Part shown: in pieces, positions 1-64,000 of the stretch | Position numbering within the stretch: position 1 is the stretch's first letter | Layout: the number at the start of each line of letters is the position of its first letter | DNA from: Actinomyces sp. 432 | Lineage (GTDB): Bacteria; Actinomycetota; Actinomycetes; Actinomycetales; Actinomycetaceae | Assembly: GCF_009930875.1 (NCBI RefSeq) | Contig: NZ_CP025249.1 | Span: 1,488,001 to 1,552,000 of the forward strand | Length of the DNA stretch: 64,000 bases | Direction of reading: 5' to 3' | Position numbers and translations under genes: made by a program | Notes under the pieces: generated by a model | The model's input: only the letters and a program-made list of their open reading frames with translations | The model's database searches: none | Told to the model about the DNA's origin: nothing

Positions 1-835
1 CGGTTATCAGCATGCCGTTCCAGAAGGCGTGCAGCACGATCGCGCCGGCCAGCCCCAGCGGCGCGGTCCACACCCAGGCCAGGGGCGAGCGCATGCGCGC
101 ACTCGCACCGATCGCCAGCCCAGTGCAGGCGGTGAAGGTCACGTGCGCAAACGGCGAAGCGATACCGCGCAGGAGGAAGGTCATCAGCAGCGTGTCGGAG
201 GACTGCACGAAGTACAGGATGTTCTCGGCGAAGGCGAAGCCGGCAGCGACCACCGCTGCGTATACGATGCCGTCCACGGCGCCGTTGAAGTTGCGCCGCC
301 AGATCAGGAAGATGACGAGCACCCCCAGCCCCTTGGTGACCTCCTCGATTATCGGGGCACTAACTACGGTTAAGACGAACTCGCCCCCGCTTACGGAGCC
401 GGTGGCGGCCGATACCAGGAGTGATGCGGAGGTGTTGACCACCAGGGAGATGACGGTGGCCACACCCGCGCCCCAAAGGAAAGCGGCGGCCAGTAGCCCC
501 GGCGGTTCCGGTTCCCAGCGGTCGATCCAACGCACCGTGGCCATGACGATGCCCAGCGGCACGAGCGCCAGCAGGATGGAGACCAGTAGCTCCGAGACCG
601 GCCCGCTCGATGAGGCGTAAATGGTCAACAGCATCAGCGCCAGGCCTAGCGCACCGACACACGCCAGCACCGTACTGGCCACGGTTCCGCGATGCCGGTG
701 CACCATCGCCTGCGGAGTCCACAGCGGCGCGGGGCGGGGCTGGGTGGAGCCAGCCGGAGGGTAGCCGGAGCGCTGGTAGCCGGGCCGCGGTGCCCACGAC
801 TCTCCGGGGCCCGGGTTGGTACCAGAAGCGCTCAT
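1..835 (-). CDS. PrsW-family intramembrane metalloprotease (3' end cut by window edge)
   Basis: Polytopic membrane protein that continues past base 1; about 278 residues are visible. After a Pro/Gly-rich cytosolic head of about 45 residues come several hydrophobic helices. PrsW signatures are present in order: EEVTK (E164, E165, K168), FAFAEN about 35 residues later, then a helix histidine (HVTF) and a final LHAFWN. In Bacillus, PrsW performs site-1 cleavage of an anti-sigma factor; the substrate here is unknown. The ATG at 835 overlaps the stop of the upstream gene by 4 bases (ATGA), so it is translationally coupled to the last gene of the PIM cluster. Family call is secure; the biological role is inference. 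Confidence 0.85.
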   Translation of the reverse strand, partial: MSASGTNPGPGESWAPRPGYQRSGYPPAGSTQPRPAPLWTPQAMVHRHRGTVASTVLACVGALGLALMLLTIYASSSGPVSELLVSILLALVPLGIVMATVRWIDRWEPEPPGLLAAAFLWGAGVATVISLVVNTSASLLVSAATGSVSGGEFVLTVVSAPIIEEVTKGLGVLVIFLIWRRNFNGAVDGIVYAAVVAAGFAFAENILYFVQSSDTLLMTFLLRGIASPFAHVTFTACTGLAIGASARMRSPLAWVWTAPLGLAGAIVLHAFWNGMLIT

Positions 836-1542
836 GACTGCGGCTCCTCCTGGACGCCCTCCACCTCTGCGGTAGTGGCGTCATCGATGTCGAAGGTCTG
901 GGGAAGCGGGGCATGACCTGCCAGGTGCAGCAGGCGTACATCGAGCGCGCCGCGCAGGCGCCGGGCCTCGGCCACATGGGTGTTGTGGAAGCGGCGCGCC
1001 AGCACCAGCCGGTATGCGGCACGATCAAGGCGCTCCAGTGACTCGTTTCCCCGCGGGTCGCCGTTCAGCGAAACGCGCGTTGACGGGTCGAGCACCGCAC
1101 GGATCACGCGGGTTAGGTCCGACTCGATGCGCATCCGCGTGCGCGTGCCCCCGCCTTCACCGGTAACGCGCCCGGGCGCATCGGTGTCCAGCCCGTCCTC
1201 AACCAGCGGGCCCTCGGCATCGAGCGCGTCATATGCCGCCCGCGACAGTATCAGCGCCGACGCCGGATCGAGCAGCCCGGTGGCCGCCAGATCTGCCGCC
1301 GCCTGTGCCCGGTGCACCAGCTGTGCCTCAAGGGTGGCGCGCGAACCCAGTACCTGTCGGTGGAGCCGATCCACCCGCAGAGCCTTGGCATACAGTGACC
1401 AGGCCACGGCGAGGACCACGAGTGCGATCATCAGGATGACCACTGCGGGCAGCAGCCAGGCGGGCGGGCCGCTGCTAGCGGCAGCCGCCATGGGCCAGGG
1501 CATGGCGGGGACGGTGAGTAGTGGAGTCAACTTCGCGAGCAT
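832..1542 (-). CDS. Membrane-anchored LemA-like protein of unknown function
   Basis: A 236-residue protein with one strong transmembrane segment at about residues 29-51, followed by a charged helical region (about 52-90, starting YAKALRVDRLHRQVLGSRAT) that resembles the helical start of LemA-type proteins. The rest is soluble. It starts 4 bases after the pimA stop, in the place occupied in mycobacteria by a membrane/Nudix-type gene (Rv2609c position); I see no Nudix box here. The ATG at 1542 was chosen because reading further upstream would run into pimA in another frame. No catalytic motif is visible, so a function in envelope lipid metabolism would only be inferred from position. Confidence 0.7.
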   Translation of the reverse strand: MLAKLTPLLTVPAMPWPMAAAASSGPPAWLLPAVVILMIALVVLAVAWSLYAKALRVDRLHRQVLGSRATLEAQLVHRAQAAADLAATGLLDPASALILSRAAYDALDAEGPLVEDGLDTDAPGRVTGEGGGTRTRMRIESDLTRVIRAVLDPSTRVSLNGDPRGNESLERLDRAAYRLVLARRFHNTHVAEARRLRGALDVRLLHLAGHAPLPQTFDIDDATTAEVEGVQEEPQS

Positions 1543-1546
1543 CCGG

Positions 1547-2728
1547 TCAGTCCTCAAGGGCGTCGCGCAGCCGGCCGACCATGGTGCGCGAGCCCGGGGC
1601 CACGGTGACGCGAGTATGGGCGGTGGACAGGGCCATGTCGTACACGTCGAGGATGGCGTCGGTGACCGCCGACCAGTCGTAGCGGCCCACCACCGCTGCG
1701 GCGGCCGAGCGGCGCTCCTGGGCCGCCGCGGGATCTGAGAGTGTGCGGATGATGGCGCGGGCCAGATCGGCCCCGTCACCGTTGCGGAACAGGTAGCCGT
1801 AGGCTCCAGCCCCGAGCACGTCGGAGAAGGCCGTCAGGTCGGATGCGACCACATTGGTGCCCGCCGCCATGGCCTCCACCAGCACAATGCCGAAGGACTC
1901 CCCGCCGGTCTGCGGTGCGACGTAGCAGGAGCAGGAGGCCAGCATGGCGGCCTTGTCGGCGTCGGAGATGCCGCCTAGGAACACCACCCGGTCACCGTAC
2001 TGGGCCAGCGCGGCCCGCTCGGCCTCGGCCTCTCCGCGCCCGGCGATGAGGAAGCGGGCCGCGGGCACCTGCGCCAGCACCCCCGGGATCGCATCCGCCA
2101 GGACATGCAGTCCCTTGCGCGGCTCGTCCAGGCGGCCCAGGAAGGAGATCGTGGGCGCCTCCGGCGTGCCGACGAAGCGCGGATCGTCCTTGGGCGCCTG
2201 TGCGAACGGGGCGACGTCGACGCCGTTCGGGATCACCACGGCGTCACCGCCGTGATATTGGATCAGCGTGCGGCGGGCCTCCTCGGAGACGGCGATCCGG
2301 GCAGCCAGCTTCTCCATCAGCGGCACCGCCACCGGGGAAAGCAGCTCGCGGGCGAGCGAGCGGTCCATGGCGGCGTGGAAGGTACCGACCACCGGACCCG
2401 ATGACGCCTGCAGCGCGAGCATGCCCACGCTGGGAGTGATGGGCTCGTGGATGTGCAGCAGGTCGAAGTCGCCGGCGGACAGCCAGCGGTGGGCGCGGCG
2501 CGCAACCGCAGCGCCGAAGTTCAGGCGCGCGACCGACCCGTTGTAGGGGATCGCGATGGAGTCACCGGCACTGGTCACCCACTCGGGCAGCTCCAGGTCC
2601 TGCGAGGCGGGTGCGAGCACCTGCACCTCGTGTCCGCGGCGCATGAGCTCCTGGGCCAGGTCCATCACGTGCACCTGGACCCCGCCGTGGGCATCCAGTG
2701 AGTAGGGGCAGACGATACCTATCCTCAT
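1547..2728 (-). CDS. pimA: Phosphatidylinositol alpha-mannosyltransferase PimA
   Basis: A 393-residue GT-B/GT4 glycosyltransferase that transfers the first mannose from GDP-mannose to phosphatidylinositol at the inner membrane face. The N-terminal domain has the acceptor-side motif YSLDAHGGVQVHVMDLA (glycine-rich loop), and the C-terminal nucleotide-sugar domain has SFLGRLDEPRKG and the GT4 motif GGESFGIVLVEAMAAG with its two glutamates. The start MRIGIVCPYS is the usual PimA start; it lies 7 bases after the stop of the acyltransferase gene. The order pgsA - patA - pimA matches the mycobacterial PIM locus, which supports PimA over other GT4 enzymes. Confidence 0.93.
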   Translation of the reverse strand: MRIGIVCPYSLDAHGGVQVHVMDLAQELMRRGHEVQVLAPASQDLELPEWVTSAGDSIAIPYNGSVARLNFGAAVARRAHRWLSAGDFDLLHIHEPITPSVGMLALQASSGPVVGTFHAAMDRSLARELLSPVAVPLMEKLAARIAVSEEARRTLIQYHGGDAVVIPNGVDVAPFAQAPKDDPRFVGTPEAPTISFLGRLDEPRKGLHVLADAIPGVLAQVPAARFLIAGRGEAEAERAALAQYGDRVVFLGGISDADKAAMLASCSCYVAPQTGGESFGIVLVEAMAAGTNVVASDLTAFSDVLGAGAYGYLFRNGDGADLARAIIRTLSDPAAAQERRSAAAAVVGRYDWSAVTDAILDVYDMALSTAHTRVTVAPGSRTMVGRLRDALED

Positions 2729-2735
2729 GACTTCC

Positions 2736-3718
2736 TCATGACTCCGGCTCCTGCTGGGCGGCCTCGGCCGCGTGCCGCCGGGCGAGCCGCTCGTGGTCCA
2801 GATCGGCGTCGAAGACCGGTTGCAGCATATGCCAGTCGACGGCGTGCTCCGCCAGCCGCGGCGAGAGATCCGCCACCCACGAACGTGTCCAGGCCGCGGT
2901 CTTCTCCCGGCCCTCCAGGCCGACGGGCGCATCCACCGGCCGGATGGTCAGCACGATCCCCCAGGCGGAGCCGGCCCGGCGGCGGCGCTCGCCCTCCAGG
3001 CGCTCGTAGTGCAGGGAGGCGTTGTATAGCGGCACCCCGAGCCTCACCGCCAGAGCGGCCGGACCCGCGGCCACGCGCGCCGGGTGCCCCCGAGCTCGGT
3101 CAGTACACCGGTGCTGGAAAGGTCGCGGTCGGCCAGCAGCGCGACCGCATAATGGCCCTCCTGCGCGGTTTGAACCAGGCGGTCGAAGACCTTCTCGCCG
3201 CGGCCCTGGCCAATGACCTTCACACCGAGGGACTCACGGAAGCTGACGAACTGCTCGAACAGGTCAGCGGGCTCGAGCCGCTCGGCGACGGTAAGCACCT
3301 GGGCCAGCTCCTGGCAGGCCCAGGCTGCGGCCAGGTCCCAGTTGCCCATGTGCGGCAGCGCGATGACGATGGATCCGCGGGCGAGATCCTCGTAGGCACG
3401 CGGGTCGACCTCGGGGCGCACGCGGGCATGAACCTGTTCCATGCTCATGCCGGGCAGGGCGAAGGCCTCATAGAAGTACCGCATGTAGGAGCGCATGCCG
3501 GCGCGGGAGGCGCGCCGTATCTCCCGTCGGGAGGCCTGCGGCAGCAGGCGCGCCAGGTTCTTCTCCAGCTGGCCTACACCCTGTTCGCCACCGCGCAGCC
3601 GGTGCGCCGCCCAGGCGGCGTCGGCCCCCAGCGCGGACAGCCCGTAGCCGACGGGTGCGGGCAGCTTCCGCACGTGCCGCCAGGCAAAGCGGTACAGGTC
3701 CTCAATGCCGCCGCTCAC
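2736..3718 (-). pseudogene. patA: Phosphatidylinositol mannoside acyltransferase (PatA/HtrB-like), frameshifted
   Basis: Two adjacent frames make one LpxL/HtrB-family acyltransferase. The N-terminal part (3718 to about 3075) carries the catalytic H-x4-D motif PHMGNWDLAAAW. The C-terminal part (about 3074 to 2736) carries the conserved VAAGPAALAVRLGVPLYNA segment. They join if one G is restored in the CGGCGCGCG run near 3075-3085, giving about 327 residues, the normal family length. The GTG start overlaps the pgsA stop (GTGA). In mycobacteria PatA acylates the 6-position of the first mannose of PIM. The missing base is likely a sequence error because pimA and pgsA on both sides are intact. Confidence 0.85.
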
Positions 3719-4353
3719 CGCCGCACCCCCTGCGGCGCACGCGCCAGCTGCTCATGCACGGTCGCAATCCGCTGGATGACCGTAATCAGGCTGGCGGCCG
3801 CGATCAGGGCCAGTGCCCCTGTGAGTACCCACGGCGGCGCACCCAGCCCGACGGCGAGCACGCCGACGGCGGCGATCACCAGGCGGTCGGTGCGCTCAGC
3901 GATACCGACGGCGGCCTTGGCTCCAACTGACTCGGCGCGGGCACGCGCGTAGGGCACTGCCGCGGCGAGCACTACCACGCACACCGAGACGGCGACCGTC
4001 CAGGTGCGCAGCGTTCCCGGCTGCAGGTGCAGGGCGGCCCATACGGCCAGGGAGCCGAAGACAGCGCCGTCCGCCAGGCGGTCCATGGTGGAGTCCAGGA
4101 AGGCGCCGAAGTCGGAGGCGCTGCCCGTCAGGCGGGCCAGAATCCCGTCGAAGGAATCGCCGATCAGCACAAGCGCCAGCAGCACCGGGCCCAGGATGAA
4201 GCGTCCTTGGGGCAGGGTAAGTACCGCGACGGCGATGGTGGCCACCGTACCGGCGACGGTGAGCATATTGGGGGTGACTCCGATCCTGGCGAGCAGCCGG
4301 GCGGGGCCGGTGAATAGGGCCCGGGTAATGCCTCTTCCGTGTTGTCCGAGCAT
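3715..4353 (-). CDS. pgsA: Phosphatidylinositol phosphate synthase (CDP-alcohol phosphatidyltransferase)
   Basis: A 212-residue integral membrane enzyme with the full CDP-alcohol phosphotransferase signature D66-x2-D69G-x2-AR-x8-G83-x3-D87-x3-D91 (text GDSFDGILARLTG then SDFGAFLDSTMD). The four aspartates hold the catalytic metal ions. In Actinobacteria the copy located between the HIT gene and patA/pimA makes phosphatidylinositol phosphate from CDP-diacylglycerol and inositol phosphate rather than phosphatidylglycerol phosphate, so I call PIP synthase from context. The ATG at 4353 lies 11 bases after the preceding stop. About six membrane helices are visible. Confidence 0.92.
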   Translation of the reverse strand: MLGQHGRGITRALFTGPARLLARIGVTPNMLTVAGTVATIAVAVLTLPQGRFILGPVLLALVLIGDSFDGILARLTGSASDFGAFLDSTMDRLADGAVFGSLAVWAALHLQPGTLRTWTVAVSVCVVVLAAAVPYARARAESVGAKAAVGIAERTDRLVIAAVGVLAVGLGAPPWVLTGALALIAAASLITVIQRIATVHEQLARAPQGVRR

Positions 4354-4364
4354 CAGCGGGCTCC

Positions 4365-5072
4365 TCAGTGGTTCGGGTCGGGGCGGGCGGCGGGTCCCGT
4401 TCCCGCGGGCGCCGCGTCCCATGCCGCGGCGAGCCGGTTGCGCTGTTCGCCGAGCAGCTGCGGCACGGGCTTGGTCTTGCCGATGATCGGCATGAAGTTG
4501 GCGTCGCCGGTCCACCGCGGCACGATGTGCTGATGCAGGTGGGCGGCAATGCCGGCGCCGGCGACCTCGCCCTGGTTCATGCCCAGGTTGAAGCCGTGGG
4601 GATGGGACACCGCACGCACTACCTCCATGGCCCGGGCGGTGAGCCGCCCGATCTCTGTCCGCTCGGCGTCCGTGGCCTCGGTCCAGTCCGAGACGTGCCG
4701 GTAGGGGCAGATCAGTAGATGGCCGGTGTTGTAGGGGTAAAGGTTCATCAGCACGTAGGCGGTCTCGCCGCGGTGGACGATGAGGGCGTCCGTGTCGCTG
4801 CGGCCGGGCGCGGCGCAGAACGGGCACTGCGAGGCGCTGTCGTTGGTCGGCTTGTCCTGGCCGCCGATGTAGACCATGCGGTGTGGGGTCCACAGGCGCC
4901 CGAACGGATCGGGTGTATCGGCCGGCTGGAACGGGGCCTCGATACGTACGCCGTCGACCACGGTGCCCTCCAGTTCGCTCAGCGTTGGCGCCGGCCCGCC
5001 CGCGTCCGCCTGCGTCCCGGCCGGCTCGGGGGCACCCGCCGACCCGGCGGTCTGGTCGGTAATGTCAGTCAC
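4365..5072 (-). CDS. HIT-family AP4A phosphorylase-like protein
   Basis: A 235-residue HIT-superfamily nucleotide hydrolase/transferase. It has the histidine triad [10 protein letters not shown], the upstream motif [17 protein letters not shown] and a CPFC pair that normally binds zinc. The mycobacterial orthologue in the same position (Rv2613c) is a diadenosine tetraphosphate phosphorylase, so this is the best functional guess. The first about 45 residues are Ala/Gly/Pro-rich and probably disordered. I use the GTG at 5072, which overlaps the thrS end by 8 bases and has GGGGAG about 10 bases upstream; an upstream start at 5099 would overlap thrS further without a ribosome site. Confidence 0.88.
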
Positions 5073-7107
5073 GGGTGAGCTTCTCCCCCGCCGGGTCATT
5101 GATGCGCTCGGCGATCACGTGGGTGATGTGTGCCACGGCCTCGTCCACGGGCACGCCGTTGGTCTGCGAGCCGTCGCGGAAGCGGAAGGAGACCGCGCCG
5201 GCGTCGGCGTCCTCCCCGCCGGCGATCAGCGTGAAGGGGACCTTCTCCTTGGAGGCGTTGCGGATCTTCTTGCCGAAGCGGTCGTCAGAGTGGTCCACCT
5301 CCACGCGCACGCCCCGCGCGCGCAGCTTGGCGGCCACGTCGTCGACGTAGGCGTCGAAGGCCTCGGCCACGGGCACCAGCCGCACCTGCACGGGTGCGAG
5401 CCAGGCGGGGAAGGCGCCGGCGTAGTGCTCGGTGAGCACGCCGATGAAGCGCTCCACGCTGCCGAGCTTGGCGGCGTGGATCATGATGGGGCGCTTGCGC
5501 GTGCCATCGGCGGCCGTGTACTCCAGGTCGAAGCGCTCGGGCTGGTTGAAGTCGTACTGAATGGTGGACATCTGCCAGGTGCGGCCGATGGCGTCCTTGA
5601 CCTGCACGGATACCTTCGGCCCGTAGAAGGCCGCGCCGCCCGGATCGGGTACCAGTTCCAGTCCGGTGGAGTCGCACACCTCCTGCAGGGTGCGGGTGGC
5701 GGCCTCCCAGTCCGCGTCCGAGCCGATGAACTTGTCCTTCTTCGCGCCGTCCTCATCGCGGGTGGACAGCTCCAGGTAGAAGTCGTCCAGTCCGAAGGCC
5801 TTGAGGATCGACAGGAAGAACTCGATCTGCCGCCGGATCTCCTCCCCCGCCTGCTCGGGAGTGCAGTAGGTGTGGGAGTCGTCCTGGGTGAAGCCCCGCA
5901 TGCGGGTCAGCCCGTGTACCACGCCGCTCTTCTCGTACCGGTAGTCGCGGCCCATCTCGAAGAACTTCAATGGCAGCTCCCGGTAGGAGCGACCCCGGGA
6001 GCGGAAGATCAGGTTGTGCATGGGGCAGTTCATGGCCTTGAGGTAGTACTCCTGGCCGGCCTTGGTGAGGTTGCCCTGCGCGTCACGCTCCTCGTCGGCA
6101 AGCATGGGCGGGAACATGGTGTCCGCGTAGTAGGGCAGGTGCCCGGAGGTGTGGAACAGGCCGCCCTTGGAGATCTCCGGGGTGTGGACCAGGTCATAGC
6201 CGGCCTCGATGTGCCGGTCGATCACGTACTGCTCGATCTCGTGGCGCAGGATGCCGCCCTTGGGGTGGAAGACGACCAGGCCGGGGCCGATCTCCTCGGG
6301 GAAGGAGAACAGGTCCAGTTCGGCGCCGAGCCGCCGGTGGTCGCGGCGGGCGGCCTCGGCCATGCGGGTCTGGTAGGCCTTCAGGTCCTCCTTGCTGGCC
6401 CAGGCGGTGCCGTAGATGCGCTGCAGGGAGTCGCCGTTCTGGTCGCCCTTCCAGTAGGCCGCCGAGGAGCGGGTCAGGGCGAAGCCGTTGCCGATGAGCC
6501 TGGTGGAGGGCAGGTGGGGGCCGCGGCACAGGTCCTTCCAGGCGACGGTGCCGTCGCGGCGGACGTTGTCATACATGGTCAGTCCGCCCGCGCCGACCTC
6601 CACGGAGGCGGACTCGGCGCCGGCGCCCTTGGTGGTGATCAGCTCCAGCTTGTAGGGCTGGTCGGCCAGTTCGGCCTGCCCCTCCGCCTCGGTGATGTCG
6701 CGACGGCGGAAGGTCTGGCCCTCCTTGACGATGCGCTTCATGCGCTTCTCGATCTCGCGCAGCAGCTCCGGGGTGACGGCGTCGATGCCGCCGAAGTCGT
6801 AGTAGAAGCCGTCGGTGATGAAGGGGCCGATGCCGAGGTTCACGTCCGGGAAGAGCTCCTGGACGGCCTGGGCCATCACGTGGGTGGCCGAGTGCCGCAG
6901 GATGTTCAGCCCGTCCTCGCTGTCCAGCGTAATGGGCTCAACGACGGCGTCAGCAGGCAGGACGCGGTCCAGGTCCCAGGGCTCGCCGTCCACCTTCATG
7001 GCCACCACGTCGCGGGCGCCCGCGAACAGTGCGGTACCCGTAGTGCCCGTCTCAATAGTGCGCGGTGCGCCGTCCAGGCTGATGGTGAGTGTGGGCTGGG
7101 GTGACAC
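5065..7107 (-). CDS. thrS: Threonyl-tRNA synthetase
   Basis: A 680-residue class II synthetase of full length. The order is an N-terminal TGS domain (residues 1-65), an editing/SAD domain beginning with [11 protein letters not shown], the catalytic core with [10 protein letters not shown] and the zinc ligand region KAMNCPMHN, motif 3 at [14 protein letters not shown], and an anticodon-binding domain ending near RD. The start is GTG at 7107 with a good AAAGGAG site 5 bases upstream. It heads the HIT-pgsA-patA-pimA run. No T-box leader could be recognised in the short (about 105 base) upstream gap. Confidence 0.97.
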
Positions 7108-7212
7108 GGATGCTCCTTTTGATCAACTGATCAGCTCGGTGCGAGCTGTACTGGTGCTCGCACGCAGGGGATCATACCGAGTACCCAGCGTACCCAGCGG
7201 GACCGGCCCGCC

Positions 7213-8253
7213 TCAGCGGCCGAGTCTGGCACGCACCGCGTGACGCGCGCGACGCGCCTGCACCAGGGCCCGGTACTGCAGCGGGCGCACGGCCACGTCC
7301 CAGGCGCCGTCGACCTCGGTGGGGTGCCGCGCGAAGCGCCGCTTGTAACGGCCCACGCTGTACAGCTCCGGCACGCGCGTGGACTCCGCCCCCATCAAGT
7401 CCAGTCCCCACATGCCCTCCTCGGCCAGCGTGCAAGCCACGGCCCAGTCCAGCGCCTCGGCACCGCGGAAGGTGCGTGACTCGTTGGAGGAGGCGCCGTA
7501 GTAGGCGGCCGCGTGCTTGCCGGAGACCGTCACCAGGTCCCAGCAATGCGGCACGCCGTCGCGCCGCAGCACAAACAGGCGGGCGTGCTCCGGCCCGAGG
7601 CTGGTGAGCATGTCCCAGTAGACGCGGGCGGGGTGGGGACGGAAGCCGTCACGCTTCGCGGTCGCTACCAGCACCTGGTACACGGCATCAAATTCCTCGC
7701 GGCCCAGTCCGGTCTCCTCCGCAATCGTGCAGCCGGCCTCCCGCGCCACGCGCTCGGCGCGGCGCACCCCGCGGCGCCCGTCCTTCGGCATGGCTGCGCG
7801 AATCTGCTCGGGCGTGCCCGGGCGCAGGTCAATCACGTAGGTGCGGTCGTAGGTGATGGAGCCCATGAGCGGGAGCGTGTCCGACGCTTGGAAACGTGCA
7901 TGCATGCGAATGAACACGATGCGCCGGTCACGGCGCCGCACCTCGGCAACCAGCAGCCGACGCAGCTCGGCCTCGCGGGCGGGCGTCTGCTCCCCCAGCC
8001 ACACCGGCCCGTGCTTGGCCCACAGAAAGAACCAGCGTGACACCGAGTACCGGTACAGCGCGATCACCGCGACGTACTTGCCGTCAACCGTATAGGCGTA
8101 CCGGCCGAACAGCTGCCGGCCCTGGCTGCGTTCGAATGCCTCCCACGGCTCGGTCTGCTCCAGGGGCGCGGCCGTGCCCCCGATCGCGAGCCGCATCTGA
8201 CGGGCATCAAGGGAAACGAGGCTGCCGGGGGCAGGCGGCGTCGCTGTGGGCAT
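7213..8253 (-). CDS. FemX/FemAB-like peptidyltransferase (copy 1)
   Basis: A 346-residue protein with the two-lobed GNAT-type architecture of the FemABX family: the N-lobe contains LEQTEPWEAF and FFLWAKHGPVWLG, and the C-lobe contains the substrate-side motif YYGASSN followed by GLDLMGAES. FemABX enzymes move an amino acid from aminoacyl-tRNA to the cell-wall precursor. A second paralogue lies at 15392-16540 with parallel motifs, and an ATP-grasp ligase lies between them, which suggests joint work on a peptide cross-bridge. The ATG at 8253 has AGGAG about 10 bases upstream. Which amino acid is added cannot be read from sequence. Confidence 0.82.
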   Translation of the reverse strand: MPTATPPAPGSLVSLDARQMRLAIGGTAAPLEQTEPWEAFERSQGRQLFGRYAYTVDGKYVAVIALYRYSVSRWFFLWAKHGPVWLGEQTPAREAELRRLLVAEVRRRDRRIVFIRMHARFQASDTLPLMGSITYDRTYVIDLRPGTPEQIRAAMPKDGRRGVRRAERVAREAGCTIAEETGLGREEFDAVYQVLVATAKRDGFRPHPARVYWDMLTSLGPEHARLFVLRRDGVPHCWDLVTVSGKHAAAYYGASSNESRTFRGAEALDWAVACTLAEEGMWGLDLMGAESTRVPELYSVGRYKRRFARHPTEVDGAWDVAVRPLQYRALVQARRARHAVRARLGR

Positions 8254-8437
8254 GAGGAGGCACTCCTGTGAGAAAACTGTGTTTATCCCACGATAGGCGC
8301 CTGTGCCCGCAAAACGCCCTCATACCACAGGATGATCCCGGACCCTGATTTCTCCTCCGGGAGATCCCTCGCCCCCATCCCTGAGGACGGAGGCGCCCAG
8401 AGTCCTGAAGCAAACCGCCGTACTGGACGGCCGTGCG

Positions 8438-9703
8438 TCAGTACTCGTCTGCCGGGCGCCGGCGCCGCAGCAGCGGCTTGGGGTGGTAGCGGTGGAACTT
8501 GCGGTCGTGGTTGAGCTTCTGCGCGGCAACCAGCAGGCGCCTGCGCGGCGAGCGCTCGGCAGGATCCAGCAGCGGGTCCACGGCGCGTGGCACCAGCCGC
8601 AGCACCCGCCTGCGCAGGGCCGGATCGTCAAGCTGGTGCAGCACGAGGTGATGCGGCAGCAAGCTGTAAAGAACCTCTCCGCGCGCTTCGCGACGAGGAC
8701 CCGGTCGGCCGTCAACCAGGTCGGAGATCATGGGCGCCATCGGATTGACGCCCGCAGCACTCATGTAGAAGGAGTTTCTCCCGATACGCGGGTTGACCTC
8801 GAAGAAGACGGCCCGCCCGTCACGCGGATCGATCTTGATGTCAAAGTTGGCGAAGCCGCGGTACCCCACGGAGGCGAGCAGGCGCTCCGCCCCTTCCCAC
8901 AGCTGCGGGTAGGGCTCGGTGATCATCGCCACCGGGTTTCCGATGAGGGTGGGCGCGTGATCCTCGAGCAGCACGCGGGCCGAGCCGATGACCGTCGTCT
9001 CCCCGGTTGAGGCGATGTAGGCGGTTACGGACCGCATGGCGTCGTCCTGACCGGGGATGCGCTCCTGAATCAGGAAGGTGGAGTCAAAACCGGCCCGGCG
9101 CAGGTCCTCCCACAGGGCGTGCAGCTGCTCCGGGGTGTCGAGGAAGTAGATCTTCCGCTTGCCGTCGAAGTCCAGGTTGTCCCAGTCCGAGCCGATGGCG
9201 GCCTTGCCCACCAGTGGGAAGGGGATGTCGATCTCCGGATCGCCTCCGGCCAAGTCCTGCCCGGTAATCTCAACCTGCCGGGGGGTGTGCAGCCCCAAGT
9301 CCGCGCAGGCCCGCGCAAAGGCGACCTTGTTACTCAACTCGTCCATGGCCTGAACCGAGGGGAAGGGCACCACGTACTGCGGCTCGAGTTCCTCCCGGTG
9401 CGCGGACAGGTCGCGCGCTACCGAGTCGCGGTTCGCCATGACGACGGCGCTGCGCTCCGCGCGGCCGTCCACCAGTTCACGCAGGCAGCCGATCATGGCG
9501 GCCGTGTCCGTTGACACCTGTGGCACCACGTCGATATAGGCCGACAGCCCGATGGCCTCGATCGGGTGCGCCGACAGCAGCTTGACCCGCTGGCCGGTGG
9601 CGTCATGCAGCTGCCGCGCCAGGGCGTAGGCGCCGATGTCACCGCCGATTACCACGGGAAGCAAATCCGGCCGGGCGGGGAGCAGGCGCTGCGAGCGGGG
9701 CAA
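8438..9703 (-). CDS. ATP-grasp carboxylate-amine ligase, possible D-aspartate/D-glutamate cross-bridge ligase
   Basis: A 421-residue ATP-grasp enzyme. An N-terminal Rossmann-like domain starts PVVIGGDIGAYALARQL; the ATP-binding region includes FPLVGKAAIGSD and FLIQERIPG; the metal-binding end is FFEVNPRIGRNSFYMS. The C-terminal 80 residues are very Arg-rich. Enterococcal D-aspartate ligase (Aslfm) belongs to this class, and Actinomyces walls can contain D-Asp or D-Glu in their bridges, so a wall role is plausible given FemX copies on both sides. The start is a TTG at 9703 chosen because a perfect AGGAGG lies 7 bases upstream. The exact substrate is unproven. Confidence 0.75.
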   Translation of the reverse strand: MPRSQRLLPARPDLLPVVIGGDIGAYALARQLHDATGQRVKLLSAHPIEAIGLSAYIDVVPQVSTDTAAMIGCLRELVDGRAERSAVVMANRDSVARDLSAHREELEPQYVVPFPSVQAMDELSNKVAFARACADLGLHTPRQVEITGQDLAGGDPEIDIPFPLVGKAAIGSDWDNLDFDGKRKIYFLDTPEQLHALWEDLRRAGFDSTFLIQERIPGQDDAMRSVTAYIASTGETTVIGSARVLLEDHAPTLIGNPVAMITEPYPQLWEGAERLLASVGYRGFANFDIKIDPRDGRAVFFEVNPRIGRNSFYMSAAGVNPMAPMISDLVDGRPGPRREARGEVLYSLLPHHLVLHQLDDPALRRRVLRLVPRAVDPLLDPAERSPRRRLLVAAQKLNHDRKFHRYHPKPLLRRRRPADEY

Positions 9704-9788
9704 GTTGGACCTCCTGGAGGTTGGCCCGAGCTGCCGGGCCGCAGTTAGAAATGAAGACCTCGGACGGCGCGGTCCGAGGTCTTGCCAG

Positions 9789-9860
9789 TGGGCGATACTG
9801 GGATCGAACCAGTGACCTCTTCCGTGTCAGGGAAGCGCGCTCCCGCTGCGCCAATCGCCC
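9789..9860 (-). tRNA. tRNA-Val(GAC)
   Basis: Complete 72-base cloverleaf on the minus strand. The acceptor GGGCGAT (9860-9854) pairs with ATCGCCC (9796-9790), with discriminator A at 9789. The anticodon loop CTGACAC gives GAC, and the T arm contains GGTTCGATCC. No CCA is encoded. Confidence 0.96.
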
Positions 9861-9861
9861 G

Positions 9862-9934
9862 AGCGGATGACGGGACTCGAACCCGCGACCCTCACCTTGG
9901 CAAGGTGATGCTCTACCAACTGAGCCACATCCGC
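9862..9934 (-). tRNA. tRNA-Gly(GCC)
   Basis: Complete 73-base cloverleaf on the minus strand, one base from tRNA-Val. The acceptor GCGGATG pairs with CATCCGC. The anticodon loop TTGCCAA gives GCC, and the T arm has GGGTTCGAGTCCC. No CCA is encoded. Likely co-transcribed with tRNA-Val. Confidence 0.96.
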
Positions 9935-10161
9935 GTGCTGCACTCCGTGGGGAGGCACGCGAGAAAACTAGCAGAGCGCTCCGGACGCTGACAAATCCTC
10001 TCGCCACCGCACGGCGATGAGCTCGCTCACGGCACCCCTCCCAGGGCCTGAGTAGTGCGCGCGCACGCATCGCCCAGCACGCTCCTGCGAGCGCAGCTCC
10101 GAATCCAAGTCGTGCGCACGGTTCCCGTACTAGGACGCCAATCCGTGGCACAGTTGAGCCC

Positions 10162-12777
10162 ATGCACAGTCCCGAGACAACCTCCGCCGACTTGCCGGAG
10201 CGTTCCACGCAACCCGATGAGCGGCGCACCGACGGGCCACAGGAACAGCCGGCGCCAGCGCCCGCCGCCCGATTTGCGACGGCGCCACGAACGGAGCCAC
10301 GCAGGCAGGCACCGCCGGAGGAACCGCCCGGGGATCCGGTGGAGGCTCTACCTAAGGAACTGCCGGAGGAGCCGGCGGAGGCTCTGCCCGAGGAGCCGCC
10401 TGCGGAGCAGGCCCTGCCCGAGCGGGCGGTCTGGCCGGGACGCCCCTACCCGCTGGGTGCCAACTACGACGGCTCGGGCACCAACTTTGCCCTGTACTCC
10501 TCCGCGGCGCAGGCCGTGGAGCTGTGCCTGTTCGACGACGCCGGCCGCGAGACCCGCATCCCCCTGACCGAGGAGGACGCGGACGTGTGGCACGCCTACT
10601 TGCCCTCCGTGCAACCCGGGCAGCACTACGGGTACCGGGTGCACGGCCCCTATGACCCGGCGCACGGGCACCGCTGCGACCCCTCCAAGCTCCTTCTGGA
10701 CCCCTATGCGAAGGCGATCTCCGGCGAGGTCACGGGTTCGCAGGCGCTTTACTCATACGACTTCAACGATCACTCCGCGCGCAATGAGGAAGACTCCGCG
10801 CCTGTAACCATGCGTTCGGTGGTGGTGTCCCCCTACTTCGACTGGGGGCACGACCGCCCGCCCGGCCACCAGTACCACAACACGATTATCTACGAGGCCC
10901 ATGTCAAGGGCATGACCAAGCTCAATGAGCGCATTCCGGAGCACTTGCGCGGCACATACGCCGGCCTGGCCGAGCCGGCGGTAATCGAGCACCTCAAGAA
11001 CCTGGGCGTCACGGCGATCGAGCTGATGCCCGTGCACCAGTTCGTCAACGACACCTTCCTGCAGGACAAGGGACTGTCCAACTACTGGGGCTACAACACC
11101 ATCGGCTACTTCGCACCGCACAATGCCTACGCCGCTCACGGCTCCGACGGCCAGCAGGTGCAGGAGTTCAAGACGATGGTAAAGGCCTTCCACGAGGCCG
11201 ATATCGAAGTGCTCCTGGACGTGGTCTACAACCACACCGCCGAGGGCAACCACATGGGCCCCACGCTGTCCTTCCGGGGTATCGACAACGCCGCCTACTA
11301 CCGGCTGGTGGACGGCGACCAGGCGCACTACTTCGACACCACGGGCACCGGCAACTCCCTGCTCATGCGCTCCCCCGCCGTGCTGCAGCTGATTATGGAC
11401 TCACTGCGCTACTGGGTAACCGAGATGCATGTGGACGGCTTCCGGTTTGACCTGGCCTCGACCCTGGCCCGGCAGTTCCACGAGGTGGACAAGCTCTCGG
11501 CCTTCTTCGACATCATCCACCAGGACCCGATCCTGTCTCAGGTGAAGCTGATTGCGGAGCCGTGGGACGTCGGCGAGGGCGGTTACAACGTCGGGGAGTT
11601 CCCCGCTTTGTGGAGTGAGTGGAACGGCAAGTACCGGGACACGGTACGCGACTTCTGGCGGGGGGAGCCCTCCACCCTGGGGGAGTTCGCCGCCAGAATC
11701 ACAGGCTCCTCGGACCTGTATGAACGTTCCGGCCGGACTCCCGTATCCAGTATCAACTTCGTCACTGCCCACGATGGCTTCACCCTGCACGACCTGGTGT
11801 CCTACAACCAGAAGCACAATGAGGCCAACGGTGAGGGCGGCGCCGACGGCGCATCTGATAACCGCTCCTGGAACTGCGGCGCGGAGGGCCCCACCGACGA
11901 TCCGGAGGTGCTGGCGCTGCGGGGACGGCAGGTGCGCAATTTCATCGCCACAATGATGTTCAGCCAGGGCGTGCCCATGCTCTGCCACGGCGATGAGATG
12001 GGCCGTACCCAGGGCGGGAACAACAACGGCTACTGCCAGGACAATGAGATCACCTGGGTCAACTGGGACCTGACCGAGGAGCAGGAGGACCTGCTTGAGT
12101 TCACTCGTAGCATGATCCGCCTGCGCCGCGAGCATCCGGTGCTGCGGCGGCGCCGATTCTTCACCGGCGAGGCCGGCCATGGAGGGGAGTCGGAGCTCGG
12201 TGAGATCGAGTGGCTCAGCCCCTCGGGCGCGCGCATGACCGACGAGGACTGGGATACCTGGTACGCCCGGGCGATCACCGTCTTCCTCAACGGCGACGCC
12301 ATCCACGAGCCCGACGAGCGCGGGCAGCGTATTCGCGACGACTCCTTCCTGGCACTGTTCAACGCCTCTGCGGAGGACATCGTGTTCACCCTGCCCGGAG
12401 CTGACCACTCCCCCCGCTGGCGCACGGTGCTAGACACCGCCCCGAGCACGGCTCCCCGCCCCGAGCAGGTGGCGACGGGCTCCGGCGAGGAGTGGCGGGC
12501 CGAGCAGGAGGTGACAGTGGAGGCGCACTCCATGCTGTTCCTCATTTCGGTGCCTGAGCCCGAGCCGGTCCCCGCCCCGGACCGGCGCCAGCGCGAGCGG
12601 ACGCTGCCCGACGCCGCGGCCAAGCCGAGTGACACGCCCGACGCCGCTCCAGAGCCAACCGGTGAGGGCACGCGGGGCTTGGCAGACGCCGAGGAGTCCG
12701 ACCAGCAGCCGCAGGCGCCCGCACCGCCGCGTGCTCCGCACGCCCACCCAGCACCGTCTGAAGGAGAACCCGAATGA
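10162..12777 (+). CDS. glgX: Glycogen debranching enzyme GlgX/TreX type with unusual tails
   Basis: An 871-residue GH13 isoamylase-type enzyme that removes alpha-1,6 branches from glycogen. A CBM48-like domain begins at about residue 93 (PYPLGANYDGSGTNFALYSS). The catalytic GH13 regions are DVVYNHTAEG, GFRFDLASTL (nucleophile Asp), LIAEPWD (acid Glu) and FVTAHDGFTL (third Asp). It has a 90-residue Pro/Glu/Ala-rich head with imperfect repeats around EALPEEP and a Pro/Ala-rich tail of about 70 residues after the normal GlgX end. The ATG at 10162 has no strong ribosome site, so the head length is the least certain part. It overlaps treY by 4 bases (ATGA). Confidence 0.93.
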   Translation: MHSPETTSADLPERSTQPDERRTDGPQEQPAPAPAARFATAPRTEPRRQAPPEEPPGDPVEALPKELPEEPAEALPEEPPAEQALPERAVWPGRPYPLGANYDGSGTNFALYSSAAQAVELCLFDDAGRETRIPLTEEDADVWHAYLPSVQPGQHYGYRVHGPYDPAHGHRCDPSKLLLDPYAKAISGEVTGSQALYSYDFNDHSARNEEDSAPVTMRSVVVSPYFDWGHDRPPGHQYHNTIIYEAHVKGMTKLNERIPEHLRGTYAGLAEPAVIEHLKNLGVTAIELMPVHQFVNDTFLQDKGLSNYWGYNTIGYFAPHNAYAAHGSDGQQVQEFKTMVKAFHEADIEVLLDVVYNHTAEGNHMGPTLSFRGIDNAAYYRLVDGDQAHYFDTTGTGNSLLMRSPAVLQLIMDSLRYWVTEMHVDGFRFDLASTLARQFHEVDKLSAFFDIIHQDPILSQVKLIAEPWDVGEGGYNVGEFPALWSEWNGKYRDTVRDFWRGEPSTLGEFAARITGSSDLYERSGRTPVSSINFVTAHDGFTLHDLVSYNQKHNEANGEGGADGASDNRSWNCGAEGPTDDPEVLALRGRQVRNFIATMMFSQGVPMLCHGDEMGRTQGGNNNGYCQDNEITWVNWDLTEEQEDLLEFTRSMIRLRREHPVLRRRRFFTGEAGHGGESELGEIEWLSPSGARMTDEDWDTWYARAITVFLNGDAIHEPDERGQRIRDDSFLALFNASAEDIVFTLPGADHSPRWRTVLDTAPSTAPRPEQVATGSGEEWRAEQEVTVEAHSMLFLISVPEPEPVPAPDRRQRERTLPDAAAKPSDTPDAAPEPTGEGTRGLADAEESDQQPQAPAPPRAPHAHPAPSEGEPE

Positions 12778-15305
12778 CCGCGCCCGGCTCCAACCCGCAC
12801 CTGCCCGCACCCGAACGGCGCACGCCGGTGACGACTTACCGGCTGCAGCTGGGTGAGTCTCTTACATTCGCGGACGCCCGCGCCCTGCTGCCGTACCTGC
12901 GTCAGCTCGGGGTGACCGACCTGTACCTCTCCCCCGTGCTGGCCGCCAGCCCGGGATCCACCCACGGCTACGACGTCGTCGACCACACCCATATCAGCGC
13001 CGTGATGGGAGGGCGTGAGGGCCTGGAGGAGCTGGCCCGGGAGGCTCACGCTGCAGGTATGGGCATCGTCATCGACATCGTCCCCAACCACATGTCGGTG
13101 CCGACTCCGGCCTGGCACAACCCGCCCCTGTGGTCGGTGCTGCGAGACGGCACCGACTCCCCCTACGCGGCCTGGTTCGACGCGCCTGCCGGCGACAAGC
13201 TGCTGATGCCCGTGCTCGGCCAGCGCATCGGGCAGGTCCTTGCCGACGGCGAGCTGACCGTCGAGCGCCTGGCCGTTCCCACCGAGCCGGAGCGGGGCGA
13301 GCAGTGGGTGCTGCGCTACTACGACCAGGTCTTCCCGCTGGCCCCGGGCACGCATGACTTGCCGCTGCCGGAGCTGCTTGGCCGTCAGCACTACCGGCTC
13401 GCCTACTGGCGGGTGGGCGATGAAGAGCTCAATTACCGCCGCTTCTTCGACATCGTCACCCTGGCGGCGGTGCGGGTGGAGGATCCGGAGGTATTCGCCG
13501 GCTCCCACGCCCTGATCCTTGACCTGCTGCAGAACGGCACCATCGACGCGCTGCGGGTGGACCACCCCGACGGCCTGGCAGACCCCGAGGGCTACCTGGA
13601 GCGGTTGTCGCGGGCCACCGCCGGCGCCTGGATCGCCGCGGAGAAGATCCTCGCCCCAGACGAGTTCCTGCCGCAGTCCTGGCGGACCGCGGGCACCACC
13701 GGCTACGACGCCGCCTGGCGTATCGACCAGATGCAGGTCGATCCCGCCGGAGTCCGCACCCTCGGCGCCCTCATGCGGGAGCTGACCGGGAACGTGCCGC
13801 TCGACTACGCCCGTGTCTCCGGTGACGCCAAGCGGGAGATCATCGCCGGCTCCCTGGCCTCGGAAGTGAACCGGCTCGTGGACCTGCTGCACGCGTTCAC
13901 CTCCCGGGACCTGTACCTGTCCGACCACACCTTCCGCGATCTGCGCGCCTGCGTGGTGGAGCTCCTGGTGGCCGCGGACCGCTACCGGGCCTACGTGCTT
14001 CCGGGACGGCAGGCCGACCCGGAGCAGGCCGCGGTGCTGCGGGAGACCGCCGAGCGGGCACGCGCAACCCTGGACACCGACCAGTACCCCACGCTCGACC
14101 TGGTGGTGGCGATCCTGCTGGGCGAGCAGGTCGGCGCCGGCGAGCCCTCGGACACGCCCGAGCGGGCGGAGATCATCACCCGCTTCCAACAGGTGTGCGG
14201 CGCGGTAACCGCCAAGGGGGTCGAGGACACCACCTTTTACCGGTGGACGCACCTGACCAGCCTGACCGAGGTGGGCGGTGACCCGGCAGGCTTCGCGCTG
14301 CCCGCCGATGAGGCGCATGCGTGGGCCCAGCGCGTCCAGCATGACTGGCCCGCCACCATGGTCACCTCCACCACCCACGACACCAAGCGGAGCGAGGACG
14401 TGCGCGCCCGTATCGACGTGCTCGCCTCTTACAGCAGCGAGTGGGTGGAGCTTGTCCACCGGCTGCGTGACCTGACCGCGGGCATACGCCCCGCCGACAT
14501 GGACGGCGTCACCGAGAACCTGCTGTGGCAGACACTCTGGGGTACCTGGGCCCCCGGATCGGCCGACCCGATGACCGGTGAGCGCCTAGGCGCATACCTG
14601 ATCAAGGCCGCGCGCGAGCAGAAGTCTTGGACCACCTGGACGGCGCCGGACACCGTGCGCGAGGATCAGCTGGCGCACTACGCGGCCGCCCTACTGGCCC
14701 GCGCAGACGTGGCGGAGGAGCTCAATGAGTTCGCCGCGCTGACCGCCCGCGCCGTACGCGACACGATCCTGGCGAACAAGGCGATGACACTGACGTGGCT
14801 GGGAGTGGCCGACGTCTACCAGGGCAGTGAGGTCACCCGCACATCCTTGGTGGATCCCGATAACCGCCGCCCGGTCGCCTACGCGGGCGCGGCCGGCTTG
14901 CAGACCGCGCTGGAGCGTGTCTCACAAGCTCCGACAGATGCGGCGATGTCACTGGATGACGCCAAGCTGCGGCTGACTTCCCAACTGTGCCGCCTACGCG
15001 CGGATAGGCCCGACACCTTCGTCGGGAGCCGCTCCGGCTACCGGGCACTGCCTACTACCACGGCCTGCGCCTTCGCCTACGCCCGCCTGCTGGACGAGGA
15101 GGCTGACGTCGTAGTGGTGGTGCGGCGCCTAGGCCGTCGCCTGGAGCGGCTGGGCGGCTGGGGCAACCACACAATCGTGCTGCCTCAGGGCAAGTGGACC
15201 GACGTGCTCACCGGGGCCGAGGTTACCGGGGGCACCAGGCTGCTGGGTGAGGTGGTCGGGGACGAGCCGGTGGCAGTCCTCGCCCGCCCACGCGCCGACG
15301 CATAA
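12774..15305 (+). CDS. treY: Maltooligosyltrehalose synthase
   Basis: An 843-residue GH13 enzyme that converts the reducing end of a maltodextrin into a trehalose unit. TreY features are the start TTYRLQLGESLTFADARALLPYL, the YLSPVLAASPGSTHGYDV block, DIVPNHM, IDALRVDHPDGL with the nucleophile, AEKIL with the acid Glu, and TSTHDTKRSEDVRAR. It overlaps glgX by ATGA, so both are one transcription unit feeding debranched glucan to TreY. The usual partner treZ is not in this window; a strong hairpin ends the unit right after treY. Confidence 0.95.
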   Translation: MTAPGSNPHLPAPERRTPVTTYRLQLGESLTFADARALLPYLRQLGVTDLYLSPVLAASPGSTHGYDVVDHTHISAVMGGREGLEELAREAHAAGMGIVIDIVPNHMSVPTPAWHNPPLWSVLRDGTDSPYAAWFDAPAGDKLLMPVLGQRIGQVLADGELTVERLAVPTEPERGEQWVLRYYDQVFPLAPGTHDLPLPELLGRQHYRLAYWRVGDEELNYRRFFDIVTLAAVRVEDPEVFAGSHALILDLLQNGTIDALRVDHPDGLADPEGYLERLSRATAGAWIAAEKILAPDEFLPQSWRTAGTTGYDAAWRIDQMQVDPAGVRTLGALMRELTGNVPLDYARVSGDAKREIIAGSLASEVNRLVDLLHAFTSRDLYLSDHTFRDLRACVVELLVAADRYRAYVLPGRQADPEQAAVLRETAERARATLDTDQYPTLDLVVAILLGEQVGAGEPSDTPERAEIITRFQQVCGAVTAKGVEDTTFYRWTHLTSLTEVGGDPAGFALPADEAHAWAQRVQHDWPATMVTSTTHDTKRSEDVRARIDVLASYSSEWVELVHRLRDLTAGIRPADMDGVTENLLWQTLWGTWAPGSADPMTGERLGAYLIKAAREQKSWTTWTAPDTVREDQLAHYAAALLARADVAEELNEFAALTARAVRDTILANKAMTLTWLGVADVYQGSEVTRTSLVDPDNRRPVAYAGAAGLQTALERVSQAPTDAAMSLDDAKLRLTSQLCRLRADRPDTFVGSRSGYRALPTTTACAFAYARLLDEEADVVVVVRRLGRRLERLGGWGNHTIVLPQGKWTDVLTGAEVTGGTRLLGEVVGDEPVAVLARPRADA

Positions 15306-15315
15306 GCATCCAGTC

Positions 15316-15352
15316 GGCGCTGTGCCCGGGGATACAGCCCGGGCACAGCGCC
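15316..15352. terminator. Bidirectional hairpin terminator after treY and femX copy 2
   Basis: Perfect 15-bp inverted repeat (15316-15330 with 15338-15352, GGCGCTGTGCCCGGG and its complement) around a 7-base loop, lying between two convergent genes. No T-run follows on either side, as is usual for terminator-like hairpins in GC-rich actinobacteria. Confidence 0.75.
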
Positions 15353-15391
15353 GGGCCGAGGACCGGCGACCGCCTTCTACCGGCGCGCTGG

Positions 15392-16540
15392 CTACTGACG
15401 CGCGGAGGCCTCGGCCTCGGGATCGCCATCCGCATGGTCGTCCCGCTCCGAGCGCAGGGACCCCAGCCGCTCACGCAGGGAGGCGACGCCCGTCTCCGCG
15501 CGGTGCTTGAGCTCCAGTGCACGCACCAGGCCGACGTAGACGCGCGGCCGCACCGGCACGTCCCAGGGGCCGGGGATGGCGACGGTGCCCTCGGCGGTGA
15601 ACTTGCCCTTGAAGGAACCGACGCCGTTGAGCTCGGGGGTGCGCTCGGACCCGGCGCCCATCAGGTCCCAGGTGCGCACGCCACGCTCGCGCAGCCAGCA
15701 CCCCTCCTTGTAGAGCAGCGCATCAGCGGCACGGCCTCGACGCCCCTCCGCGGTTGAAGCCGCATAGTAGCGTCCGGCGCCGTCGCCCCACACCGTGTCG
15801 ATACTCCAGGCCAGCGCCTGGCCGCCATTGCGGCGGGCCACGTAAAGCCGGCAGTGGTCCGGGCCGAGCGTGCGCAGCATGGTGCGGTAGGTCTCCTCGG
15901 GCGCCGCGTGGAACCCGTCCCTGTCCCCCGTCTCCAGGAGGATCTGGTAGAGCTCCGCGAATACCTCCTCGGCGCGGTCGGTCTCATCGTGATAGGTCAG
16001 CTCCGTGTTGCGCAGTGCCTTGCGCACGTCGCGACGTCCCCGCGGCTTGAAGGAGGCCAGGAAGGCGTCGTCGTCGGGGCGGTCAAGATCAAGGATCACG
16101 GTGTGGTCGTAGGCCATCGTCTGCAGCAGCTCGTGCAGGCCGGGCGCCGGATGGGTGCAGTGCAGGCGTACGAATACGACCGCGGGATCGTGAAAGCGAA
16201 CCCCCTCGGTCAGCAGTTCACGCAGCTCTGTCTCCTCGGCGGCGCTGGGCTCCTGGCCGAGCCATACCGGAGCGTGCCTGGCCCACAGGTAGGGGAAGCC
16301 ACGCACATTCATCCGGGTCAGCGAGATCAGGGCCCGCGGCTGGCCGGCGGCCGTCTCATAGACCAGCCGCCCCCACGGTTCACGCCCGTCCATCGCGGCG
16401 TCGAATGCGTCCCATGCAGCTGTCTGCTCAATGGGCAGCGTGGTGCCGGCCTCCTCGGCGATGCGGCGGAATGTCTCCCAGTCGATGCGCCGCATGGAGC
16501 CGCGGGATGCGAGCGGGGTGGCGTTCTCGGGCAAGGTCAT
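15392..16540 (-). CDS. FemX/FemAB-like peptidyltransferase (copy 2)
   Basis: A 382-residue paralogue of the protein at 7213-8253. Matching motifs are LPIEQTAAWDAFDAAM, FPYLWARHAPVWLGQEPSA, DGFHAAPEETYRTML, YYAASTAEGR and WDLMGAGSERTPELN. The C-terminal 45 residues are charged and helical, as in FemX proteins that carry a coiled-coil arm. By family it should add an amino acid from charged tRNA to the peptidoglycan stem. Two copies suggest two successive residues in the bridge, or different specificities. The ATG at 16540 is the only sensible start. It converges on treY across the 15316 hairpin. Confidence 0.82.
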   Translation of the reverse strand: MTLPENATPLASRGSMRRIDWETFRRIAEEAGTTLPIEQTAAWDAFDAAMDGREPWGRLVYETAAGQPRALISLTRMNVRGFPYLWARHAPVWLGQEPSAAEETELRELLTEGVRFHDPAVVFVRLHCTHPAPGLHELLQTMAYDHTVILDLDRPDDDAFLASFKPRGRRDVRKALRNTELTYHDETDRAEEVFAELYQILLETGDRDGFHAAPEETYRTMLRTLGPDHCRLYVARRNGGQALAWSIDTVWGDGAGRYYAASTAEGRRGRAADALLYKEGCWLRERGVRTWDLMGAGSERTPELNGVGSFKGKFTAEGTVAIPGPWDVPVRPRVYVGLVRALELKHRAETGVASLRERLGSLRSERDDHADGDPEAEASARQ

Positions 16541-16721
16541 GGAGTGCGTTCCTGTCCTGTTTGCTTGGCTAGTAGTGGCGCCGCCGCGAGCTGTGCCCGC
16601 CGGCCGGTCTCACGATAGACCAGTAGCACAGGCTGCGGGACCGTTGCGGTCGTGAAACGTGTCGGCCGACCGGCGCGGCGTGGCAACACTAGGCATGCAG
16701 CAGCGCCGGTAGCCTGAAGCA

Positions 16722-17324
16722 GTGGCAGACATTCACCGCGTGCAGGCACATGACGCCGCCGCTTCCACGATGCCGGAGCGCTTCCGCTCCGCGCTGGAGT
16801 CACTGCGGGAGACGCCCCGGCCACGCGGGCTGGTCCTAGAAGAAGTTCCCGCGCCCGCACGATTGGCCCCCTATGCCGCCGCGCTCACCGCACAGACGGT
16901 GCAGACCGCAGCGGGTACGCCGGCCGCCTCCGGGCGCTTCGTGGTGCTGCATGATCCCGGTACGCAGGCGGCCTGGGACGGCGATTTCCGCCTGGTGGTG
17001 ATGGTGAGCTCACGCATCGACGACGAGATCGGCACCGACCCGCTGCTCGGTGCGGCAGCCTGGTCCTGGCTGACCGACGCACTGGATCACGCCGGCGCGG
17101 GCAGACGGGCACTGGTGGGCACGGTCACACGGGTGCTTTCGGACACATTCGGCGGGTTGGAGCTGACGGACGCGAGTGCGCAGGTCGAGATCAGAGCCTC
17201 CTGGACGCCGTCCACCCCTGATCTGTCCGCGCACCTGCTCGCCTGGTACGAGTTGATTCACTTAAGCGCCGGGCACGAGCCGGAGACGGCGGTGCCACTG
17301 AGCCTCGCGGGAGCCTCGAGGTGA
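16722..17324 (+). CDS. DUF3000 family protein
   Basis: A 200-residue actinobacterial protein of unknown function. It matches the DUF3000 pattern as I know it: FRSALESLR, LEEVPAPARLAPYAAAL, a VLHDPGTQAAWDGDFRLV block, WSWLTDAL, VGTVTRVLSDTFGGL and EIRASWTP. It sits directly before RNase D, its usual partner in this phylum, with a 4-base GTGA overlap. The start is GTG at 16722 with no strong ribosome site. A link to RNA processing is suggested by position only. Confidence 0.85.
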   Translation: MADIHRVQAHDAAASTMPERFRSALESLRETPRPRGLVLEEVPAPARLAPYAAALTAQTVQTAAGTPAASGRFVVLHDPGTQAAWDGDFRLVVMVSSRIDDEIGTDPLLGAAAWSWLTDALDHAGAGRRALVGTVTRVLSDTFGGLELTDASAQVEIRASWTPSTPDLSAHLLAWYELIHLSAGHEPETAVPLSLAGASR

Positions 17325-18609
17325 CGGGACGAGCGCAACCGCGGCCCGCCGTCGTCCCGGGCACGACGGATGCCCCGGTACCGCCAGAGGCCGTGATCGC
17401 CTACCCGCGGCCCGCGGAGGGACTGCCCCCGATTACGGACACCCCCGATGCGCTCGCTCGCGCAGCCGCCGCCCTGGCTGCCGGAACCGGGCCAATAGCC
17501 GTCGACGCCGAGCGCGCCTCCGGATTCCGTTACGGGCAGGATGCCTATCTGGTGCAGCTGCGCCGCGAGGGCACTGGAACCGTGCTGGTGGATCCGCTGG
17601 GTGCGGGCGACCTCTCCGCCCTGGCCGAGGCGCTGGACGGTCCGGAATGGGTGCTGCATGCCGCCGACCAAGACCTCCCCTGCCTGACCGCACTGGGACT
17701 ACATGCGCGTTCCCTGTTTGACACCGAGCTGGCCGCGCGCATGCTAGGCCGCCAGCACGTGGGCCTGGGGGCCGTGCTCGAGGAGACGCTGGGACTGCGA
17801 CTGGCCAAGGATCACGCCGCGGCCGACTGGTCGACTCGGCCGCTCCCGGAGTCGTGGCTGGTCTACGCCGCACTCGACGTCGAACTGCTCCTGCCGCTGC
17901 GTGATGCGCTCGCGCACGAGCTTGATGCGGCGGGCAAGGCGCAGTGGGCCGCGCAGGAGTTCGAGCATGAACGCACCCACCCGCTGCGCCCGGCCCGGAC
18001 CGATCCTTGGCGGCGCACCCCCAGGTCCGGACGCGCGGTTCGCAGTCCGCGCTCGCTGGCGGTACTGCGCGAATTGTGGACGGCACGCGAGGAGCTCGCC
18101 CGGGAGCTGGACGTGACCCCTTCCAAGGTGCTCCCGCACCGCGCCCTGGTGGCGGCTGCCGTGGCCCAGCCCTCGTCTCGCCGCCGCCTGGCCTCGCTGC
18201 GGGAGTTCTCCTCCCGATCGGTACGCGACCACCAGGAGCTTTGGTGGAGTGCGGTGGAGCGCGCAATGGCGCTACCCGAGGATGAGCTTCCCCCTTGCAC
18301 ACGCCGCTCGCGCCCGGAGAGCTGCCCCAGCCGCGCTCCTGGGGTCGGCACCATCCGGAGTCCGCCGAGGCGTTGGAGCTGGTACGCAGTGCCGTGCGCA
18401 CCCGCGCCGAGCAGTTGCGCCTGCCACACGAGCTCCTGCTGGGCACCGACGTGCAGCGGCGCCTGGCGTGGGAGCTCGGCGAGGCGCGCGCCGCCGGGGA
18501 GCAGGCAGACGCCTCGCCGGCCGCGATCTCCACCCGGCTGCAAGTGCTGGGGGCACGTCCCTGGCAGGTGGACCAGGCCGCGGCCCCGCTGGCCGCAGCA
18601 CTGTCATAG
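17321..18609 (+). pseudogene. rnd: Ribonuclease D (3'-5' exonuclease with HRDC domain), frameshifted
   Basis: A DEDD-type 3'-5' exoribonuclease. The exonuclease domain (residues about 50-220) keeps all acidic sites: VDAERASGF, HAADQDLPCL, and YAALDVELLLPL for the Y-x3-D end. An HRDC domain follows (about 245-330). The frame breaks in the C-run at 18290-18294 after LPEDELP; the following frame resumes with [20 protein letters not shown] and ends at 18609 with the expected RNase D tail. Restoring a sixth C gives about 429 residues. Without it the frame runs on to 19081 through unrelated sequence. The GTG start overlaps the DUF3000 stop. Confidence 0.88.
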
Positions 18610-18753
18610 CTCTGTCATAACGGCTCGGGCAGGCTCAGCCGCTTGCGCGCCTGCGCCCCTCACCAGCCCGCCGGGTGGAGCGGCCGCACCGGGGCGGGCG
18701 GCTCTGGTCACCCCTGGGGCACAGCACCGCCCGCACGGTGCGGAAGTACGTGC

Positions 18754-19631
18754 TCAGTGCACGGTGAAGCCGTGCGCCCGGAAGATCTCGCGAGTGGACT
18801 CCACCTGCGCCGGCTCCGGCGGGCGGGTGTCACGCAGCTTGTACTCCAGCTTCAGGGCGTCCCACTTGTCAGTACCCATCTGGTGGAAGGGCAGCACCTC
18901 CACGCGGGAGACTACCGGCCGCCAGCGCTCCACAATGCGGGCGACGTTCTCCACGTTCTGCGGGTCGTCGGTCAGCCCCGGAACCAGCACGAAGCGCACC
19001 CAGGTCTCGACGCCCTTGGCGGCCAGCCGGTCACCGAAGTCGATGGTCGGGGCGAGTTCGCGGCCGGTGACCTTCTTGTAGGTGTCCTCGTCCCCGCTTT
19101 TCACGTCCAGTAGGACCAGGTCGATGTTGTCCAGCATCTCGTCAGAGGCGTGCTGGCCGAGGTAACCGGAGGTGTCGATGCAGGTGTGGATACCCATGGC
19201 CTTCGCGCCGGCGAGGATGCGTCCGGCGAAGGCCGGCTGCATGAGCACTTCCCCGCCGGAGAGGGTGATGCCGCCACCGGTTGCCTTGAAGACGTTCCGG
19301 TAGCGCCGGATGCGCCGCAGGATCTCCTCCACGTCCACAGGCTCTCCGTCACGCATCAGGAACGTGTCCGGGTTGTGGCAGTACAGGCAGCGCAGGGGCA
19401 TCCGTTGAGGAAGATGGTCATCCGGGTGCCCGGCCCGTCGACGGCGGTGACCAGCTCCCAGGAGTGAAGTGACCCCAGGGTGCCATCACGCATGCGCGCG
19501 AGCCGCTCCGACCTTTCCAGGTCGCTGAGCTCCTCGAGCGCGCCGATCCCAGCCCCACGCAGACGGGCGGCCGGGGCCAGGAAGTCCTGGTCCCGGCCGC
19601 CCGTCCGCTTCGGGGTGATGGTCTCAGTCAT
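18754..19631 (-). pseudogene. pflA: Pyruvate formate-lyase activating enzyme, frameshifted
   Basis: A radical-SAM activase that generates the glycyl radical on PFL. One frame (19631 to about 19399) gives GSLHSWELVTAVDGPGTRM and FLNGCP; the other (about 19394 to 18754) gives LRCLYCHNPDTF, TLSGGEVLMQP and the rest. Together they make the C-x3-C-x2-C iron-sulphur motif CPLRCLYC. The break is in the four-G run (plus strand) at 19395-19398; five would restore a normal 292-residue PflA. It is the last gene of pflB-grcA-pflA, starting 23 bases after grcA. Because the cluster motif itself is split, the gene as given cannot work, which makes a sequence error likely. Confidence 0.9.
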
Positions 19632-19654
19632 CTGAGTCCCTCACCGGTGGCGGT

Positions 19655-19900
19655 TCAGGCGCCGGCGTGGAAGGTGCGGTTGAGCACGTCAAGCTGCTGC
19701 TCCCGCGTCAGCTTGACGAAGTTGACAGCGTAGCCGGAGACACGAACCGTCAGGTTGGGGTAGTTCTCCGGGTGCTCCATGGCGTCCTCGAGGGTGGAGC
19801 GGTCCAGCACGTTGATGTTCGCGTGGTACAGCCCCTTGACGCCGCCGTTGTCGTCGCGCTGAGCCTTCATGGACTCCAGGCGCTCTTCGTACGTGGCCAT
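19655..19900 (-). CDS. grcA: Stand-alone glycyl-radical domain protein (GrcA/YfiD-like)
   Basis: An 81-residue protein that equals the C-terminal end of a normal pyruvate formate-lyase: [13 protein letters not shown], then [12 protein letters not shown] with the radical-bearing Gly56, then [14 protein letters not shown]. It is shorter than E. coli GrcA (127 residues). It has its own ATG at 19900 with AAAGGGG upstream, 77 bases after the pflB stop. Since the PflB here lacks this domain, the protein is probably an obligate second subunit and not a spare part. It should be the target of PflA. Confidence 0.93.
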
Positions 19901-19977
19901 AGCAGGCCCCTTTCTGAGTGAGGTGAGGTGTTTGTATTCGAATGGTCTGGTGCCTCGCGACCACCTGGGCGGCGGAA

Positions 19978-22098
19978 TCAGACCTCGGCGCCCTCGTCGG
20001 GAACGAAGCCGGCGTCGAGGATGCCCACCAGGTTGGCCACGCGCTCGTCGAGCGTGCGGCCCAGGCCCTGGGGCGTGATCGTGTTGGTCAGGGAGATGCC
20101 GTCAAGGGCGTCGTTGTAGTCCAGCTTGCCGACGCTGAGCATGGAGGCCACCATGCCGTGGGTGTCCATGCCGTTCTCCGGGTTGGCGCCCGGGGAGAAG
20201 GGCGTGCCCTTCTTGTGGCCGGAGGGGAAGGAACCGGTCGCCTTGCCGTAGACGACGTTCGAGGTGATGGTAAGCACGGACTGGGTCGGGATCGCGTCCC
20301 GGTAGAAGGGCTGCTCCTTGATCTTGGACATGATGGTGTGTACCACGGTGGCCGCGATCTCGTCCGCGCGGTCGTCGTCGTTGCCGTAGATCGGGAAATC
20401 GCCCTCGGTGACGTAGTCAACCACCAGACCGGTTTCGTCGCGTACCGGGGTGACCTTGGCGTACTTGATGGCGCTCAGGGAGTCCGCGACGATGGACAGT
20501 CCCGCGATGCCGCAGCCCATGGTGCGCACAATCTCGGAGTCGTGCAGCGCCATCTCGATGGACTCGTAGGCGTAGCGGTCGTGGCAGTAGTGGATGATGT
20601 TCAGCGCCTCGACGTAGGTGCCGACCACCCAGTCGAGCATCTTCTCGTACTTGTCCCAGACCTCGTCGAAGTCCAGCGGGGCGTCGCCCTCAACACCGGG
20701 CAGGCCGGTGACGACCTGCTTGCCGGTCATCTCGTCACGGCCACCGTTGATGGCATACAGCAGCGCCTTGGCGGCGTTGACGCGAGCGCCGAAGAACTGC
20801 ATCTGCTTGCCCACCCGCATCGGGGACACGCAGCAGGCGATGGCGGCGTCGTCGCCCCAGTGCTCGCGGATCTGCTCGTCGGCCTCGTACTGGATGGCGG
20901 AGGTCGTGATGGAGATCAGCGCACAGAAGTCCTTGTACCCCTGGGGCAGGTCCTCGTTCCAGAAGATGGTGATGTTCGGCTCGGGGGCGGGACCGAGGTT
21001 ACGCAGGGTCTGCAGCAGCCGGAAGGAGGTCTTGGTGACCAGCGGGCGGCCGTCCTCACCGAAGCCGGCGTCCGACCAGGTGGCCCAGTAGGGGTCGCCG
21101 GAGAAGATCTGGTCGTAGTCGGTGGTGCGCAGGAAGCGGGTGATGCGCAGCTTCATGACCATGTTGTCGATGAGCTCCTGGGCGCGGGACTCGTCGATCA
21201 CGCCGTTCTTCAGGTCGCGCTCGAAGTAGATGTCCAGGAAGGCCGACAGGCGGCCGATGCTCATCGCCGCGCCGTCCTGGGACTTCACCGAGGCCAGGTA
21301 GGCGAAGTAGGTCCACTGGACGGCCTCGTGTGCGTCCTTGGCGGGGCCGGAGATGTCAAAGCCGTAGGAGGCGGCCATGTTCTTGAGCTTCTTCAGGGCC
21401 TTGATCTGCTCGGAGTGCTCCTCGCGGTAACGCGCCCAGTGCTCTGAGAAGGGCTTGTCCGCCACGGCGTCCTTGGCCTTCTGCTTGAGCTCGATGAGGC
21501 GGTCGACGCCGTACAGCGCCACCCTGCGGTAGTCGCCGATGATGCGGCCGCGGCCGTAGGCGTCGGGCAGGCCGGTGATGATGTGGCTGGAGCGTGCGGC
21601 CCGGATACGTGGGGTGTAGATGTCGAAGACGGCGTCATTGTGCGTCTTGCGGTAGCGGGTGAAGATCTTCTTGACCTCGGGGTCGACCTCCTTGCCGGCC
21701 TCCTTGATCGCCTGCTCGACCATGCGCCAGCCGCCGTTGGGCATCATGGCGCGCTTGAGCGGGGAGTCGGTCTGCAGGCCGACGATGACGTCGTCGTCCT
21801 CACTGATGTATCCGGCAGGGAACGCGTCGATGTCCGACGGGGTGTGGGTGTCGACGTCGAGGATGCGCACCTTGCGCTCCTCGGACAGGTAGTTCTTCTC
21901 CAGGGTGTCCCACAGGCGCAGGGTCTTGTCCGTGGCGCCGGCGAGGAACGATGCGTCGCCCGTGTAGGGCGTGTAGTTGCGCTGGATGAAGTCGCGAACG
22001 TCGATGTCCTCGGCCCACGGTCCCGTGGCGAAGCCCTCCCACGCGTCGCGGCTGGTGGTCTCCTCCGCCGTAGCGGATGCTGTGACCTCGGTGGTCAT
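19978..22098 (-). CDS. pflB: Pyruvate formate-lyase catalytic subunit lacking the glycyl-radical domain
   Basis: A 706-residue formate C-acetyltransferase that makes acetyl-CoA and formate from pyruvate and CoA in anaerobic growth. The start [10 protein letters not shown] is set by AGGAGG 6 bases before the ATG at 22098. The family start [20 protein letters not shown] is present, and the active-site pair Cys422-Cys423 lies in [14 protein letters not shown]. The protein ends with [18 protein letters not shown], about 50 residues short of full PFL, and the missing piece is the next gene, grcA. The stop is followed by a spacer and a fresh ribosome site, so this is a natural split and not a frameshift. 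Confidence 0.95.
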
Positions 22099-22275
22099 CC
22101 GTGCCCTCCTATAGGGTGGGTGGCCCGGGCCACCCGATTGCTTGCGCCCTTGTGAGGCGCGGCGGTACATCGTTGCGCCGTCGACACCAGCCTAGGCCAG
22201 ACGTCCCGGCTTGTGTTAGGTCGCCCCAATGCGGCCCGGTGGGATCACTCACAGGCAAACACCAGCGACCACCGA

Positions 22276-22295
22276 GTTAGGACTTAAGTCCCCGA
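22276..22295. promoter_or_regulatory. DosR/DevR-like palindromic operator upstream of pflB
   Basis: The 20 bases GTTAGGACTTAAGTCCCCGA contain a perfect 12-bp palindrome (22280-22291, GGACTTAAGTCC). Mycobacterial DosR binds TTSGGGACTWWAGTCCCSAA; 16 of 20 positions agree by eye. It lies about 180 bases upstream of the pflB start, a plausible place for an activator of an anaerobic gene. Binding by a DosR/NarL-family regulator is inference. Confidence 0.5.
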
Positions 22296-22333
22296 CTTCG
22301 TTGCGGGGTGTGCGTGCCCGCACCTCTTCAGGC

Positions 22334-22363
22334 CTCCGCCACGCCTAGCGGGGCGCGGCGGAG
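22334..22363 (-). terminator. Candidate dxs terminator hairpin
   Basis: CTCCGCC (22334-22340) pairs with GGCGGAG (22357-22363), with further GC pairing inside, about 130 bases past the dxs stop. No T-run is seen. Weak call. Confidence 0.35.
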
Positions 22364-22489
22364 TCGGCGTGACTGCGCGGGGCATCAGGCTTGTGCGACG
22401 GGCACAGCGCCAGATCGCGGCGCCAGGCCAAGACCGGGCTCACAGCCGCGCGCGACCAATTCAAGTCCGGCAGGCGTGGGACTGGCGTC

Positions 22490-24466
22490 CTAGGCGCGGA
22501 GCAGCTTCCGCGCGGCGGCGCAGATACCAACCGGGTCCATGCCGAACTCGGCAAGCAGCTCGCCGCGCTCCGCCGTCGGCAGGAAGCGCCGCGGCACCCC
22601 GAGCCGGGCCACCCGCGGCACGCGCCCGGCGCCCTCGGCGAGCGCCGCATCCTCAACTGCGTCCCGCAGCTGTGAGCCCACGCCTCCCTCAACCAGGCCG
22701 TCCTCCACCACGAGCGTGCCGCCCGCGGCGCGTGCCAGCGCCACCAGCGCAGCCGGCACCGGCACGGGCCACCGCGGACACACCACGCGCACGGCCAGCC
22801 CCTCTGCGGCCAGGCTCCGCCCGGCGTCAAGCACGCTGCCCGCCATGGCCCCGACTCCGACCAGCAGCACCGGCCGCTCCCCCGCCGTGTCGAGCAGGAC
22901 GTCCACGGCGCCGAAGGGCCCGTCGTCCTCCCCCACGGTGCGCACGGCCGGCAGCGGAGCGGGCAATGAGCCCTTCGGATAGCGCACCACCGTGGGGGCG
23001 TCGTCCACCCCGACCGCGTCGCGCACGGCCTGCCGCAGCGTGTCCTCGTCACGTGGGGCCGCCAGGTGCAGCCCCGGCACATGCGCCAGCAGCGCCATAT
23101 CCCACATGCCATTGTGACTGGCCCCGTCAGTGCCGGTGATACCGGCCCGATCCAGCAGTACCGTTACGCCGGCCCGGTGCAGTCCCACGTCCAAGAGCAC
23201 CTGGTCGAAGGCCCGGTTCAGGAAGGTCGCGTACAGCGCTACCACCGGGTGCATGCCCGCGAAGGCCATGCCGGCGGCGCTGGTTAGTGCATGCTGCTCG
23301 GCGATACCGACGTCGATGACGCGCTCCGGCAGCGCGTCCGCCATTGGCTGCAGGCCCACCGGCTGCTGCATGGCCGCGGTGATCCCCACGATCCGCTTGT
23401 CGGCGCGCGCCAGCTGCAGCAGCTCCTGGGCTACGACGGCGGTCCACCCGAACCTGGAGAGAACCACCGGCAGCCCCGTCTCCGGGTGAATGCGCCCGAC
23501 TGCGTGGAACCGGTCTGCCGCGTCCTCCTCCGCAGGGGTGTAGCCGCGACCCTTCTGGGTAATCACATGCACGATCACCGGCTCCGCGTACTCGCGGGCG
23601 CGGGTGAAGGCGAACTCCAGGGCGGTCTCGTCATGCCCGTCGACCGGGCCGGTGTACTTGATGCCCAGGTCCTCGAAGAACGCCGAGGGCACCAGGATGT
23701 CCTTCAGGCCGCGCTTGAGCCCGTGCAGCGCCTCGAAGGCGGCCCGCCCCGGCGCGCCCTGGGACAGCAGGGTGTGCTTCACCCCGGCGAGCATGCGCTC
23801 GTAGCCGGGGTTGGTGCGCAGGGCGTCGAGGTGGTGGGCGAGCCCGCCGATCGTCGGGGCATAGGACCGGCCATTGTCGTTGACCACGATCACCAGGTGC
23901 TTGTCCGCGGAGTCGGCGATGTTGTTCAGCGCCTCCCAGGCCATACCGCCCGTCAGTGCACCATCGCCGATAACCGCCACGATGTGCCGCTTATCGCGGC
24001 CCTGGAGGCGATTGGCGCGGGCGATGCCGTCCGCCCAGGACAGGGCGGTGGAGGCGTGCGAGTTCTCCACGACATCATGGATGGACTCGCCCCGGGAGGG
24101 GTACCCGGAAACGCCGCCGCGCTCACGCAGGCGGCTGAAGTCCTGGCGACCGGTGAGCAGCTTGTGCACGTAGGCCTGGTGGCCCGTGTCAAAGACGATG
24201 GTGTCGCGTGGGGAGCGGAATACGCGGTGCAGCGCGAGGGTCAGCTCGACGACCCCGAGGTTCGGCCCCAGGTGGCCGCCGGTGCGCGCCACCGTGGCCA
24301 CGAGGTAGCGGCGGATCTCCTCGGCCAGCTCCTCCATCTGCTCGCTGTTCAGGCGCCGCAGGTCACCGGGCCGTCGAATACCGGACAGCAGGGGCGTCGC
24401 GGGGAGGCTCACCAGCTGTTGTGCGCCGCGCTCCTGCGCACCGGACGTGGCAGTGTCTTCACTCAT
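22490..24466 (-). CDS. dxs: 1-deoxy-D-xylulose-5-phosphate synthase
   Basis: A 658-residue thiamine-diphosphate enzyme, first step of the MEP isoprenoid pathway (pyruvate plus glyceraldehyde-3-phosphate). Motifs are GHLGPNLGVVELTLALH, FDTGHQAYVHKLLTGR, the TPP motif VIGDGALTGGMAWEALNN, GPVDGHDETAL, the central DVGIAEQHA with the proton-relay Glu, and DRAGITGTDGASHNG. The ATG at 24466 (MSEDTATSG) has AGGAGG about 10 bases upstream. It is transcribed toward pflB but separated by 391 bases, so probably its own unit. Both Dxs and PflB use pyruvate, though no functional link is implied. Confidence 0.96.
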   Translation of the reverse strand: MSEDTATSGAQERGAQQLVSLPATPLLSGIRRPGDLRRLNSEQMEELAEEIRRYLVATVARTGGHLGPNLGVVELTLALHRVFRSPRDTIVFDTGHQAYVHKLLTGRQDFSRLRERGGVSGYPSRGESIHDVVENSHASTALSWADGIARANRLQGRDKRHIVAVIGDGALTGGMAWEALNNIADSADKHLVIVVNDNGRSYAPTIGGLAHHLDALRTNPGYERMLAGVKHTLLSQGAPGRAAFEALHGLKRGLKDILVPSAFFEDLGIKYTGPVDGHDETALEFAFTRAREYAEPVIVHVITQKGRGYTPAEEDAADRFHAVGRIHPETGLPVVLSRFGWTAVVAQELLQLARADKRIVGITAAMQQPVGLQPMADALPERVIDVGIAEQHALTSAAGMAFAGMHPVVALYATFLNRAFDQVLLDVGLHRAGVTVLLDRAGITGTDGASHNGMWDMALLAHVPGLHLAAPRDEDTLRQAVRDAVGVDDAPTVVRYPKGSLPAPLPAVRTVGEDDGPFGAVDVLLDTAGERPVLLVGVGAMAGSVLDAGRSLAAEGLAVRVVCPRWPVPVPAALVALARAAGGTLVVEDGLVEGGVGSQLRDAVEDAALAEGAGRVPRVARLGVPRRFLPTAERGELLAEFGMDPVGICAAARKLLRA

Positions 24467-24685
24467 CGACGCAGCTCCTCCTGGTGGTGAACTCCGGTCT
24501 GACACGGCGTCCGGGCGCGCCGTCGGCAATGCCTCTCAGCATATGCACATCCGCCCGGCCCCGGCGCCACGACCCGCAAGGACTCGCCCGCAGGGCCCGC
24601 GGACCACGTAATGTTGGCTCCTGACCGTATCTCCCGCCCGCAGCCCGGGCGGGTGGCGGCAGCCGCACCGCCCTCAGGAGGAACG

Positions 24686-26692
24686 ATGAGCACGACAGCG
24701 CCTTACGGGACCTGGCCCTCGCCGATCACCCCCGGCACCATCACCACCCGCACCCTATCCCTGTCACAGGTGCGTGTGGACGGCGGGGACACCTACTGGG
24801 TGGAGCAGCGCGCCTCACAGGCCGGGCGCCAGGTACTGCTGCGTCGTGACGGAGACGGGCAGATCGGCGAGGTGCTGCCACTGACCCCGTCCGACGAGCT
24901 GGTGGACGCCCGCACGCGGGTACACGAGTACGGTGGCCGTGCCTACGCCGTAGACTCCGGCATCATCGTCGTCTCCCACGCCGGTGACGGGCGGCTGTAT
25001 CGCTATGACGTCGCCCACCGCCTGCGCGGCCTGGTGCCGCTGACCATCTACGGCGACGTCCGCCACGGCGACCTGGAGATCGACACGGCGCGCGGCCTGG
25101 TCTACGCCGTACGCGAGGACCACCGGGGCGAGGGGGAGCCGGTCAACTCACTGGTGGCGATCCCCCTGGACGGCTCGGGAGCGCGCGACGACTCAGCCGT
25201 GACCACGGTGGTCTCAGGCACGGACTTCGTGGTTTCCCCAACCCTGTCTCCCGACGGCGAGCACCTGGCCTGGATCACCTGGAACCACCCCGGCATGCCG
25301 TGGGACAACGCCACGCTGCACGTCGGCGACTTGCGCCCCGACGGCACCATCGGCTCCCAGGCCGTAGTGGACGGCGGCACCGGCTACTCGGTGTCCGAGC
25401 CGCGCTGGACCGAGGAGTGCGAGCTCGTGCACGTTTCCAATGCATCGGGCTTCTGGAACCTGTACCGCACCGAGGGCTTCCCGCGTCGCGGCACCAACCG
25501 CGAGGGCTGGACCGAGTCCTTGCGCACCCGCCCCCTGCACCCGGTCGACGCGACCTTCACGTCTCCGGCCTGGGTCCTGGGCCCGCACCACTTCGACGTG
25601 CTTGACGGCGAGCACCTGATCGCCTCGTGGGCGCGCGACGGCGTGTGGCACCTGGGCACCGTCAAGCTCTCGAACGGTGAGCTGGAGGAGTGGAACGTCG
25701 GCTGGCAGCCACTGGGGAACGTCGCCTCCTCCGCCGGGCGCGTGGTCATGCTCGCGGGCAGTGAGACCGAGCTGCCCAGCATCGTCGAGGTGCGCGGCCA
25801 GGAAGTCGAGATACTGCGCGGCTCGGGTGACTTCAACGCCTATGACGCCGGTATCTCCTTCGCCGAGCCCGTGTCCTGGCCCACCACCGACGGCGCTACC
25901 GCGCACGGCTTCTTCTACCCGCCGGCATCGGCCGCCTACGTGGGCCCTGAGGATGAGCTACCGCCCCTGATCGTGGGCGTACACGGCGGCCCCACGGCGA
26001 TGGACCGGGCCGGCTACGACCTGCGCATCCAGTTCTGGACCAGCCGCGGCTTCGCCTACCTCGCCGTGAACTACCGGGGCTCAACCGGCTACGGCTCGGA
26101 CTACCGCCGCCTGCTGAACGGCAAGTGGGGGGTCTACGACGTCGATGACGTCGTCTCCGGAGCGGAGTTCCTGGCCGCCTCCGGCAAGATCGACCCTGCC
26201 CGTATCGCGGTGCGCGGCGCTTCCGCCGGCGGGTTCACGGCGCTAGCGGCGCTGGTCCGCTCCGAGGTGTTCAGTGCCGGCACCTCCCTGTACGGCGTCG
26301 CCGACCTCGCGCAGCTGGCCCGTACGACCCACAAGTTCGAGTCGCACTACATCCAGCGCCTGGTGGGCGCCGAGGACCTGCATGATCCGGTTTACGCCGA
26401 GCGCTCGCCGCTCAGCCACACCGACGCCATTCACGCCCCGCTCCTGCTTCTGCAGGGCAGCGCGGATCCGATCATCCCGGCGGAGCAGGCCACCAGCATG
26501 TACGAGGCTGTGAAGGCCAAGGGCCTGCCGGTGGCACTGGATGTGTTCCCGGGCGAGGGTCACGGCTTCAACCTGGCCGCGAATGCGCACCGGGCGCTTC
26601 AGGACGAGCTGAGCTTCTACGCCCAGGTGTGGGGACTGGACTCGCCGGCCACCGAGCGCCTGGCCATCAGCGTCGACAACCTCAAGCACTGA
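24686..26692 (+). CDS. S9-family prolyl oligopeptidase-like serine peptidase
   Basis: A 668-residue protein with an N-terminal beta-propeller-like region (WD-type blades, for example LSPDGEHLAWITWNHPGMPWD) and a C-terminal alpha/beta-hydrolase domain. The nucleophile elbow is RGASAGGF (Ser near residue 513); the acid is in GSADPIIP and the base in GEGHGF. There is no signal peptide, so it should be cytosolic, degrading or trimming short peptides. The start at 24686 follows a strong AGGAGG 5 bases upstream, which rules out the in-frame upstream ATG at 24611. It is divergent from dxs. Confidence 0.92.
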   Translation: MSTTAPYGTWPSPITPGTITTRTLSLSQVRVDGGDTYWVEQRASQAGRQVLLRRDGDGQIGEVLPLTPSDELVDARTRVHEYGGRAYAVDSGIIVVSHAGDGRLYRYDVAHRLRGLVPLTIYGDVRHGDLEIDTARGLVYAVREDHRGEGEPVNSLVAIPLDGSGARDDSAVTTVVSGTDFVVSPTLSPDGEHLAWITWNHPGMPWDNATLHVGDLRPDGTIGSQAVVDGGTGYSVSEPRWTEECELVHVSNASGFWNLYRTEGFPRRGTNREGWTESLRTRPLHPVDATFTSPAWVLGPHHFDVLDGEHLIASWARDGVWHLGTVKLSNGELEEWNVGWQPLGNVASSAGRVVMLAGSETELPSIVEVRGQEVEILRGSGDFNAYDAGISFAEPVSWPTTDGATAHGFFYPPASAAYVGPEDELPPLIVGVHGGPTAMDRAGYDLRIQFWTSRGFAYLAVNYRGSTGYGSDYRRLLNGKWGVYDVDDVVSGAEFLAASGKIDPARIAVRGASAGGFTALAALVRSEVFSAGTSLYGVADLAQLARTTHKFESHYIQRLVGAEDLHDPVYAERSPLSHTDAIHAPLLLLQGSADPIIPAEQATSMYEAVKAKGLPVALDVFPGEGHGFNLAANAHRALQDELSFYAQVWGLDSPATERLAISVDNLKH

Positions 26693-26697
26693 CGCCG

Positions 26698-26727
26698 CCC
26701 GGGCGGCTACAGGGGAAGCCGCCCGGG
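26698..26727. terminator. Hairpin terminator between convergent genes
   Basis: An 11-bp perfect stem, CCCGGGCGGCT (26698-26708) with AGCCGCCCGGG (26717-26727), loop of 8, just after the S9 peptidase stop and before the convergent membrane-protein gene. A second GC-rich repeat follows to about 26760. Confidence 0.65.
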
Positions 26728-26779
26728 ACGCCGGCGGCCCGGGCGGCAGCGCAGCCGGGCCGCCGGTTCGTTGATCCGT

Positions 26780-27259
26780 CTAGGAGCGATCGCGGTGAAC
26801 GCTGTTTTGAATGGTGTCGGAGATATCCGTGATGCGCTCGGCGTTGGTCACGATACGGCGCGGGTCGGCCAGCCAGAGCTGTAACCCGCCCACCAGCGGC
26901 AACAGCACCGGCAGGTACCACAGCGCCGTACCCCATTGCGACCAGACGGTGCCAGCGAAGCCGGCGAGGTTCACCACCAGCAGCCCCAGCGCCTCCAGCA
27001 GCAGGCAGGCCCAGCCCACGCGGCGCATGCGGCGACCGTTGTGGGCCACGGCCACTGACAGGAGCAGGTAGCCCATGCCGGCGAGCACACTGAGCGCGGC
27101 GGGCAGTCGACTGCCCGCACCCGCCCGGGCAAGCGTGATGAACGCGGGAACCAGGATCACCAGACCGAATACCGCGAAGACACCGACGAGTGCGCGCCCC
27201 CAACCATGCGCAGGACGGCGCGTATCATTCAGAGCCCGCGGCTGGGAAGACTCATCCAT
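26780..27259 (-). CDS. Four-helix membrane protein of unknown function
   Basis: I do not recognise this 159-residue protein. It has about four membrane helices: about residues 20-44 (ALVGVFAVFGLVILVPAFI), 50-75 (LPAALSVLAGMGYLLLSVAVA), 82-105 (ACLLLEALGLLVVNLAGFAG) and 113-128 (ALWYLPVLLPLVGGL). It ends in a short cytosolic tail containing ADPRRIVTNAERITDISD. The ATG at 27259 was preferred to an upstream start because the upstream stretch reads as non-coding promoter sequence shared with pepA. It is divergent from pepA with about 100 bases between them. Confidence 0.65.
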   Translation of the reverse strand: MDESSQPRALNDTRRPAHGWGRALVGVFAVFGLVILVPAFITLARAGAGSRLPAALSVLAGMGYLLLSVAVAHNGRRMRRVGWACLLLEALGLLVVNLAGFAGTVWSQWGTALWYLPVLLPLVGGLQLWLADPRRIVTNAERITDISDTIQNSVHRDRS

Positions 27260-27361
27260 GCAGTAACTAACCTCGTGTTGAACTGCGGGCCCGTGACTCG
27301 GACCGAGGAAACCGGACGACGCCCTGGCGGTGGTCCGGCCCTGTGACGTTACCATTCCCGC

Positions 27362-28921
27362 ATGACTGAGATTATGACTTCCAGCCTGCTGCCCACTGCG
27401 GCGGGCGGCGACGTCCTGGTCCTGGCCGCCCGCGCTGACGCCGACGCCCCGGTGCTGCTCACCGCGGGCACCGGTGCGGAGCAGACACCACAGTTGCGTG
27501 GACTGCCGGAATTACTAGGGCCCCTGGGCTTCACCGCCGCCATCGACACGGTTGTCCGGATACCCGCGGCGGCGCTGGACGGCGACCGGAGCGACCTCGC
27601 CCCGACTCTGCTGGTAGTCGGCACCGGTGATGCATCCGACAGTGCCGCGTTGCGCCGGGCCGCGGGGCGCGCCGCGCGCGAGCTGGCCGGCACGGGACAT
27701 GCCGTCTTCGCCCTGCCCGCGGATACCGCTGAGCGGCTGGCCGCCGTCGCCGAGGGCGCCTTGGAGGGGGCTTACGCGTGGTCGCGCCGTGTTCCGGCTT
27801 CAACCGCTCCCCTGGCCCGCGTCACGGTGTTGACGCCACTGGCTCCCGCCCCGCGCTCACTGCTGCGGCGCAGCCCGGAGGACTCCTCCGCACCGGTGCT
27901 CAACCGGGCACGCATCCTGGCCGAGGCCGTTGCAGAAGCCCGGGACCTGGTCAACGATCCGCCCGCCCGGCTCACCCCGGCCGCCTTTGCCGATCATGCC
28001 CGCCGGGCCGCCGATGCGGTCGGCGGGCGTCAGGGCCGACTGGACCTTGAGGTCTACGACGACAAGCGGCTGCTGAAGGAGGGATTCGGCGGCATCTCCG
28101 GGGTGGGGCAGGGATCCGTGCACCCGCCCCGGCTGGTCCGCCTGGAGTGGAGCCCTCGGCCGCGTCGCGGCAAGGTGGCGCACGTGGCCGTGGTTGGTAA
28201 GGGCATCACGTTCGACTCCGGTGGTCTCTCGCTCAAGCCCCCGGCGTCGATGCCCGGCATGAAGTCGGACATGGCCGGCGCGGCCGCGGTGCTGTCCGCC
28301 ACCTTGGCAGCAGCCCGCCTGGCCCTGCCGGTGAGGGTGACCGCCTGGCTCGCCCTGGCGGAGAATCTCCCCGGTGGCTCCGCGCAGCGGCCCAGTGATG
28401 TGGTGACCATGTTCGACGGCAGCACGGTGGAGGTGACCAACACCGACGCGGAGGGGCGGCTGGTAATGGCAGATGCCCTGGCGGCGGCGGTCGCACAGGG
28501 GCCCGACGTCGTACTGGACGTCGCCACGCTCACGGGCGCCCAGATCGTGGCGCTCGGAGACCGAACCGCCGCCGTGATGGGCGACGCGCGGGAGGATGTC
28601 ATCGCCGCCGCCACGCGTGCCGGCGAGGACTTCTGGCCCATGCCACTGCCGGAGTACCTGCGGGCCGGCCTGGACTCGCCCTTCGCCGATCTGCGCAACG
28701 CGGTGATGGGCAGCAGGGCCGCCGGCATGCTCGTAGCGGGCCTGTTCCTGCGCGAGTTCGTGGGCGACACTCCGTGGGCGCACCTGGACATCGCCGGTCC
28801 CGCCTACAACGAGAAGGCCGCCTGGGGACTGACTCCGCAGGGCGGGACGGGCTTTGGCGTAGCCACGCTACTGGCCTTCCTGGAGGACCGCGCCGCTCAG
28901 CCGGGTACCGCCGAGCGCTGA
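27362..28921 (+). CDS. pepA: Leucyl aminopeptidase (M17)
   Basis: A 519-residue two-zinc cytosolic aminopeptidase. The M17 signature NTDAEGRL is at about residue 360, and the metal/catalytic block VGKGITFDSGGLSLKP with its lysine is at about residue 280. MKSDMAGAAAVL and DVATLTGAQIVALG are also typical. The N-terminal domain (1-170) is the variable M17 cap. It could release amino acids from peptides and, in some bacteria, PepA also binds DNA; nothing here shows that. Transcribed alone, 174 bases before lpd. Confidence 0.95.
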   Translation: MTEIMTSSLLPTAAGGDVLVLAARADADAPVLLTAGTGAEQTPQLRGLPELLGPLGFTAAIDTVVRIPAAALDGDRSDLAPTLLVVGTGDASDSAALRRAAGRAARELAGTGHAVFALPADTAERLAAVAEGALEGAYAWSRRVPASTAPLARVTVLTPLAPAPRSLLRRSPEDSSAPVLNRARILAEAVAEARDLVNDPPARLTPAAFADHARRAADAVGGRQGRLDLEVYDDKRLLKEGFGGISGVGQGSVHPPRLVRLEWSPRPRRGKVAHVAVVGKGITFDSGGLSLKPPASMPGMKSDMAGAAAVLSATLAAARLALPVRVTAWLALAENLPGGSAQRPSDVVTMFDGSTVEVTNTDAEGRLVMADALAAAVAQGPDVVLDVATLTGAQIVALGDRTAAVMGDAREDVIAAATRAGEDFWPMPLPEYLRAGLDSPFADLRNAVMGSRAAGMLVAGLFLREFVGDTPWAHLDIAGPAYNEKAAWGLTPQGGTGFGVATLLAFLEDRAAQPGTAER

Positions 28922-29095
28922 GCCCGCAAACACGCCCTCGGCGGGTATGTGATGCGTCTGGCGATGACGTAGGCTGTCTGGGACTCTGGTCCCCGGTTGC
29001 GACACGGCGCCCGCCGCCGGCCGCCTGTGCCAGCCGCCAATCACGTCGGTGCCGCGGGCCGCGCCACGGACTAGCCACCCATAAGGAGTAATCAC

Positions 29096-30505
29096 ATGAC
29101 TGATGCCAGTGCAGTTGACGGGACTAATACCGCTGAAGGCGGGCTCTATGACATGGTGGTCCTGGGCGGCGGCTCAGGAGGCTATGCCGCGGCGCTGCGC
29201 GGTGCCCAGCTGGGGCTGAGCGTGGCGCTGATCGAGGCGGACAAGGTGGGTGGCACATGCCTGCACCGCGGCTGCGTGCCCACCAAGGCACTTCTGCACT
29301 CGGCGGAGACTGCCGATGCGATCCGCGGGGCGGCCGCCGTAGGCGTGCGGGCCGCCTTCGAGGGCGTCGACATGCCTGCCGTCCAGGAGTACAAGAACAG
29401 CGTCGTCACTCGTATGTACAAGGGATTGCAGGGCCTGGTCTCCTCCCGCGGCATCGACCTGGTCAGCGGCTGGGGCCGTCTGGTGGCGGCCGACGCCGTG
29501 GAGGTGGCGGGCAGGCGCTACCGGGGGCGGAACGTGGTTCTCGCCTCCGGCTCCTACCCGAAGACCATCGGCCAGGAGATCTCAGGGCCGGTTATGACCT
29601 CCGAGCAGGCTCTGGAGCTTGACCACGTCCCCGCCTCCGCGGTGATTCTGGGCGGCGGAGTGATTGGCGTGGAGTTCGCCTCCGCCTGGGCGTCCATGGG
29701 AGCGCAGGTCACCATCATCGAGGCGCTGCCGCACCTGGTTCCCAATGAGGACGAGGCGATCTCCAAGCAGCTTGAGCGCGCCTTCCGCAAGCGGAAGATC
29801 GGCTTCCGTGTGGGCACACGCTTCGAGTCCGTCGAGCGCACGGGTGATGGCGTCAAGGTACGCACCGCCGACGGTGCTGTAATCGACGCCGAGGTGCTGC
29901 TGATCGCCGTCGGCCGCGGTCCGGCAACGGCGAATCTCGGATATGAGGAGGTTGGGGTCGCTATGGACCGCGGCTTCGTGCTCACTGACCCGTACGGCCG
30001 TACAAATGTCTCCGGGGTGTGGGCCGTGGGCGACATCGTGCCCGGCGTGCAGTTGGCGCATCGCGGCTTCGCCCAGGGCATCGCCGTCGCCGAGCGGATC
30101 GCCGGCATGGATCCCGAACCGGTGGACGATGTCAAGGTCCCCAAGGTGACCTTCTGCGAACCCGAGATCGCCTCCGTGGGGCTGTCCGAGGCCCGGGCCG
30201 CCGAGCTGCACGGCGCGCAGAACATCGTGACCAGTCAGTTCAACGTCGCCGGGAACGCCAAGTCCCAGATCCTGGGCACCCAGGGGTTCGTGAAGCTGGT
30301 GTCGTTGAAGGACGGGCCGATCCTTGGATTCCATGCCATTGGAGCGCGTATGGGCGAGCAGGTTGGCGAGGGGCAGCTGATTGTGTCCTGGGAGGCCGAC
30401 GCCAACGACGTCGCTTCGCTGGTGCACGCACACCCCACGCAGAACGAGACCATCGGCGAGGCTGCCATGGCTTTGGCCGGCAAACCGCTGCACAATCACG
30501 GCTGA
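29096..30505 (+). CDS. lpd: Dihydrolipoyl dehydrogenase (E3)
   Basis: A 469-residue FAD disulphide reductase that reoxidises lipoyl groups of 2-oxoacid dehydrogenases. It has the FAD-binding GGGSGGYAAALRGAQLG, the redox disulphide GGTCLHRGCVPTKAL, the NAD-binding GGGVIGVEFASAWASMG, the second FAD contact VSGVWAVGDI and the catalytic VHAHPTQNET histidine. An AAGGAG site precedes the ATG. An E2 gene follows after 118 bases; E1 genes are not in this window. Confidence 0.97.
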   Translation: MTDASAVDGTNTAEGGLYDMVVLGGGSGGYAAALRGAQLGLSVALIEADKVGGTCLHRGCVPTKALLHSAETADAIRGAAAVGVRAAFEGVDMPAVQEYKNSVVTRMYKGLQGLVSSRGIDLVSGWGRLVAADAVEVAGRRYRGRNVVLASGSYPKTIGQEISGPVMTSEQALELDHVPASAVILGGGVIGVEFASAWASMGAQVTIIEALPHLVPNEDEAISKQLERAFRKRKIGFRVGTRFESVERTGDGVKVRTADGAVIDAEVLLIAVGRGPATANLGYEEVGVAMDRGFVLTDPYGRTNVSGVWAVGDIVPGVQLAHRGFAQGIAVAERIAGMDPEPVDDVKVPKVTFCEPEIASVGLSEARAAELHGAQNIVTSQFNVAGNAKSQILGTQGFVKLVSLKDGPILGFHAIGARMGEQVGEGQLIVSWEADANDVASLVHAHPTQNETIGEAAMALAGKPLHNHG

Positions 30506-30623
30506 GGCTGTCGCGGCCACGAACCTGCAGAGGCGCCGAAGTCGGTCGCAGCACTCGGCCAATGCACTCAGCTATTGAAACCAGTCATCACACCTACCAA
30601 TCACAAGAGACGGAGATTCCATC

Positions 30624-31970
30624 ATGTCCGAGCCAGTAAAGATGCCCGCTCTGGGCGAGTCGGTCACCGAGGGGACTGTTTCCTCCTGGCTGAAGTCCGT
30701 GGGTGACACCGTTGAGGTCGGCGATCCGCTGCTTGAGGTCGCCACTGACAAGGTCGACACCGAGGTCCCCTCCCCGGTGGCCGGAACCCTGCTCGAGATC
30801 CGCGTTGCCGAGGACGAGACCGTCGAGGTCGGCACTGTGCTGGCGATTGTGGGCGAGGCCGCCGAGGTCGGCGGCGGAGCCGCGCCGGCGCCGCAGGAGT
30901 CCGCCCCAGAGCCCTCGGCTCCTGCGGCACCCGCGGCACCCGCAGCGCCCGCTGCCTCTCCACAGGCAGCCGCCGCGCCGGCGGAACCCGTTGCGGCGCC
31001 GCCGTCGGCCGCGTACGTCACGCCGATTGTGCGCAAGCTCGCCCGGGAGCGTGGCGTCGACCTCGCCGAGGTAACCGGTACCGGTGTGGGCGGGCGCATC
31101 CGCAAGCAGGATGTGGAGGCTGCGGCCGCAGCCAAGGCCGAGGCCGAGGCTGCCGCCCAGCAGGCAGCGGCGGCGCCCGCTGAGGCGGTGGCCCCTGACG
31201 CCCCGGCGGGCGCGACGCAGTCGCGCGGTGCGCAGGCCGCAACCGACAGCGAGCTGCGCGGCCACACCGAGAAGATGAGCCGGCTGCGTCGGATCATCGG
31301 CGAGCGCATGATGACTTCGCTGCAGACCTCCGCGCAGCTGACCACCGTCGTTGAAGTGGATGTGACCCGGATTGCCGCCCTGCGCGCGCGGGTGAAGGAC
31401 GAGTTCCTGGCTCGCAACGGCACCAAGCTCACCTACCTGCCGTTCTTCGTGGCTGCCGCCACGGAGGCGCTCAAGGCGCACCCGAAGATCAATGCCACGA
31501 TCGGGGACAACCAGGTGACCTACCACGATGTGGAGCACATCGGCATCGCGGTGGACACGCCCCGGGGCCTGTACGTGCCGGTGGTGAAGAATGCCGGCGA
31601 CCTGAACATCCCGGGCCTGGCCAAGCGCATCAATAACCTGGCGGCCCGCACGCGAGACAACAAGGTCGATCCGGGTGAGCTGTCCGGCGCGACCTTCACG
31701 GTGACCAACACCGGTTCCGGCGGCGCCCTGTTCGACACCCCGATTATCAACCTGCCCGAGGTGGCCATCCTCGGACTCGGCGCGATCACCCGCCAGCCGC
31801 GCGTGGTCAAGGACGGCGATGGCAACGAGGTGATCGCGGTGCGCTCGGTGTGCTACCTGTCGCTGTCCTACGACCACCGCCTGGTTGACGGAGCGGATGC
31901 CTCCCGGTACCTCATGACCGTCAAGAAGCGCCTGGAAGAGGGTGACTTCTCCAGCGAGCTGGGCTTGTAA
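30624..31970 (+). CDS. sucB: Dihydrolipoamide acyltransferase (E2) with one lipoyl domain
   Basis: A 448-residue E2 subunit. The lipoyl domain (about 1-78) carries the lipoylated lysine in [18 protein letters not shown] Pro/Ala linker (about 90-125) is followed by a subunit-binding domain ([20 protein letters not shown] with [12 protein letters not shown]), a second Ala-rich linker and the catalytic domain ending [18 protein letters not shown], whose His is the active-site base. Whether it serves pyruvate or 2-oxoglutarate dehydrogenase cannot be decided from sequence; the symbol follows actinobacterial usage. LipB and LipA, which would lipoylate it, are 3.6-5 kb downstream. Confidence 0.9.
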
Positions 31971-32007
31971 CACGTCAGCCGCATACGTCGGCACCTGCTG
32001 AGACAAG

Positions 32008-32042
32008 GGTGGGGCCCGCACGCAGCGCGTGCGGGCCCCACC
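32008..32042 (+). terminator. sucB terminator hairpin
   Basis: A 16-bp perfect stem, GGTGGGGCCCGCACGC (32008-32023) with its complement (32027-32042), 3-base loop AGC, 38 bases after the sucB stop. Very stable, no T-run. Confidence 0.75.
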
Positions 32043-32167
32043 GCTGTGATTCGAGGGTTGTCGGCGTGAACGTGGTGCCTTGGGGCGGCGTGTCGGGGCC
32101 TACTGGCCGGCTTGCTCGGCGCGACGCTTGTGTGGGTGGTGGTCCTGCACGACCCTGGGCGGCACTG

Positions 32168-32228
32168 CACGACCTTGGTGCGTGTTCCACGACCCCGGGG
32201 TGGTCGTGGAACACGCACCAAGGTCGTG
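32168..32228. repeat. 27-bp perfect inverted repeat with flanking partial copies
   Basis: The left arm 32168-32194 (starting CACGACCTTGGTGCGTGTTC) and right arm 32202-32228 are exact complements around a 7-base loop. Further partial copies of CACGACCxTGG lie at about 32148-32160 and of CAAGGTCGTGGAACG at about 32239-32253. It is much longer than a terminator needs and lies about 200 bases past the sucB stop, so I read it as a dispersed palindromic element. Family membership cannot be tested here. Confidence 0.7.
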
Positions 32229-32529
32229 GAACGTGGCCCAAGGTCGTGGAACGCACAGGGGCGGGTCAGCGGTTCGGGGGCTGGCACAGCGCGCTCCTCG
32301 CGCACGGCCCCAGCACGAGCCGATGACCCGGGTTGGTCACGGACCACCACCAGGAGGTTCCAGCCCCCAGCGGGGCGCTGGGGCCGTCACGAGTCGCCGA
32401 ACACGTTCTGCCGACGCCGCTAGCTTGCCCAGCTGCTACAAGATCCCGGCAATGCTGGGCACCCCTGCGTCCCAGAACCGTAGATGCAACACGGGCGAGA
32501 ACCCGCAGGCACAAGCTAAGCAACTTTGA

Positions 32530-32559
32530 TTGACAACCGGGCGTCTGTCAACGTAGGTT
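32530..32559 (+). promoter_or_regulatory. Promoter with built-in operator for the HTH/Clp-N pair
   Basis: TTGACA (32530-32535) matches a -35 box and forms an exact inverted repeat with TGTCAA (32546-32551). A TAGGTT -10-like box follows at 32554-32559 with an 18-base spacer. The predicted start of transcription falls at about 32566, the ATG itself, so the mRNA may be leaderless. A repressor on the TTGACA-N10-TGTCAA site would block RNA polymerase; autoregulation by the HTH protein is the simplest idea. Confidence 0.55.
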
Positions 32560-32565
32560 GCTCAC

Positions 32566-32832
32566 ATGGGTTCAGCAATGACACCATCGCCCGACCAAGT
32601 GGCCGCGGCAGCAGCCGATACGACCAAGCCGGTTACGGGTTTACGCGCCGTGGCCGCCTTGCGCAGGCTCACCGAGACTCTGGAGCTCGCACAGGTTGAG
32701 GCTGCTCTGCGCGCCGGCATGAGCTGGACGGAAATCGCAAGCAACCTCGGCGTCACCCGCCAGGCCGTCCACAAGAAGTACGCAAAGCGAGTCGCACCCG
32801 GGCTGGCACCCATCAGGAGGAGCAACCGATGA
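32566..32832 (+). CDS. Small helix-turn-helix protein
   Basis: An 88-residue protein. An N-terminal helix (about 20-48, LRAVAALRRLTETLELAQVEAAL) is followed by a clear HTH at about 51-72: MSWTEIASNLGVTRQAVHKKY. It resembles the short HTH partners found beside Clp-N proteins in actinobacteria. Its stop overlaps the next gene (ATGA), so the two are coupled. No strong ribosome site is seen, in line with a possible leaderless start. Probable role: repressor of its own operon through the TTGACA/TGTCAA site. Confidence 0.8.
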   Translation: MGSAMTPSPDQVAAAAADTTKPVTGLRAVAALRRLTETLELAQVEAALRAGMSWTEIASNLGVTRQAVHKKYAKRVAPGLAPIRRSNR

Positions 32833-33806
32833 CGAAACCGCGGCCTACCCATCTGTGGTCCTGGATTAGTTGCGCCCGCCATGAGGCCGGGCGTTTACAA
32901 CACCCTGAGATCGACATCGACCACCTGCTGCTGGGGCTGCTAGCCCAGGGCGGTGAGGCGGCAGCGCTGCTCGGCGCACACGGAGTCACCCTGGCGAACG
33001 CCCGACGCGCCATGCACGAAGTTGCCGCGGCGGACCTGGCTGCCCTCGGCATAGACGCAGCCGCTATACCGGCTTCGCTGCAGTCACCGGGCCAAGAGGC
33101 GCAGAGGCTGGCTGACAGTGGCGATATTCCCCTGTCCGGACAAGCTCAGCAGTTCGCCCATGATCGTCGCAATGATTTCAGTACTTCCCTGTCCGCCCTG
33201 AAGTGCCTTCTGGGTCTGGACGGCGGAGCGCCGATGCGCATACTCGCTCACCTCGACGTGAATACTGAGCGGCTGCGCGCCGATCTGGACACGCACGAGG
33301 AGGTCACCTGTGGCACTCCCGGCGTCGCGAAAGTCGACCACGACCTGTTGCCGGAGACGCCGTCCGCAGCCCTGCGCCTGAGCCGATTCATCTCTGCGCC
33401 ACCGGAGCAGGTGCATGCGGTGCTGGCCGATCCGGGGATGCTCACCGGATGGGCCGTATTGCCAGCAGAGGTGTGCGAACGGTATCCGGATGGGATAGTC
33501 AGTCAGCACCGCTCGCGCAACCGGCGCCGCCAACTGAATTTGCGCTGGAGACACTTAGAACTAGGCACCGACACGGTGTGCTGGGTGAAGACCATCCTCA
33601 CCGGACCGTATGACGGCCAGACCCACTCCTATGACGGCTTTGTCCTGCGACCGGCACCCGGCGGCTGCGAGCTGACCTTCACGCGCGCATACCGGGTCTG
33701 GCGCCTGTCCGGTCGCCTACTGCACCCGGCGATCCGGCGGCTGACACGCATAGGCATGGTGAACACCTTGGGCGCCATCGCCAGGACGGTCGCCGGCTCT
33801 CGATGA
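32829..33806 (+). CDS. Clp amino-terminal domain protein fused to an SRPBCC-like domain
   Basis: A 325-residue protein. The first half has two Clp-N type repeats: about residues 1-65 (WSWISCARHEAG, IDIDHLLLGLLAQGGEAAALL) and about 90-150 (FSTSLSALKCLLGLDGGAPMRIL). The second half (about 182-320) begins LRLSRFISAPPEQVHAVLADP, typical of an SRPBCC/polyketide-cyclase lipid-binding fold. There is no AAA+ domain or Walker motif, so it is not a Clp ATPase. Clp-N domains recognise substrates or adaptors; the SRPBCC domain could bind a small hydrophobic ligand. With the HTH protein it may form a sensor-regulator pair. Confidence 0.75.
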   Translation: MTKPRPTHLWSWISCARHEAGRLQHPEIDIDHLLLGLLAQGGEAAALLGAHGVTLANARRAMHEVAAADLAALGIDAAAIPASLQSPGQEAQRLADSGDIPLSGQAQQFAHDRRNDFSTSLSALKCLLGLDGGAPMRILAHLDVNTERLRADLDTHEEVTCGTPGVAKVDHDLLPETPSAALRLSRFISAPPEQVHAVLADPGMLTGWAVLPAEVCERYPDGIVSQHRSRNRRRQLNLRWRHLELGTDTVCWVKTILTGPYDGQTHSYDGFVLRPAPGGCELTFTRAYRVWRLSGRLLHPAIRRLTRIGMVNTLGAIARTVAGSR

Positions 33807-33872
33807 AGCTCGGCCGAATCCGTGCCCGCGTCCCCTGGACAATTGGCTACCGCGGTGGCTGGCGGTTGTCGC

Positions 33873-33890
33873 GCTGGCACGCGTGCCAGC
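33873..33890 (+). terminator. Palindromic hairpin after the Clp-N gene
   Basis: Perfect 18-bp palindrome GCTGGCACGCGTGCCAGC followed by CGGCCCTTTAG, between two convergent genes, 66 bases after the Clp-N stop. Likely terminator. Confidence 0.55.
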
Positions 33891-33940
33891 CGGCCCTTTA
33901 GAGTGCCCAGCTTCTGGACGCGGGCATAGACGTTGGTGCA

Positions 33941-35401
33941 CTAGGCAGCGCGCACCTCGGCTACCCGCCACGGCCCGGGCACGAGTACCAGTACCACGGC
34001 GCGCGCCGCCTGCGCCGGCACGGTACGCACCGCGCCGTCCGCGGTCATCCGCGTCGACGGCGATTGGGACTGGCGGATCTGCACCGCCCTGGCACCGTCC
34101 CAGGTGAGCGCGCAGTCGGCAGGCAGTTCTACCTCCACCACGCTGAGCACAGAGGTGTCCAGGTCCGCGACGCTCTCCCCCGCAGCCGCTAGTGCCTCCA
34201 GCGTTGCGGTATCGGCCTCCGCAGCGGGCGAGCCGGGCACAGTCGTCTCCGCCAGCGCTGCGGGATCGGCCGCATTCAACGCAGCATCGCGCCGTGCCGT
34301 GAGGTTTACCACCACGTCGGTCAGGGACTCATCCCCGGTCTGCGCCGACTGCTCCGACTGCACCGGCTGCGCGGACGCGCTGGCCTGCACGTCAGAAGGC
34401 GGTACTACGTGTGCGGCCGGTCCCACGCCTAAGAGCCCTGCCGCCGCAATAGCGCCCAACAGCCCGACGAGGCAGGCTCCAGCCAGTCGCGCCACTGCGG
34501 CAACGCGACTGCGGCGGCGCGGGCGCAGCCGCCGCGAGGCGACGACGCGGGTGGGCCTGGCTGCCGCCGCGCGCAAGGCACCCGCGGCCAGGCGGGCGCC
34601 ATCGGGCAGGACCAGGCGCCCTGGCCTGGCGATCTCGTGGGCGCGAGCCGCCAGGGCACGGGCGCTGGGACGCGATTGCGGGTCGGGGTCCAGCGCGTCG
34701 GCGAGGATCCGCGCCAAGCGTGTCTGCAGGGCAGCGGAGCCGGATGAGCACTCCCGCAGCAGGGCTGCAAGGGCATATACGTCGGATGCTGGCGTCGCCG
34801 GCCCGCCGCTGCGTCGCTCAGGGGCCGCGCAGCCGTCGGTCCCAGTTTCCAGCACGCCGCCGAACAGGTCCACCAGCACCAGCCCGCCCTCGGTGGTGAC
34901 CATGATGTTCGCCGGCGAGACGTCCCCGTGCGCCACACCGTGAGCGTGCAAGTGGGCCAGGGCACTGCCGACGTCGTCCAGGACCCGGGCGGCCTCGGCG
35001 CGGGTCAGTCCGCCGCGCGCCCCGAGGACCACGGCAAGGTCTGCGCCGGTGACCAGGTCTACCGTGACGGCTGCGCGGTCTCCGGGAAGAAAGATGACGT
35101 CGCGCACGGGAGCGATGCCGGGGTGGACCAGCGTGCGCATCTCATTAAGACGGCGCAGTGTGCGCGCACCGCCGGCGTCATCGGGCAGGTCGAGCAGGTG
35201 TATGACCACGTCGCGCCCGTCGGCGTCCAGGCCCCGGCGCGGTGCGCGGCGCCCCGGCGTGTCAGAACCCATGGGTGCCCCGACCGCGAGTCCCGCGCCG
35301 GTGAGGGCGTCCAGGAGCTCAGGGGGTAGCGCGTGGGCGGCGTCGCCCCGGTGCTCCGGCCGGCGGCGGCCGCGGTGTTGTCTGGTTCCCATGACCACCA
35401 T
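33941..35401 (-). CDS. Membrane-anchored protein-kinase-like protein, probable pseudokinase
   Basis: A 486-residue protein with a Ser/Thr-kinase-like cytosolic part (about 20-270), a basic stretch, one membrane helix (about 304-326, LAGACLVGLLGAIAAAGLLGV) and an extracellular domain of about 160 residues. Kinase landmarks are altered: the glycine loop is absent, the strand that should carry the ATP lysine reads DVVIHLLDL, the catalytic loop is HGDVSPANIMV (HGD for HRD) and DFG is replaced by VDLFGG. The catalytic-loop Asp and Asn remain. It may sense or scaffold and not phosphorylate. Start 35401 or the in-frame ATG at 35392; neither has a strong ribosome site. Confidence 0.75.
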   Translation of the reverse strand: MVVMGTRQHRGRRRPEHRGDAAHALPPELLDALTGAGLAVGAPMGSDTPGRRAPRRGLDADGRDVVIHLLDLPDDAGGARTLRRLNEMRTLVHPGIAPVRDVIFLPGDRAAVTVDLVTGADLAVVLGARGGLTRAEAARVLDDVGSALAHLHAHGVAHGDVSPANIMVTTEGGLVLVDLFGGVLETGTDGCAAPERRSGGPATPASDVYALAALLRECSSGSAALQTRLARILADALDPDPQSRPSARALAARAHEIARPGRLVLPDGARLAAGALRAAAARPTRVVASRRLRPRRRSRVAAVARLAGACLVGLLGAIAAAGLLGVGPAAHVVPPSDVQASASAQPVQSEQSAQTGDESLTDVVVNLTARRDAALNAADPAALAETTVPGSPAAEADTATLEALAAAGESVADLDTSVLSVVEVELPADCALTWDGARAVQIRQSQSPSTRMTADGAVRTVPAQAARAVVLVLVPGPWRVAEVRAA

Positions 35402-35575
35402 GGTCCCCGGCTGTCCCGGCCACGGCCAGAGGCAATTGCCGACCTGTGGATAACCCGTCACATCTTCCCTTCCCGGTCGTGGCCGGAAAGGCCGTTTTAC
35501 GCGGCTAGGCCCCGTCGGCGGCTCGGTCGGCTGTGGGCCTGTCCCGCCCGGGAGGGAGTCGTCTAGGCTGCCGCC

Positions 35576-36268
35576 GTGCAGCAACTGGAGCGAGTCGACG
35601 TCGGCCTGGGGTCCAGGCTGGTGCCCTTCTCGGAAGGACTGGCTCTTCAGCGGCAGGTCCACGCCGCGGTAGCCGCTGGCAGGCCCGGCACGGTTCTGCT
35701 GCTGGAGCATGAGAGCGTGTACACGGTGGGGCGCAGAACCCACTCATGGGAGCGGCCCGAAGGCCCGCTGGTGGGTCCGGAGCAGGTGCCCGTAGTAGAC
35801 GTTGACCGGGGAGGCAAGACCACGTGGCACGGTCCGGGGCAGCTCACGGCGTATCCGATTATTCGCCTCGCGCCGCCGATCGACGTCATCAAGTACGTGC
35901 GTGCGCTGGAAGCGGCGGTGATGGAGGTCTGTTCGGGTCTCGGTGTGAGCACCGTGCGTGTCAAGGGCCGCTCGGGAGTGTGGGTTCCGGCCGGCCTGAG
36001 GCACGACGGCACCCGCGCGCCGGAGCGCAAGATCTGCGCCCTGGGGGTCCGGGTGGCCCGGGGCACGACCATGCACGGTATTGGCCTGAATGTCGCCCCC
36101 GATCTGGCCGCCTTTGACCTGGACCGTATTATTCCCTGCGGGATTACCGATGCCGGGGTTACCTCACTGGCCGCGGAGCTCGGCACCCGCTACGACTCCC
36201 TCCAGCTAGCCGGCCCGCTTATGTCCGCGCTGAGCAAACACCTGGCCCCGCTAATGGCCGACGCCTAG
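35576..36268 (+). CDS. lipB: Lipoyl(octanoyl) transferase LipB
   Basis: A 230-residue enzyme that transfers octanoyl from ACP to lipoyl-domain lysines. Motifs are [54 protein letters not shown] with the catalytic lysine, and [11 protein letters not shown] containing the conserved cysteine. The start is a GTG at 35576, after a clear gap from the divergent kinase-like gene. It lies about 110 bases before lipA, its pathway partner. Confidence 0.95.
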
Positions 36269-36376
36269 CACCGTTATCGGCGACACCCGGGCGACATCGT
36301 GGGCCCTCGGTCCCACTTCTCGCGGCAGCGGGCGTAAGCTGAGCAAACCATAGTCCTACGTTCCAGAGGAGTGCCA

Positions 36377-37396
36377 GTGCCCGACGCCGTCGCACCCGAA
36401 GGCCGCCGCCTGCTGCGCGTGGAGGCGCGCAACGCCCAGACACCGATCGAGCACAAGCCGAAGTGGCTGCGCACCCGCGCCGAGGTCACCGAGACCTACC
36501 AGGACGTGCGCAACCTGGTGCGCAGCAATGACTTGCATACCGTCTGCGCCGAGGCGAACTGCCCCAACGTCTACGAGTGCTGGAACGATCGCGAGGCCTC
36601 CTTCCTGGTTGCGGGCAGCATGTGCACGCGCCGCTGCGACTTCTGCAACATTGCCACCGGACGCCCCACGGAGTATGACCCCGGCGAGCCGGAGCGAGTA
36701 GCCAAGTCAATCGCCGAGATGCGGCTGCGCTATGCCACCGTGACTGGCGTGTGCCGCGATGACCTGCCCGACGGCGGTGCCTGGCTCTACGCCGAGACGG
36801 CCCGGCAGGTGCACGCACGCGTCCCGGGCTGCGGGATCGAGCTGCTGGTGCCGGACTTCCGGGGCCGCCAGGATGCCCTGCAGGAGGTCTTCAGCTCCCG
36901 CCCCGAGGTGTTCGCCCACAACCTGGAGACGGTACCGCGCATCTTCAGGCAGATCCGCCCGGCATTCTCCTATGAGGGCAGCCTGGACGTGCTGGCACGC
37001 GCGTCACGGGCGGGGCTGCTGACCAAGTCGAACTTGATTCTGGGAATGGGTGAGACCCGTGCCGAGATCGAGCAGGCGATTGCGGACCTCGTGGATGTGG
37101 GCGTCAACATCCTGACGATCACCCAGTACATGCGGCCGTCCAAGCTGCATCACCCGATCGACCGCTGGGTCAAGCCGCAGGAGTTCGTAGAGCTGGCGGC
37201 CCTGGCGGAGCAGATGGGGATCAGCGCGGCCATGAGTGGCCCGATGGTGCGCTCCTCCTACCGCTCCGGCATGCTGTGGGCGCGGGCCATGCAGGCCACG
37301 GGCCGGCCGATCCCGGACAACATGCGCGACCTGGCCGAGCCCGGCACCGCCCGTCAGGAGGCCTCCTCCCTGCTCGCCGGGCGCCAGGCCTCCTGA
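36377..37396 (+). CDS. lipA: Lipoyl synthase
   Basis: A 339-residue radical-SAM enzyme that inserts two sulphurs into octanoyl groups. Both clusters are visible: the auxiliary cluster [12 protein letters not shown] and the radical-SAM cluster CTRRCDFC, plus the terminal RSSYRSGM segment that supplies a serine ligand. Two in-frame GTG codons compete (36371 and 36377); I prefer 36377, which places AGAGGAG at a normal distance. One oddity is a cysteine in [11 protein letters not shown] where most family members have a small or acidic residue. Acts after LipB on the E2 at 30624 and on other lipoyl proteins. Confidence 0.95.
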
Positions 37397-37426
37397 CGGC
37401 CGCCGTCGTCAGCTAGAGTTGTAGGC

Positions 37427-38149
37427 GTGAGCACAGCCCAAAGCGCCCAGCCGAAGAAGAAGCGGCGCCTCGCACAGGTAGCCCAGAACCTCAAAGACTC
37501 CTATACGATCTCGCGGCGCAGTTACCCGTGGATCGGGTGGGCGCTTCTCGGCATCGCGGTGGCCCTACTGGTGCTTGCCGGGGTGCTGGCCGCCGTTACC
37601 AGCCAGGCGCTGTGGTACTGGCTGCTGATGGCCGTGGTGTTCGCGCTCATGGCGGACATGGTCGTGCTCAGCCTGGCGACGCGCCGCGCCTCCTACATGC
37701 AGATCGAGGGGCGCCCCGGAGCCGTCAAGGCAGTGCTAGACCAGGCCGGCCGCGGCTGGTACGTGGAGGAGCAGCCGGTCGCCTTCAGCCCCAAGGGGCA
37801 GGACCTTGTGTGGCGGCTGGTGGGCCGCCCGGGCGTGGTGCTTGTGGCAGAGGGCTCCCCCGGCCGCACCCAGCACCTGATTGAGGAAGAGAAGAAGACC
37901 CTGCGGCGCATCCTGTCCACCGTGCCGGTGCACGTCATCTCCGTCGGCACCGCGGAGGGGCAGGTCAGGCTCATCCACTTGGAGCGCACTCTGCGGCGGC
38001 TGCCCACCAAGCCCACCAAGCTGACCAACACCGAGATCGACCGCGTGGCAAAGCGCCTGTCCTCCCTGTCCTCTAAGGGCCTGCCGATCCCGAAGTACCT
38101 GGACCCCAACAACATCCGCCCCGACCGCCGGGCGATCCGGGGCCGCTGA
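37427..38149 (+). CDS. DUF4191 family membrane protein
   Basis: A 240-residue protein with two adjacent membrane helices (about 38-60 and 64-86: WIGWALLGIAVALLVLAGVLA and ALWYWLLMAVVFALMADMVVL), a basic N-terminus and a soluble C-terminal domain (GWYVEEQPVAFSPKGQDLVWR, GVVLVAEGSPGR). This matches the actinobacterial DUF4191 family, which commonly lies between lipA and glnA as here. Function unknown. Start GTG at 37427, 30 bases after lipA, probably the same transcript. Confidence 0.87.
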   Translation: MSTAQSAQPKKKRRLAQVAQNLKDSYTISRRSYPWIGWALLGIAVALLVLAGVLAAVTSQALWYWLLMAVVFALMADMVVLSLATRRASYMQIEGRPGAVKAVLDQAGRGWYVEEQPVAFSPKGQDLVWRLVGRPGVVLVAEGSPGRTQHLIEEEKKTLRRILSTVPVHVISVGTAEGQVRLIHLERTLRRLPTKPTKLTNTEIDRVAKRLSSLSSKGLPIPKYLDPNNIRPDRRAIRGR

Positions 38150-38294
38150 CTCCCCCGCCGCCCGCACGCAACCCCATCCGCGCAGCGGCGAAACACCGCG
38201 GACACATTCGCGCCACCTTCGCGACACTACGCCGCCCTAGTCTGCCTGCACCCGCGGCGTGCTCACCAGACTCATACCCCGTTGGAGGAACTAC

Positions 38295-39719
38295 ATGTTC
38301 AGTGACGCTTCAGAAGCGCTGGCCTACATCGAGCGCGAGGGGGTGCAGCTGGTCGATGTGCGCTTCTGCGACTTGCCCGGGGTCATGCAGCACTTCACGA
38401 TTCCGGTGGCCGCCTTCAAGGATGAGGCGCTTACCGACGGCCTCATGTTCGATGGCTCCTCGATCCGCGGCTTCACCGCTATCCACGAGTCGGACATGAA
38501 GCTCATCCCCGATGTCACCACTGCCTTCCTGGACCCCTTCCGCGAGCAGCGCACGCTGGTGATCAACTTCTCGATCGTGGATCCCTTCACCGACGAGGTC
38601 TACGCCCGCGACCCGCGTTCGATCGCCGCCAAGGCGGAGGACTACCTGCGCTCCACCGGCATTGCGGATACCTGCTACATCGGCGCCGAGGCCGAGTTCT
38701 ACCTGTTCGACTCCATCCAGTACGAGACCACCCCGGCCTCCACCCGGTACCTGATCGACTCGGCGGAGGCGGCCTGGAACACCGGCCGCGATGAGCCGGG
38801 TGGGAACAAGGGGTACAAGACCGCTTTCAAGGGCGGCTACTTCCCCGTGTCCCCCAATGACCAGATGGCCGACCTGCGCGACCGGATCGTGAGCACCTGC
38901 ATTGAGTCCGGGCTCGCGATCGAGCGCGCCCACCATGAGGTGGGCACCGCCGGGCAGCAGGAGATCAACTACCGCTTCGCCTCCCTGCTGGCCGCGGGGG
39001 ACGACATGATGAAGTTCAAGTACATCGTCAAGAACGAGGCCTGGCGCAACGGCAAGACCGCCACCTTCATGCCCAAGCCGATCTTCGGCGACAACGGCTC
39101 CGGCATGCACACCCATCACTCGCTGTGGAAGGACGGCAAGCCGCTGTTCTTCGACGCGCGCGGCTACGGGCAGCTGTCCGACCTGGCCCGCTGGTACATC
39201 GGCGGCATACTCCGCCACGCGCCCAGCCTGCTGGCCTTCACCAACCCCTCGGTCAACTCCTTCCACAGGCTGGTGCCGGGCTTCGAGGCGCCGGTGAACC
39301 TGGTGTACTCGGCGCGCAACCGCTCCGCCTGCATCCGCATCCCGGTTACGGGCTCCTCCCCCAAGGCCAAGCGCATCGAGTACCGCGTGCCCGACCCCTC
39401 GGCCAACCCGTACCTGGCCTTCGCGGCCACGCTAATGGCCGGCATCGACGGCATCCGCAACCGGATCGAGCCGCGCGAGCCCGTGGACAAGGATCTTTAC
39501 GAGCTGGCTCCGGAGGACTACCACGACATCGACAAGCTGCCGGGCACGCTCGACGAGGCCCTGGAGGCGCTTGAGGCGGACCATGACTACCTGACCGCGG
39601 GCGACGTGTTCACCTCGGACCTGATCGAGACCTGGGTCGATTACAAGCGCACCAATGAGATCGCCCCTATGCGGCAGCGCCCGCACCCCTATGAGTTCGA
39701 GCTCTACTACGACCTGTAG
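38295..39719 (+). CDS. glnA: Glutamine synthetase type I-beta (adenylylatable)
   Basis: A 474-residue GS that makes glutamine from glutamate, ammonia and ATP. Signatures are [54 protein letters not shown] and the C-terminal [13 protein letters not shown]. The adenylylation tyrosine is present in [11 protein letters not shown], so the GlnE encoded at 47597 can be expected to regulate it. The start MFSDASEAL at 38295 follows GGAGGAA. No GlnR/AmtR-type operator was recognised in the 145 bases upstream. Confidence 0.96.
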
Positions 39720-39820
39720 GCCGCGCCTCACGTCGGCGCCGGCCCGACCGTTTGCATATCTATGCTCTGTTATGGATATCCTGTCGGTGGCTTTGGTCCG
39801 CTACCAGAAGGAGCCGTGTG

Positions 39821-40768
39821 ATGACATCCGCCCTTGCCCGCGGGGCACGCCTGGCCGGCGGGTTGTGCCTGGCGCTCACACTGACGCTGCCGCTGTCCGC
39901 CTGCACGAATGCCGCCGACTGGCGATCCTCCCAGGCCGCCGGTGACGGCGCCTTCACTGGCTATGACACCTCCGGCATTCAGGCGCAGGAGGACATCATC
40001 GCCATGCTTCCCGAAGGCGCCCTGGCGGACGGCGTGCTGGACGTGGCCGCCTCCACGGACTACGCGCCCGCGGAGTTCCTGGACACCGACGGCACCGCAA
40101 TCGGCTACGACGTGGACCTGACTAAGGCCATTGCCGCCGTCCTCGGGGTGGACTCCACCACGCATACCGCCGAGTTCGACTCCATCATCGCCGCCATCGG
40201 CTCTAAGTACGACGCCGGCATCTCCTCCTTCACGGTCACCGCCGAGCGCGAGTCCGCCATGGACATGGTCGCCTACATCAACGTCGGCTCCCGCTTCAAC
40301 GTGGTGGCAGGAAACCCCGAGGGCGTGGACCCCTCCGACCACATGAACCTGTGCGGCCTGACCATCGGAGTGCAGACCGGTACCGCCCAGGAAGACGCGA
40401 TGAACGCCGACTCCGCCGCCTGCACCGATGCCGGGCTGCCCGCGATCTCGGTGCGCTCCTACTCCTCCCAGTCGGAGGCCACCACGGGCCTGATTGGGCA
40501 CGTGGTTGATGCCGTCTACTCCGACTCCACGGTGGCGGGATACGCCGTCGAGCTGACTGATGGGGCGGTGGAGACCGTAGGTGAGATCGAGGACGCCCTG
40601 CCCCAGGCCATTGTCCTGACCAAGGACGATCCGCAGTTCAACGCCGCCATCCAGGCGGCCGTCCAGTACCTCATGGATTCCGGCACCTGGGAGGAGATCC
40701 TGAATGCGTGGGGCATTGAGGACGCCGCACTAACCACCGCCGAGCTGAACCCGAACGTGGAGCAGTGA
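39821..40768 (+). CDS. Amino-acid ABC transporter substrate-binding lipoprotein
   Basis: A 315-residue secreted solute-binding protein (family 3). It has a lipoprotein signal peptide with lipobox LSAC (Cys28), then VLDVAASTDYAPAEFLDTDG, GYDVDLTKAIAAVLGV and LCGLTIGVQTGTAQE, typical of polar amino-acid receptors. The ATG at 39821 follows AAGGAG by 7 bases. First gene of a three-gene importer with 4-base overlaps. The ligand is not readable; the position next to glnA suggests glutamine or glutamate but is weak evidence. Confidence 0.9.
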   Translation: MTSALARGARLAGGLCLALTLTLPLSACTNAADWRSSQAAGDGAFTGYDTSGIQAQEDIIAMLPEGALADGVLDVAASTDYAPAEFLDTDGTAIGYDVDLTKAIAAVLGVDSTTHTAEFDSIIAAIGSKYDAGISSFTVTAERESAMDMVAYINVGSRFNVVAGNPEGVDPSDHMNLCGLTIGVQTGTAQEDAMNADSAACTDAGLPAISVRSYSSQSEATTGLIGHVVDAVYSDSTVAGYAVELTDGAVETVGEIEDALPQAIVLTKDDPQFNAAIQAAVQYLMDSGTWEEILNAWGIEDAALTTAELNPNVEQ

Positions 40769-41757
40769 TCACTACCATGACAACTCAGCCCGCTTCCGCC
40801 GCGGCTCTGTCCGGCACCGAGCAGCCGGTGCAACTGAACCGCCCCAAGCCGGTGCCGCGGCCCGGCACCTGGATCAGCGCCACGATCGTGGCCGTCCTGG
40901 GCGCGATGTTCATCCACGCACTGCTGACCAATGAGAAATTCCACTGGGGCACCGTGTGGTTCTTCTTCCGGGAGGTGCACGTGGTGCGGGCGGTCGGCTG
41001 GACACTGCTGCTGACCTTCCTGGCCATGCTGATAGGCATTGTGCTGGCGGTGACGACGGCGGTTATGCGGCAGTCCTCCAATCCGGTGCTGCGCGGCGTG
41101 TCACTGGCGTACCTGTGGTTCTTCCGCGGCACCCCGATCTACACCCAGCTGGTGTTCTGGGGGGCACTGTCGGCCCTGTACCAGTACCTGAGCCTGGGCA
41201 TTCCCTTCGGGCCGGAGCTGATCACCTTCCGCACCACCACGGTGTTCACCCCGTTCGTGGCGGCGGTGCTGGGGCTGGGCATCAACGAGGGCGCCTACCT
41301 GTCCGAGATCGTCCGCTCCGGCCTGGCCAGCGTGGACCCCGGCCAGACCGAGGCGGCCGGTGCACTGGGCATGAGCAAGGGGCAGATCCTGCGCCGTATC
41401 GTGCTGCCGCAGGCCATGCGGGTGATCGTGCCGCCCACCGGCAATGAGACGATCTCCATGCTTAAGACCACCTCGTTGGTACTGGCGGTCCCCTTCACCC
41501 TGGACCTGACCTTCGTCACCAACTCGTATGCCTCCTACACCTACCAGACGATTCCCCTGCTGATCGTGGCGGCCCTGTGGTACATCATCATCACCTCCAT
41601 CCTGATGGTGGGGCAGCACTTCATAGAGCGCTACTACGGCCGTGGCTTTGACGGCTCCTCCAAGTCCAGCGGCGGGCGGGGCATGTCCGCCCGCCAGCAG
41701 GCGATTCTCGACTCACACACCACCAAGGACTCCCCCTTCCTGGAGGTCACCCCATGA
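40765..41757 (+). CDS. Amino-acid ABC transporter permease (HisM type)
   Basis: A 330-residue inner-membrane permease with about five helices and the EAA loop [23 protein letters not shown] that contacts the ATPase. A cytosolic head of about 35 residues comes first and a hydrophilic tail of about 40 residues last. Start GTG at 40765 overlaps the upstream stop (GTGA); an in-frame ATG at 40777 is the alternative. Overlaps the ATPase gene by ATGA. Confidence 0.92.
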
Positions 41758-42566
41758 GCACATCGAACACGGCCGCGTCGGCGCAGTCCGGCGTCCCCAA
41801 GGTGCGTATTGCCGGCCTGCACAAGTTCTTCGGGGAGCTGCACGTGCTCAAGGGCATCGACCTGGTCGTCGAGCCCGGTTCGGTGACGGTTCTGGTGGGC
41901 CCCTCCGGGTCCGGCAAGTCCACGCTGCTGCGCTGCATCAATGAGCTGGAGACCATCGACGCCGGCCGCGTGTGGGTGGACGGAGAGCTGATCGGCATGC
42001 GTGAGGAGCAGCGCCCGGACGGCACCGTGCAGCTGCACGCCCTGACGGATAAGCAGCGCGCCGCGCAGCGTTCCAAGATCGGCATGGTCTTCCAGCGCTT
42101 CAACCTGTTCCCCCACATGACGGCTCTGGGCAATGTCATTGAGGCTCCGATCCATGTGCGGCACATGCCCAGGGAGCAGGCCCGTGCGCGCGGTGTGCAG
42201 CTGCTGGAGCGGGTGGGGCTGGGCGACCGGCTGGACCACTACCCCTCGCAGCTGTCGGGCGGGCAGCAGCAGCGGGTGGCGATCGCCCGGGCGCTGGCAA
42301 TGGATCCGGAGCTGATGCTCTTCGATGAGCCCACCTCCGCCCTGGACCCCGAGCTCGTGGGCGAGGTGCTGCAGGTGATGCAGGATTTGGCGGCCGACGG
42401 CATGACCATGGTGGTGGTCACCCACGAGATGGGCTTCGCCCGGGAGGTCGGCGATCAGCTGGTCTTCATGGACGGCGGCCTGGTGTGCGAGTCCGGCAAC
42501 CCGGTCGAGGTACTGGACCACCCCACTCAGGAGCGCACAAAGGCCTTCCTCGCGTCCGTATTGTGA
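41754..42566 (+). CDS. Amino-acid ABC transporter ATP-binding protein (GlnQ/HisP type)
   Basis: A 270-residue ATPase with Walker [11 protein letters not shown]-loop [11 protein letters not shown], signature [16 protein letters not shown], Walker [13 protein letters not shown] and the switch histidine in [13 protein letters not shown]. It powers the importer encoded by the two preceding genes, to which it is coupled by a 4-base overlap. An insertion of about 10 residues ([10 protein letters not shown]) lies before the Q-loop. Confidence 0.95.
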
Positions 42567-42592
42567 CCAGGTTGCGTGTGCCGCCCCTCCAG

Positions 42593-42624
42593 TTGTCACT
42601 ACAGTGATCTGCGACACCTTAATT
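42593..42624 (+). promoter_or_regulatory. Possible promoter/operator of the TRYPCO1-CHAT module
   Basis: TTGTCA (42593-42598) resembles a -35 box and TTAATT (42619-42624) an AT-rich -10, with a long spacer. An inverted repeat TCACT-AC-AGTGA spans 42596-42607. The 80-base gap after the transporter gene is the only place for a promoter. Weak evidence. Confidence 0.3.
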
Positions 42625-42646
42625 CCCACCGCTTCCCTGGAGCCTC

Positions 42647-42982
42647 ATGGACACGCAGCTGATCAACGGTCGTATTGGTGACCAAGAGGTCCTCATTGAG
42701 GTTGTTCGTGCCCCCGGACGCGAGGAGCTGGCCGGTGTGCGGGACCGTGCGGCGGATCTGTTCGAGCGGGCAGGGGACGTGATTGAGGCCGCAGCGCATC
42801 AGGCCGCAGATACGGTCCGGCGAGTGTGCGACCAGGCGGAGCCACCCGATGAGATCACGATCCAGATGGGACTGAGCCTGTCTACCACTGGCACTATCGT
42901 CGTCGCCTCCTCCACCACCACGGCTTCGCTGGCGGTATCCATGAAGTTCACTAACGCCTCCGGCAACCGGGGCGCCGTATGA
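42647..42982 (+). CDS. TRYPCO1-like small protein (trypsin-co-occurring domain)
   Basis: A 111-residue protein. A short beta-rich start (LINGRIGDQEVLIEVV) is followed by a helix (ADLFERAGDVIEAAAHQAADTVRRV) and the beta segments EITIQMGLSLSTTGTIVVAS and ASLAVSMKFTNA. This matches the compact CU044_2847-type domain, known as TRYPCO1 for its co-occurrence with trypsin-like proteases in predicted bacterial conflict systems. It overlaps the large downstream gene by 4 bases (ATGA), so the two are made together. Probable role: partner, sensor or substrate of the protease in the next protein; none is proven. Confidence 0.8.
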   Translation: MDTQLINGRIGDQEVLIEVVRAPGREELAGVRDRAADLFERAGDVIEAAAHQAADTVRRVCDQAEPPDEITIQMGLSLSTTGTIVVASSTTTASLAVSMKFTNASGNRGAV

Positions 42983-45900
42983 CGGCCGCCGCGGTGCCCG
43001 GTTACCTCGGGGTGGTTCTGAACGACTCCGATGAGGCTGTTGGCACCTGCTGGTTGCTGAGTCCCGGGAAAGTGGTCACCGCGGCGCATGTTCTGAGCGC
43101 CGTCGGCGTGAATCTGGTTCAAGCGCACGCCGCACTGGCGGTACCCGACGCCGCAGCACCCGCCCCCGAAGGGAACTCCCCCGCTCCGCAGATCCGCCTG
43201 CGTCAAGGCTTAAGTTCCACCGCGGCCACCCTTCGCGCTCGCGTCCTGCACCTAGACCTGGTTCTGGACCTGGCCCTGCTGGAGGTGGACGCCGCGTCTT
43301 GGTCGTCTGAGCCGGCACGGCTCGCAACCACCGCCGGGAAACAAGCCGGTGCCGCGGTACGCATTACCGGTGTCTCCAGGCGCCCCGATACCGCTGCCGA
43401 GCGCGTCGTCACTGCATCCAGCACCAGCGGCCGGTGGGATGGCTGGGATTACTACGACGACCGCACTTTTGAGCTACTGACTGTGAATGCCTCCGGCGCA
43501 CAGCCGGGAATGTCGGGAGCGCCGGTTGTGCTGGCCGAGGGCGGGGCCGTCATCGGGATGGTGACGGGGCGCTACAACTCCGCCGACGGCTGGAGCCGCG
43601 ACCTGGTGTTCGCCGTCGGAGCGGAGTCGCTGGTCAGGTCATGCGGCGGCTGGTTGGAGGTTGAGCTTGAGGGCGAGCCGCGTCCCACCGAGGCCTTGCA
43701 GGTGACGATGCGCCTGGGAACGGGCGACTCGGTGACCGTGTCCTGTCCGGGACTGAGCGTTGAAGCGAGCGTAGCGGTCGGCTCTAAGGCCGAACTGTTC
43801 TCTCCTGCGGAGCGCCTACGGCTGGCTCGGGCGGGCCGCCCACTGCTGGAGAACCACTCACCAGCCCAGGATCGGGACCGCACCCCACTGTTGGATGCGC
43901 TGGATGAGATGGGCGCAGCGCTCACGCGAGTCTTCCTGCCGGGCGAGGCCGGAGCAGCGCTCTCCCAAATCATTGCCAAGGCTGAGGCTCAGACGGTGCC
44001 CGTGGAGTTGGCGCTTGACGCGTCCGCACGTCAGGACCTGCGTGACCTCCCCTGGGAGGCCATGCACGTGCCGGGAACCGGGCAGCCATTGGCCCTGCAT
44101 CACCTGGTTACCTTCTTCCGCAAGGCGGTGGCCTCCCCCGCACCACGGCGCGTACCCGGGCCACTGCGGATCGTGGTGGCAATAGCCTCCCCGATTGAGG
44201 GCGGGGCCGGCACACTGGACTACCAGGCGGAGTTGCGGGCTATCACCACCGCCGTCCGCGAGGCGCGTAGCGCCAATGCGGGGGTCCGGATAGTCCAGTT
44301 CGCCACCACCGAGGAGATCCGGCGGGCTCTGGAACAGGAGAACCCGCACGTTCTGCACATCTCGGGTCACGGTGCCGCCGGCTTGCTCGTACTCGAGGAC
44401 GAGCGAGGTGCCGCCCGGCGCGTCAGCGCGCAGGAGCTCATTAAGGAGGCAATCCCGGCTGGCGGTATGCCGCCGCTGATTTGCCTGGCCGCCTGTGAGA
44501 CCAATGCGTCTGCGGATGCAGAGACTGCCTCCTTCGCCGATGAGCTTGTGGCTGCCGGGGCGCCGATTGTCATTGGCACGGAGGACGCGGTCTCTGACCA
44601 CTATGCCACCCTGGTGTTCTCCAAGGTTTACGCCGAGCTTGCTGCGGCGCCGCAGCCGGATCCTGTTTATGCCCTGGCCCAGGCGCGTCGCGAGCTCGGA
44701 CGGATATGCGCCGAAAGCTCGAATCCGCGCCATCAAACCGAGCAGGTGCTGGCGGGCTGGAGCGTGGTAACCGTCCAGGCCTCCAGCTGCGGGCGGCAGA
44801 TCACCGCGCCACCAGAGAAGAAAGCGCAGTCGTCGGTGCCGCTGGCTTCCGTGCGCGCGATGAACTCACTGCCCTCGTTGGGCACCGGATTCTTCGTGGG
44901 ACGACGCCGGGAGCAGCTGCGCGTGCCCCGATTGCTGCTCTCCGATACCCATGCCGGCGTGGTGTTTCACGGGATTGGAGGCATCGGAAAGTCAACACTG
45001 ACCGCAGAGGTCCTCCGCCGTACCGCTGAGCTGCAGCCGGTGCTTGTGGTTGATATGAGGGGCACGGCATTAGTTGAGGAGCTCTTCCAGCGCATCGTGT
45101 CCCGCCTGCGCATCAACTTCAGTGATCAGCTCACCGATCCCGAGGTGAACCAGTTGCTGGGACTGCTGGCCAACACCAAAATCGGTTGGTCCGAGCGCCT
45201 GGAACTGCTGCAAGGCACGCTGCTGCAACAACTTCCCCTCATCCTGGTACTGGACAACTTCGAGGACAATCTCACCTTCACCGACGGCGCCTATCGCCTG
45301 ACCGATCCCCTGCTTGCCGAGTTCCTGGCGCAGTTCCTGGCTGCTCCCGGCCGTGGCAGGCTGCTGGTGACCTGCCGTTACCGCTTCACCCTGCCCGAGG
45401 ACGCTACGACGGCGCTGGAGTGGATTGCCCTGGAGCCCTTGAGCTTTGCCGAGACCACTCACCTGGCCTGGTCCTTGCCGCAGCTGGATGCTCTGGATAT
45501 CTCCGATCTGCGTACCCTGTGGGCGGGTGTGGGCGGGCATCCCCGAACCCTGGAGACAGTGGATGCGCTGCTGAACCGGGGAGTGGGACGCCTGTCCCGA
45601 ATCACCACCGAGTTGCGTGGACGGCTCCGCAGCAGCCTTCCCGAAGGAGTTAGTCCGGAAGAGTGGCTGGCGGAAGGGCGCACGCTTGATGCCGCCATTG
45701 CCGACTCCGTCACGGTCGCGGCCGACGATGTGCTTCTCCCCCAGTTGCTGGAGACCCTGAGCAGCGACGCTCAACGCCTCCTGCTGGGTATGGCCGTCTT
45801 CCGTGAGCCGGTCAATGCAGCCGCAGTACTCTTCGCCGTCGGCGATGAGGTTCCTCCCGCCAAGGCCTCTGCCGACGAGGATGCCTCGCTCGGCCTTCCG

Positions 45901-46851
45901 ACGACAGATCTGCCGCTGCACGATCTGCTCCATGAGCTCGTTGGATCCACGCTGCTTACGGTCATCACGCTCGGGGACGGCGAGGACACCAGATTCTTCG
46001 TTCACCGTTGGCTGGCGGAGGCCCTGGAACGTGTTGCGGCTACCGCCCGCCCGAATGGCGAGATGGAAGAGCTTGCCGCCGAACGGCATCGGCGCGCCGC
46101 GGAGTACTGGCGTTGGAGCTACCGGATGCGCCCACAGAATGCCAGCTCTGGTCCCTTTGATGCGCACTACTTGCTCGAGGCACGGCACCACTACTCCCGC
46201 TCCGGCAACGCGGAGGCGGCCGATGACGTTGCGAACAGAGCTGGGAGTATTCTTCATACCATTGGCTGGTGGGATGAGGAGCTCTCCCTTGCGCATCAGC
46301 AGCTTCGCGGCAGCAACTTGTCCGACATCCGCCGCGCCGTCTGGGTCCACCAGCTCGGCATTCTCGCCCAGGACCGTGGCGACTACGGGCAGGCCGAGGA
46401 GCACTACCAGCACTCCCTCAAGATCGAGGAGCGGCTGGGCGACCAGGTCGGCATCGCCACCACCCACCACCAGCTCGGCATGCTCGCCCAGGCCCGCGGC
46501 GACTCGGCAGATGCGGTCATCCGCGCGTTTGGCGCCGCCATGGATCACGCAGAGCTATGTTCCACATCTGCACAAGTGCTGGCAATTGCAGTCTCTGTCG
46601 CTTCCCGCGCACAAGACCTTGGTGCACCTGAGCTCGCTGCTCGGGCGTATATGTTCCTGGTTCTTAGAGCACCGGAGAGCGCCAACCCCAAGGACACCCT
46701 CACGCAGGGACTATCCGGTTTGAAGTCGCTTTTCGCCGCGGGTCATCAGGCCAAAGTTAATGCGTTGCTCTCGCCGTTCCTGGCCGAGTTTTCACCTGAC
46801 GCTGCACGCTCCATTCGCAGCTTCATACAGGGCGAGTCAGACCCCGAGTAA
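42979..46851 (+). CDS. Trypsin-CHAT-STAND-TPR multidomain protein (predicted conflict/immunity effector)
   Basis: A 1290-residue protein with no signal peptide. Order: trypsin-like protease (about 1-225) with intact triad His37 (VVTAAHVL), Asp97 (LDLALL) and Ser179 (PGMSGAPVV); a linker of about 110 residues; a CHAT caspase-like protease (about 340-605) with intact His464 (HISGHGAAG) and Cys506 (CLAACETN); a STAND/NB-ARC-type NTPase (about 635-1000) with P-loop GIGGIGKST at 665-673, Walker B LILVLDN (Asp759), LLVTCRY and GGHP; then helical repeats including two clear TPRs (about 1118-1175). By family logic the NTPase-TPR part senses a trigger and releases the proteases. It follows a TRYPCO1 gene. 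A rare TTA leucine codon occurs at 45070. Confidence 0.88.
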   Translation: MTAAAVPGYLGVVLNDSDEAVGTCWLLSPGKVVTAAHVLSAVGVNLVQAHAALAVPDAAAPAPEGNSPAPQIRLRQGLSSTAATLRARVLHLDLVLDLALLEVDAASWSSEPARLATTAGKQAGAAVRITGVSRRPDTAAERVVTASSTSGRWDGWDYYDDRTFELLTVNASGAQPGMSGAPVVLAEGGAVIGMVTGRYNSADGWSRDLVFAVGAESLVRSCGGWLEVELEGEPRPTEALQVTMRLGTGDSVTVSCPGLSVEASVAVGSKAELFSPAERLRLARAGRPLLENHSPAQDRDRTPLLDALDEMGAALTRVFLPGEAGAALSQIIAKAEAQTVPVELALDASARQDLRDLPWEAMHVPGTGQPLALHHLVTFFRKAVASPAPRRVPGPLRIVVAIASPIEGGAGTLDYQAELRAITTAVREARSANAGVRIVQFATTEEIRRALEQENPHVLHISGHGAAGLLVLEDERGAARRVSAQELIKEAIPAGGMPPLICLAACETNASADAETASFADELVAAGAPIVIGTEDAVSDHYATLVFSKVYAELAAAPQPDPVYALAQARRELGRICAESSNPRHQTEQVLAGWSVVTVQASSCGRQITAPPEKKAQSSVPLASVRAMNSLPSLGTGFFVGRRREQLRVPRLLLSDTHAGVVFHGIGGIGKSTLTAEVLRRTAELQPVLVVDMRGTALVEELFQRIVSRLRINFSDQLTDPEVNQLLGLLANTKIGWSERLELLQGTLLQQLPLILVLDNFEDNLTFTDGAYRLTDPLLAEFLAQFLAAPGRGRLLVTCRYRFTLPEDATTALEWIALEPLSFAETTHLAWSLPQLDALDISDLRTLWAGVGGHPRTLETVDALLNRGVGRLSRITTELRGRLRSSLPEGVSPEEWLAEGRTLDAAIADSVTVAADDVLLPQLLETLSSDAQRLLLGMAVFREPVNAAAVLFAVGDEVPPAKASADEDASLGLPTTDLPLHDLLHELVGSTLLTVITLGDGEDTRFFVHRWLAEALERVAATARPNGEMEELAAERHRRAAEYWRWSYRMRPQNASSGPFDAHYLLEARHHYSRSGNAEAADDVANRAGSILHTIGWWDEELSLAHQQLRGSNLSDIRRAVWVHQLGILAQDRGDYGQAEEHYQHSLKIEERLGDQVGIATTHHQLGMLAQARGDSADAVIRAFGAAMDHAELCSTSAQVLAIAVSVASRAQDLGAPELAARAYMFLVLRAPESANPKDTLTQGLSGLKSLFAAGHQAKVNALLSPFLAEFSPDAARSIRSFIQGESDPE
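46351..46503 (+). repeat. Near-identical tandem TPR-coding repeat inside the CHAT-STAND gene
   Basis: Bases 46351-46383 and 46471-46503 encode HQLGILAQDRG and HQLGMLAQARG with almost identical codons (CACCAGCTCGGCAT, CTCGCCCAGG), 120 bases (40 codons) apart. Such DNA-level identity points to recent repeat expansion or contraction. Confidence 0.75.
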
Positions 46852-46890
46852 TCGCGTCCAGCAGCCTCGGCAATCAGCCCGACCGCCCAC

Positions 46891-47541
46891 CTACCGCACG
46901 GCGTCGGCCCGCCAGGTGCCCTCGTCCCAGTCGACCAGCCGCCAGCCTGACTCCGGGTCTCCCTCCACCACGCTGACTGCCGTGTTGCGCATGGGGTGGT
47001 TGGCGATCCAGGCCGGGTCCGCACCCCCGGCCGCGGCCGCCGCCAGCGCCACCCAAAGGCGCAGGATGGTGCCGTGCGCAACCAGCAGTGCAGTGCCGCC
47101 GGTGCGGGTGGAGTTGTAGATCTCCTCCACAACCGTATTGAACCGGGCGAAGGTATCCGCGCCGTCCTCGGGGCTGCCGGGGATGCGCGCCGCCGTGCGC
47201 CCCACCATCCAGGAGCGGGTGGTGTCCGTGTAGCAGGCCACCGAGCGCACATCGGTGTTCATCTCCATCTCACCGGCCAGCACCTCACGCAGCCCGGGCC
47301 GGATGCGGGCCGCCAGGCCCGTGGCCCGCTCAATCGGGGCAATCGTCTCCCGGGCGCGCTGGACCGGCGAGACCCACAGCGAGGAGATCGCATCCAGATC
47401 CCCGCTCGACTCCAGGCGCGCGGGCAGCAGGGAGGCCTGCTCCACGCCAACGGCGTCTAGTGGGTTACCGGGCAATGCCGTGTCCAAAGCGCCGGCAACA
47501 TTCGCGAAAGTTCGGCCGTGGCGGACAAGAAGAAGCTTCAC
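46891..47541 (-). CDS. Histidine-phosphatase family protein (phosphoglycerate-mutase-like)
   Basis: A 216-residue phosphatase with the catalytic RHG motif at its start (LLLVRHGRTFAN), the phosphate-binding LWVSPVQRARETI arginine region, the acid region LREVLAGEMEMN and the second histidine in LLVAHGTIL. Start GTG at 47541, set by the RHG motif position. Reading through the frameshifted glnE end would give a false fusion with this gene; I treat them as separate. Substrate unknown. Confidence 0.88.
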   Translation of the reverse strand: MKLLLVRHGRTFANVAGALDTALPGNPLDAVGVEQASLLPARLESSGDLDAISSLWVSPVQRARETIAPIERATGLAARIRPGLREVLAGEMEMNTDVRSVACYTDTTRSWMVGRTAARIPGSPEDGADTFARFNTVVEEIYNSTRTGGTALLVAHGTILRLWVALAAAAAGGADPAWIANHPMRNTAVSVVEGDPESGWRLVDWDEGTWRADAVR

Positions 47542-47596
47542 GGCGCCTATCCTGCCAGGCGCCTCGACCGCTCCGCGACGTCGGCGGACAACATGC

Positions 47597-50500
47597 TCAA
47601 GACCACGGGTAAGGTCCGGCGCCGCGAGGCCCGCTCCCCCGCCGCCCCCCGTTCGGGCGGCCAGGTGGTACCCGCCGTACCGTCTTACCAGGTGCGGGCA
47701 TGCGGGATCCCCGAGCGGCCGCCGCCCGGGGCGGGGTGGCGGGGCGGGCCGGGGCGGCATCACCGAACACCACGTGCTCAACCACGCGCCGCGCGTGCCT
47801 GGCCGTTCGGCGGTAAATGTCCTCAAGGTCCCGCTCGCTTCCGGCCGGGATACCCAGAAGCCGGGCAACCAGGCGGATCTCCCGCTGGTCGGTGGGCAGT
47901 ACCTGCACCCGCTGCCCACCCTCACGTCCGGTCCCGAGCACGGTGGCAGCACGCACCCGGGAGGCCAGCACCCAGGCGGCGGTGAGCCTGCCGGCATCAT
48001 CCACCCCAGTAGGCCCGCCTGGGTGGCGGCGGACAGAGCCTCCAGCGTCGAGGTGGTGCGCAGCCCCGGCACGCGGGCCGCCTGGGTCAGTTGCAGCACC
48101 TGGGCCGACCACTCGACGTCGGACAGGCCGCCGGGGCCCAGCTTGAGATGCCGGCTCGGATCGGCGCCGCGCGGCAGCCGCTCGGCCTCCATGCGGGCCT
48201 TCAGCCGCCGGATCTCCCGCAGGCCGGCCTCATCCAGCCCCTCCGGATTCCACCGCAGCGGGTTGATCAGCTCCTCAAAGCGCTCCCCCAAGCCCGTGTC
48301 GCCGGCGCAAGCGCGCGCACGCAGCAGGGCCTGCCGCTCCCACACCGAGCCCCAGCGCTCGTAATACTCGGCGTAGGACTCCAGGCTGCGGCTGACCGGC
48401 CCCTGGCGCCCCTCCGGACGCAGGCCGGTATCCACCACCAGGGAGTGCGGGCGCGCCTGGGCCAGCAGGCGGGCCACCCACTTGGCGACCGCCTCCGCCT
48501 CCGCCGCCGCCACATCGGCATCCGCCCCGGGGCGCGGCTCGTGCACGAACAGCACGTCAGCGTCGGAGGTGTAAGTGATCTCCCGTCCACCCAGCCTTCC
48601 CATGGCGATTATGGCGTGGTCGGCGGTGGCGGCCGGCCAGCTCCCACCCGCATCGGGCCCAGCGGCAACCGCGCCCTGCCCGTCGCGCTCGGCGATCACC
48701 AGACCCGTAGCGACAGTGAGGGCGGCACCCAGGACGGCGTCCGTGGCGTCGCCCAGAATCCGCGCGGTACGCGCCGGATCCACGCCGTCAAGGGAGTCCG
48801 CCAGGGCGGCGCGGATCAGCTCCCGGTTACGCACGCCCATGACCGCGCGTATCGCCTCCGCGGCCTGCCGCTCCAGGCCGACGGCGTCCGCAGCGGTGAA
48901 GGCACGACGTCGCAGCACCCGCTCGGTCTCAGCGCAAATCGCTCCGGGCGCGCGGGGCGTCAACTCGGCGTCGTCATCGAGCCAGGTGATCGACTCGGGG
49001 CGCTCGGCCAGCCGGTCGGTGGTCCAACGAGCCCCGGACAGCACCTGGCACAGGCGGCGGGCGGCCACCGGCGAGTCCCGCAGCATGGCCAGATACCAGT
49101 GGGATCCTCCGATGGACTCCGACAGGCGGCGGAAGGACAGCAGGCCGACGTCGGGATCGGGGCCCTGCCCGATCCAGCCGATGATCACCGGCAGCAGCTG
49201 GCGCTGGATGGCCGCACGCCGACTGACCCCCTCAGTGAGCGCCTGGATGTGGTGCAGGGCGCCGTCGGGGTCCAAGTAGCCGAAGGCCGCCAGCCGCTCC
49301 CGGGCGGCGTCCGGAGTCAGCGTCAGTTCCTCGGTGCTCAGGCTGGCCGCGACGCTCAGCAGCGGCCGGTAGTAGATCTCCTCGTGCAGCGCACGCACGC
49401 GGCGCCGCACCGAGTTGAACAGCTTGCGCACCGCGTCAGGATCGTGCAGCCGCCGACGGTCGATGCCCCGGCCGATGCTGCGCAAGTCTGTACGCCCCGC
49501 CGGCAGCATGTGGCTGCGACGCATACGCAGCAACTGGGTGCGGTGCTCCAGTAGCCGCAGCATCCGGTAGCAGTCGGCAAGCTCGGCCCCATCCGCCCGC
49601 CCCACATAACCAGCGGCCGAGAGCTGCGCCAGCGCATCCAGCGTGCTACGCGCGCGCAGCCGCTCGTCAACGCGCCCGTGGACCAGCTGGAGCAACTGCA
49701 CGGTGAACTCCACGTCCCGCAGGCCGCCGGGACCAAGCTTGATCCGCCGGTCATCAGGGCCCGAGTGCGCTGACTCGCTCTCCACACGGCGCCGCATTGA
49801 CCGGGCGTCATCCACGAAGTTCTCCCGCCGGCTAGCAGCCCACACCAGGGGTGCGACCCCGGCCTCATAGGCGGCGCCGAGGTCCCGATCACCGGCGCAG
49901 GCGCGCGCCTTGAGCAGCGCCTGGAACTCCCACGAGGAGGCCCAGCGCTGGTAGTAGGCCAGGTGCGAGTCCAAGGTTCGTACCAGCGCCCCGTCCTTGC
50001 CCTCGGGGCGCAGCGCCGTGTCCAGCGGCCACAGTGGCGGCTCGGTTCCGGAGGCGGAGGTGACGTGGGCGATCTCGGTGGCCAACTGCGTCCCGATCCG
50101 CACAATCTCCTCCCCCGCCTCCGTCGGCTCGCCCGCGCTCGGATCGGCCGGGCCGACCACGTAGACGACGTCGACATCCGATATGTAGTTCAGCTCCTGA
50201 GCACCAGCCTTGCCCATGGCAATGACCGCCATGGCCACCGCGTCCGCGTCGGGGCCGACAACTGCACGGGCAAGGACCAGTGCCGCCTGCAGCGCCGCAT
50301 CCGCCAACTCGCTCATGCGGCGCCCCACCACCGGCATGTGGGCCAGCGGAGTGGCTGAGGTCAGGTCATCGGCCACAACTGCAAGCAGGCGCTCCCGGTA
50401 GGCCACACGCAGCGCAGTCGTAGCCCGCTCTGCCACGGCAGCGGGTACCGGCGTGGCAGACCCGGCGAGCGCGCCGCACACTGCACCGGTCAGGGCCGCC

Positions 50501-51183
50501 CCGGGCGGGGGCTGGCCAGGTGCGTCCCAGGCGTGTTCGGGAGCAAGGGCCTCCAGGTGCTCAGGATGCGTGATCAGAAAGTCGCCGAGAGCCTCGGAGG
50601 CGCCCAGCACCGCCAGCAGGCGGCGCAGGTGAGTCCGCAAGCACCCGGGCTGAGCCTCAGGGGAGGAGCCGGAGGGGCCGCGTCCACCGGCAACCTCGTC
50701 GCCGCCGCGCAAGGCGGGCGAGGCGGTATCGGCGGTGTCGGCGGTGTCGGCGCCATCGTGTGAGTCATCGGCCCGCAGCAGGGCGCGCAGCATGCGTGCG
50801 GGCTGGGCCACCCGAGTCTGCCCGGCGGCATCCCCGCCAATGACCGTGCAGGCCTCAGCCAGTCGCACCAGGGCTAGCACCGCGAGGTCGGGATTCGCGG
50901 TACTGCCGAGCTCATCCACAAGGCGGGCGCGCACAGGGTCGAGTGCGGGCAGTTCCCCCTGCGTGCCCTTCCTAGAAACCGTCGGCGCGGCCGGCAGGAA
51001 GGGGTCTAGCGCCGGGTCGGTGATAAGGCCGTAGGCGCGCTCCACCTCCGTGAACCCGGCCCAGAGGAGCCGGGCCCGGGTACTGGGCCAGCGGTCATGT
51101 CTGCGGGAGGCGGGGCCGCCTGCCGGCGCCCCGGGCCCCGGCAGGGGCTTGCGCTCACTCCCGCTTCCACTATTTGAAGGCAT
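47597..51183 (-). pseudogene. glnE: Glutamine synthetase adenylyltransferase/deadenylase, frameshifted near the C-terminus
   Basis: A bifunctional enzyme that adds AMP to, and removes it from, GlnA. Two nucleotidyltransferase domains are visible: the first with NYISDVDVVYVVG and LRPEGKDGALVR, the second with TYTSDADVLFVHE and LRPEGRQGPVSRS, each followed by a GPGGLxDVEF/W block. The frame breaks in the four-C run (plus strand) at 48004-48007, after TQAGLLG; the next frame continues VDDAGRLTAAWVLASRVR and LPTDQREIRLVARLLG, the normal GlnE end. One added base gives a GlnE of about 1195 residues, with an odd 50-residue tail after HVVFGD. The ATG at 51183 overlaps the glnA2 stop by one base (TGATG). 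Confidence 0.9.
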
Positions 51184-52514
51184 CACAGGCGCGGGAAGAA
51201 CTGGCTGATCTCGAAGTCGGTCACCTGGGCGTCGTAAGCCAGGTACTCGCGGCGCTTGTTGCGGCGGAAGAACTCGAAGGCATCCTCCCCCAGGGTGTCC
51301 GCCACCAGGTCCGACTCGGCCATGGCGGCCACGGCGCTCTTGAGCGAGGTGGGCAGCGCGCCAATGCCGAGCGACTTGCGCTCCAGCTCGGACAGCGCCC
51401 AGACATCGTCCTCGGCCTCGGCAGGCAGCTCGTAGCCCTCCTCGATACCCTTCAGGCCGGCTGCGAGGATCACGGCGAAGGCCAGGTAGGGGTTGGCGGA
51501 GGAGTCGATGCCGCGGAACTCGATGCGGGCGGACTGGGCCTTGCCGGGCTTGTGCATGGGCACGCGCACCAGGGCGGAGCGGTTGTTGTGGCCCCAGCAC
51601 ACGTAGCTGGGGGCCTCGTCGCCGCCCCACAGGCGCTTGTAGGAGTTGACGTGCTGGTTGGTAACTGCGCAGATCTCGGTGGCGTGGTGCAGCAGGCCCG
51701 CAATGAAGGCGCGCCCCGTGGCGGACAGCTGGTACTGCCCGGCCGGGTCGTGGAATGCGTTGCGGTCCCCCTCGAACAGTGAGAAGTGAGTGTGCATCCC
51801 GCTTCCGGGCTGGTCGATGAAGGGCTTGGGCATGAAGGTCGCCTGGCAGCCCTCCTGCAGGGCGACCTCCTGCACGACTGCCCGGAAGGTCATGATGTTG
51901 TCCGCCATGGACAGGGCGTCGGCGAAGCGCAGATCGATCTCATTCTGGCCGGGGCCGCCCTCGTGGTGGGAGAACTCCACGGAGATGCCCATCTGCTCAA
52001 GCATGAGGATGGCGTGGCGGCGGAACTCGTGGGCCGTGCCGCCGGGCACGTGATCGAAGTAGCCGGCGTAGTCGGTGGGGATGATCCGGCCGTCGCTGTT
52101 GCGGTCCACCAGGTAAAACTCGATCTCGGGGTGCACGTAGCAGGTGAAGCCGGCGTCGGCAACACGGGCCAGCTGGCGCTCGAGCACGGCGCGAGGGTCC
52201 GTGCGTGCGGGCTCACCGTCCGGGGTGAGCACGTCGCAGAACATACGGGCGACGCTGTTGACCTCCTCCCGCCACGGCAGCATCTGGAAGGTGGAGGGGT
52301 CCGGGGACAGCAGCATGTCCGACTCGAATACGCGGGTCAGCCCCTCAATGGCGGAGCCGTCGAAGCCGATCCCCTCCTCGAAGGCACCCTCTACCTCCGC
52401 CGGCGCGATCGCCACCGACTTGAGCTGACCGAGCACGTCGGTGAACCACAGGCGGATGAAGCGGATATCGCGCTCCTCAATGGCGCGAAGCACGTATTCC
52501 TGCTGCTTGTCCAT
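51183..52514 (-). CDS. glnA2: Glutamine synthetase, second copy (GlnA2 type)
   Basis: A 443-residue GS of the shorter I-alpha-like group. Signatures are FTDVLGQLKSVAIAP, GIGFDGSAIEGL, EIEFYLV, GPGQNEIDLRF, FMPKPFIDQPGSGMHTHFSLFE and the C-terminal NPYLAFAVILAAG. The start MDKQQEYVLRAIEERDIRF at 52514 is the usual family start. I cannot find a clear adenylylation tyrosine like that of the GlnA at 38295. It is followed directly by glnE, the same order as in mycobacteria. Confidence 0.93.
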   Translation of the reverse strand: MDKQQEYVLRAIEERDIRFIRLWFTDVLGQLKSVAIAPAEVEGAFEEGIGFDGSAIEGLTRVFESDMLLSPDPSTFQMLPWREEVNSVARMFCDVLTPDGEPARTDPRAVLERQLARVADAGFTCYVHPEIEFYLVDRNSDGRIIPTDYAGYFDHVPGGTAHEFRRHAILMLEQMGISVEFSHHEGGPGQNEIDLRFADALSMADNIMTFRAVVQEVALQEGCQATFMPKPFIDQPGSGMHTHFSLFEGDRNAFHDPAGQYQLSATGRAFIAGLLHHATEICAVTNQHVNSYKRLWGGDEAPSYVCWGHNNRSALVRVPMHKPGKAQSARIEFRGIDSSANPYLAFAVILAAGLKGIEEGYELPAEAEDDVWALSELERKSLGIGALPTSLKSAVAAMAESDLVADTLGEDAFEFFRRNKRREYLAYDAQVTDFEISQFFPRL

Positions 52515-52733
52515 AATCCTGGCGTTGCCTCCTTGCGCGTGCGGCGTGGACCGGTGCGGGCGGTGTGCGGGCCCGGCCACCGCGGGCTTCCTCAGCCACC
52601 CTATCGGTTGATTGGGTCGCCCGGGTTTCACGCCGGTGCGGCGGGCGCGGCCGGGCGCGGGAAACCGGCGCGAACTTGATGCTTCAGACCGGCGCATCGC
52701 GGGGTGAGGTACACGGTGAGCAGTGCCGGTTCA

Positions 52734-52837
52734 CTACGCCAGACTTGTCTGCCGCCATCCACGTGCCTGGAAGCGGGGCCACCTGCTACGCCAGACTTGC
52801 CTGCCGCCACCCCCGTGCCTGGAACCGGGGCCACCTG
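52734..52837. repeat. Two tandem copies of a 52-bp repeat
   Basis: Copies 52734-52785 and 52786-52837 each start CTACGCCAGACTTG and end GGGGCCACCTG, differing at about four positions. They are followed by shorter derivatives starting CTACGCCACTTCG at 52838 and 52858. Not CRISPR: there are no unique spacers. Confidence 0.85.
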
Positions 52838-52872
52838 CTACGCCACTTCGCCGCCTGCTACGCCACTTCGGG

Positions 52873-52945
52873 GTTAACAACGCCTGTTAACGGCCTGCTG
52901 AAGGGCTGGGAGGTATACAGCAGGCCGTTAAGTAGCGTTGTTAAC
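52873..52945. repeat. 28-bp inverted repeat with 17-base loop
   Basis: The left arm 52873-52900 (GTTAACAACGC, 3 mismatched bases, TTAACGGCCTGCTG) pairs with 52918-52945. Outside it, CTGCTACGCC (52854-52863) is again complementary to GGCGTAGCAG (about 52953-52962), so the whole 110-base unit can fold. It resembles a REP/MITE-like element. Confidence 0.8.
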
Positions 52946-52948
52946 GTC

Positions 52949-53157
52949 CAACCGGCGTAGCAGACACCCGGTCCACCCACATACCCGCCCCAGACTCCCA
53001 ACCAGCCCTTAGACACCACACCCTCAAACCGGAAGACCCCGATACGACCACCTCGTTCCAGCGGAGTCACGGCTACGACGGGCCCAACACGCCGATCATC
53101 TGGAACAAGGACTCGCAGGTGATGCTCACGGGGAGCAGTTCGAACCACGACACCTAG
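52949..53157 (+). pseudogene. Probable 3' coding remnant
   Basis: An open frame of about 70 codons without a proper start ends at the TAG at 53155. Its last part reads like real protein (HGYDGPNTPIIWNKDSQ, then VMLTGSSSNHDT). A stop at about 52942, inside the inverted repeat, closes it upstream. I do not recognise the family; it looks like the tail of a gene whose 5' part was lost or replaced by the repeat. Confidence 0.35.
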
Positions 53158-53278
53158 ATGCCTATCGTGGCCGTCAATAACTAGGGCGCTGCTGACCGCC
53201 TGGGCAGGAAGAGTGCCGCCCGCTGCGTCGCCTTGGATCCCAGGGGCGTCCGCCCCCATCCGCGAGTAGGCTCCGGGC

Positions 53279-54196
53279 ATGAGCACTTCCGCTTCCGATC
53301 AGCCATCCGCAGATGCCACCGCGGCCGGCGCCTCCCCCGCCGAGCGCGCGACCACCGACGCCGCTACTCCGGTCGCAGCGGGACAGCAGATCTCACAGGT
53401 CAAGAAGGTGCGTGTGCACCACCTGCTGGGCGCGAAGCAGCGGGGCGAGAAGCTGACCATGCTCACCGCCTACGACGCGGTCACCGCGCGCATCCTGGAT
53501 GCAGCAGGCACCGACATGCTGCTCGTGGGCGACTCGCTGGGCAACGTCATGCTCGGCTACGACTCAACCATGCCGGTGACCCTGGATGAAATGGTGGTGG
53601 CCACGCGCTCGGTGGCCAGTGCCACCACCCGGGCCCTGGTGGTGGCTGACCTGCCCTTTGGCACCTACGAGGCGGGCCCGGAGCAGGCCCTGGCCAGCGC
53701 CGTGCGGCTCATGCGTGTGGGCGCCAACGCCGTCAAGCTCGAAGGCGGCCGTCCCCGGGAGGCGACCGTGCGGGCCCTGTCTGAGGCCGGCATCCCGGTG
53801 GTCGGGCACCTCGGCTTCACACCGCAGTCGGTCAACAAGCTCGGGGGATTCCGTGTGCAGGGCCGCGACCAGGACGCCCAGGAGGCGCTCCTGGCCGACG
53901 CCCGGGCACTGGCGGACGCCGGCGCGGTAACCGTCGTGCTGGAGATGGTGCCAGCGCCTGTGGCAGCGCGGATCACGCAGGCCTTGGCGGTGCCTACGAT
54001 CGGCATCGGCGCCGGAGTCCACTGCGACGGTCAGGTCCTGGTGTGGACGGATATGGCTGGCATGACCGAGTGGAAACCGCGCTTCGTGCGCCGCTTCGGG
54101 CAGGTCGGCCAGGCATTGCAGCAGGCCGCCCAGGAGTACAACGCCGCAGTGCGTTACGCCTCGTTCCCCGGTCCGGCAGAGACCTTCGAGGCGTGA
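53279..54196 (+). CDS. panB: 3-methyl-2-oxobutanoate hydroxymethyltransferase
   Basis: A 305-residue enzyme of pantothenate (CoA) synthesis: ketopantoate from 2-oxoisovalerate and methylene-THF. Motifs are KLTMLTAYDAVTARILD, LLVGDSLGNVMLGYDSTMPVTL with metal-binding aspartates, NAVKLEGG, GHLGFTPQSVN and GIGAGVHCDGQVLVWTDMAG. The first 40 residues are a Ser/Ala/Thr-rich extension. It stands alone here; no panC, panD or panE is in the window. Confidence 0.96.
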   Translation: MSTSASDQPSADATAAGASPAERATTDAATPVAAGQQISQVKKVRVHHLLGAKQRGEKLTMLTAYDAVTARILDAAGTDMLLVGDSLGNVMLGYDSTMPVTLDEMVVATRSVASATTRALVVADLPFGTYEAGPEQALASAVRLMRVGANAVKLEGGRPREATVRALSEAGIPVVGHLGFTPQSVNKLGGFRVQGRDQDAQEALLADARALADAGAVTVVLEMVPAPVAARITQALAVPTIGIGAGVHCDGQVLVWTDMAGMTEWKPRFVRRFGQVGQALQQAAQEYNAAVRYASFPGPAETFEA

Positions 54197-54318
54197 GTCG
54201 AATCCGGCGACGAAGCCGTTCCTAGCGGGCGGCTCGCCCCACCTGATCCGCCCGCCTGATCCACCCGGCTCCCGCTGGCTGTCAACCGCCCCGACCGGGA
54301 GGCGCCGGACCCCGGGGG

Positions 54319-55098
54319 CTAGCCGGCTAAGGTCTCATGCCTCGGCCTGCGGGGCGAGGCCGCCCCCGCAGGCAGGCCCTCCGGGTGCTCCCAGTCAATC
54401 GGCACGGGCACAACCCCGGTCAAGGCATCGCTGAAGTCCTTGACGGTATAGGTAACGCCCTGATTGCCGGGGTCCTCCGCCCAGGCGAGCAGCTGCGGGG
54501 CGCCGTCAGGGGCGGCGGGAGCGACCTCCACTGTGGTCACGGCGCAGTTGGCCATGGGCGCCATGCCGTAGATCCGGGGACCCACCCAGCGGGCCAAGAT
54601 GGTCATCAGCGTCATGCCGTGGGAGACCACCAGCACACTCTCCTCACCGCCCGCATCCGCGGTGCCGGCGCGCAGGTCGGCCAGGACGCGGGCGATTGCG
54701 CCGTCTACGTCTGCGAGGTAGTCGCGGGCGCTGATGCCGCCGGGAGCGCCGGGGTGTACCCCGGTCAGGACACCTGGCAGGTGCTGCTCCACCGGCAGGG
54801 CGGCGTGCATAACCGGGTCTGGTCCACCGTCGTAAACGCCGTAGTTGTACTCGCGCAGGCCCGTGAGGTTCACCGGGACGACTCCTGGATGGGCCTGCAG
54901 GAGGATCCCGCCGGTCTCCTGCACGCGCCCCTGGGGACTGAAGTAGGCCCGGGTGAAGGGCACGTCTGCCAGGTAGTCGCGGCAGATCTCGGCTCCCCGG
55001 CGGCCCTCGGGCGTCAGGGGCGAGTCGGCGGCTCCCTGGGTACGGCGCTGCTCGTTCAGGACGGTGCGGCCATGCCGCACAAAGTAGATCCTCGCCAT
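54319..55098 (-). CDS. Histidine-phosphatase family protein (second copy)
   Basis: A 259-residue phosphoglycerate-mutase-like phosphatase: YFVRHGRTVLN at the start, FTRAYFSPQGRVQETG, LREYNYGVYDG with the acid residue, and LVVSHGMTLMTIL. The ATG at 55098 (MARIYFVRHG) is fixed by the motif position. Not close to the copy at 46891. Substrate unknown. Confidence 0.88.
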   Translation of the reverse strand: MARIYFVRHGRTVLNEQRRTQGAADSPLTPEGRRGAEICRDYLADVPFTRAYFSPQGRVQETGGILLQAHPGVVPVNLTGLREYNYGVYDGGPDPVMHAALPVEQHLPGVLTGVHPGAPGGISARDYLADVDGAIARVLADLRAGTADAGGEESVLVVSHGMTLMTILARWVGPRIYGMAPMANCAVTTVEVAPAAPDGAPQLLAWAEDPGNQGVTYTVKDFSDALTGVVPVPIDWEHPEGLPAGAASPRRPRHETLAG

Positions 55099-55190
55099 AC
55101 GGCAATCGTATGGCAGCGCCAGCTGCCCGGGGCACGGGTCACGCGGAGCTGCCCCTGGCACGGGGCCGACGGCCCCTGCTGCGCGGCGCC

Positions 55191-57086
55191 TCAGTCGCGA
55201 GCCGCCTCGGTGCCGCCCGCCGCGGCCTGCTGCAGACGGTTGATCTCCTCGGAGAAGGTCCACCGGTTCAGGAGGCGTTCGAAGCGCCGCCCGTCTATGT
55301 AAACCACCGGGCCGGCGTCATCGGTTAGTCCCTCGACGTCGCTGGCGTCGGCGAGCACCTTGGCCTCATCGACCCCGGAGTCGATGCGCTCCCACATCGC
55401 GTGGGCGTCTACGCCCACCTGCCTGGCGGCGCGGGTGATGGAGCGGGAGGTGATACCGCCGCGCAGTCCGGCCAGGGCGTCGTGGAAGTCCCAGAGACTG
55501 GGCTCATCGTTGGCGGAGGCGGCCTCTAGTGCGAGCGCAGCCAGGAGGCTCCCGGAGCCGGAGAGCTTGTGCCGCAGGATCAGCAGCACGTTCCCGGAGT
55601 CGATCAGCGGCTTAAGGCCGTAGAGCGCCTCGGTCAGCCGCCAGCGGTCCGCGTCGTCCATGTCGGCGTAGTTGATCAGTACGTGCGGGGCGTCCAGGCT
55701 GCCGAATGTCAGTTCGTGCTCGGGCTCGGGTGGGCGGCACAGGTTGAGTCCCGCGGGCTCGGGCAGCGGGGCGATGCGGCTGGTCACCTGGAAGACGAGG
55801 GTGGCCAGTACCAGTGCGAGCAGTGAGGCCAGCAGCACGCCGAGGCGGGCCTGGTCGCGCAGCACCTCATCCTCCAGGGCGATGTTGGCCACCAGCAGGG
55901 AGATGGTGAATCCCATCCCCGACAGGGCGCCCAGGCCCGTGATCCGCGGCAGATCCAGGCCCGGCATGCGTGAGGCGGGCACCAGCCACGCCACCAGGCC
56001 CGCTCCAATGACGACCCCCAGCAGCTTGCCCACCACCAGGCCGCCGACGACGGCCCACAGGATGCGGGAGGAGACGGCGGCGCCGATGGTGCCTGCACTC
56101 AGCTCCACCCCGGCATTGGCCAGCGCGAACAGGGGCACCACCAGGTAGTTGACATACGGCGGCAGTACGAAGGCCACTCGCTGATTAAGCGGCATCGAGT
56201 AGTTCAGGGCCTCCCGTAGCATCCGTGCGCTTCCGGGCGCGGGCGCCTGCCGGTACAGGGCCGCGAACTCGCCGGCTGCGTCGACGTCCTCGCTGCGCAC
56301 GTTGTACACCGGCATGAGCAGGCCGATGAGCACGCCCGCGAGCGTGGCGTGCACGCCGGAGCAGTAGACCGCGTACCAGATGACCACGGCGAGCGCCAGG
56401 TAGGGAGGCACGTGCCAGACACCCCGCCGCGCCATCAGCCACACCCCGAGCAGGCCGGCTACCGCAGCGGCAAGTGCGACGTAGTTGAGCGACTCGGAGT
56501 AGAAGATGGCGATCACCGCCAGCGCGCCAATATCGTCGATGACGGCGAAGGCCAGCAGGAACAGGCGCAGGCGCGGCGCGCGCCTAGGGCCTATCAGCGC
56601 CAGCATTCCCAGGGCGAAGGCGGTGTCGGTGGAGATCACCGACCCCCACGCGTGCGCCCCTTCCGATCCGCCCATGACGGCCAGGTAGATCAGTGCCGGC
56701 ACCACCAGGCCGCCTACCGCTGCCGCCGTGGGCAGCAGTGCGCGCCCCGGCAGCCGCAGCTCACCCAGCGTCAGCTCCCTACGCACATCCAGGCCCACCA
56801 TGAAGAAGAAGACCGCCATCAGGCCTTCATCCACCCACTCGTGCAGGGTTAGGCCGACGCCGAAGGGACCGACGTCGATAGAGGCCGTCGTCTGCCAGAA
56901 GTGGTGGTAGCTGTTGCCCGTATTCGCCCAGATCAGGGCGGTGATGGTGGCCAGAACCAGGGCGATTGCCGCATAGGTCTCATTGGCCTGTAGCTCCAGC
57001 AGCCGACCTTGGCGGCGCAGATAGGTGTCGACGACGTCACGAATGTGGGTATAGGGGGCGTCGCCACGCACGTTGGGGATGCTCAT
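55191..57086 (-). CDS. nhaA: Na+/H+ antiporter NhaA with a redox-dead thioredoxin-like tail
   Basis: A 631-residue protein. Residues about 25-430 form the NhaA antiporter: LHEWVDEGLMAVFFFMVGLD, SVISTDTAFALGMLAL and the paired aspartates in AFAVIDDIGALAV that bind Na+/H+. Residues about 450-625 look like a DsbA/thioredoxin-type domain (LTFGSLDAPHVLINYADMDD, LWDFHDALAGLRGGI, GPVVYIDGRRFE), but the CxxC position reads DMDDADRW, so it cannot do disulphide chemistry. NhaA-thioredoxin fusions are known in actinobacteria, usually with cysteines. Role: sodium export and pH control. Confidence 0.92.
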   Translation of the reverse strand: MSIPNVRGDAPYTHIRDVVDTYLRRQGRLLELQANETYAAIALVLATITALIWANTGNSYHHFWQTTASIDVGPFGVGLTLHEWVDEGLMAVFFFMVGLDVRRELTLGELRLPGRALLPTAAAVGGLVVPALIYLAVMGGSEGAHAWGSVISTDTAFALGMLALIGPRRAPRLRLFLLAFAVIDDIGALAVIAIFYSESLNYVALAAAVAGLLGVWLMARRGVWHVPPYLALAVVIWYAVYCSGVHATLAGVLIGLLMPVYNVRSEDVDAAGEFAALYRQAPAPGSARMLREALNYSMPLNQRVAFVLPPYVNYLVVPLFALANAGVELSAGTIGAAVSSRILWAVVGGLVVGKLLGVVIGAGLVAWLVPASRMPGLDLPRITGLGALSGMGFTISLLVANIALEDEVLRDQARLGVLLASLLALVLATLVFQVTSRIAPLPEPAGLNLCRPPEPEHELTFGSLDAPHVLINYADMDDADRWRLTEALYGLKPLIDSGNVLLILRHKLSGSGSLLAALALEAASANDEPSLWDFHDALAGLRGGITSRSITRAARQVGVDAHAMWERIDSGVDEAKVLADASDVEGLTDDAGPVVYIDGRRFERLLNRWTFSEEINRLQQAAAGGTEAARD

Positions 57087-57221
57087 GCAGTCTCCGTATG
57101 CAGTCGGAAGGGGACTTGAGTGGTGTCTGATCCGGTGGATGATTTTAAGCGGCCCCCGCGAATCGGGGCGGGGAGAGATCTGTCTCCCCCTCCCGGGAGC
57201 GCAGGCTCCTATGCTGGCGCC

Positions 57222-58111
57222 ATGACTACAGCCACCCCCGCGCTCGCGGACCGGGCTCCGCGCGGCACCCTAATCAAAGGTGTTCTGACCCCCGAGCGGC
57301 ACGTGCCCGCCTCCATTGCCCGCCCGAGTACATGTTCCACGACGGGCCCGAGCAGGTTAACGCCCCCGATGTGAAGGACCCGCAGACGGTTGAGCGTATC
57401 CGTGCGGCTGGGCGGATCGCGGCGCGCGCTCTGGCCGAGGCGGCCAAGGCCATTGCGCCGGGAGTCACCACCGACGAGCTGGACCGCATCGCGCACGAGT
57501 ACATGTGCGACCACCACGCCTACCCGTCCTGCCTGGGCTACATGGGCTTCCCCAAGTCGATCTGCACCTCCGTCAACGAGGTCATCTGCCACGGCATCCC
57601 GGACTCGACCGTGCTCAGGGAGGGGGACCTGATCAACCTGGACGTGACCGCCTACCTCGACGGGGTTCACGGCGACACCAACGCTACCTTCGCGGTGGGG
57701 GAAGTGGACGAGGAGACGGCGCTCCTGATCGAGCGCACCCGCGTCGCCATGGAGCGCGGGATCAAGGCGGTCAGGCCGGGCCGGGAGGTCAACGTGATCG
57801 GCCGGGTCATTGAGAAGTACGCCAAGCGCTTCGACTACGGCGTGGTGCGCGACTACACCGGGCACGGCGTCGGCGAGGCCTTCCACTCCGGTCTGATCAT
57901 TCCCCACTACGACTCCGCTCCCCGGTTCGACGACGTCATGGAAGTGGGCATGGTGTTCACGATTGAGCCAATGCTCACACTCGGGACCGAGGAGTGGGAG
58001 CAGTGGGATGACGGCTGGACCGTAGTCACCAAGGACCGGTCCCGCACGGCCCAGTTCGAGCACACTCTTGTGGTTACCGAGGACGGCGCGGACATCCTCA
58101 CTCTCCCCTGA
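57222..58111 (+). pseudogene. map: Type I methionine aminopeptidase, frameshifted near the N-terminus
   Basis: A MetAP that removes the initiator methionine. The start [15 protein letters not shown] at 57222 reads to HVPASIARP, then the frame breaks in the C-run at 57323-57325; the next frame goes on [12 protein letters not shown] and holds the whole catalytic domain. Metal ligands are present: [20 protein letters not shown] (two Asp), YTGHGVG (His), FTIEPML and FEHTLVV (two Glu). One added C gives 296 residues, the usual actinobacterial length. The downstream frame also has an ATG at 57332, so a shorter working enzyme is conceivable. Confidence 0.9.
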
Positions 58112-58133
58112 GCGCGTTTCCATCCGACCGGGT

Positions 58134-58178
58134 CCGGTGCCCGCAGTCACAGTACCGGGCGTTGTTGCCGGGCACCGG
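58134..58178 (+). terminator. Possible map terminator
   Basis: CCGGTGCCCG (58134-58143) is complementary to CGGGCACCGG (58169-58178), 25-base loop, 23 bases after the map stop. Weak because the loop is long. Confidence 0.35.
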
Positions 58179-58323
58179 GGAAGTTCTCCCCATCCTCGTG
58201 GCCGAGACGGATGCCCCATGAGCGTGTTTGCACGTGTACATTCATCTTCGTGACGTGTCCGCGACCGTTGCGAGCGGGCATCGAGTGACAACAGGAATCC
58301 CCTCTCCCGGAAGGTTTTTCGCT

Positions 58324-59457
58324 ATGGCATTGCGCTTCAACCCGCCGCCGAACTGGCCTGCGCCCCCCGAGGGCTTCAACCCGCCGCCGGGCTGGCAGCC
58401 TGACCCCGCGTGGGGACCCGCACCGGAGGGCTGGCAGCTGTGGATCGAGGATTCCGTCCCGGACGGCAGCGCTGGTTCCGCACCGCAGGCGGGCTCGGCC
58501 CCCGACGCCGGCTGGGCCCCTACCCAGGCCGTGCCGACGGGCGCCTCCGCTCCCGTAGCTGACCCCACTGGTCAGTCGGCCTCCGCTCCTTCTGGTGACT
58601 ATGCTGCCGGGGCGAGCCCGTACGCCGCCAACATGAATTACGCCCAGTCCCCCACGCCGTACCACAACCAGCAGCAGGCGCCGGGAGCTTCCCCGCAGGC
58701 CGCTGGCTGGCAGCCGATCGACGTCACGCAGGCGGGCATGCCCGGAGGGAAGAAGCCAGTCACTAAGCAGTGGTGGTTCTGGACCATCATCGGTGTGGTG
58801 GTGCTGGCCCTGGTCATCGGTATCGTCGTGGCGCTGTCCGGCGGTGATGACGACTCTGACAACCGCTCATCGTCAACGACCACCTCATCATCCAGCAATG
58901 ACAACGGCACCTCGGGCAACTCCTCCGGCGGCAGCTCCGGCGGTGATCAGCAGGACGAGCCGTCTGAGGACGAGCGCGGCACCACGCTGGACAACCCGGG
59001 AGACCCCCAGGAGCAGATGATCACTTTCAAGGCGTCGGAGTACTCCGATGACCCTGACGCAACACTCGAGGTAGAGATCGGGTCAGTCGAGTGGAATGCC
59101 AACGCCTCGCTGAAGAAGGAGCTCACGGACTCCGGACGCTCCTACGCCTGGGAGGAGCCGCCGAGCGGTTCGGTGTACATGCGCGTTCCCGTGTCGGTCG
59201 TCTACAGGGGCAAGGGCCAGATGAGCTCCGGGTGGCTCTCCGTGGACTTCGTGGTGGATGGGAACACCACCGAGCCGGAGTACCTGTACAGCTCCAAGGA
59301 GTTCAGGACCCAGGACATGCCCCGTAGCGGCGGCAAGGCGGAAGGGTACTTCACGTTCCTGATCAGCGAGGAAGACGCGGAGTCTGAGGAGGCGCGCTTC
59401 GCCGTCAAGGGCTTCTACGGCACGGACGAGTACTACATGCAGGCCAAGTCCTTCTGA
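58324..59457 (+). CDS. Membrane-anchored protein with Pro/Trp-rich head and extracellular domain
   Basis: A 377-residue protein of unknown function. The first 40 residues carry a repeated motif (FNPPPNWPAPPEGFNPPPGW, WGPAPEGWQLW) common in actinobacterial membrane proteins. A low-complexity Ala/Ser/Pro region is followed by one membrane helix (about 150-172, WWFWTIIGVVVLALVIGIVVA), a Ser/Thr/Asp linker (about 175-220) and an extracellular beta-rich domain (about 225-377). The topology suggests an exported sensor or DUF4352-like domain. The ATG at 58324 follows GGAAGG. Ends at the hairpin before rnpB. Confidence 0.8.
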   Translation: MALRFNPPPNWPAPPEGFNPPPGWQPDPAWGPAPEGWQLWIEDSVPDGSAGSAPQAGSAPDAGWAPTQAVPTGASAPVADPTGQSASAPSGDYAAGASPYAANMNYAQSPTPYHNQQQAPGASPQAAGWQPIDVTQAGMPGGKKPVTKQWWFWTIIGVVVLALVIGIVVALSGGDDDSDNRSSSTTTSSSSNDNGTSGNSSGGSSGGDQQDEPSEDERGTTLDNPGDPQEQMITFKASEYSDDPDATLEVEIGSVEWNANASLKKELTDSGRSYAWEEPPSGSVYMRVPVSVVYRGKGQMSSGWLSVDFVVDGNTTEPEYLYSSKEFRTQDMPRSGGKAEGYFTFLISEEDAESEEARFAVKGFYGTDEYYMQAKSF

Positions 59458-59521
59458 GCCGCGCCCAGTCGCTCGCCAACTCCGTCAGCTTCCCCCTACG
59501 GGTTGCCGACATCCATTAACC

Positions 59522-59556
59522 GCGGCGGCCCCACCCCTACCGGGTGGGGCCGCCGC
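59522..59556. terminator. Bidirectional terminator between the membrane protein and rnpB
   Basis: A 15-bp perfect stem, GCGGCGGCCCCACCC (59522-59536) with 59542-59556, 5-base loop. It serves the plus-strand gene and the minus-strand RNase P RNA. Confidence 0.75.
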
Positions 59557-59569
59557 CGTCTGTGGTGCG

Positions 59570-59962
<393 letters not shown>

Positions 59963-60060
59963 AGGGTGATTCTAGATGATCACTGGTTGGCAGGAGCACC
60001 GGCCGCCTGCATGCGCCGGGAGCAGCCGCCGCCCGCAGGCGGGGTGACGCGTCACGCCCG

Positions 60061-60795
60061 TCAGCCCTCCATGCGGACCACTATTACGTCGTTGTCCTCG
60101 GCGTGGATGACCTGGTCCTGCGGCGCGGCGGCGATGCGGGCGTGCTCCTGGGGGCTGATCTCAACGCTGCCGCCCTCAACCCGGCGCCCGTATAGGGCTA
60201 CTGCCCCGAGCCCACCGGTTCGCTGCCGCACCGCCTCATACTCGGAGAGCAGAGCGTCGTCGATCACCGCGGCCAGCTCGGACCGCTTAGTGCGTGCGTC
60301 GGCTATCTCGGTATCCAGGCGGGCGAAGTCGGCATCCCTGGCGGCTGTCAGTTCCCGCCCTCCGGCACGTATCTCCTGCTCCTCCTCGGCGGCGGAGCCA
60401 GCTTCCGCCTGAGCGGCCTCAAGCGCTTCCATAGCCGCGATCTGGGCCTCCTCCAGAACCGCCTGCCGCCGGCCGAGCTGGTCGATCTCGGACTGAATCG
60501 CGGGTAGGTCACGGGCTGCCGCCTGACCGGAGGAGAGCCGCTCGCGCAGCACTTGGGCGCGCCGGAGGACCTGGTTGACCTCATCCTCACGCGTCTTGGC
60601 GTTGGCCTGAGCCTCCTGCAGGGCAGCGGCGGCCACAACGGCGCGCCGCCGGTTGGCCTTCAGGCGCTGTACCGTGGCGTCGATGCGTTCCAGCACCGGC
60701 AGGTGCTTGCGCTCGTGTGTGAGGCGCGCGAGCTGCGAGTCGAGTCTCTGCAAATCAATGAGCAGTCGCTGCTGGCTGAGGGGGGCGCTGGTCAC
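60061..60795 (-). CDS. Coiled-coil protein of the C4 zinc-ribbon family with lost cysteines
   Basis: A 244-residue protein. Residues about 5-175 form a long antiparallel coiled coil (LIDLQRLDSQLARLTHERKHL and following heptads). The C-terminal domain (GGLGAVALYGRRVEGGSVEISPQEHARIAAAPQDQVI) aligns with the zinc ribbon that normally has two CxxC pairs; here those places read VEGGSV and HAEDND with no cysteine at all. Start GTG at 60795 with GGAGG upstream. It neighbours the Nif3-family gene as in many actinobacteria. Fold likely kept, zinc lost. Confidence 0.8.
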   Translation of the reverse strand: MTSAPLSQQRLLIDLQRLDSQLARLTHERKHLPVLERIDATVQRLKANRRRAVVAAAALQEAQANAKTREDEVNQVLRRAQVLRERLSSGQAAARDLPAIQSEIDQLGRRQAVLEEAQIAAMEALEAAQAEAGSAAEEEQEIRAGGRELTAARDADFARLDTEIADARTKRSELAAVIDDALLSEYEAVRQRTGGLGAVALYGRRVEGGSVEISPQEHARIAAAPQDQVIHAEDNDVIVVRMEG

Positions 60796-60921
60796 GGCTT
60801 GATCCTCCGCTGGATATTCGGGGTGGGTATCGAGTTGTTGAGTGGCGGCGCACCCCCTGCGGCCTGCTCCGTGCCCCCGGTGGGCGTGGTCTCGGCCGCG
60901 GGCGTGCCCTACGGGGCCGGT

Positions 60922-61791
60922 TCAGGCCCCGGTGCTTAGGCGCAGCGTCCACGGATCGGTGACGATCTGCGATACGTGCGTCGAAAGTCTATGCCCACGG
61001 GCCGCCGCCGCGGACTCCAGCCTGGCTGCCAGCGGTGGCAGCCCAACCCACTCGGTGGCCCAGTGCGTGCCGCACAGCAGGTAGGGCCGACCGGCCTCGA
61101 GGTGCTCGCTAGCCGGGTGGTGGCGCAGGTCGGCGGTGAGGAAGACGTCGACGTCGGCGGCACGCGCCGCCTCCAGCAGCGAGTCCCCGGCGCCACCCGA
61201 TACGGCCATGGTCTCTACGACGGCGTCCGGGTCACCGCCAACCAGGAGCCCGGGCACGGAGTCCGGTAGGGCCGCGGCGACGGCGGCGGCTAAGTCCCGC
61301 AGGCGGGTGGGAGCCGCTAGTACTCCCACGCGGCCGATTCCCTGCGCGGGGTCGGCAGGGCTGGGCTGCAGGGGGCGGGCCTGTTGCAGGCCGACGCCGG
61401 CGGCGAGCGCGGCAGCCACGCCTCCGTGGGCGGCGTCGAGCGACGTGTGGGCGTTGGCCAGGGCGATACCGGCACGGATAAGCCGGTGCACCACCCTCCC
61501 CTTGGGGTCTGTGGCCGCAACGTGGTCGGTGCCGCGCAGATAGAGAGGGTGATGCGTGATGACCATGTCCACGCCCTGCTCTATGGCCTCGTCGACGACG
61601 GCGGCCACGGGGTCCACAGCCAGCAGGACGCTGCTGACGGGTTCCTCCGGATCGCCGCAGATCAGCCGGTTTGAGTCCCAGTCCTCAGCGAGTTCGGGAG
61701 GCGCGGCGCGGCGCAGCATGGCCTCCACCTCCCCCACTGTCAGCGCCTGGTGGTCGGCGAGTGCGTCGGCGTTGGGCTGCGGCTGCGTCAT
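60922..61791 (-). CDS. Nif3-like dinuclear metal centre protein
   Basis: A 289-residue Nif3/YqfO-family protein with metal-binding motifs WDSNRLICGDP, VITHHPLYLRG, ANAHTSLDAAHGGV and, near the end, CGTHWATEW. There is no central CutA-like insertion, so this is the short form. The molecular role is unsettled; some members act as GTP cyclohydrolase-like or hydrolase enzymes. ATG at 61791. It lies 126 bases before the coiled-coil gene. Confidence 0.9.
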   Translation of the reverse strand: MTQPQPNADALADHQALTVGEVEAMLRRAAPPELAEDWDSNRLICGDPEEPVSSVLLAVDPVAAVVDEAIEQGVDMVITHHPLYLRGTDHVAATDPKGRVVHRLIRAGIALANAHTSLDAAHGGVAAALAAGVGLQQARPLQPSPADPAQGIGRVGVLAAPTRLRDLAAAVAAALPDSVPGLLVGGDPDAVVETMAVSGGAGDSLLEAARAADVDVFLTADLRHHPASEHLEAGRPYLLCGTHWATEWVGLPPLAARLESAAAARGHRLSTHVSQIVTDPWTLRLSTGA

Positions 61792-61810
61792 AGGGCCAGG
61801 GTAGCGGTGA

Positions 61811-61894
61811 TGGTGCCCCTGGCGGGTCTCGAACCCGCACGCCCGCAGGCAGCGACTTTTAAGGTCGCCGTGTCTACCGTTCCACCACAGGGGC
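61811..61894 (-). tRNA. tRNA-Leu(TAA)
   Basis: An 84-base class II tRNA on the minus strand including an encoded CCA. The acceptor GCCCCTG pairs with CAGGGGC; the anticodon loop CTTAAAA gives TAA; a long variable arm (TGCCTGCGGGCG) and T arm GCGGGTTCGAGACCCGC follow. Confidence 0.92.
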
Positions 61895-61919
61895 CAGTCG
61901 GTGCTCCGCTACGTTCCAG

Positions 61920-62010
61920 TACCCCCTCTGGGATTCGAACCCAGGACCATGTGCTTATCAGGCACGGACGAGGTATAAGCTCGCTGCTCTAACCACTGAG
62001 CTAAGGGGGC
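61920..62010 (-). tRNA. Unusual class II tRNA, probably tRNA-Ile(TAT)
   Basis: A 91-base tRNA-like gene on the minus strand. Acceptor GCCCCCT pairs with AGGGGGT (G1-U72 wobble), D stem GCTC/GAGC, anticodon stem GCGAG/CTCGT with loop CTTATAC (anticodon TAT, isoleucine AUA). A long variable arm CCGTGC-CTGATAA-GCAC precedes the T arm CTGGGTTCGAATCCCAG. The variable-arm loop CTGATAA is identical to a tRNA-Ile(GAT) anticodon loop, so automatic tools could call GAT with an insertion. No CCA is encoded. The TAT fold gives proper 5-bp stems and is preferred. Confidence 0.75.
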
Positions 62011-62208
62011 GCGCAGGCGTGTCCGCGGGCGCGGGCGCCTGCCCTGGCGCCGGTCGGGCGACCGACGCAGTAGAGACTATCAGTCAGCGTGGTGGCGAAA
62101 TTCCCATCCCACACCCTGTGCGTCGCTCGGCAGGCGGACCTAACCTTACTACCCTGATGCATTCGTCTCGCGCAGCCGCTCGGTGCGCACGTCTTCCGGA
62201 AGGGAATC

Positions 62209-63381
62209 ATGAAGCTCGCGCAGCGCGCCGTCACAGCTCCGCCGTTCCACGCAATGAGCATCGGAGCACGCGCCCGCGAGATCGAGGCCCGCGGGTACTC
62301 GGTCGCAAAGCTCAGTCTGGGCGAGCCCGACTTCGGCGCCCCGCCGGCGGTGTGCGACGCCCTGGCCCGCGTGGCCCACCAGGAACTGCCCTACACGGCA
62401 GCAGCGGGGCTGCCACAGCTACGAGAGGCGATCTCCCGCTTCTACCGCGAGCACCATGACGTGCAGGTCGATCCGGAGCGAGTCCTGGTGACCTCGGGGG
62501 CCTCCGCGGCGCTGCTGCTGGCCGCCGCCCTGACCACCGAGCCGGGCGACGACGTGGTGATCGCCGACCCCTGCTACCCGTGCAACCGTGAGCTCGTGGC
62601 CTCCTTCGGGGGACGCATCGTACTGGCCCCCACGCTTGCCGAGTCCCGGTACCAGCTGGAGCTGGACGCCATGGAGACGGCGTGGACCCCATACACCAAC
62701 GCCGTCATGATGGCCACGCCGTCGAACCCCACGGGCACCTCCATTCCCTATGCCGAGCTGGACCGGATCTGCCGCGCGGCGCGTGCAGCGGGCGCGTGGC
62801 GGATCGTGGATGAGATCTACCTGGGTCTGGCGGATCCGGATGCGCAGGGACGTCCGGCGCGCACGGTGCTGGCACTGGACCCGGAGGCGATCGTGATCTC
62901 CAGCTTCTCGAAGTTCTTCGGGATGACGGGATGGCGGCTGGGCTGGGTGGTGCTGCCCGAGTCGCTGGTCGAGCCGGCGCGCAACCTGGCGGTCAACTAC
63001 TTCCTGTGCGCCTCGACGCCGGCCCAGATCGCCGCCCTGGAGGCGTTCACGCCCCAGTCGCTGGCAGTGTGCGAGCAACGTCGGCGCGAGCTGGTGGAGC
63101 GGCGTCACCTGGCGCTCGGACAGCTGCGCCGACTGGGCCTGAACATTCCGGTGGAGCCCGACGGTGCTTTCTACATTTACTTCGACGTCTCCGATACGGG
63201 GCTGTCCTCGTGGGACTTCTGCATGCGGGCGCTCGATGAGGCGCATGTGGCGCTGACGCCGGGGCGCGACTTCGGGGTGCGCACCGCCGAGTCGCACGTG
63301 CGCTTGTCGTACGCGGCCTCCCGGGAGGAGATCACCGAGGGCTTGAAGCGCCTGGGCCGCTTCATGAGCACCCTGGCTTGA
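62209..63381 (+). CDS. Class I/II pyridoxal-phosphate aminotransferase
   Basis: A 390-residue fold-type I aminotransferase: KLSLGEPDFGAPPAV, YTAAAGLPQLREAISRFY, VTSGASAALLLAAAL, SNPTGTSIP, VDEIYLGL, the PLP lysine in SSFSKFFGMTGWRLGW and the C-terminal arginine in ESHVRLSYA. Close in style to aspartate/alanine-type enzymes, but the amino donor cannot be told. The ATG at 62209 is preceded by GGAAGG. Single gene between tRNA genes. Confidence 0.9.
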   Translation: MKLAQRAVTAPPFHAMSIGARAREIEARGYSVAKLSLGEPDFGAPPAVCDALARVAHQELPYTAAAGLPQLREAISRFYREHHDVQVDPERVLVTSGASAALLLAAALTTEPGDDVVIADPCYPCNRELVASFGGRIVLAPTLAESRYQLELDAMETAWTPYTNAVMMATPSNPTGTSIPYAELDRICRAARAAGAWRIVDEIYLGLADPDAQGRPARTVLALDPEAIVISSFSKFFGMTGWRLGWVVLPESLVEPARNLAVNYFLCASTPAQIAALEAFTPQSLAVCEQRRRELVERRHLALGQLRRLGLNIPVEPDGAFYIYFDVSDTGLSSWDFCMRALDEAHVALTPGRDFGVRTAESHVRLSYAASREEITEGLKRLGRFMSTLA

Positions 63382-63839
63382 CCGCACGCCAGCACACGCC
63401 GCAGCCCCGCCATGCCGGTGGCTGAGTCACGCGCCCAACCCGGCCCCCATACCGACAGACCCAGGTCAATCATTCCCGCCAGGGCGGTTCCGGGCTTGTG
63501 CAGCAGGCGCTCGCCCGGCCGGTAATCATCCGCTCGGGCCAGCCGGGCAGCCAGATCGGGGCGCTGCTGGTGCAGGAAGAGCCTGGCCTTGAGTGCATGC
63601 ACGGAGTCGGAGACGATGACGATGCGGGAGCAGTGCTCGATCAGGGGGATGACTGCGGCGACATTCTCCCAGGTGGAGCGGCTCGCCGCCTCAAGCACGA
63701 GCGGACCGGTGTAGCCGCGGCCGCCCACTGCGTAGCGGGCCATGAGCTCCGCCTCCGGCACGCGGCCCAAACCGCGCCCCTCCCCCGCAGCCAGAATCCC
63801 GGCGACGGCGCCCGCTGCCAGCGGCGCCTGCGTCGGGTA
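63177..63839 (-). pseudogene. Truncated YdcF/DUF218-family protein
   Basis: Only the middle and end of a YdcF-type protein are present: EAELMARYAV, YTGPLVLEAASRSTWENVAAV, RIVIVSDSVHALKAR and LARADDYRPGE. The frame is closed upstream by a TAG at 63840-63842, directly before family-like sequence, and the N-terminal part with the VVLG motif is missing. The YAVGGRGY spacing is also slightly long. Coherent similarity ends near 63450; the frame then runs about 200 bases into the aminotransferase in antisense. A TTG at 63770 is the only start-like codon. Most likely a gene remnant. Confidence 0.6.
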
Positions 63840-63913
63840 CTAGCCACGGCACTCCTCTCGGTGCTGCGCATGAGACTGGCCGCCTGGGGTCAGCGGCGCC
63901 CGAGGGCGATGGG

Positions 63914-63986
63914 TGGACCCGGCCGGGCTCGAACCGACGACCTACGCGGTGTAAACGCGTTGCTCTACCAACTGAGCTACAGGTCC
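63914..63986 (-). tRNA. tRNA-Val(TAC)
   Basis: A 73-base cloverleaf on the minus strand: acceptor GGACCTG with CGGGTCC, D arm GCTCAGTTGGTAGAGC, anticodon loop TTTACAC (TAC), T arm GTCGGTTCGAGCCCGGC, discriminator A. No CCA encoded. Confidence 0.94.
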
Positions 63987-64000
63987 GTGCCCGCCACTGG

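What the first reader, a model, noticed from the sequence alone, without database searches (positions are those of the whole stretch)
42647..46851. TRYPCO1 + trypsin-CHAT-STAND-TPR two-gene module, a candidate abortive-infection or programmed-death system
Seen: one 1290-residue protein carries two protease modules with intact catalytic residues (His37/Asp97/Ser179 and His464/Cys506), an intact P-loop NTPase and TPRs, and overlaps by 4 bases a TRYPCO1-like partner. Known: CHAT and trypsin domains joined to STAND NTPases are predicted NTP-dependent conflict systems. Inference: ligand sensing by the TPR/STAND part releases proteolysis, perhaps by a trypsin-to-CHAT cascade within one chain. Having both proteases in one chain with a TRYPCO1 partner is unusual.
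Basis: partly seen in the sequence, partly recalled or inferred. Interest (0 to 1): 0.9.

Follow-up and report, generated by a model that had tools for sequence, protein, structure and literature searches.

The report
Bacterial immune-like receptor with two proteases
An Actinomyces genome carries a two-gene, probably defensive system in which one large protein joins two protease domains to an ATP-driven switch and a repeat sensor, beside a small partner protein; related receptors carry a TIR domain where this one has its first protease.

Summary
ORF 42647-42982 is Trypco1 (PF19493); ORF 42979-46851 (1290 aa) is trypsin-CHAT-STAND-TPR with its catalytic and nucleotide-binding residues in place, and the model (pLDDT 82) supports the folds. 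It is accessory: full length in 6 of 49 Actinomyces genomes, always at one site; 40 of 47 readable sites lack it. Relatives with the same order occur sparsely in Nocardia, Micromonospora, Phytomonospora, Solirubrobacter and MAGs. The constant part is CHAT-STAND-TPR; the N-terminal slot is exchangeable: TIR/SEFIR in 11 of 15 non-trypsin relatives, no Pfam match in 4, trypsin in one clade of 18. Trypco1 is directly upstream in 14 of those 18 and in none of the 14 assessable others. Most likely this is an NLR-like conflict receptor whose sensing triggers assembly and proteolysis, with Trypco1 as regulator or substrate of the trypsin. A general trypsin-to-CHAT cascade is not supported. The TPR array, 5-14 units in 11 of 12 other arrays counted, is one unit plus a degenerate one here. 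No function was tested. New variant of a known kind.

The parts
42647..42982 (+). trypco1: 111-aa Trypco1 protein (PF19493 / NF041216), small partner gene
   Evidence: model of beta-hairpin, helix, beta-hairpin at mean pLDDT 65.6
42979..46851 (+). 1290-aa trypsin-CHAT-STAND-TPR protein
42979..42982 (+). ATGA overlap of the two genes; an ATGA/GTGA overlap is also seen in 8 of the 10 directly adjacent pairs examined
43042..43560 (+). trypsin-like domain, residues 22-194 (His37, Asp97, Ser179)
   Evidence: triad invariant in 14 of 14 and in 18 of 18 trypsin forms
43963..44712 (+). CHAT cysteine protease domain, residues 329-578 (His464, Cys506)
   Evidence: dyad kept in 32 of 33 sequences
44872..46038 (+). 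STAND NTPase region, residues about 632-1020 (P-loop Lys671, Walker B Asp759)
   Evidence: boundaries set by me for the profile
46354..46473 (+). the single canonical 40-residue TPR unit, residues 1126-1165
46474..46848 (+). degenerate second TPR unit and C-terminal region, residues 1166-1290
41754..42566 (+). left flank of the fixed site: amino-acid ABC transporter ATPase gene (name by eye)
46891..47520 (-). right flank of the fixed site: phosphoglycerate-mutase-like gene, followed by glnE and glnA2 (names by eye; upper end approximate)

Best explanation
An NLR-like (STAND) intracellular receptor used in conflict with invaders, most likely phages. At rest the STAND core is ADP-bound and held shut with the help of the TPR part. 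A ligand bound by the TPR face opens it; ATP binding assembles an oligomer that brings many trypsin and CHAT domains together. CHAT is the constant protease of the core; the N-terminal slot holds an exchangeable effector, here a trypsin where relatives have TIR. Trypco1, encoded by the overlapping gene, works on the trypsin, either as the inhibitor that keeps it off or as the pro-effector it cleaves. Proteolysis then stops growth or kills the infected cell. Shown here by computation: domains, conserved residues, gene coupling, exchange of the N-terminal domain, presence/absence at one site, and TPR variation concentrated on the expected ligand face. Inferred: ligand sensing, oligomerisation, both protease activities, the role of Trypco1, and any defence or death outcome.
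For: Domains and folds. Residues kept: trypsin triad 18 of 18 trypsin forms, CHAT dyad 32 of 33, P-loop Lys and Walker B Asp 33 of 33. N-terminal exchange: TIR/SEFIR in 11 of 15 non-trypsin relatives; trypsin forms one clade at 100/100; TPR matches in 10 of 10 non-trypsin C-termini scanned of 15, one of them (L179) below the cut-off. Trypco1 goes with the trypsin: directly upstream in 14 of 18 trypsin forms and in 0 of 14 others with upstream DNA held; elsewhere it precedes trypsin-nSTAND1-WD40 and trypsin-VMAP-C genes; trypsin and Trypco1 tree distances agree (Mantel r 0.95, 0 of 2000 permutations as high). Both genes in exactly the same 6 of 49 genomes, at one site; 5 changes on the flank tree, and G010 has it while its sister G041 lacks it. 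TPR units are more variable at five positions of the expected ligand face: 1.21 against 0.50 bits, 13 of 20,000 permutations as high, same direction in 11 of 11 arrays. Precedent: in Hachiman and AVAST a trypsin fused to the immune protein works with a pro-nuclease encoded just upstream (PMC12799240, passages).
Against: No functional data. The Actinomyces neighbours are the same metabolic genes as in the window, not a recognisable defence island; I ran no defence-gene search on neighbours. No match on 72,556 plasmid records at E 1e-20, and one partial match (23% of the query, 27% identity) on 50,697 phage records. PADLOC gave only partial domain matches. This copy's TPR array is nearly gone, so this allele may sense nothing. 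Four of 18 trypsin forms (L129, L165, L167, L173) lack an adjacent Trypco1, and two Trypco1 loci (L133, L143) have CHAT without trypsin, so the coupling is not strict. The single most variable TPR position (25 of the unit) is not one of the five, and those five vary in TPRs generally (recalled). The Trypco1 model is weak and matched no fold. Presence is not clustered on the species tree beyond chance (114 of 500 shuffles as low).
Confidence: 0.6

Rival explanations
1. Trypco1 is a proteolytically activated pro-effector (for example membrane-active), not a regulator: the trypsin, once clustered by the STAND core, cuts Trypco1 and the product kills the cell, as proteases do for bacterial gasdermins (recalled) and for the HamM pro-nuclease.
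For: Gene order (small gene directly upstream of a trypsin-fused switch) is that of the nuclease-protease pairs in PMC12799240; Trypco1 is shared by trypsin systems with different switches; tree distances agree. The model has a long C-terminal beta-hairpin; five of the 50 listed, non-significant Foldseek hits are pore-forming toxins (E 3.2-4.7).
Against: The fold is low-confidence and unmatched; I saw no conserved cleavage site in the alignment; the protein has only 111 aa. An amphipathic sheet packed on a helix fits an ordinary soluble domain equally well.
Confidence: 0.35
2. Two-stage protease cascade inside one chain, CHAT releasing the trypsin (or trypsin activating CHAT).
For: Both active sites conserved; low-confidence stretches flank CHAT (residues 288-301 and 614-625). 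CHAT is constant while the N-terminal domain changes, which suits a releasing role for CHAT.
Against: Low pLDDT linkers between domains are common, and the model has six other such stretches. Trypsin-to-CHAT order is contradicted as a general rule by 15 CHAT-intact relatives without trypsin. L173 has lost both CHAT residues yet keeps the trypsin triad, so CHAT is not always needed, unless that copy is decaying.
Confidence: 0.25
3. A toxin-antitoxin-like selfish pair: Trypco1 as antitoxin of a toxic protease, kept by addiction rather than by defence.
For: Small upstream gene overlapping a large, potentially toxic one; patchy presence.
Against: Absence at the same site in many close relatives, including the sister species of a carrier, argues against strong addiction; sensor and switch would be superfluous.
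Confidence: 0.12
4. A regulator of nitrogen metabolism or development that happens to sit in the glutamine-synthetase region.
For: The neighbours are glnA-like, amino-acid ABC transporter and glnE-like genes (names by eye); TPR-STAND proteins such as MalT and AfsR regulate transcription (titles and starts of abstracts).
Against: No DNA-binding domain in Pfam; 40 of 47 readable sites lack it with the metabolic genes in place; of nine flanking proteins searched around 12 copies in other genera, only a generic 31%-identical ABC ATPase matched, in one.
Confidence: 0.05

Closest known systems
Trypco1-trypsin conflict systems (VMAP ternary systems), Kaur et al. 2020, PMC7159879 (passages and first part of section 9)
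   Same: Trypco1 gene beside a trypsin that is fused to another component; predicted NTP-dependent conflict system
   Different: No VMAP-C, MoxR or vWA domain in the two proteins; the trypsin is joined to CHAT, STAND and TPR. Their Figure 4C legend speaks of mutual exclusivity of Trypco-trypsin and hydrolase-caspase pairings; here a trypsin and a CHAT domain (caspase-like, recalled) share a chain
TIR/SEFIR-CHAT-STAND-TPR proteins (11 relatives found here)
   Same: Homologous CHAT-STAND core; TPR at the C-terminus in the 8 of 11 scanned, one of them below cut-off
   Different: N-terminal TIR instead of trypsin; no Trypco1 upstream where upstream DNA is held
AVAST type 1 (Avs1a) and other nuclease-protease pairs, PMC12799240 (passages)
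   Same: Partner gene directly upstream of a trypsin fused to an immune protein
   Different: Partner there is a metallo-beta-lactamase-fold pro-nuclease; no CHAT mentioned (0 occurrences)
Trypsin-nSTAND1-WD40 with Trypco1
   Same: Trypco1 plus trypsin plus STAND plus repeats
   Different: Different STAND family, WD40 repeats, no CHAT; their trypsins fall outside this clade
SAVED-CHAT (PDB 8tl0) and Csx29 (TPR-CHAT)
   Same: CHAT protease under a sensor; 8tl0 is the best sequence match in the PDB (E 9.9e-10)
   Different: CRISPR-linked, activated by a cyclic nucleotide or target RNA (recalled; listing of PMC10028731), no STAND or trypsin
PH0952 / MalT, STAND with TPR sensor, PMC6468293 (abstract and outline)
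   Same: Best structural match of the model by E-value (6mfv, 7e-14)
   Different: No protease domains; the superposition is poor (TM by target 0.27), so the domain arrangement differs or is not predicted

Membership tests
Trypco1 family (PF19493) | Sequence match above curated cut-off | tested here: met
   53.5 bits against 24.6; NF041216 50.3 against 23
Trypco1 family (PF19493) | Neighbouring trypsin | tested here: met
   Overlapping gene encodes Trypsin_2
CHAT proteases (PF12770) | Profile match with His/Cys dyad | tested here: met
   75.9 bits against 24; His464 and Cys506
CHAT proteases (PF12770) | Proteolytic activity | not testable with these tools
   needs purified protein
STAND NTPases | Pfam match above cut-off | tested here: not met
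   AAA_16 20.5 of 32.6, NB-ARC 18.5 of 23.5, nSTAND6 19.3 of 27.7 bits; in relatives AAA_16 passes its cut-off in 4 of 7 scanned (L165, L172, L173, L177)
STAND NTPases | P-loop, Walker B and STAND fold | tested here: met
   Lys671 and Asp759 in 33 of 33; Foldseek to 6mfv and CED-4
STAND NTPases | NTP-driven oligomerisation | not testable with these tools
   needs purified protein
VMAP ternary system | VMAP-C, MoxR and vWA components | tested here: not met
   No such domain in the two proteins; flanks are transporter, PGM-like and glnE-like genes (names by eye)
AVAST type 1 | Upstream metallo-beta-lactamase-fold nuclease | tested here: not met
   Upstream gene is Trypco1
Known defence system in PADLOC 2.0.0 | Match to a system's proteins | tested here: not met
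   Six partial domain hits for the large protein, none for Trypco1
Anti-phage system | Protection against phage | not testable with these tools
   needs plating assay

The most novel reading that the evidence does not exclude
A bacterial receptor lineage swapped its TIR effector for a two-gene trypsin-Trypco1 cassette, giving a single-chain two-protease receptor in which the constant CHAT protease licenses the trypsin and the trypsin fires Trypco1 as a new class of proteolytically activated killer protein, while a fast-changing array of similar TPR units tunes what is recognised, as repeat number does in fungal NLR allorecognition genes.
Probability: 0.2. Interest if true: 0.85.

Novelty: new variant of a known kind. 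Interest (0 to 1): 0.58.

Why it matters
It defines a coherent family (18 trypsin forms in one clade) and indicates by phylogeny that the N-terminal domain of a CHAT-STAND receptor is exchangeable, with Trypco1 accompanying the trypsin. That turns the open question of what Trypco1 does into a direct two-gene test, and gives a natural presence/absence series at one chromosomal site, including a sister-species pair, for testing defence.

Tried and rejected
Housekeeping role: rejected as the main reading by 6 of 49 presence. Recent insertion in Actinomyces: not favoured; in the window genome, G024 and G010 the module is about as diverged as its upstream flank (83-96% against 84-91% DNA identity by segment), the Actinomyces copies form one clade and share one site. 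The 47-genome tree needs 5 changes (4-5 over bootstrap trees) but does not say how many are losses; it has long-branch warnings, and its glnE rows may hold out-of-frame pieces. The three copies show mosaicism (window-G010 94-98% at 43326-44326). Diversifying selection on TPR units: only moderate; pN/pS at the five positions is 1.23 pooled against 0.70 elsewhere, above 1 in 5 of 10 arrays, equal to the rest in G033, and degenerate last units were not all removed. Trypco1 fold search: nothing at E under 0.001. Promoter scan: none in 41600-47000. Collapsed TPR array as an assembly error: cannot be excluded without reads; the window genome also shows an apparent frameshift in glnE.

Limits and dropped rows. 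The 84,980-species scan used two short peptide patterns, so it is not exhaustive. From the 33-row tree I left out L159 and L160 (no Pfam match before CHAT and incomplete) and L184-L187 (STAND part only); L092-L096 are the same genes as L158-L162; L031 and L034 are represented by L163 and L164 (same genomes). L165 has no Trypsin_2 match at E 0.001 in Pfam; it counts as trypsin by my family profile and triad. L181 runs out of frame after about residue 855; it was trimmed for A5, not for A3. In one search, 11 of 13 arrays were used (window and G030 had under 4 units at the cut-off). My first Trypco1 profile missed some Trypco1 genes that Pfam finds, so I repeated the adjacency test with a wider one; L097 holds one upstream base and is not assessable, L091 holds 269. 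Of 28 Trypco1 places (23 profile hits, 5 approximate positions), 26 gave a downstream ORF and 20 of these were scanned: 13 list a trypsin, 2 (L144, L150) show WD40 with only the best 25 families listed, 2 have CHAT alone, 3 have no hit (ORF choice may be wrong).

Full report
What is there. The two ORFs are as described: 42647-42982 (111 aa) and 42979-46851 (1290 aa), overlapping by four bases. Pfam places Trypco1, Trypsin_2, CHAT and TPR_12 above their curated cut-offs, the STAND NTPase only below them. The AlphaFold2 model of residues 1-1191 (22 aligned sequences, mean pLDDT 82, pTM 0.72) matches by Foldseek a TPR-STAND protein (6mfv, E 7e-14), CED-4 (2.7e-10), SAVED-CHAT (8tl0, 2.3e-9) and HtrA/Deg-type proteases (about 3e-9 and weaker; the 50 best of 568 matches at E 0.001 were listed). 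These are domain-level matches; superposition on 6mfv as a whole is poor (TM by target 0.27). His37, Asp97, Ser179, His464, Cys506, Lys671 and Asp759 are invariant in the six Actinomyces copies.

Distribution in the genus. Of 49 Actinomyces genomes (own included; the genus name comes from named records that match G010 and G005), 7 match the large protein: 6 over its length and G014 in the TPR part only. Trypco1 occurs in exactly the same 6. All 7 lie at one site, between an amino-acid ABC transporter ATPase gene and a PGM-like gene followed by glnE and glnA2 (names by eye; in G005 the site is split over two contigs). The ATPase was found in 47 of 49 genomes. In the 40 without the module the two flanks are adjacent: 22-221 bases apart in 36, and 809-1366 bases in 4 with other ORFs between them, by eye methyltransferase-like in three and transposase-like in one. 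On a 47-genome tree of three flanking proteins the module needs 5 changes; G010 carries it and its sister G041 (fork 100/97) does not. G014 keeps a TPR-only ORF there. In the family (213 genomes, 36 genera) only this genus has a match at E 1e-60.

Relatives elsewhere. A pattern scan of one genome per species (84,980 species) gave 25 loci; 13 match from the trypsin domain on: two Actinomyces, six Nocardia loci from four species, one each from Solirubrobacter, Micromonospora and Phytomonospora, and two MAGs. A further trypsin form is G307. The pair in G700 is the same MAG record as L171. Some of these run off their contigs before the TPR part ends. Nine proteins from the Actinomyces flanks were searched around 12 of the non-Actinomyces copies: one generic ABC ATPase match only.

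The N-terminal slot is exchangeable. Other relatives share the CHAT-STAND core but not the trypsin. Pfam finds TIR or SEFIR in the N-terminal slot of 11 (L091, L097, L098, L099, L158, L161, L162, L179, L180, L182, L183) and nothing there in 4 (L174, L175, L176, L178). TPR follows in all 10 C-termini scanned of these 15 (8 TIR forms, 2 others), below the cut-off in L179. In a tree of the CHAT-STAND core of 33 sequences the 18 trypsin forms are one clade (100/100) and the Actinomyces copies one clade inside it (100/100); with midpoint rooting the TIR forms lie outside. The simplest history is one change of effector, from TIR to trypsin, but the root is not proven. The CHAT dyad is kept in 32 of 33 whatever the N-terminal domain; the exception L173 has lost both residues. 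The trypsin triad is kept in 18 of 18 trypsin forms, and the P-loop Lys and Walker B Asp in 33 of 33.

Trypco1 goes with the trypsin. With a profile of 25 Trypco1 domains it lies directly upstream in 14 of 18 trypsin forms (all six Actinomyces; L166, L168, L169, L170, L171, L172, L177, L181) and not in L129, L165, L167, L173. Among the 15 others it is upstream in none; L097 holds no upstream DNA, so 0 of 14. L178 has one downstream, and L167 and L173 have one over 2 kb downstream. The ATGA/GTGA overlap recurs in 8 of 10 pairs. In a phylum sample (19 of 396 genomes, own included) Trypco1 precedes trypsin-nSTAND1-WD40 and trypsin-VMAP-C genes; two loci have CHAT without trypsin. Trypsin and Trypco1 trees each give this family as one clade (100/100 and 99/97), and their distances agree (Mantel r 0.95 over 14 pairs, 0.84 over 25, none of 2000 permutations as high); a shared operon history alone would also produce this.

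The TPR array. Relatives carry similar 40-residue units: 11 in G024, 14 in G033, 5 to 8 in nine others, and 3 before an assembly gap in G010; mean DNA identity between units is 0.63-0.91. The window copy has one canonical unit plus a degenerate one (DNA identity between the two 0.43). Within arrays, five positions that correspond to the ligand-facing positions of canonical TPRs (numbering recalled) are more variable than the rest: 1.21 against 0.50 bits, 13 of 20,000 permutations as high, and higher in 11 of 11 arrays. Against this: the most variable position of all is not among the five. The pN/pS ratio at the five is 1.23 pooled against 0.70 elsewhere, but above 1 in only 5 of 10 arrays. These positions vary in TPRs generally, so this supports a binding role without proving selection. 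Repeat-number changes in similar-unit arrays recall fungal NLR allorecognition genes (PMC12222747, PMC2873952: search listing only).

Mechanism. From the abstract of PMC6468293: STAND proteins rest closed with ADP and multimerise in the ATP form once the inducer binds. From PMC12799240 (passages): a trypsin fused to an immune protein cleaves a pro-nuclease encoded by a typically upstream gene, in Hachiman and AVAST. By analogy the present protein senses a ligand with its TPR face, assembles, and turns on the trypsin, with Trypco1 as its substrate or regulator. CHAT, being constant, is more likely the core's own protease than a downstream target of trypsin. All steps beyond sequence, fold and gene order are inference.

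Novelty. Trypco1 beside trypsin in conflict systems is known (PMC7159879, passages and part of section 9; PMC10907252, passages). PMC7159879 describes Trypco-trypsin and hydrolase-caspase pairings as mutually exclusive in the MoxR-vWA ternary systems; here a trypsin and a CHAT domain sit in one chain. I did not find this architecture, or the TIR/trypsin exchange, in the listings of searches of the held library or in the passages read; supplements and most subscription papers were not seen, so it may be listed somewhere. I rate it a new variant of a known kind.

Noticed in passing
window 46891-51630 (-): By eye, the glnE-like frame runs into the PGM-like frame (1579-aa ORF) while the glnE C-terminus is read in another frame (ORF 47597-48112, -): an apparent frameshift near 48100, real or a sequencing error.
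   Followed up: partly
L037 (G014), between the ATPase and PGM genes: A TPR-array-only open frame (577 codons) sits at the module's site without trypsin, CHAT or STAND: a remnant or a free sensor arm.
   Followed up: partly
L173 5824-10404: The Nocardia tenerifensis copy has lost both CHAT catalytic residues but keeps the trypsin triad and P-loop.
   Followed up: partly
L133 and L143: Trypco1 genes next to a CHAT gene with no trypsin, so Trypco1 is not bound to trypsin alone.
   Followed up: partly
L129 2-3000 (-) and 13580-18580 (+): One region (G307) holds a Trypco1 plus trypsin-nSTAND1-WD40 pair about 10 kb from a trypsin-CHAT-STAND gene that has no Trypco1 of its own.
   Followed up: partly
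L051, L055, L056 (sites in G011, G044, G026) and L063 (G013): The same intergenic site holds, by eye, a methyltransferase-like ORF in three genomes and a transposase-like remnant in one, so the site may take up other genes.
   Followed up: no
L166 1966-2718: An IstB-like gene of an insertion sequence (by eye) lies upstream of one Nocardia copy; the same contig holds a second copy about 35 kb away (L169).
   Followed up: no
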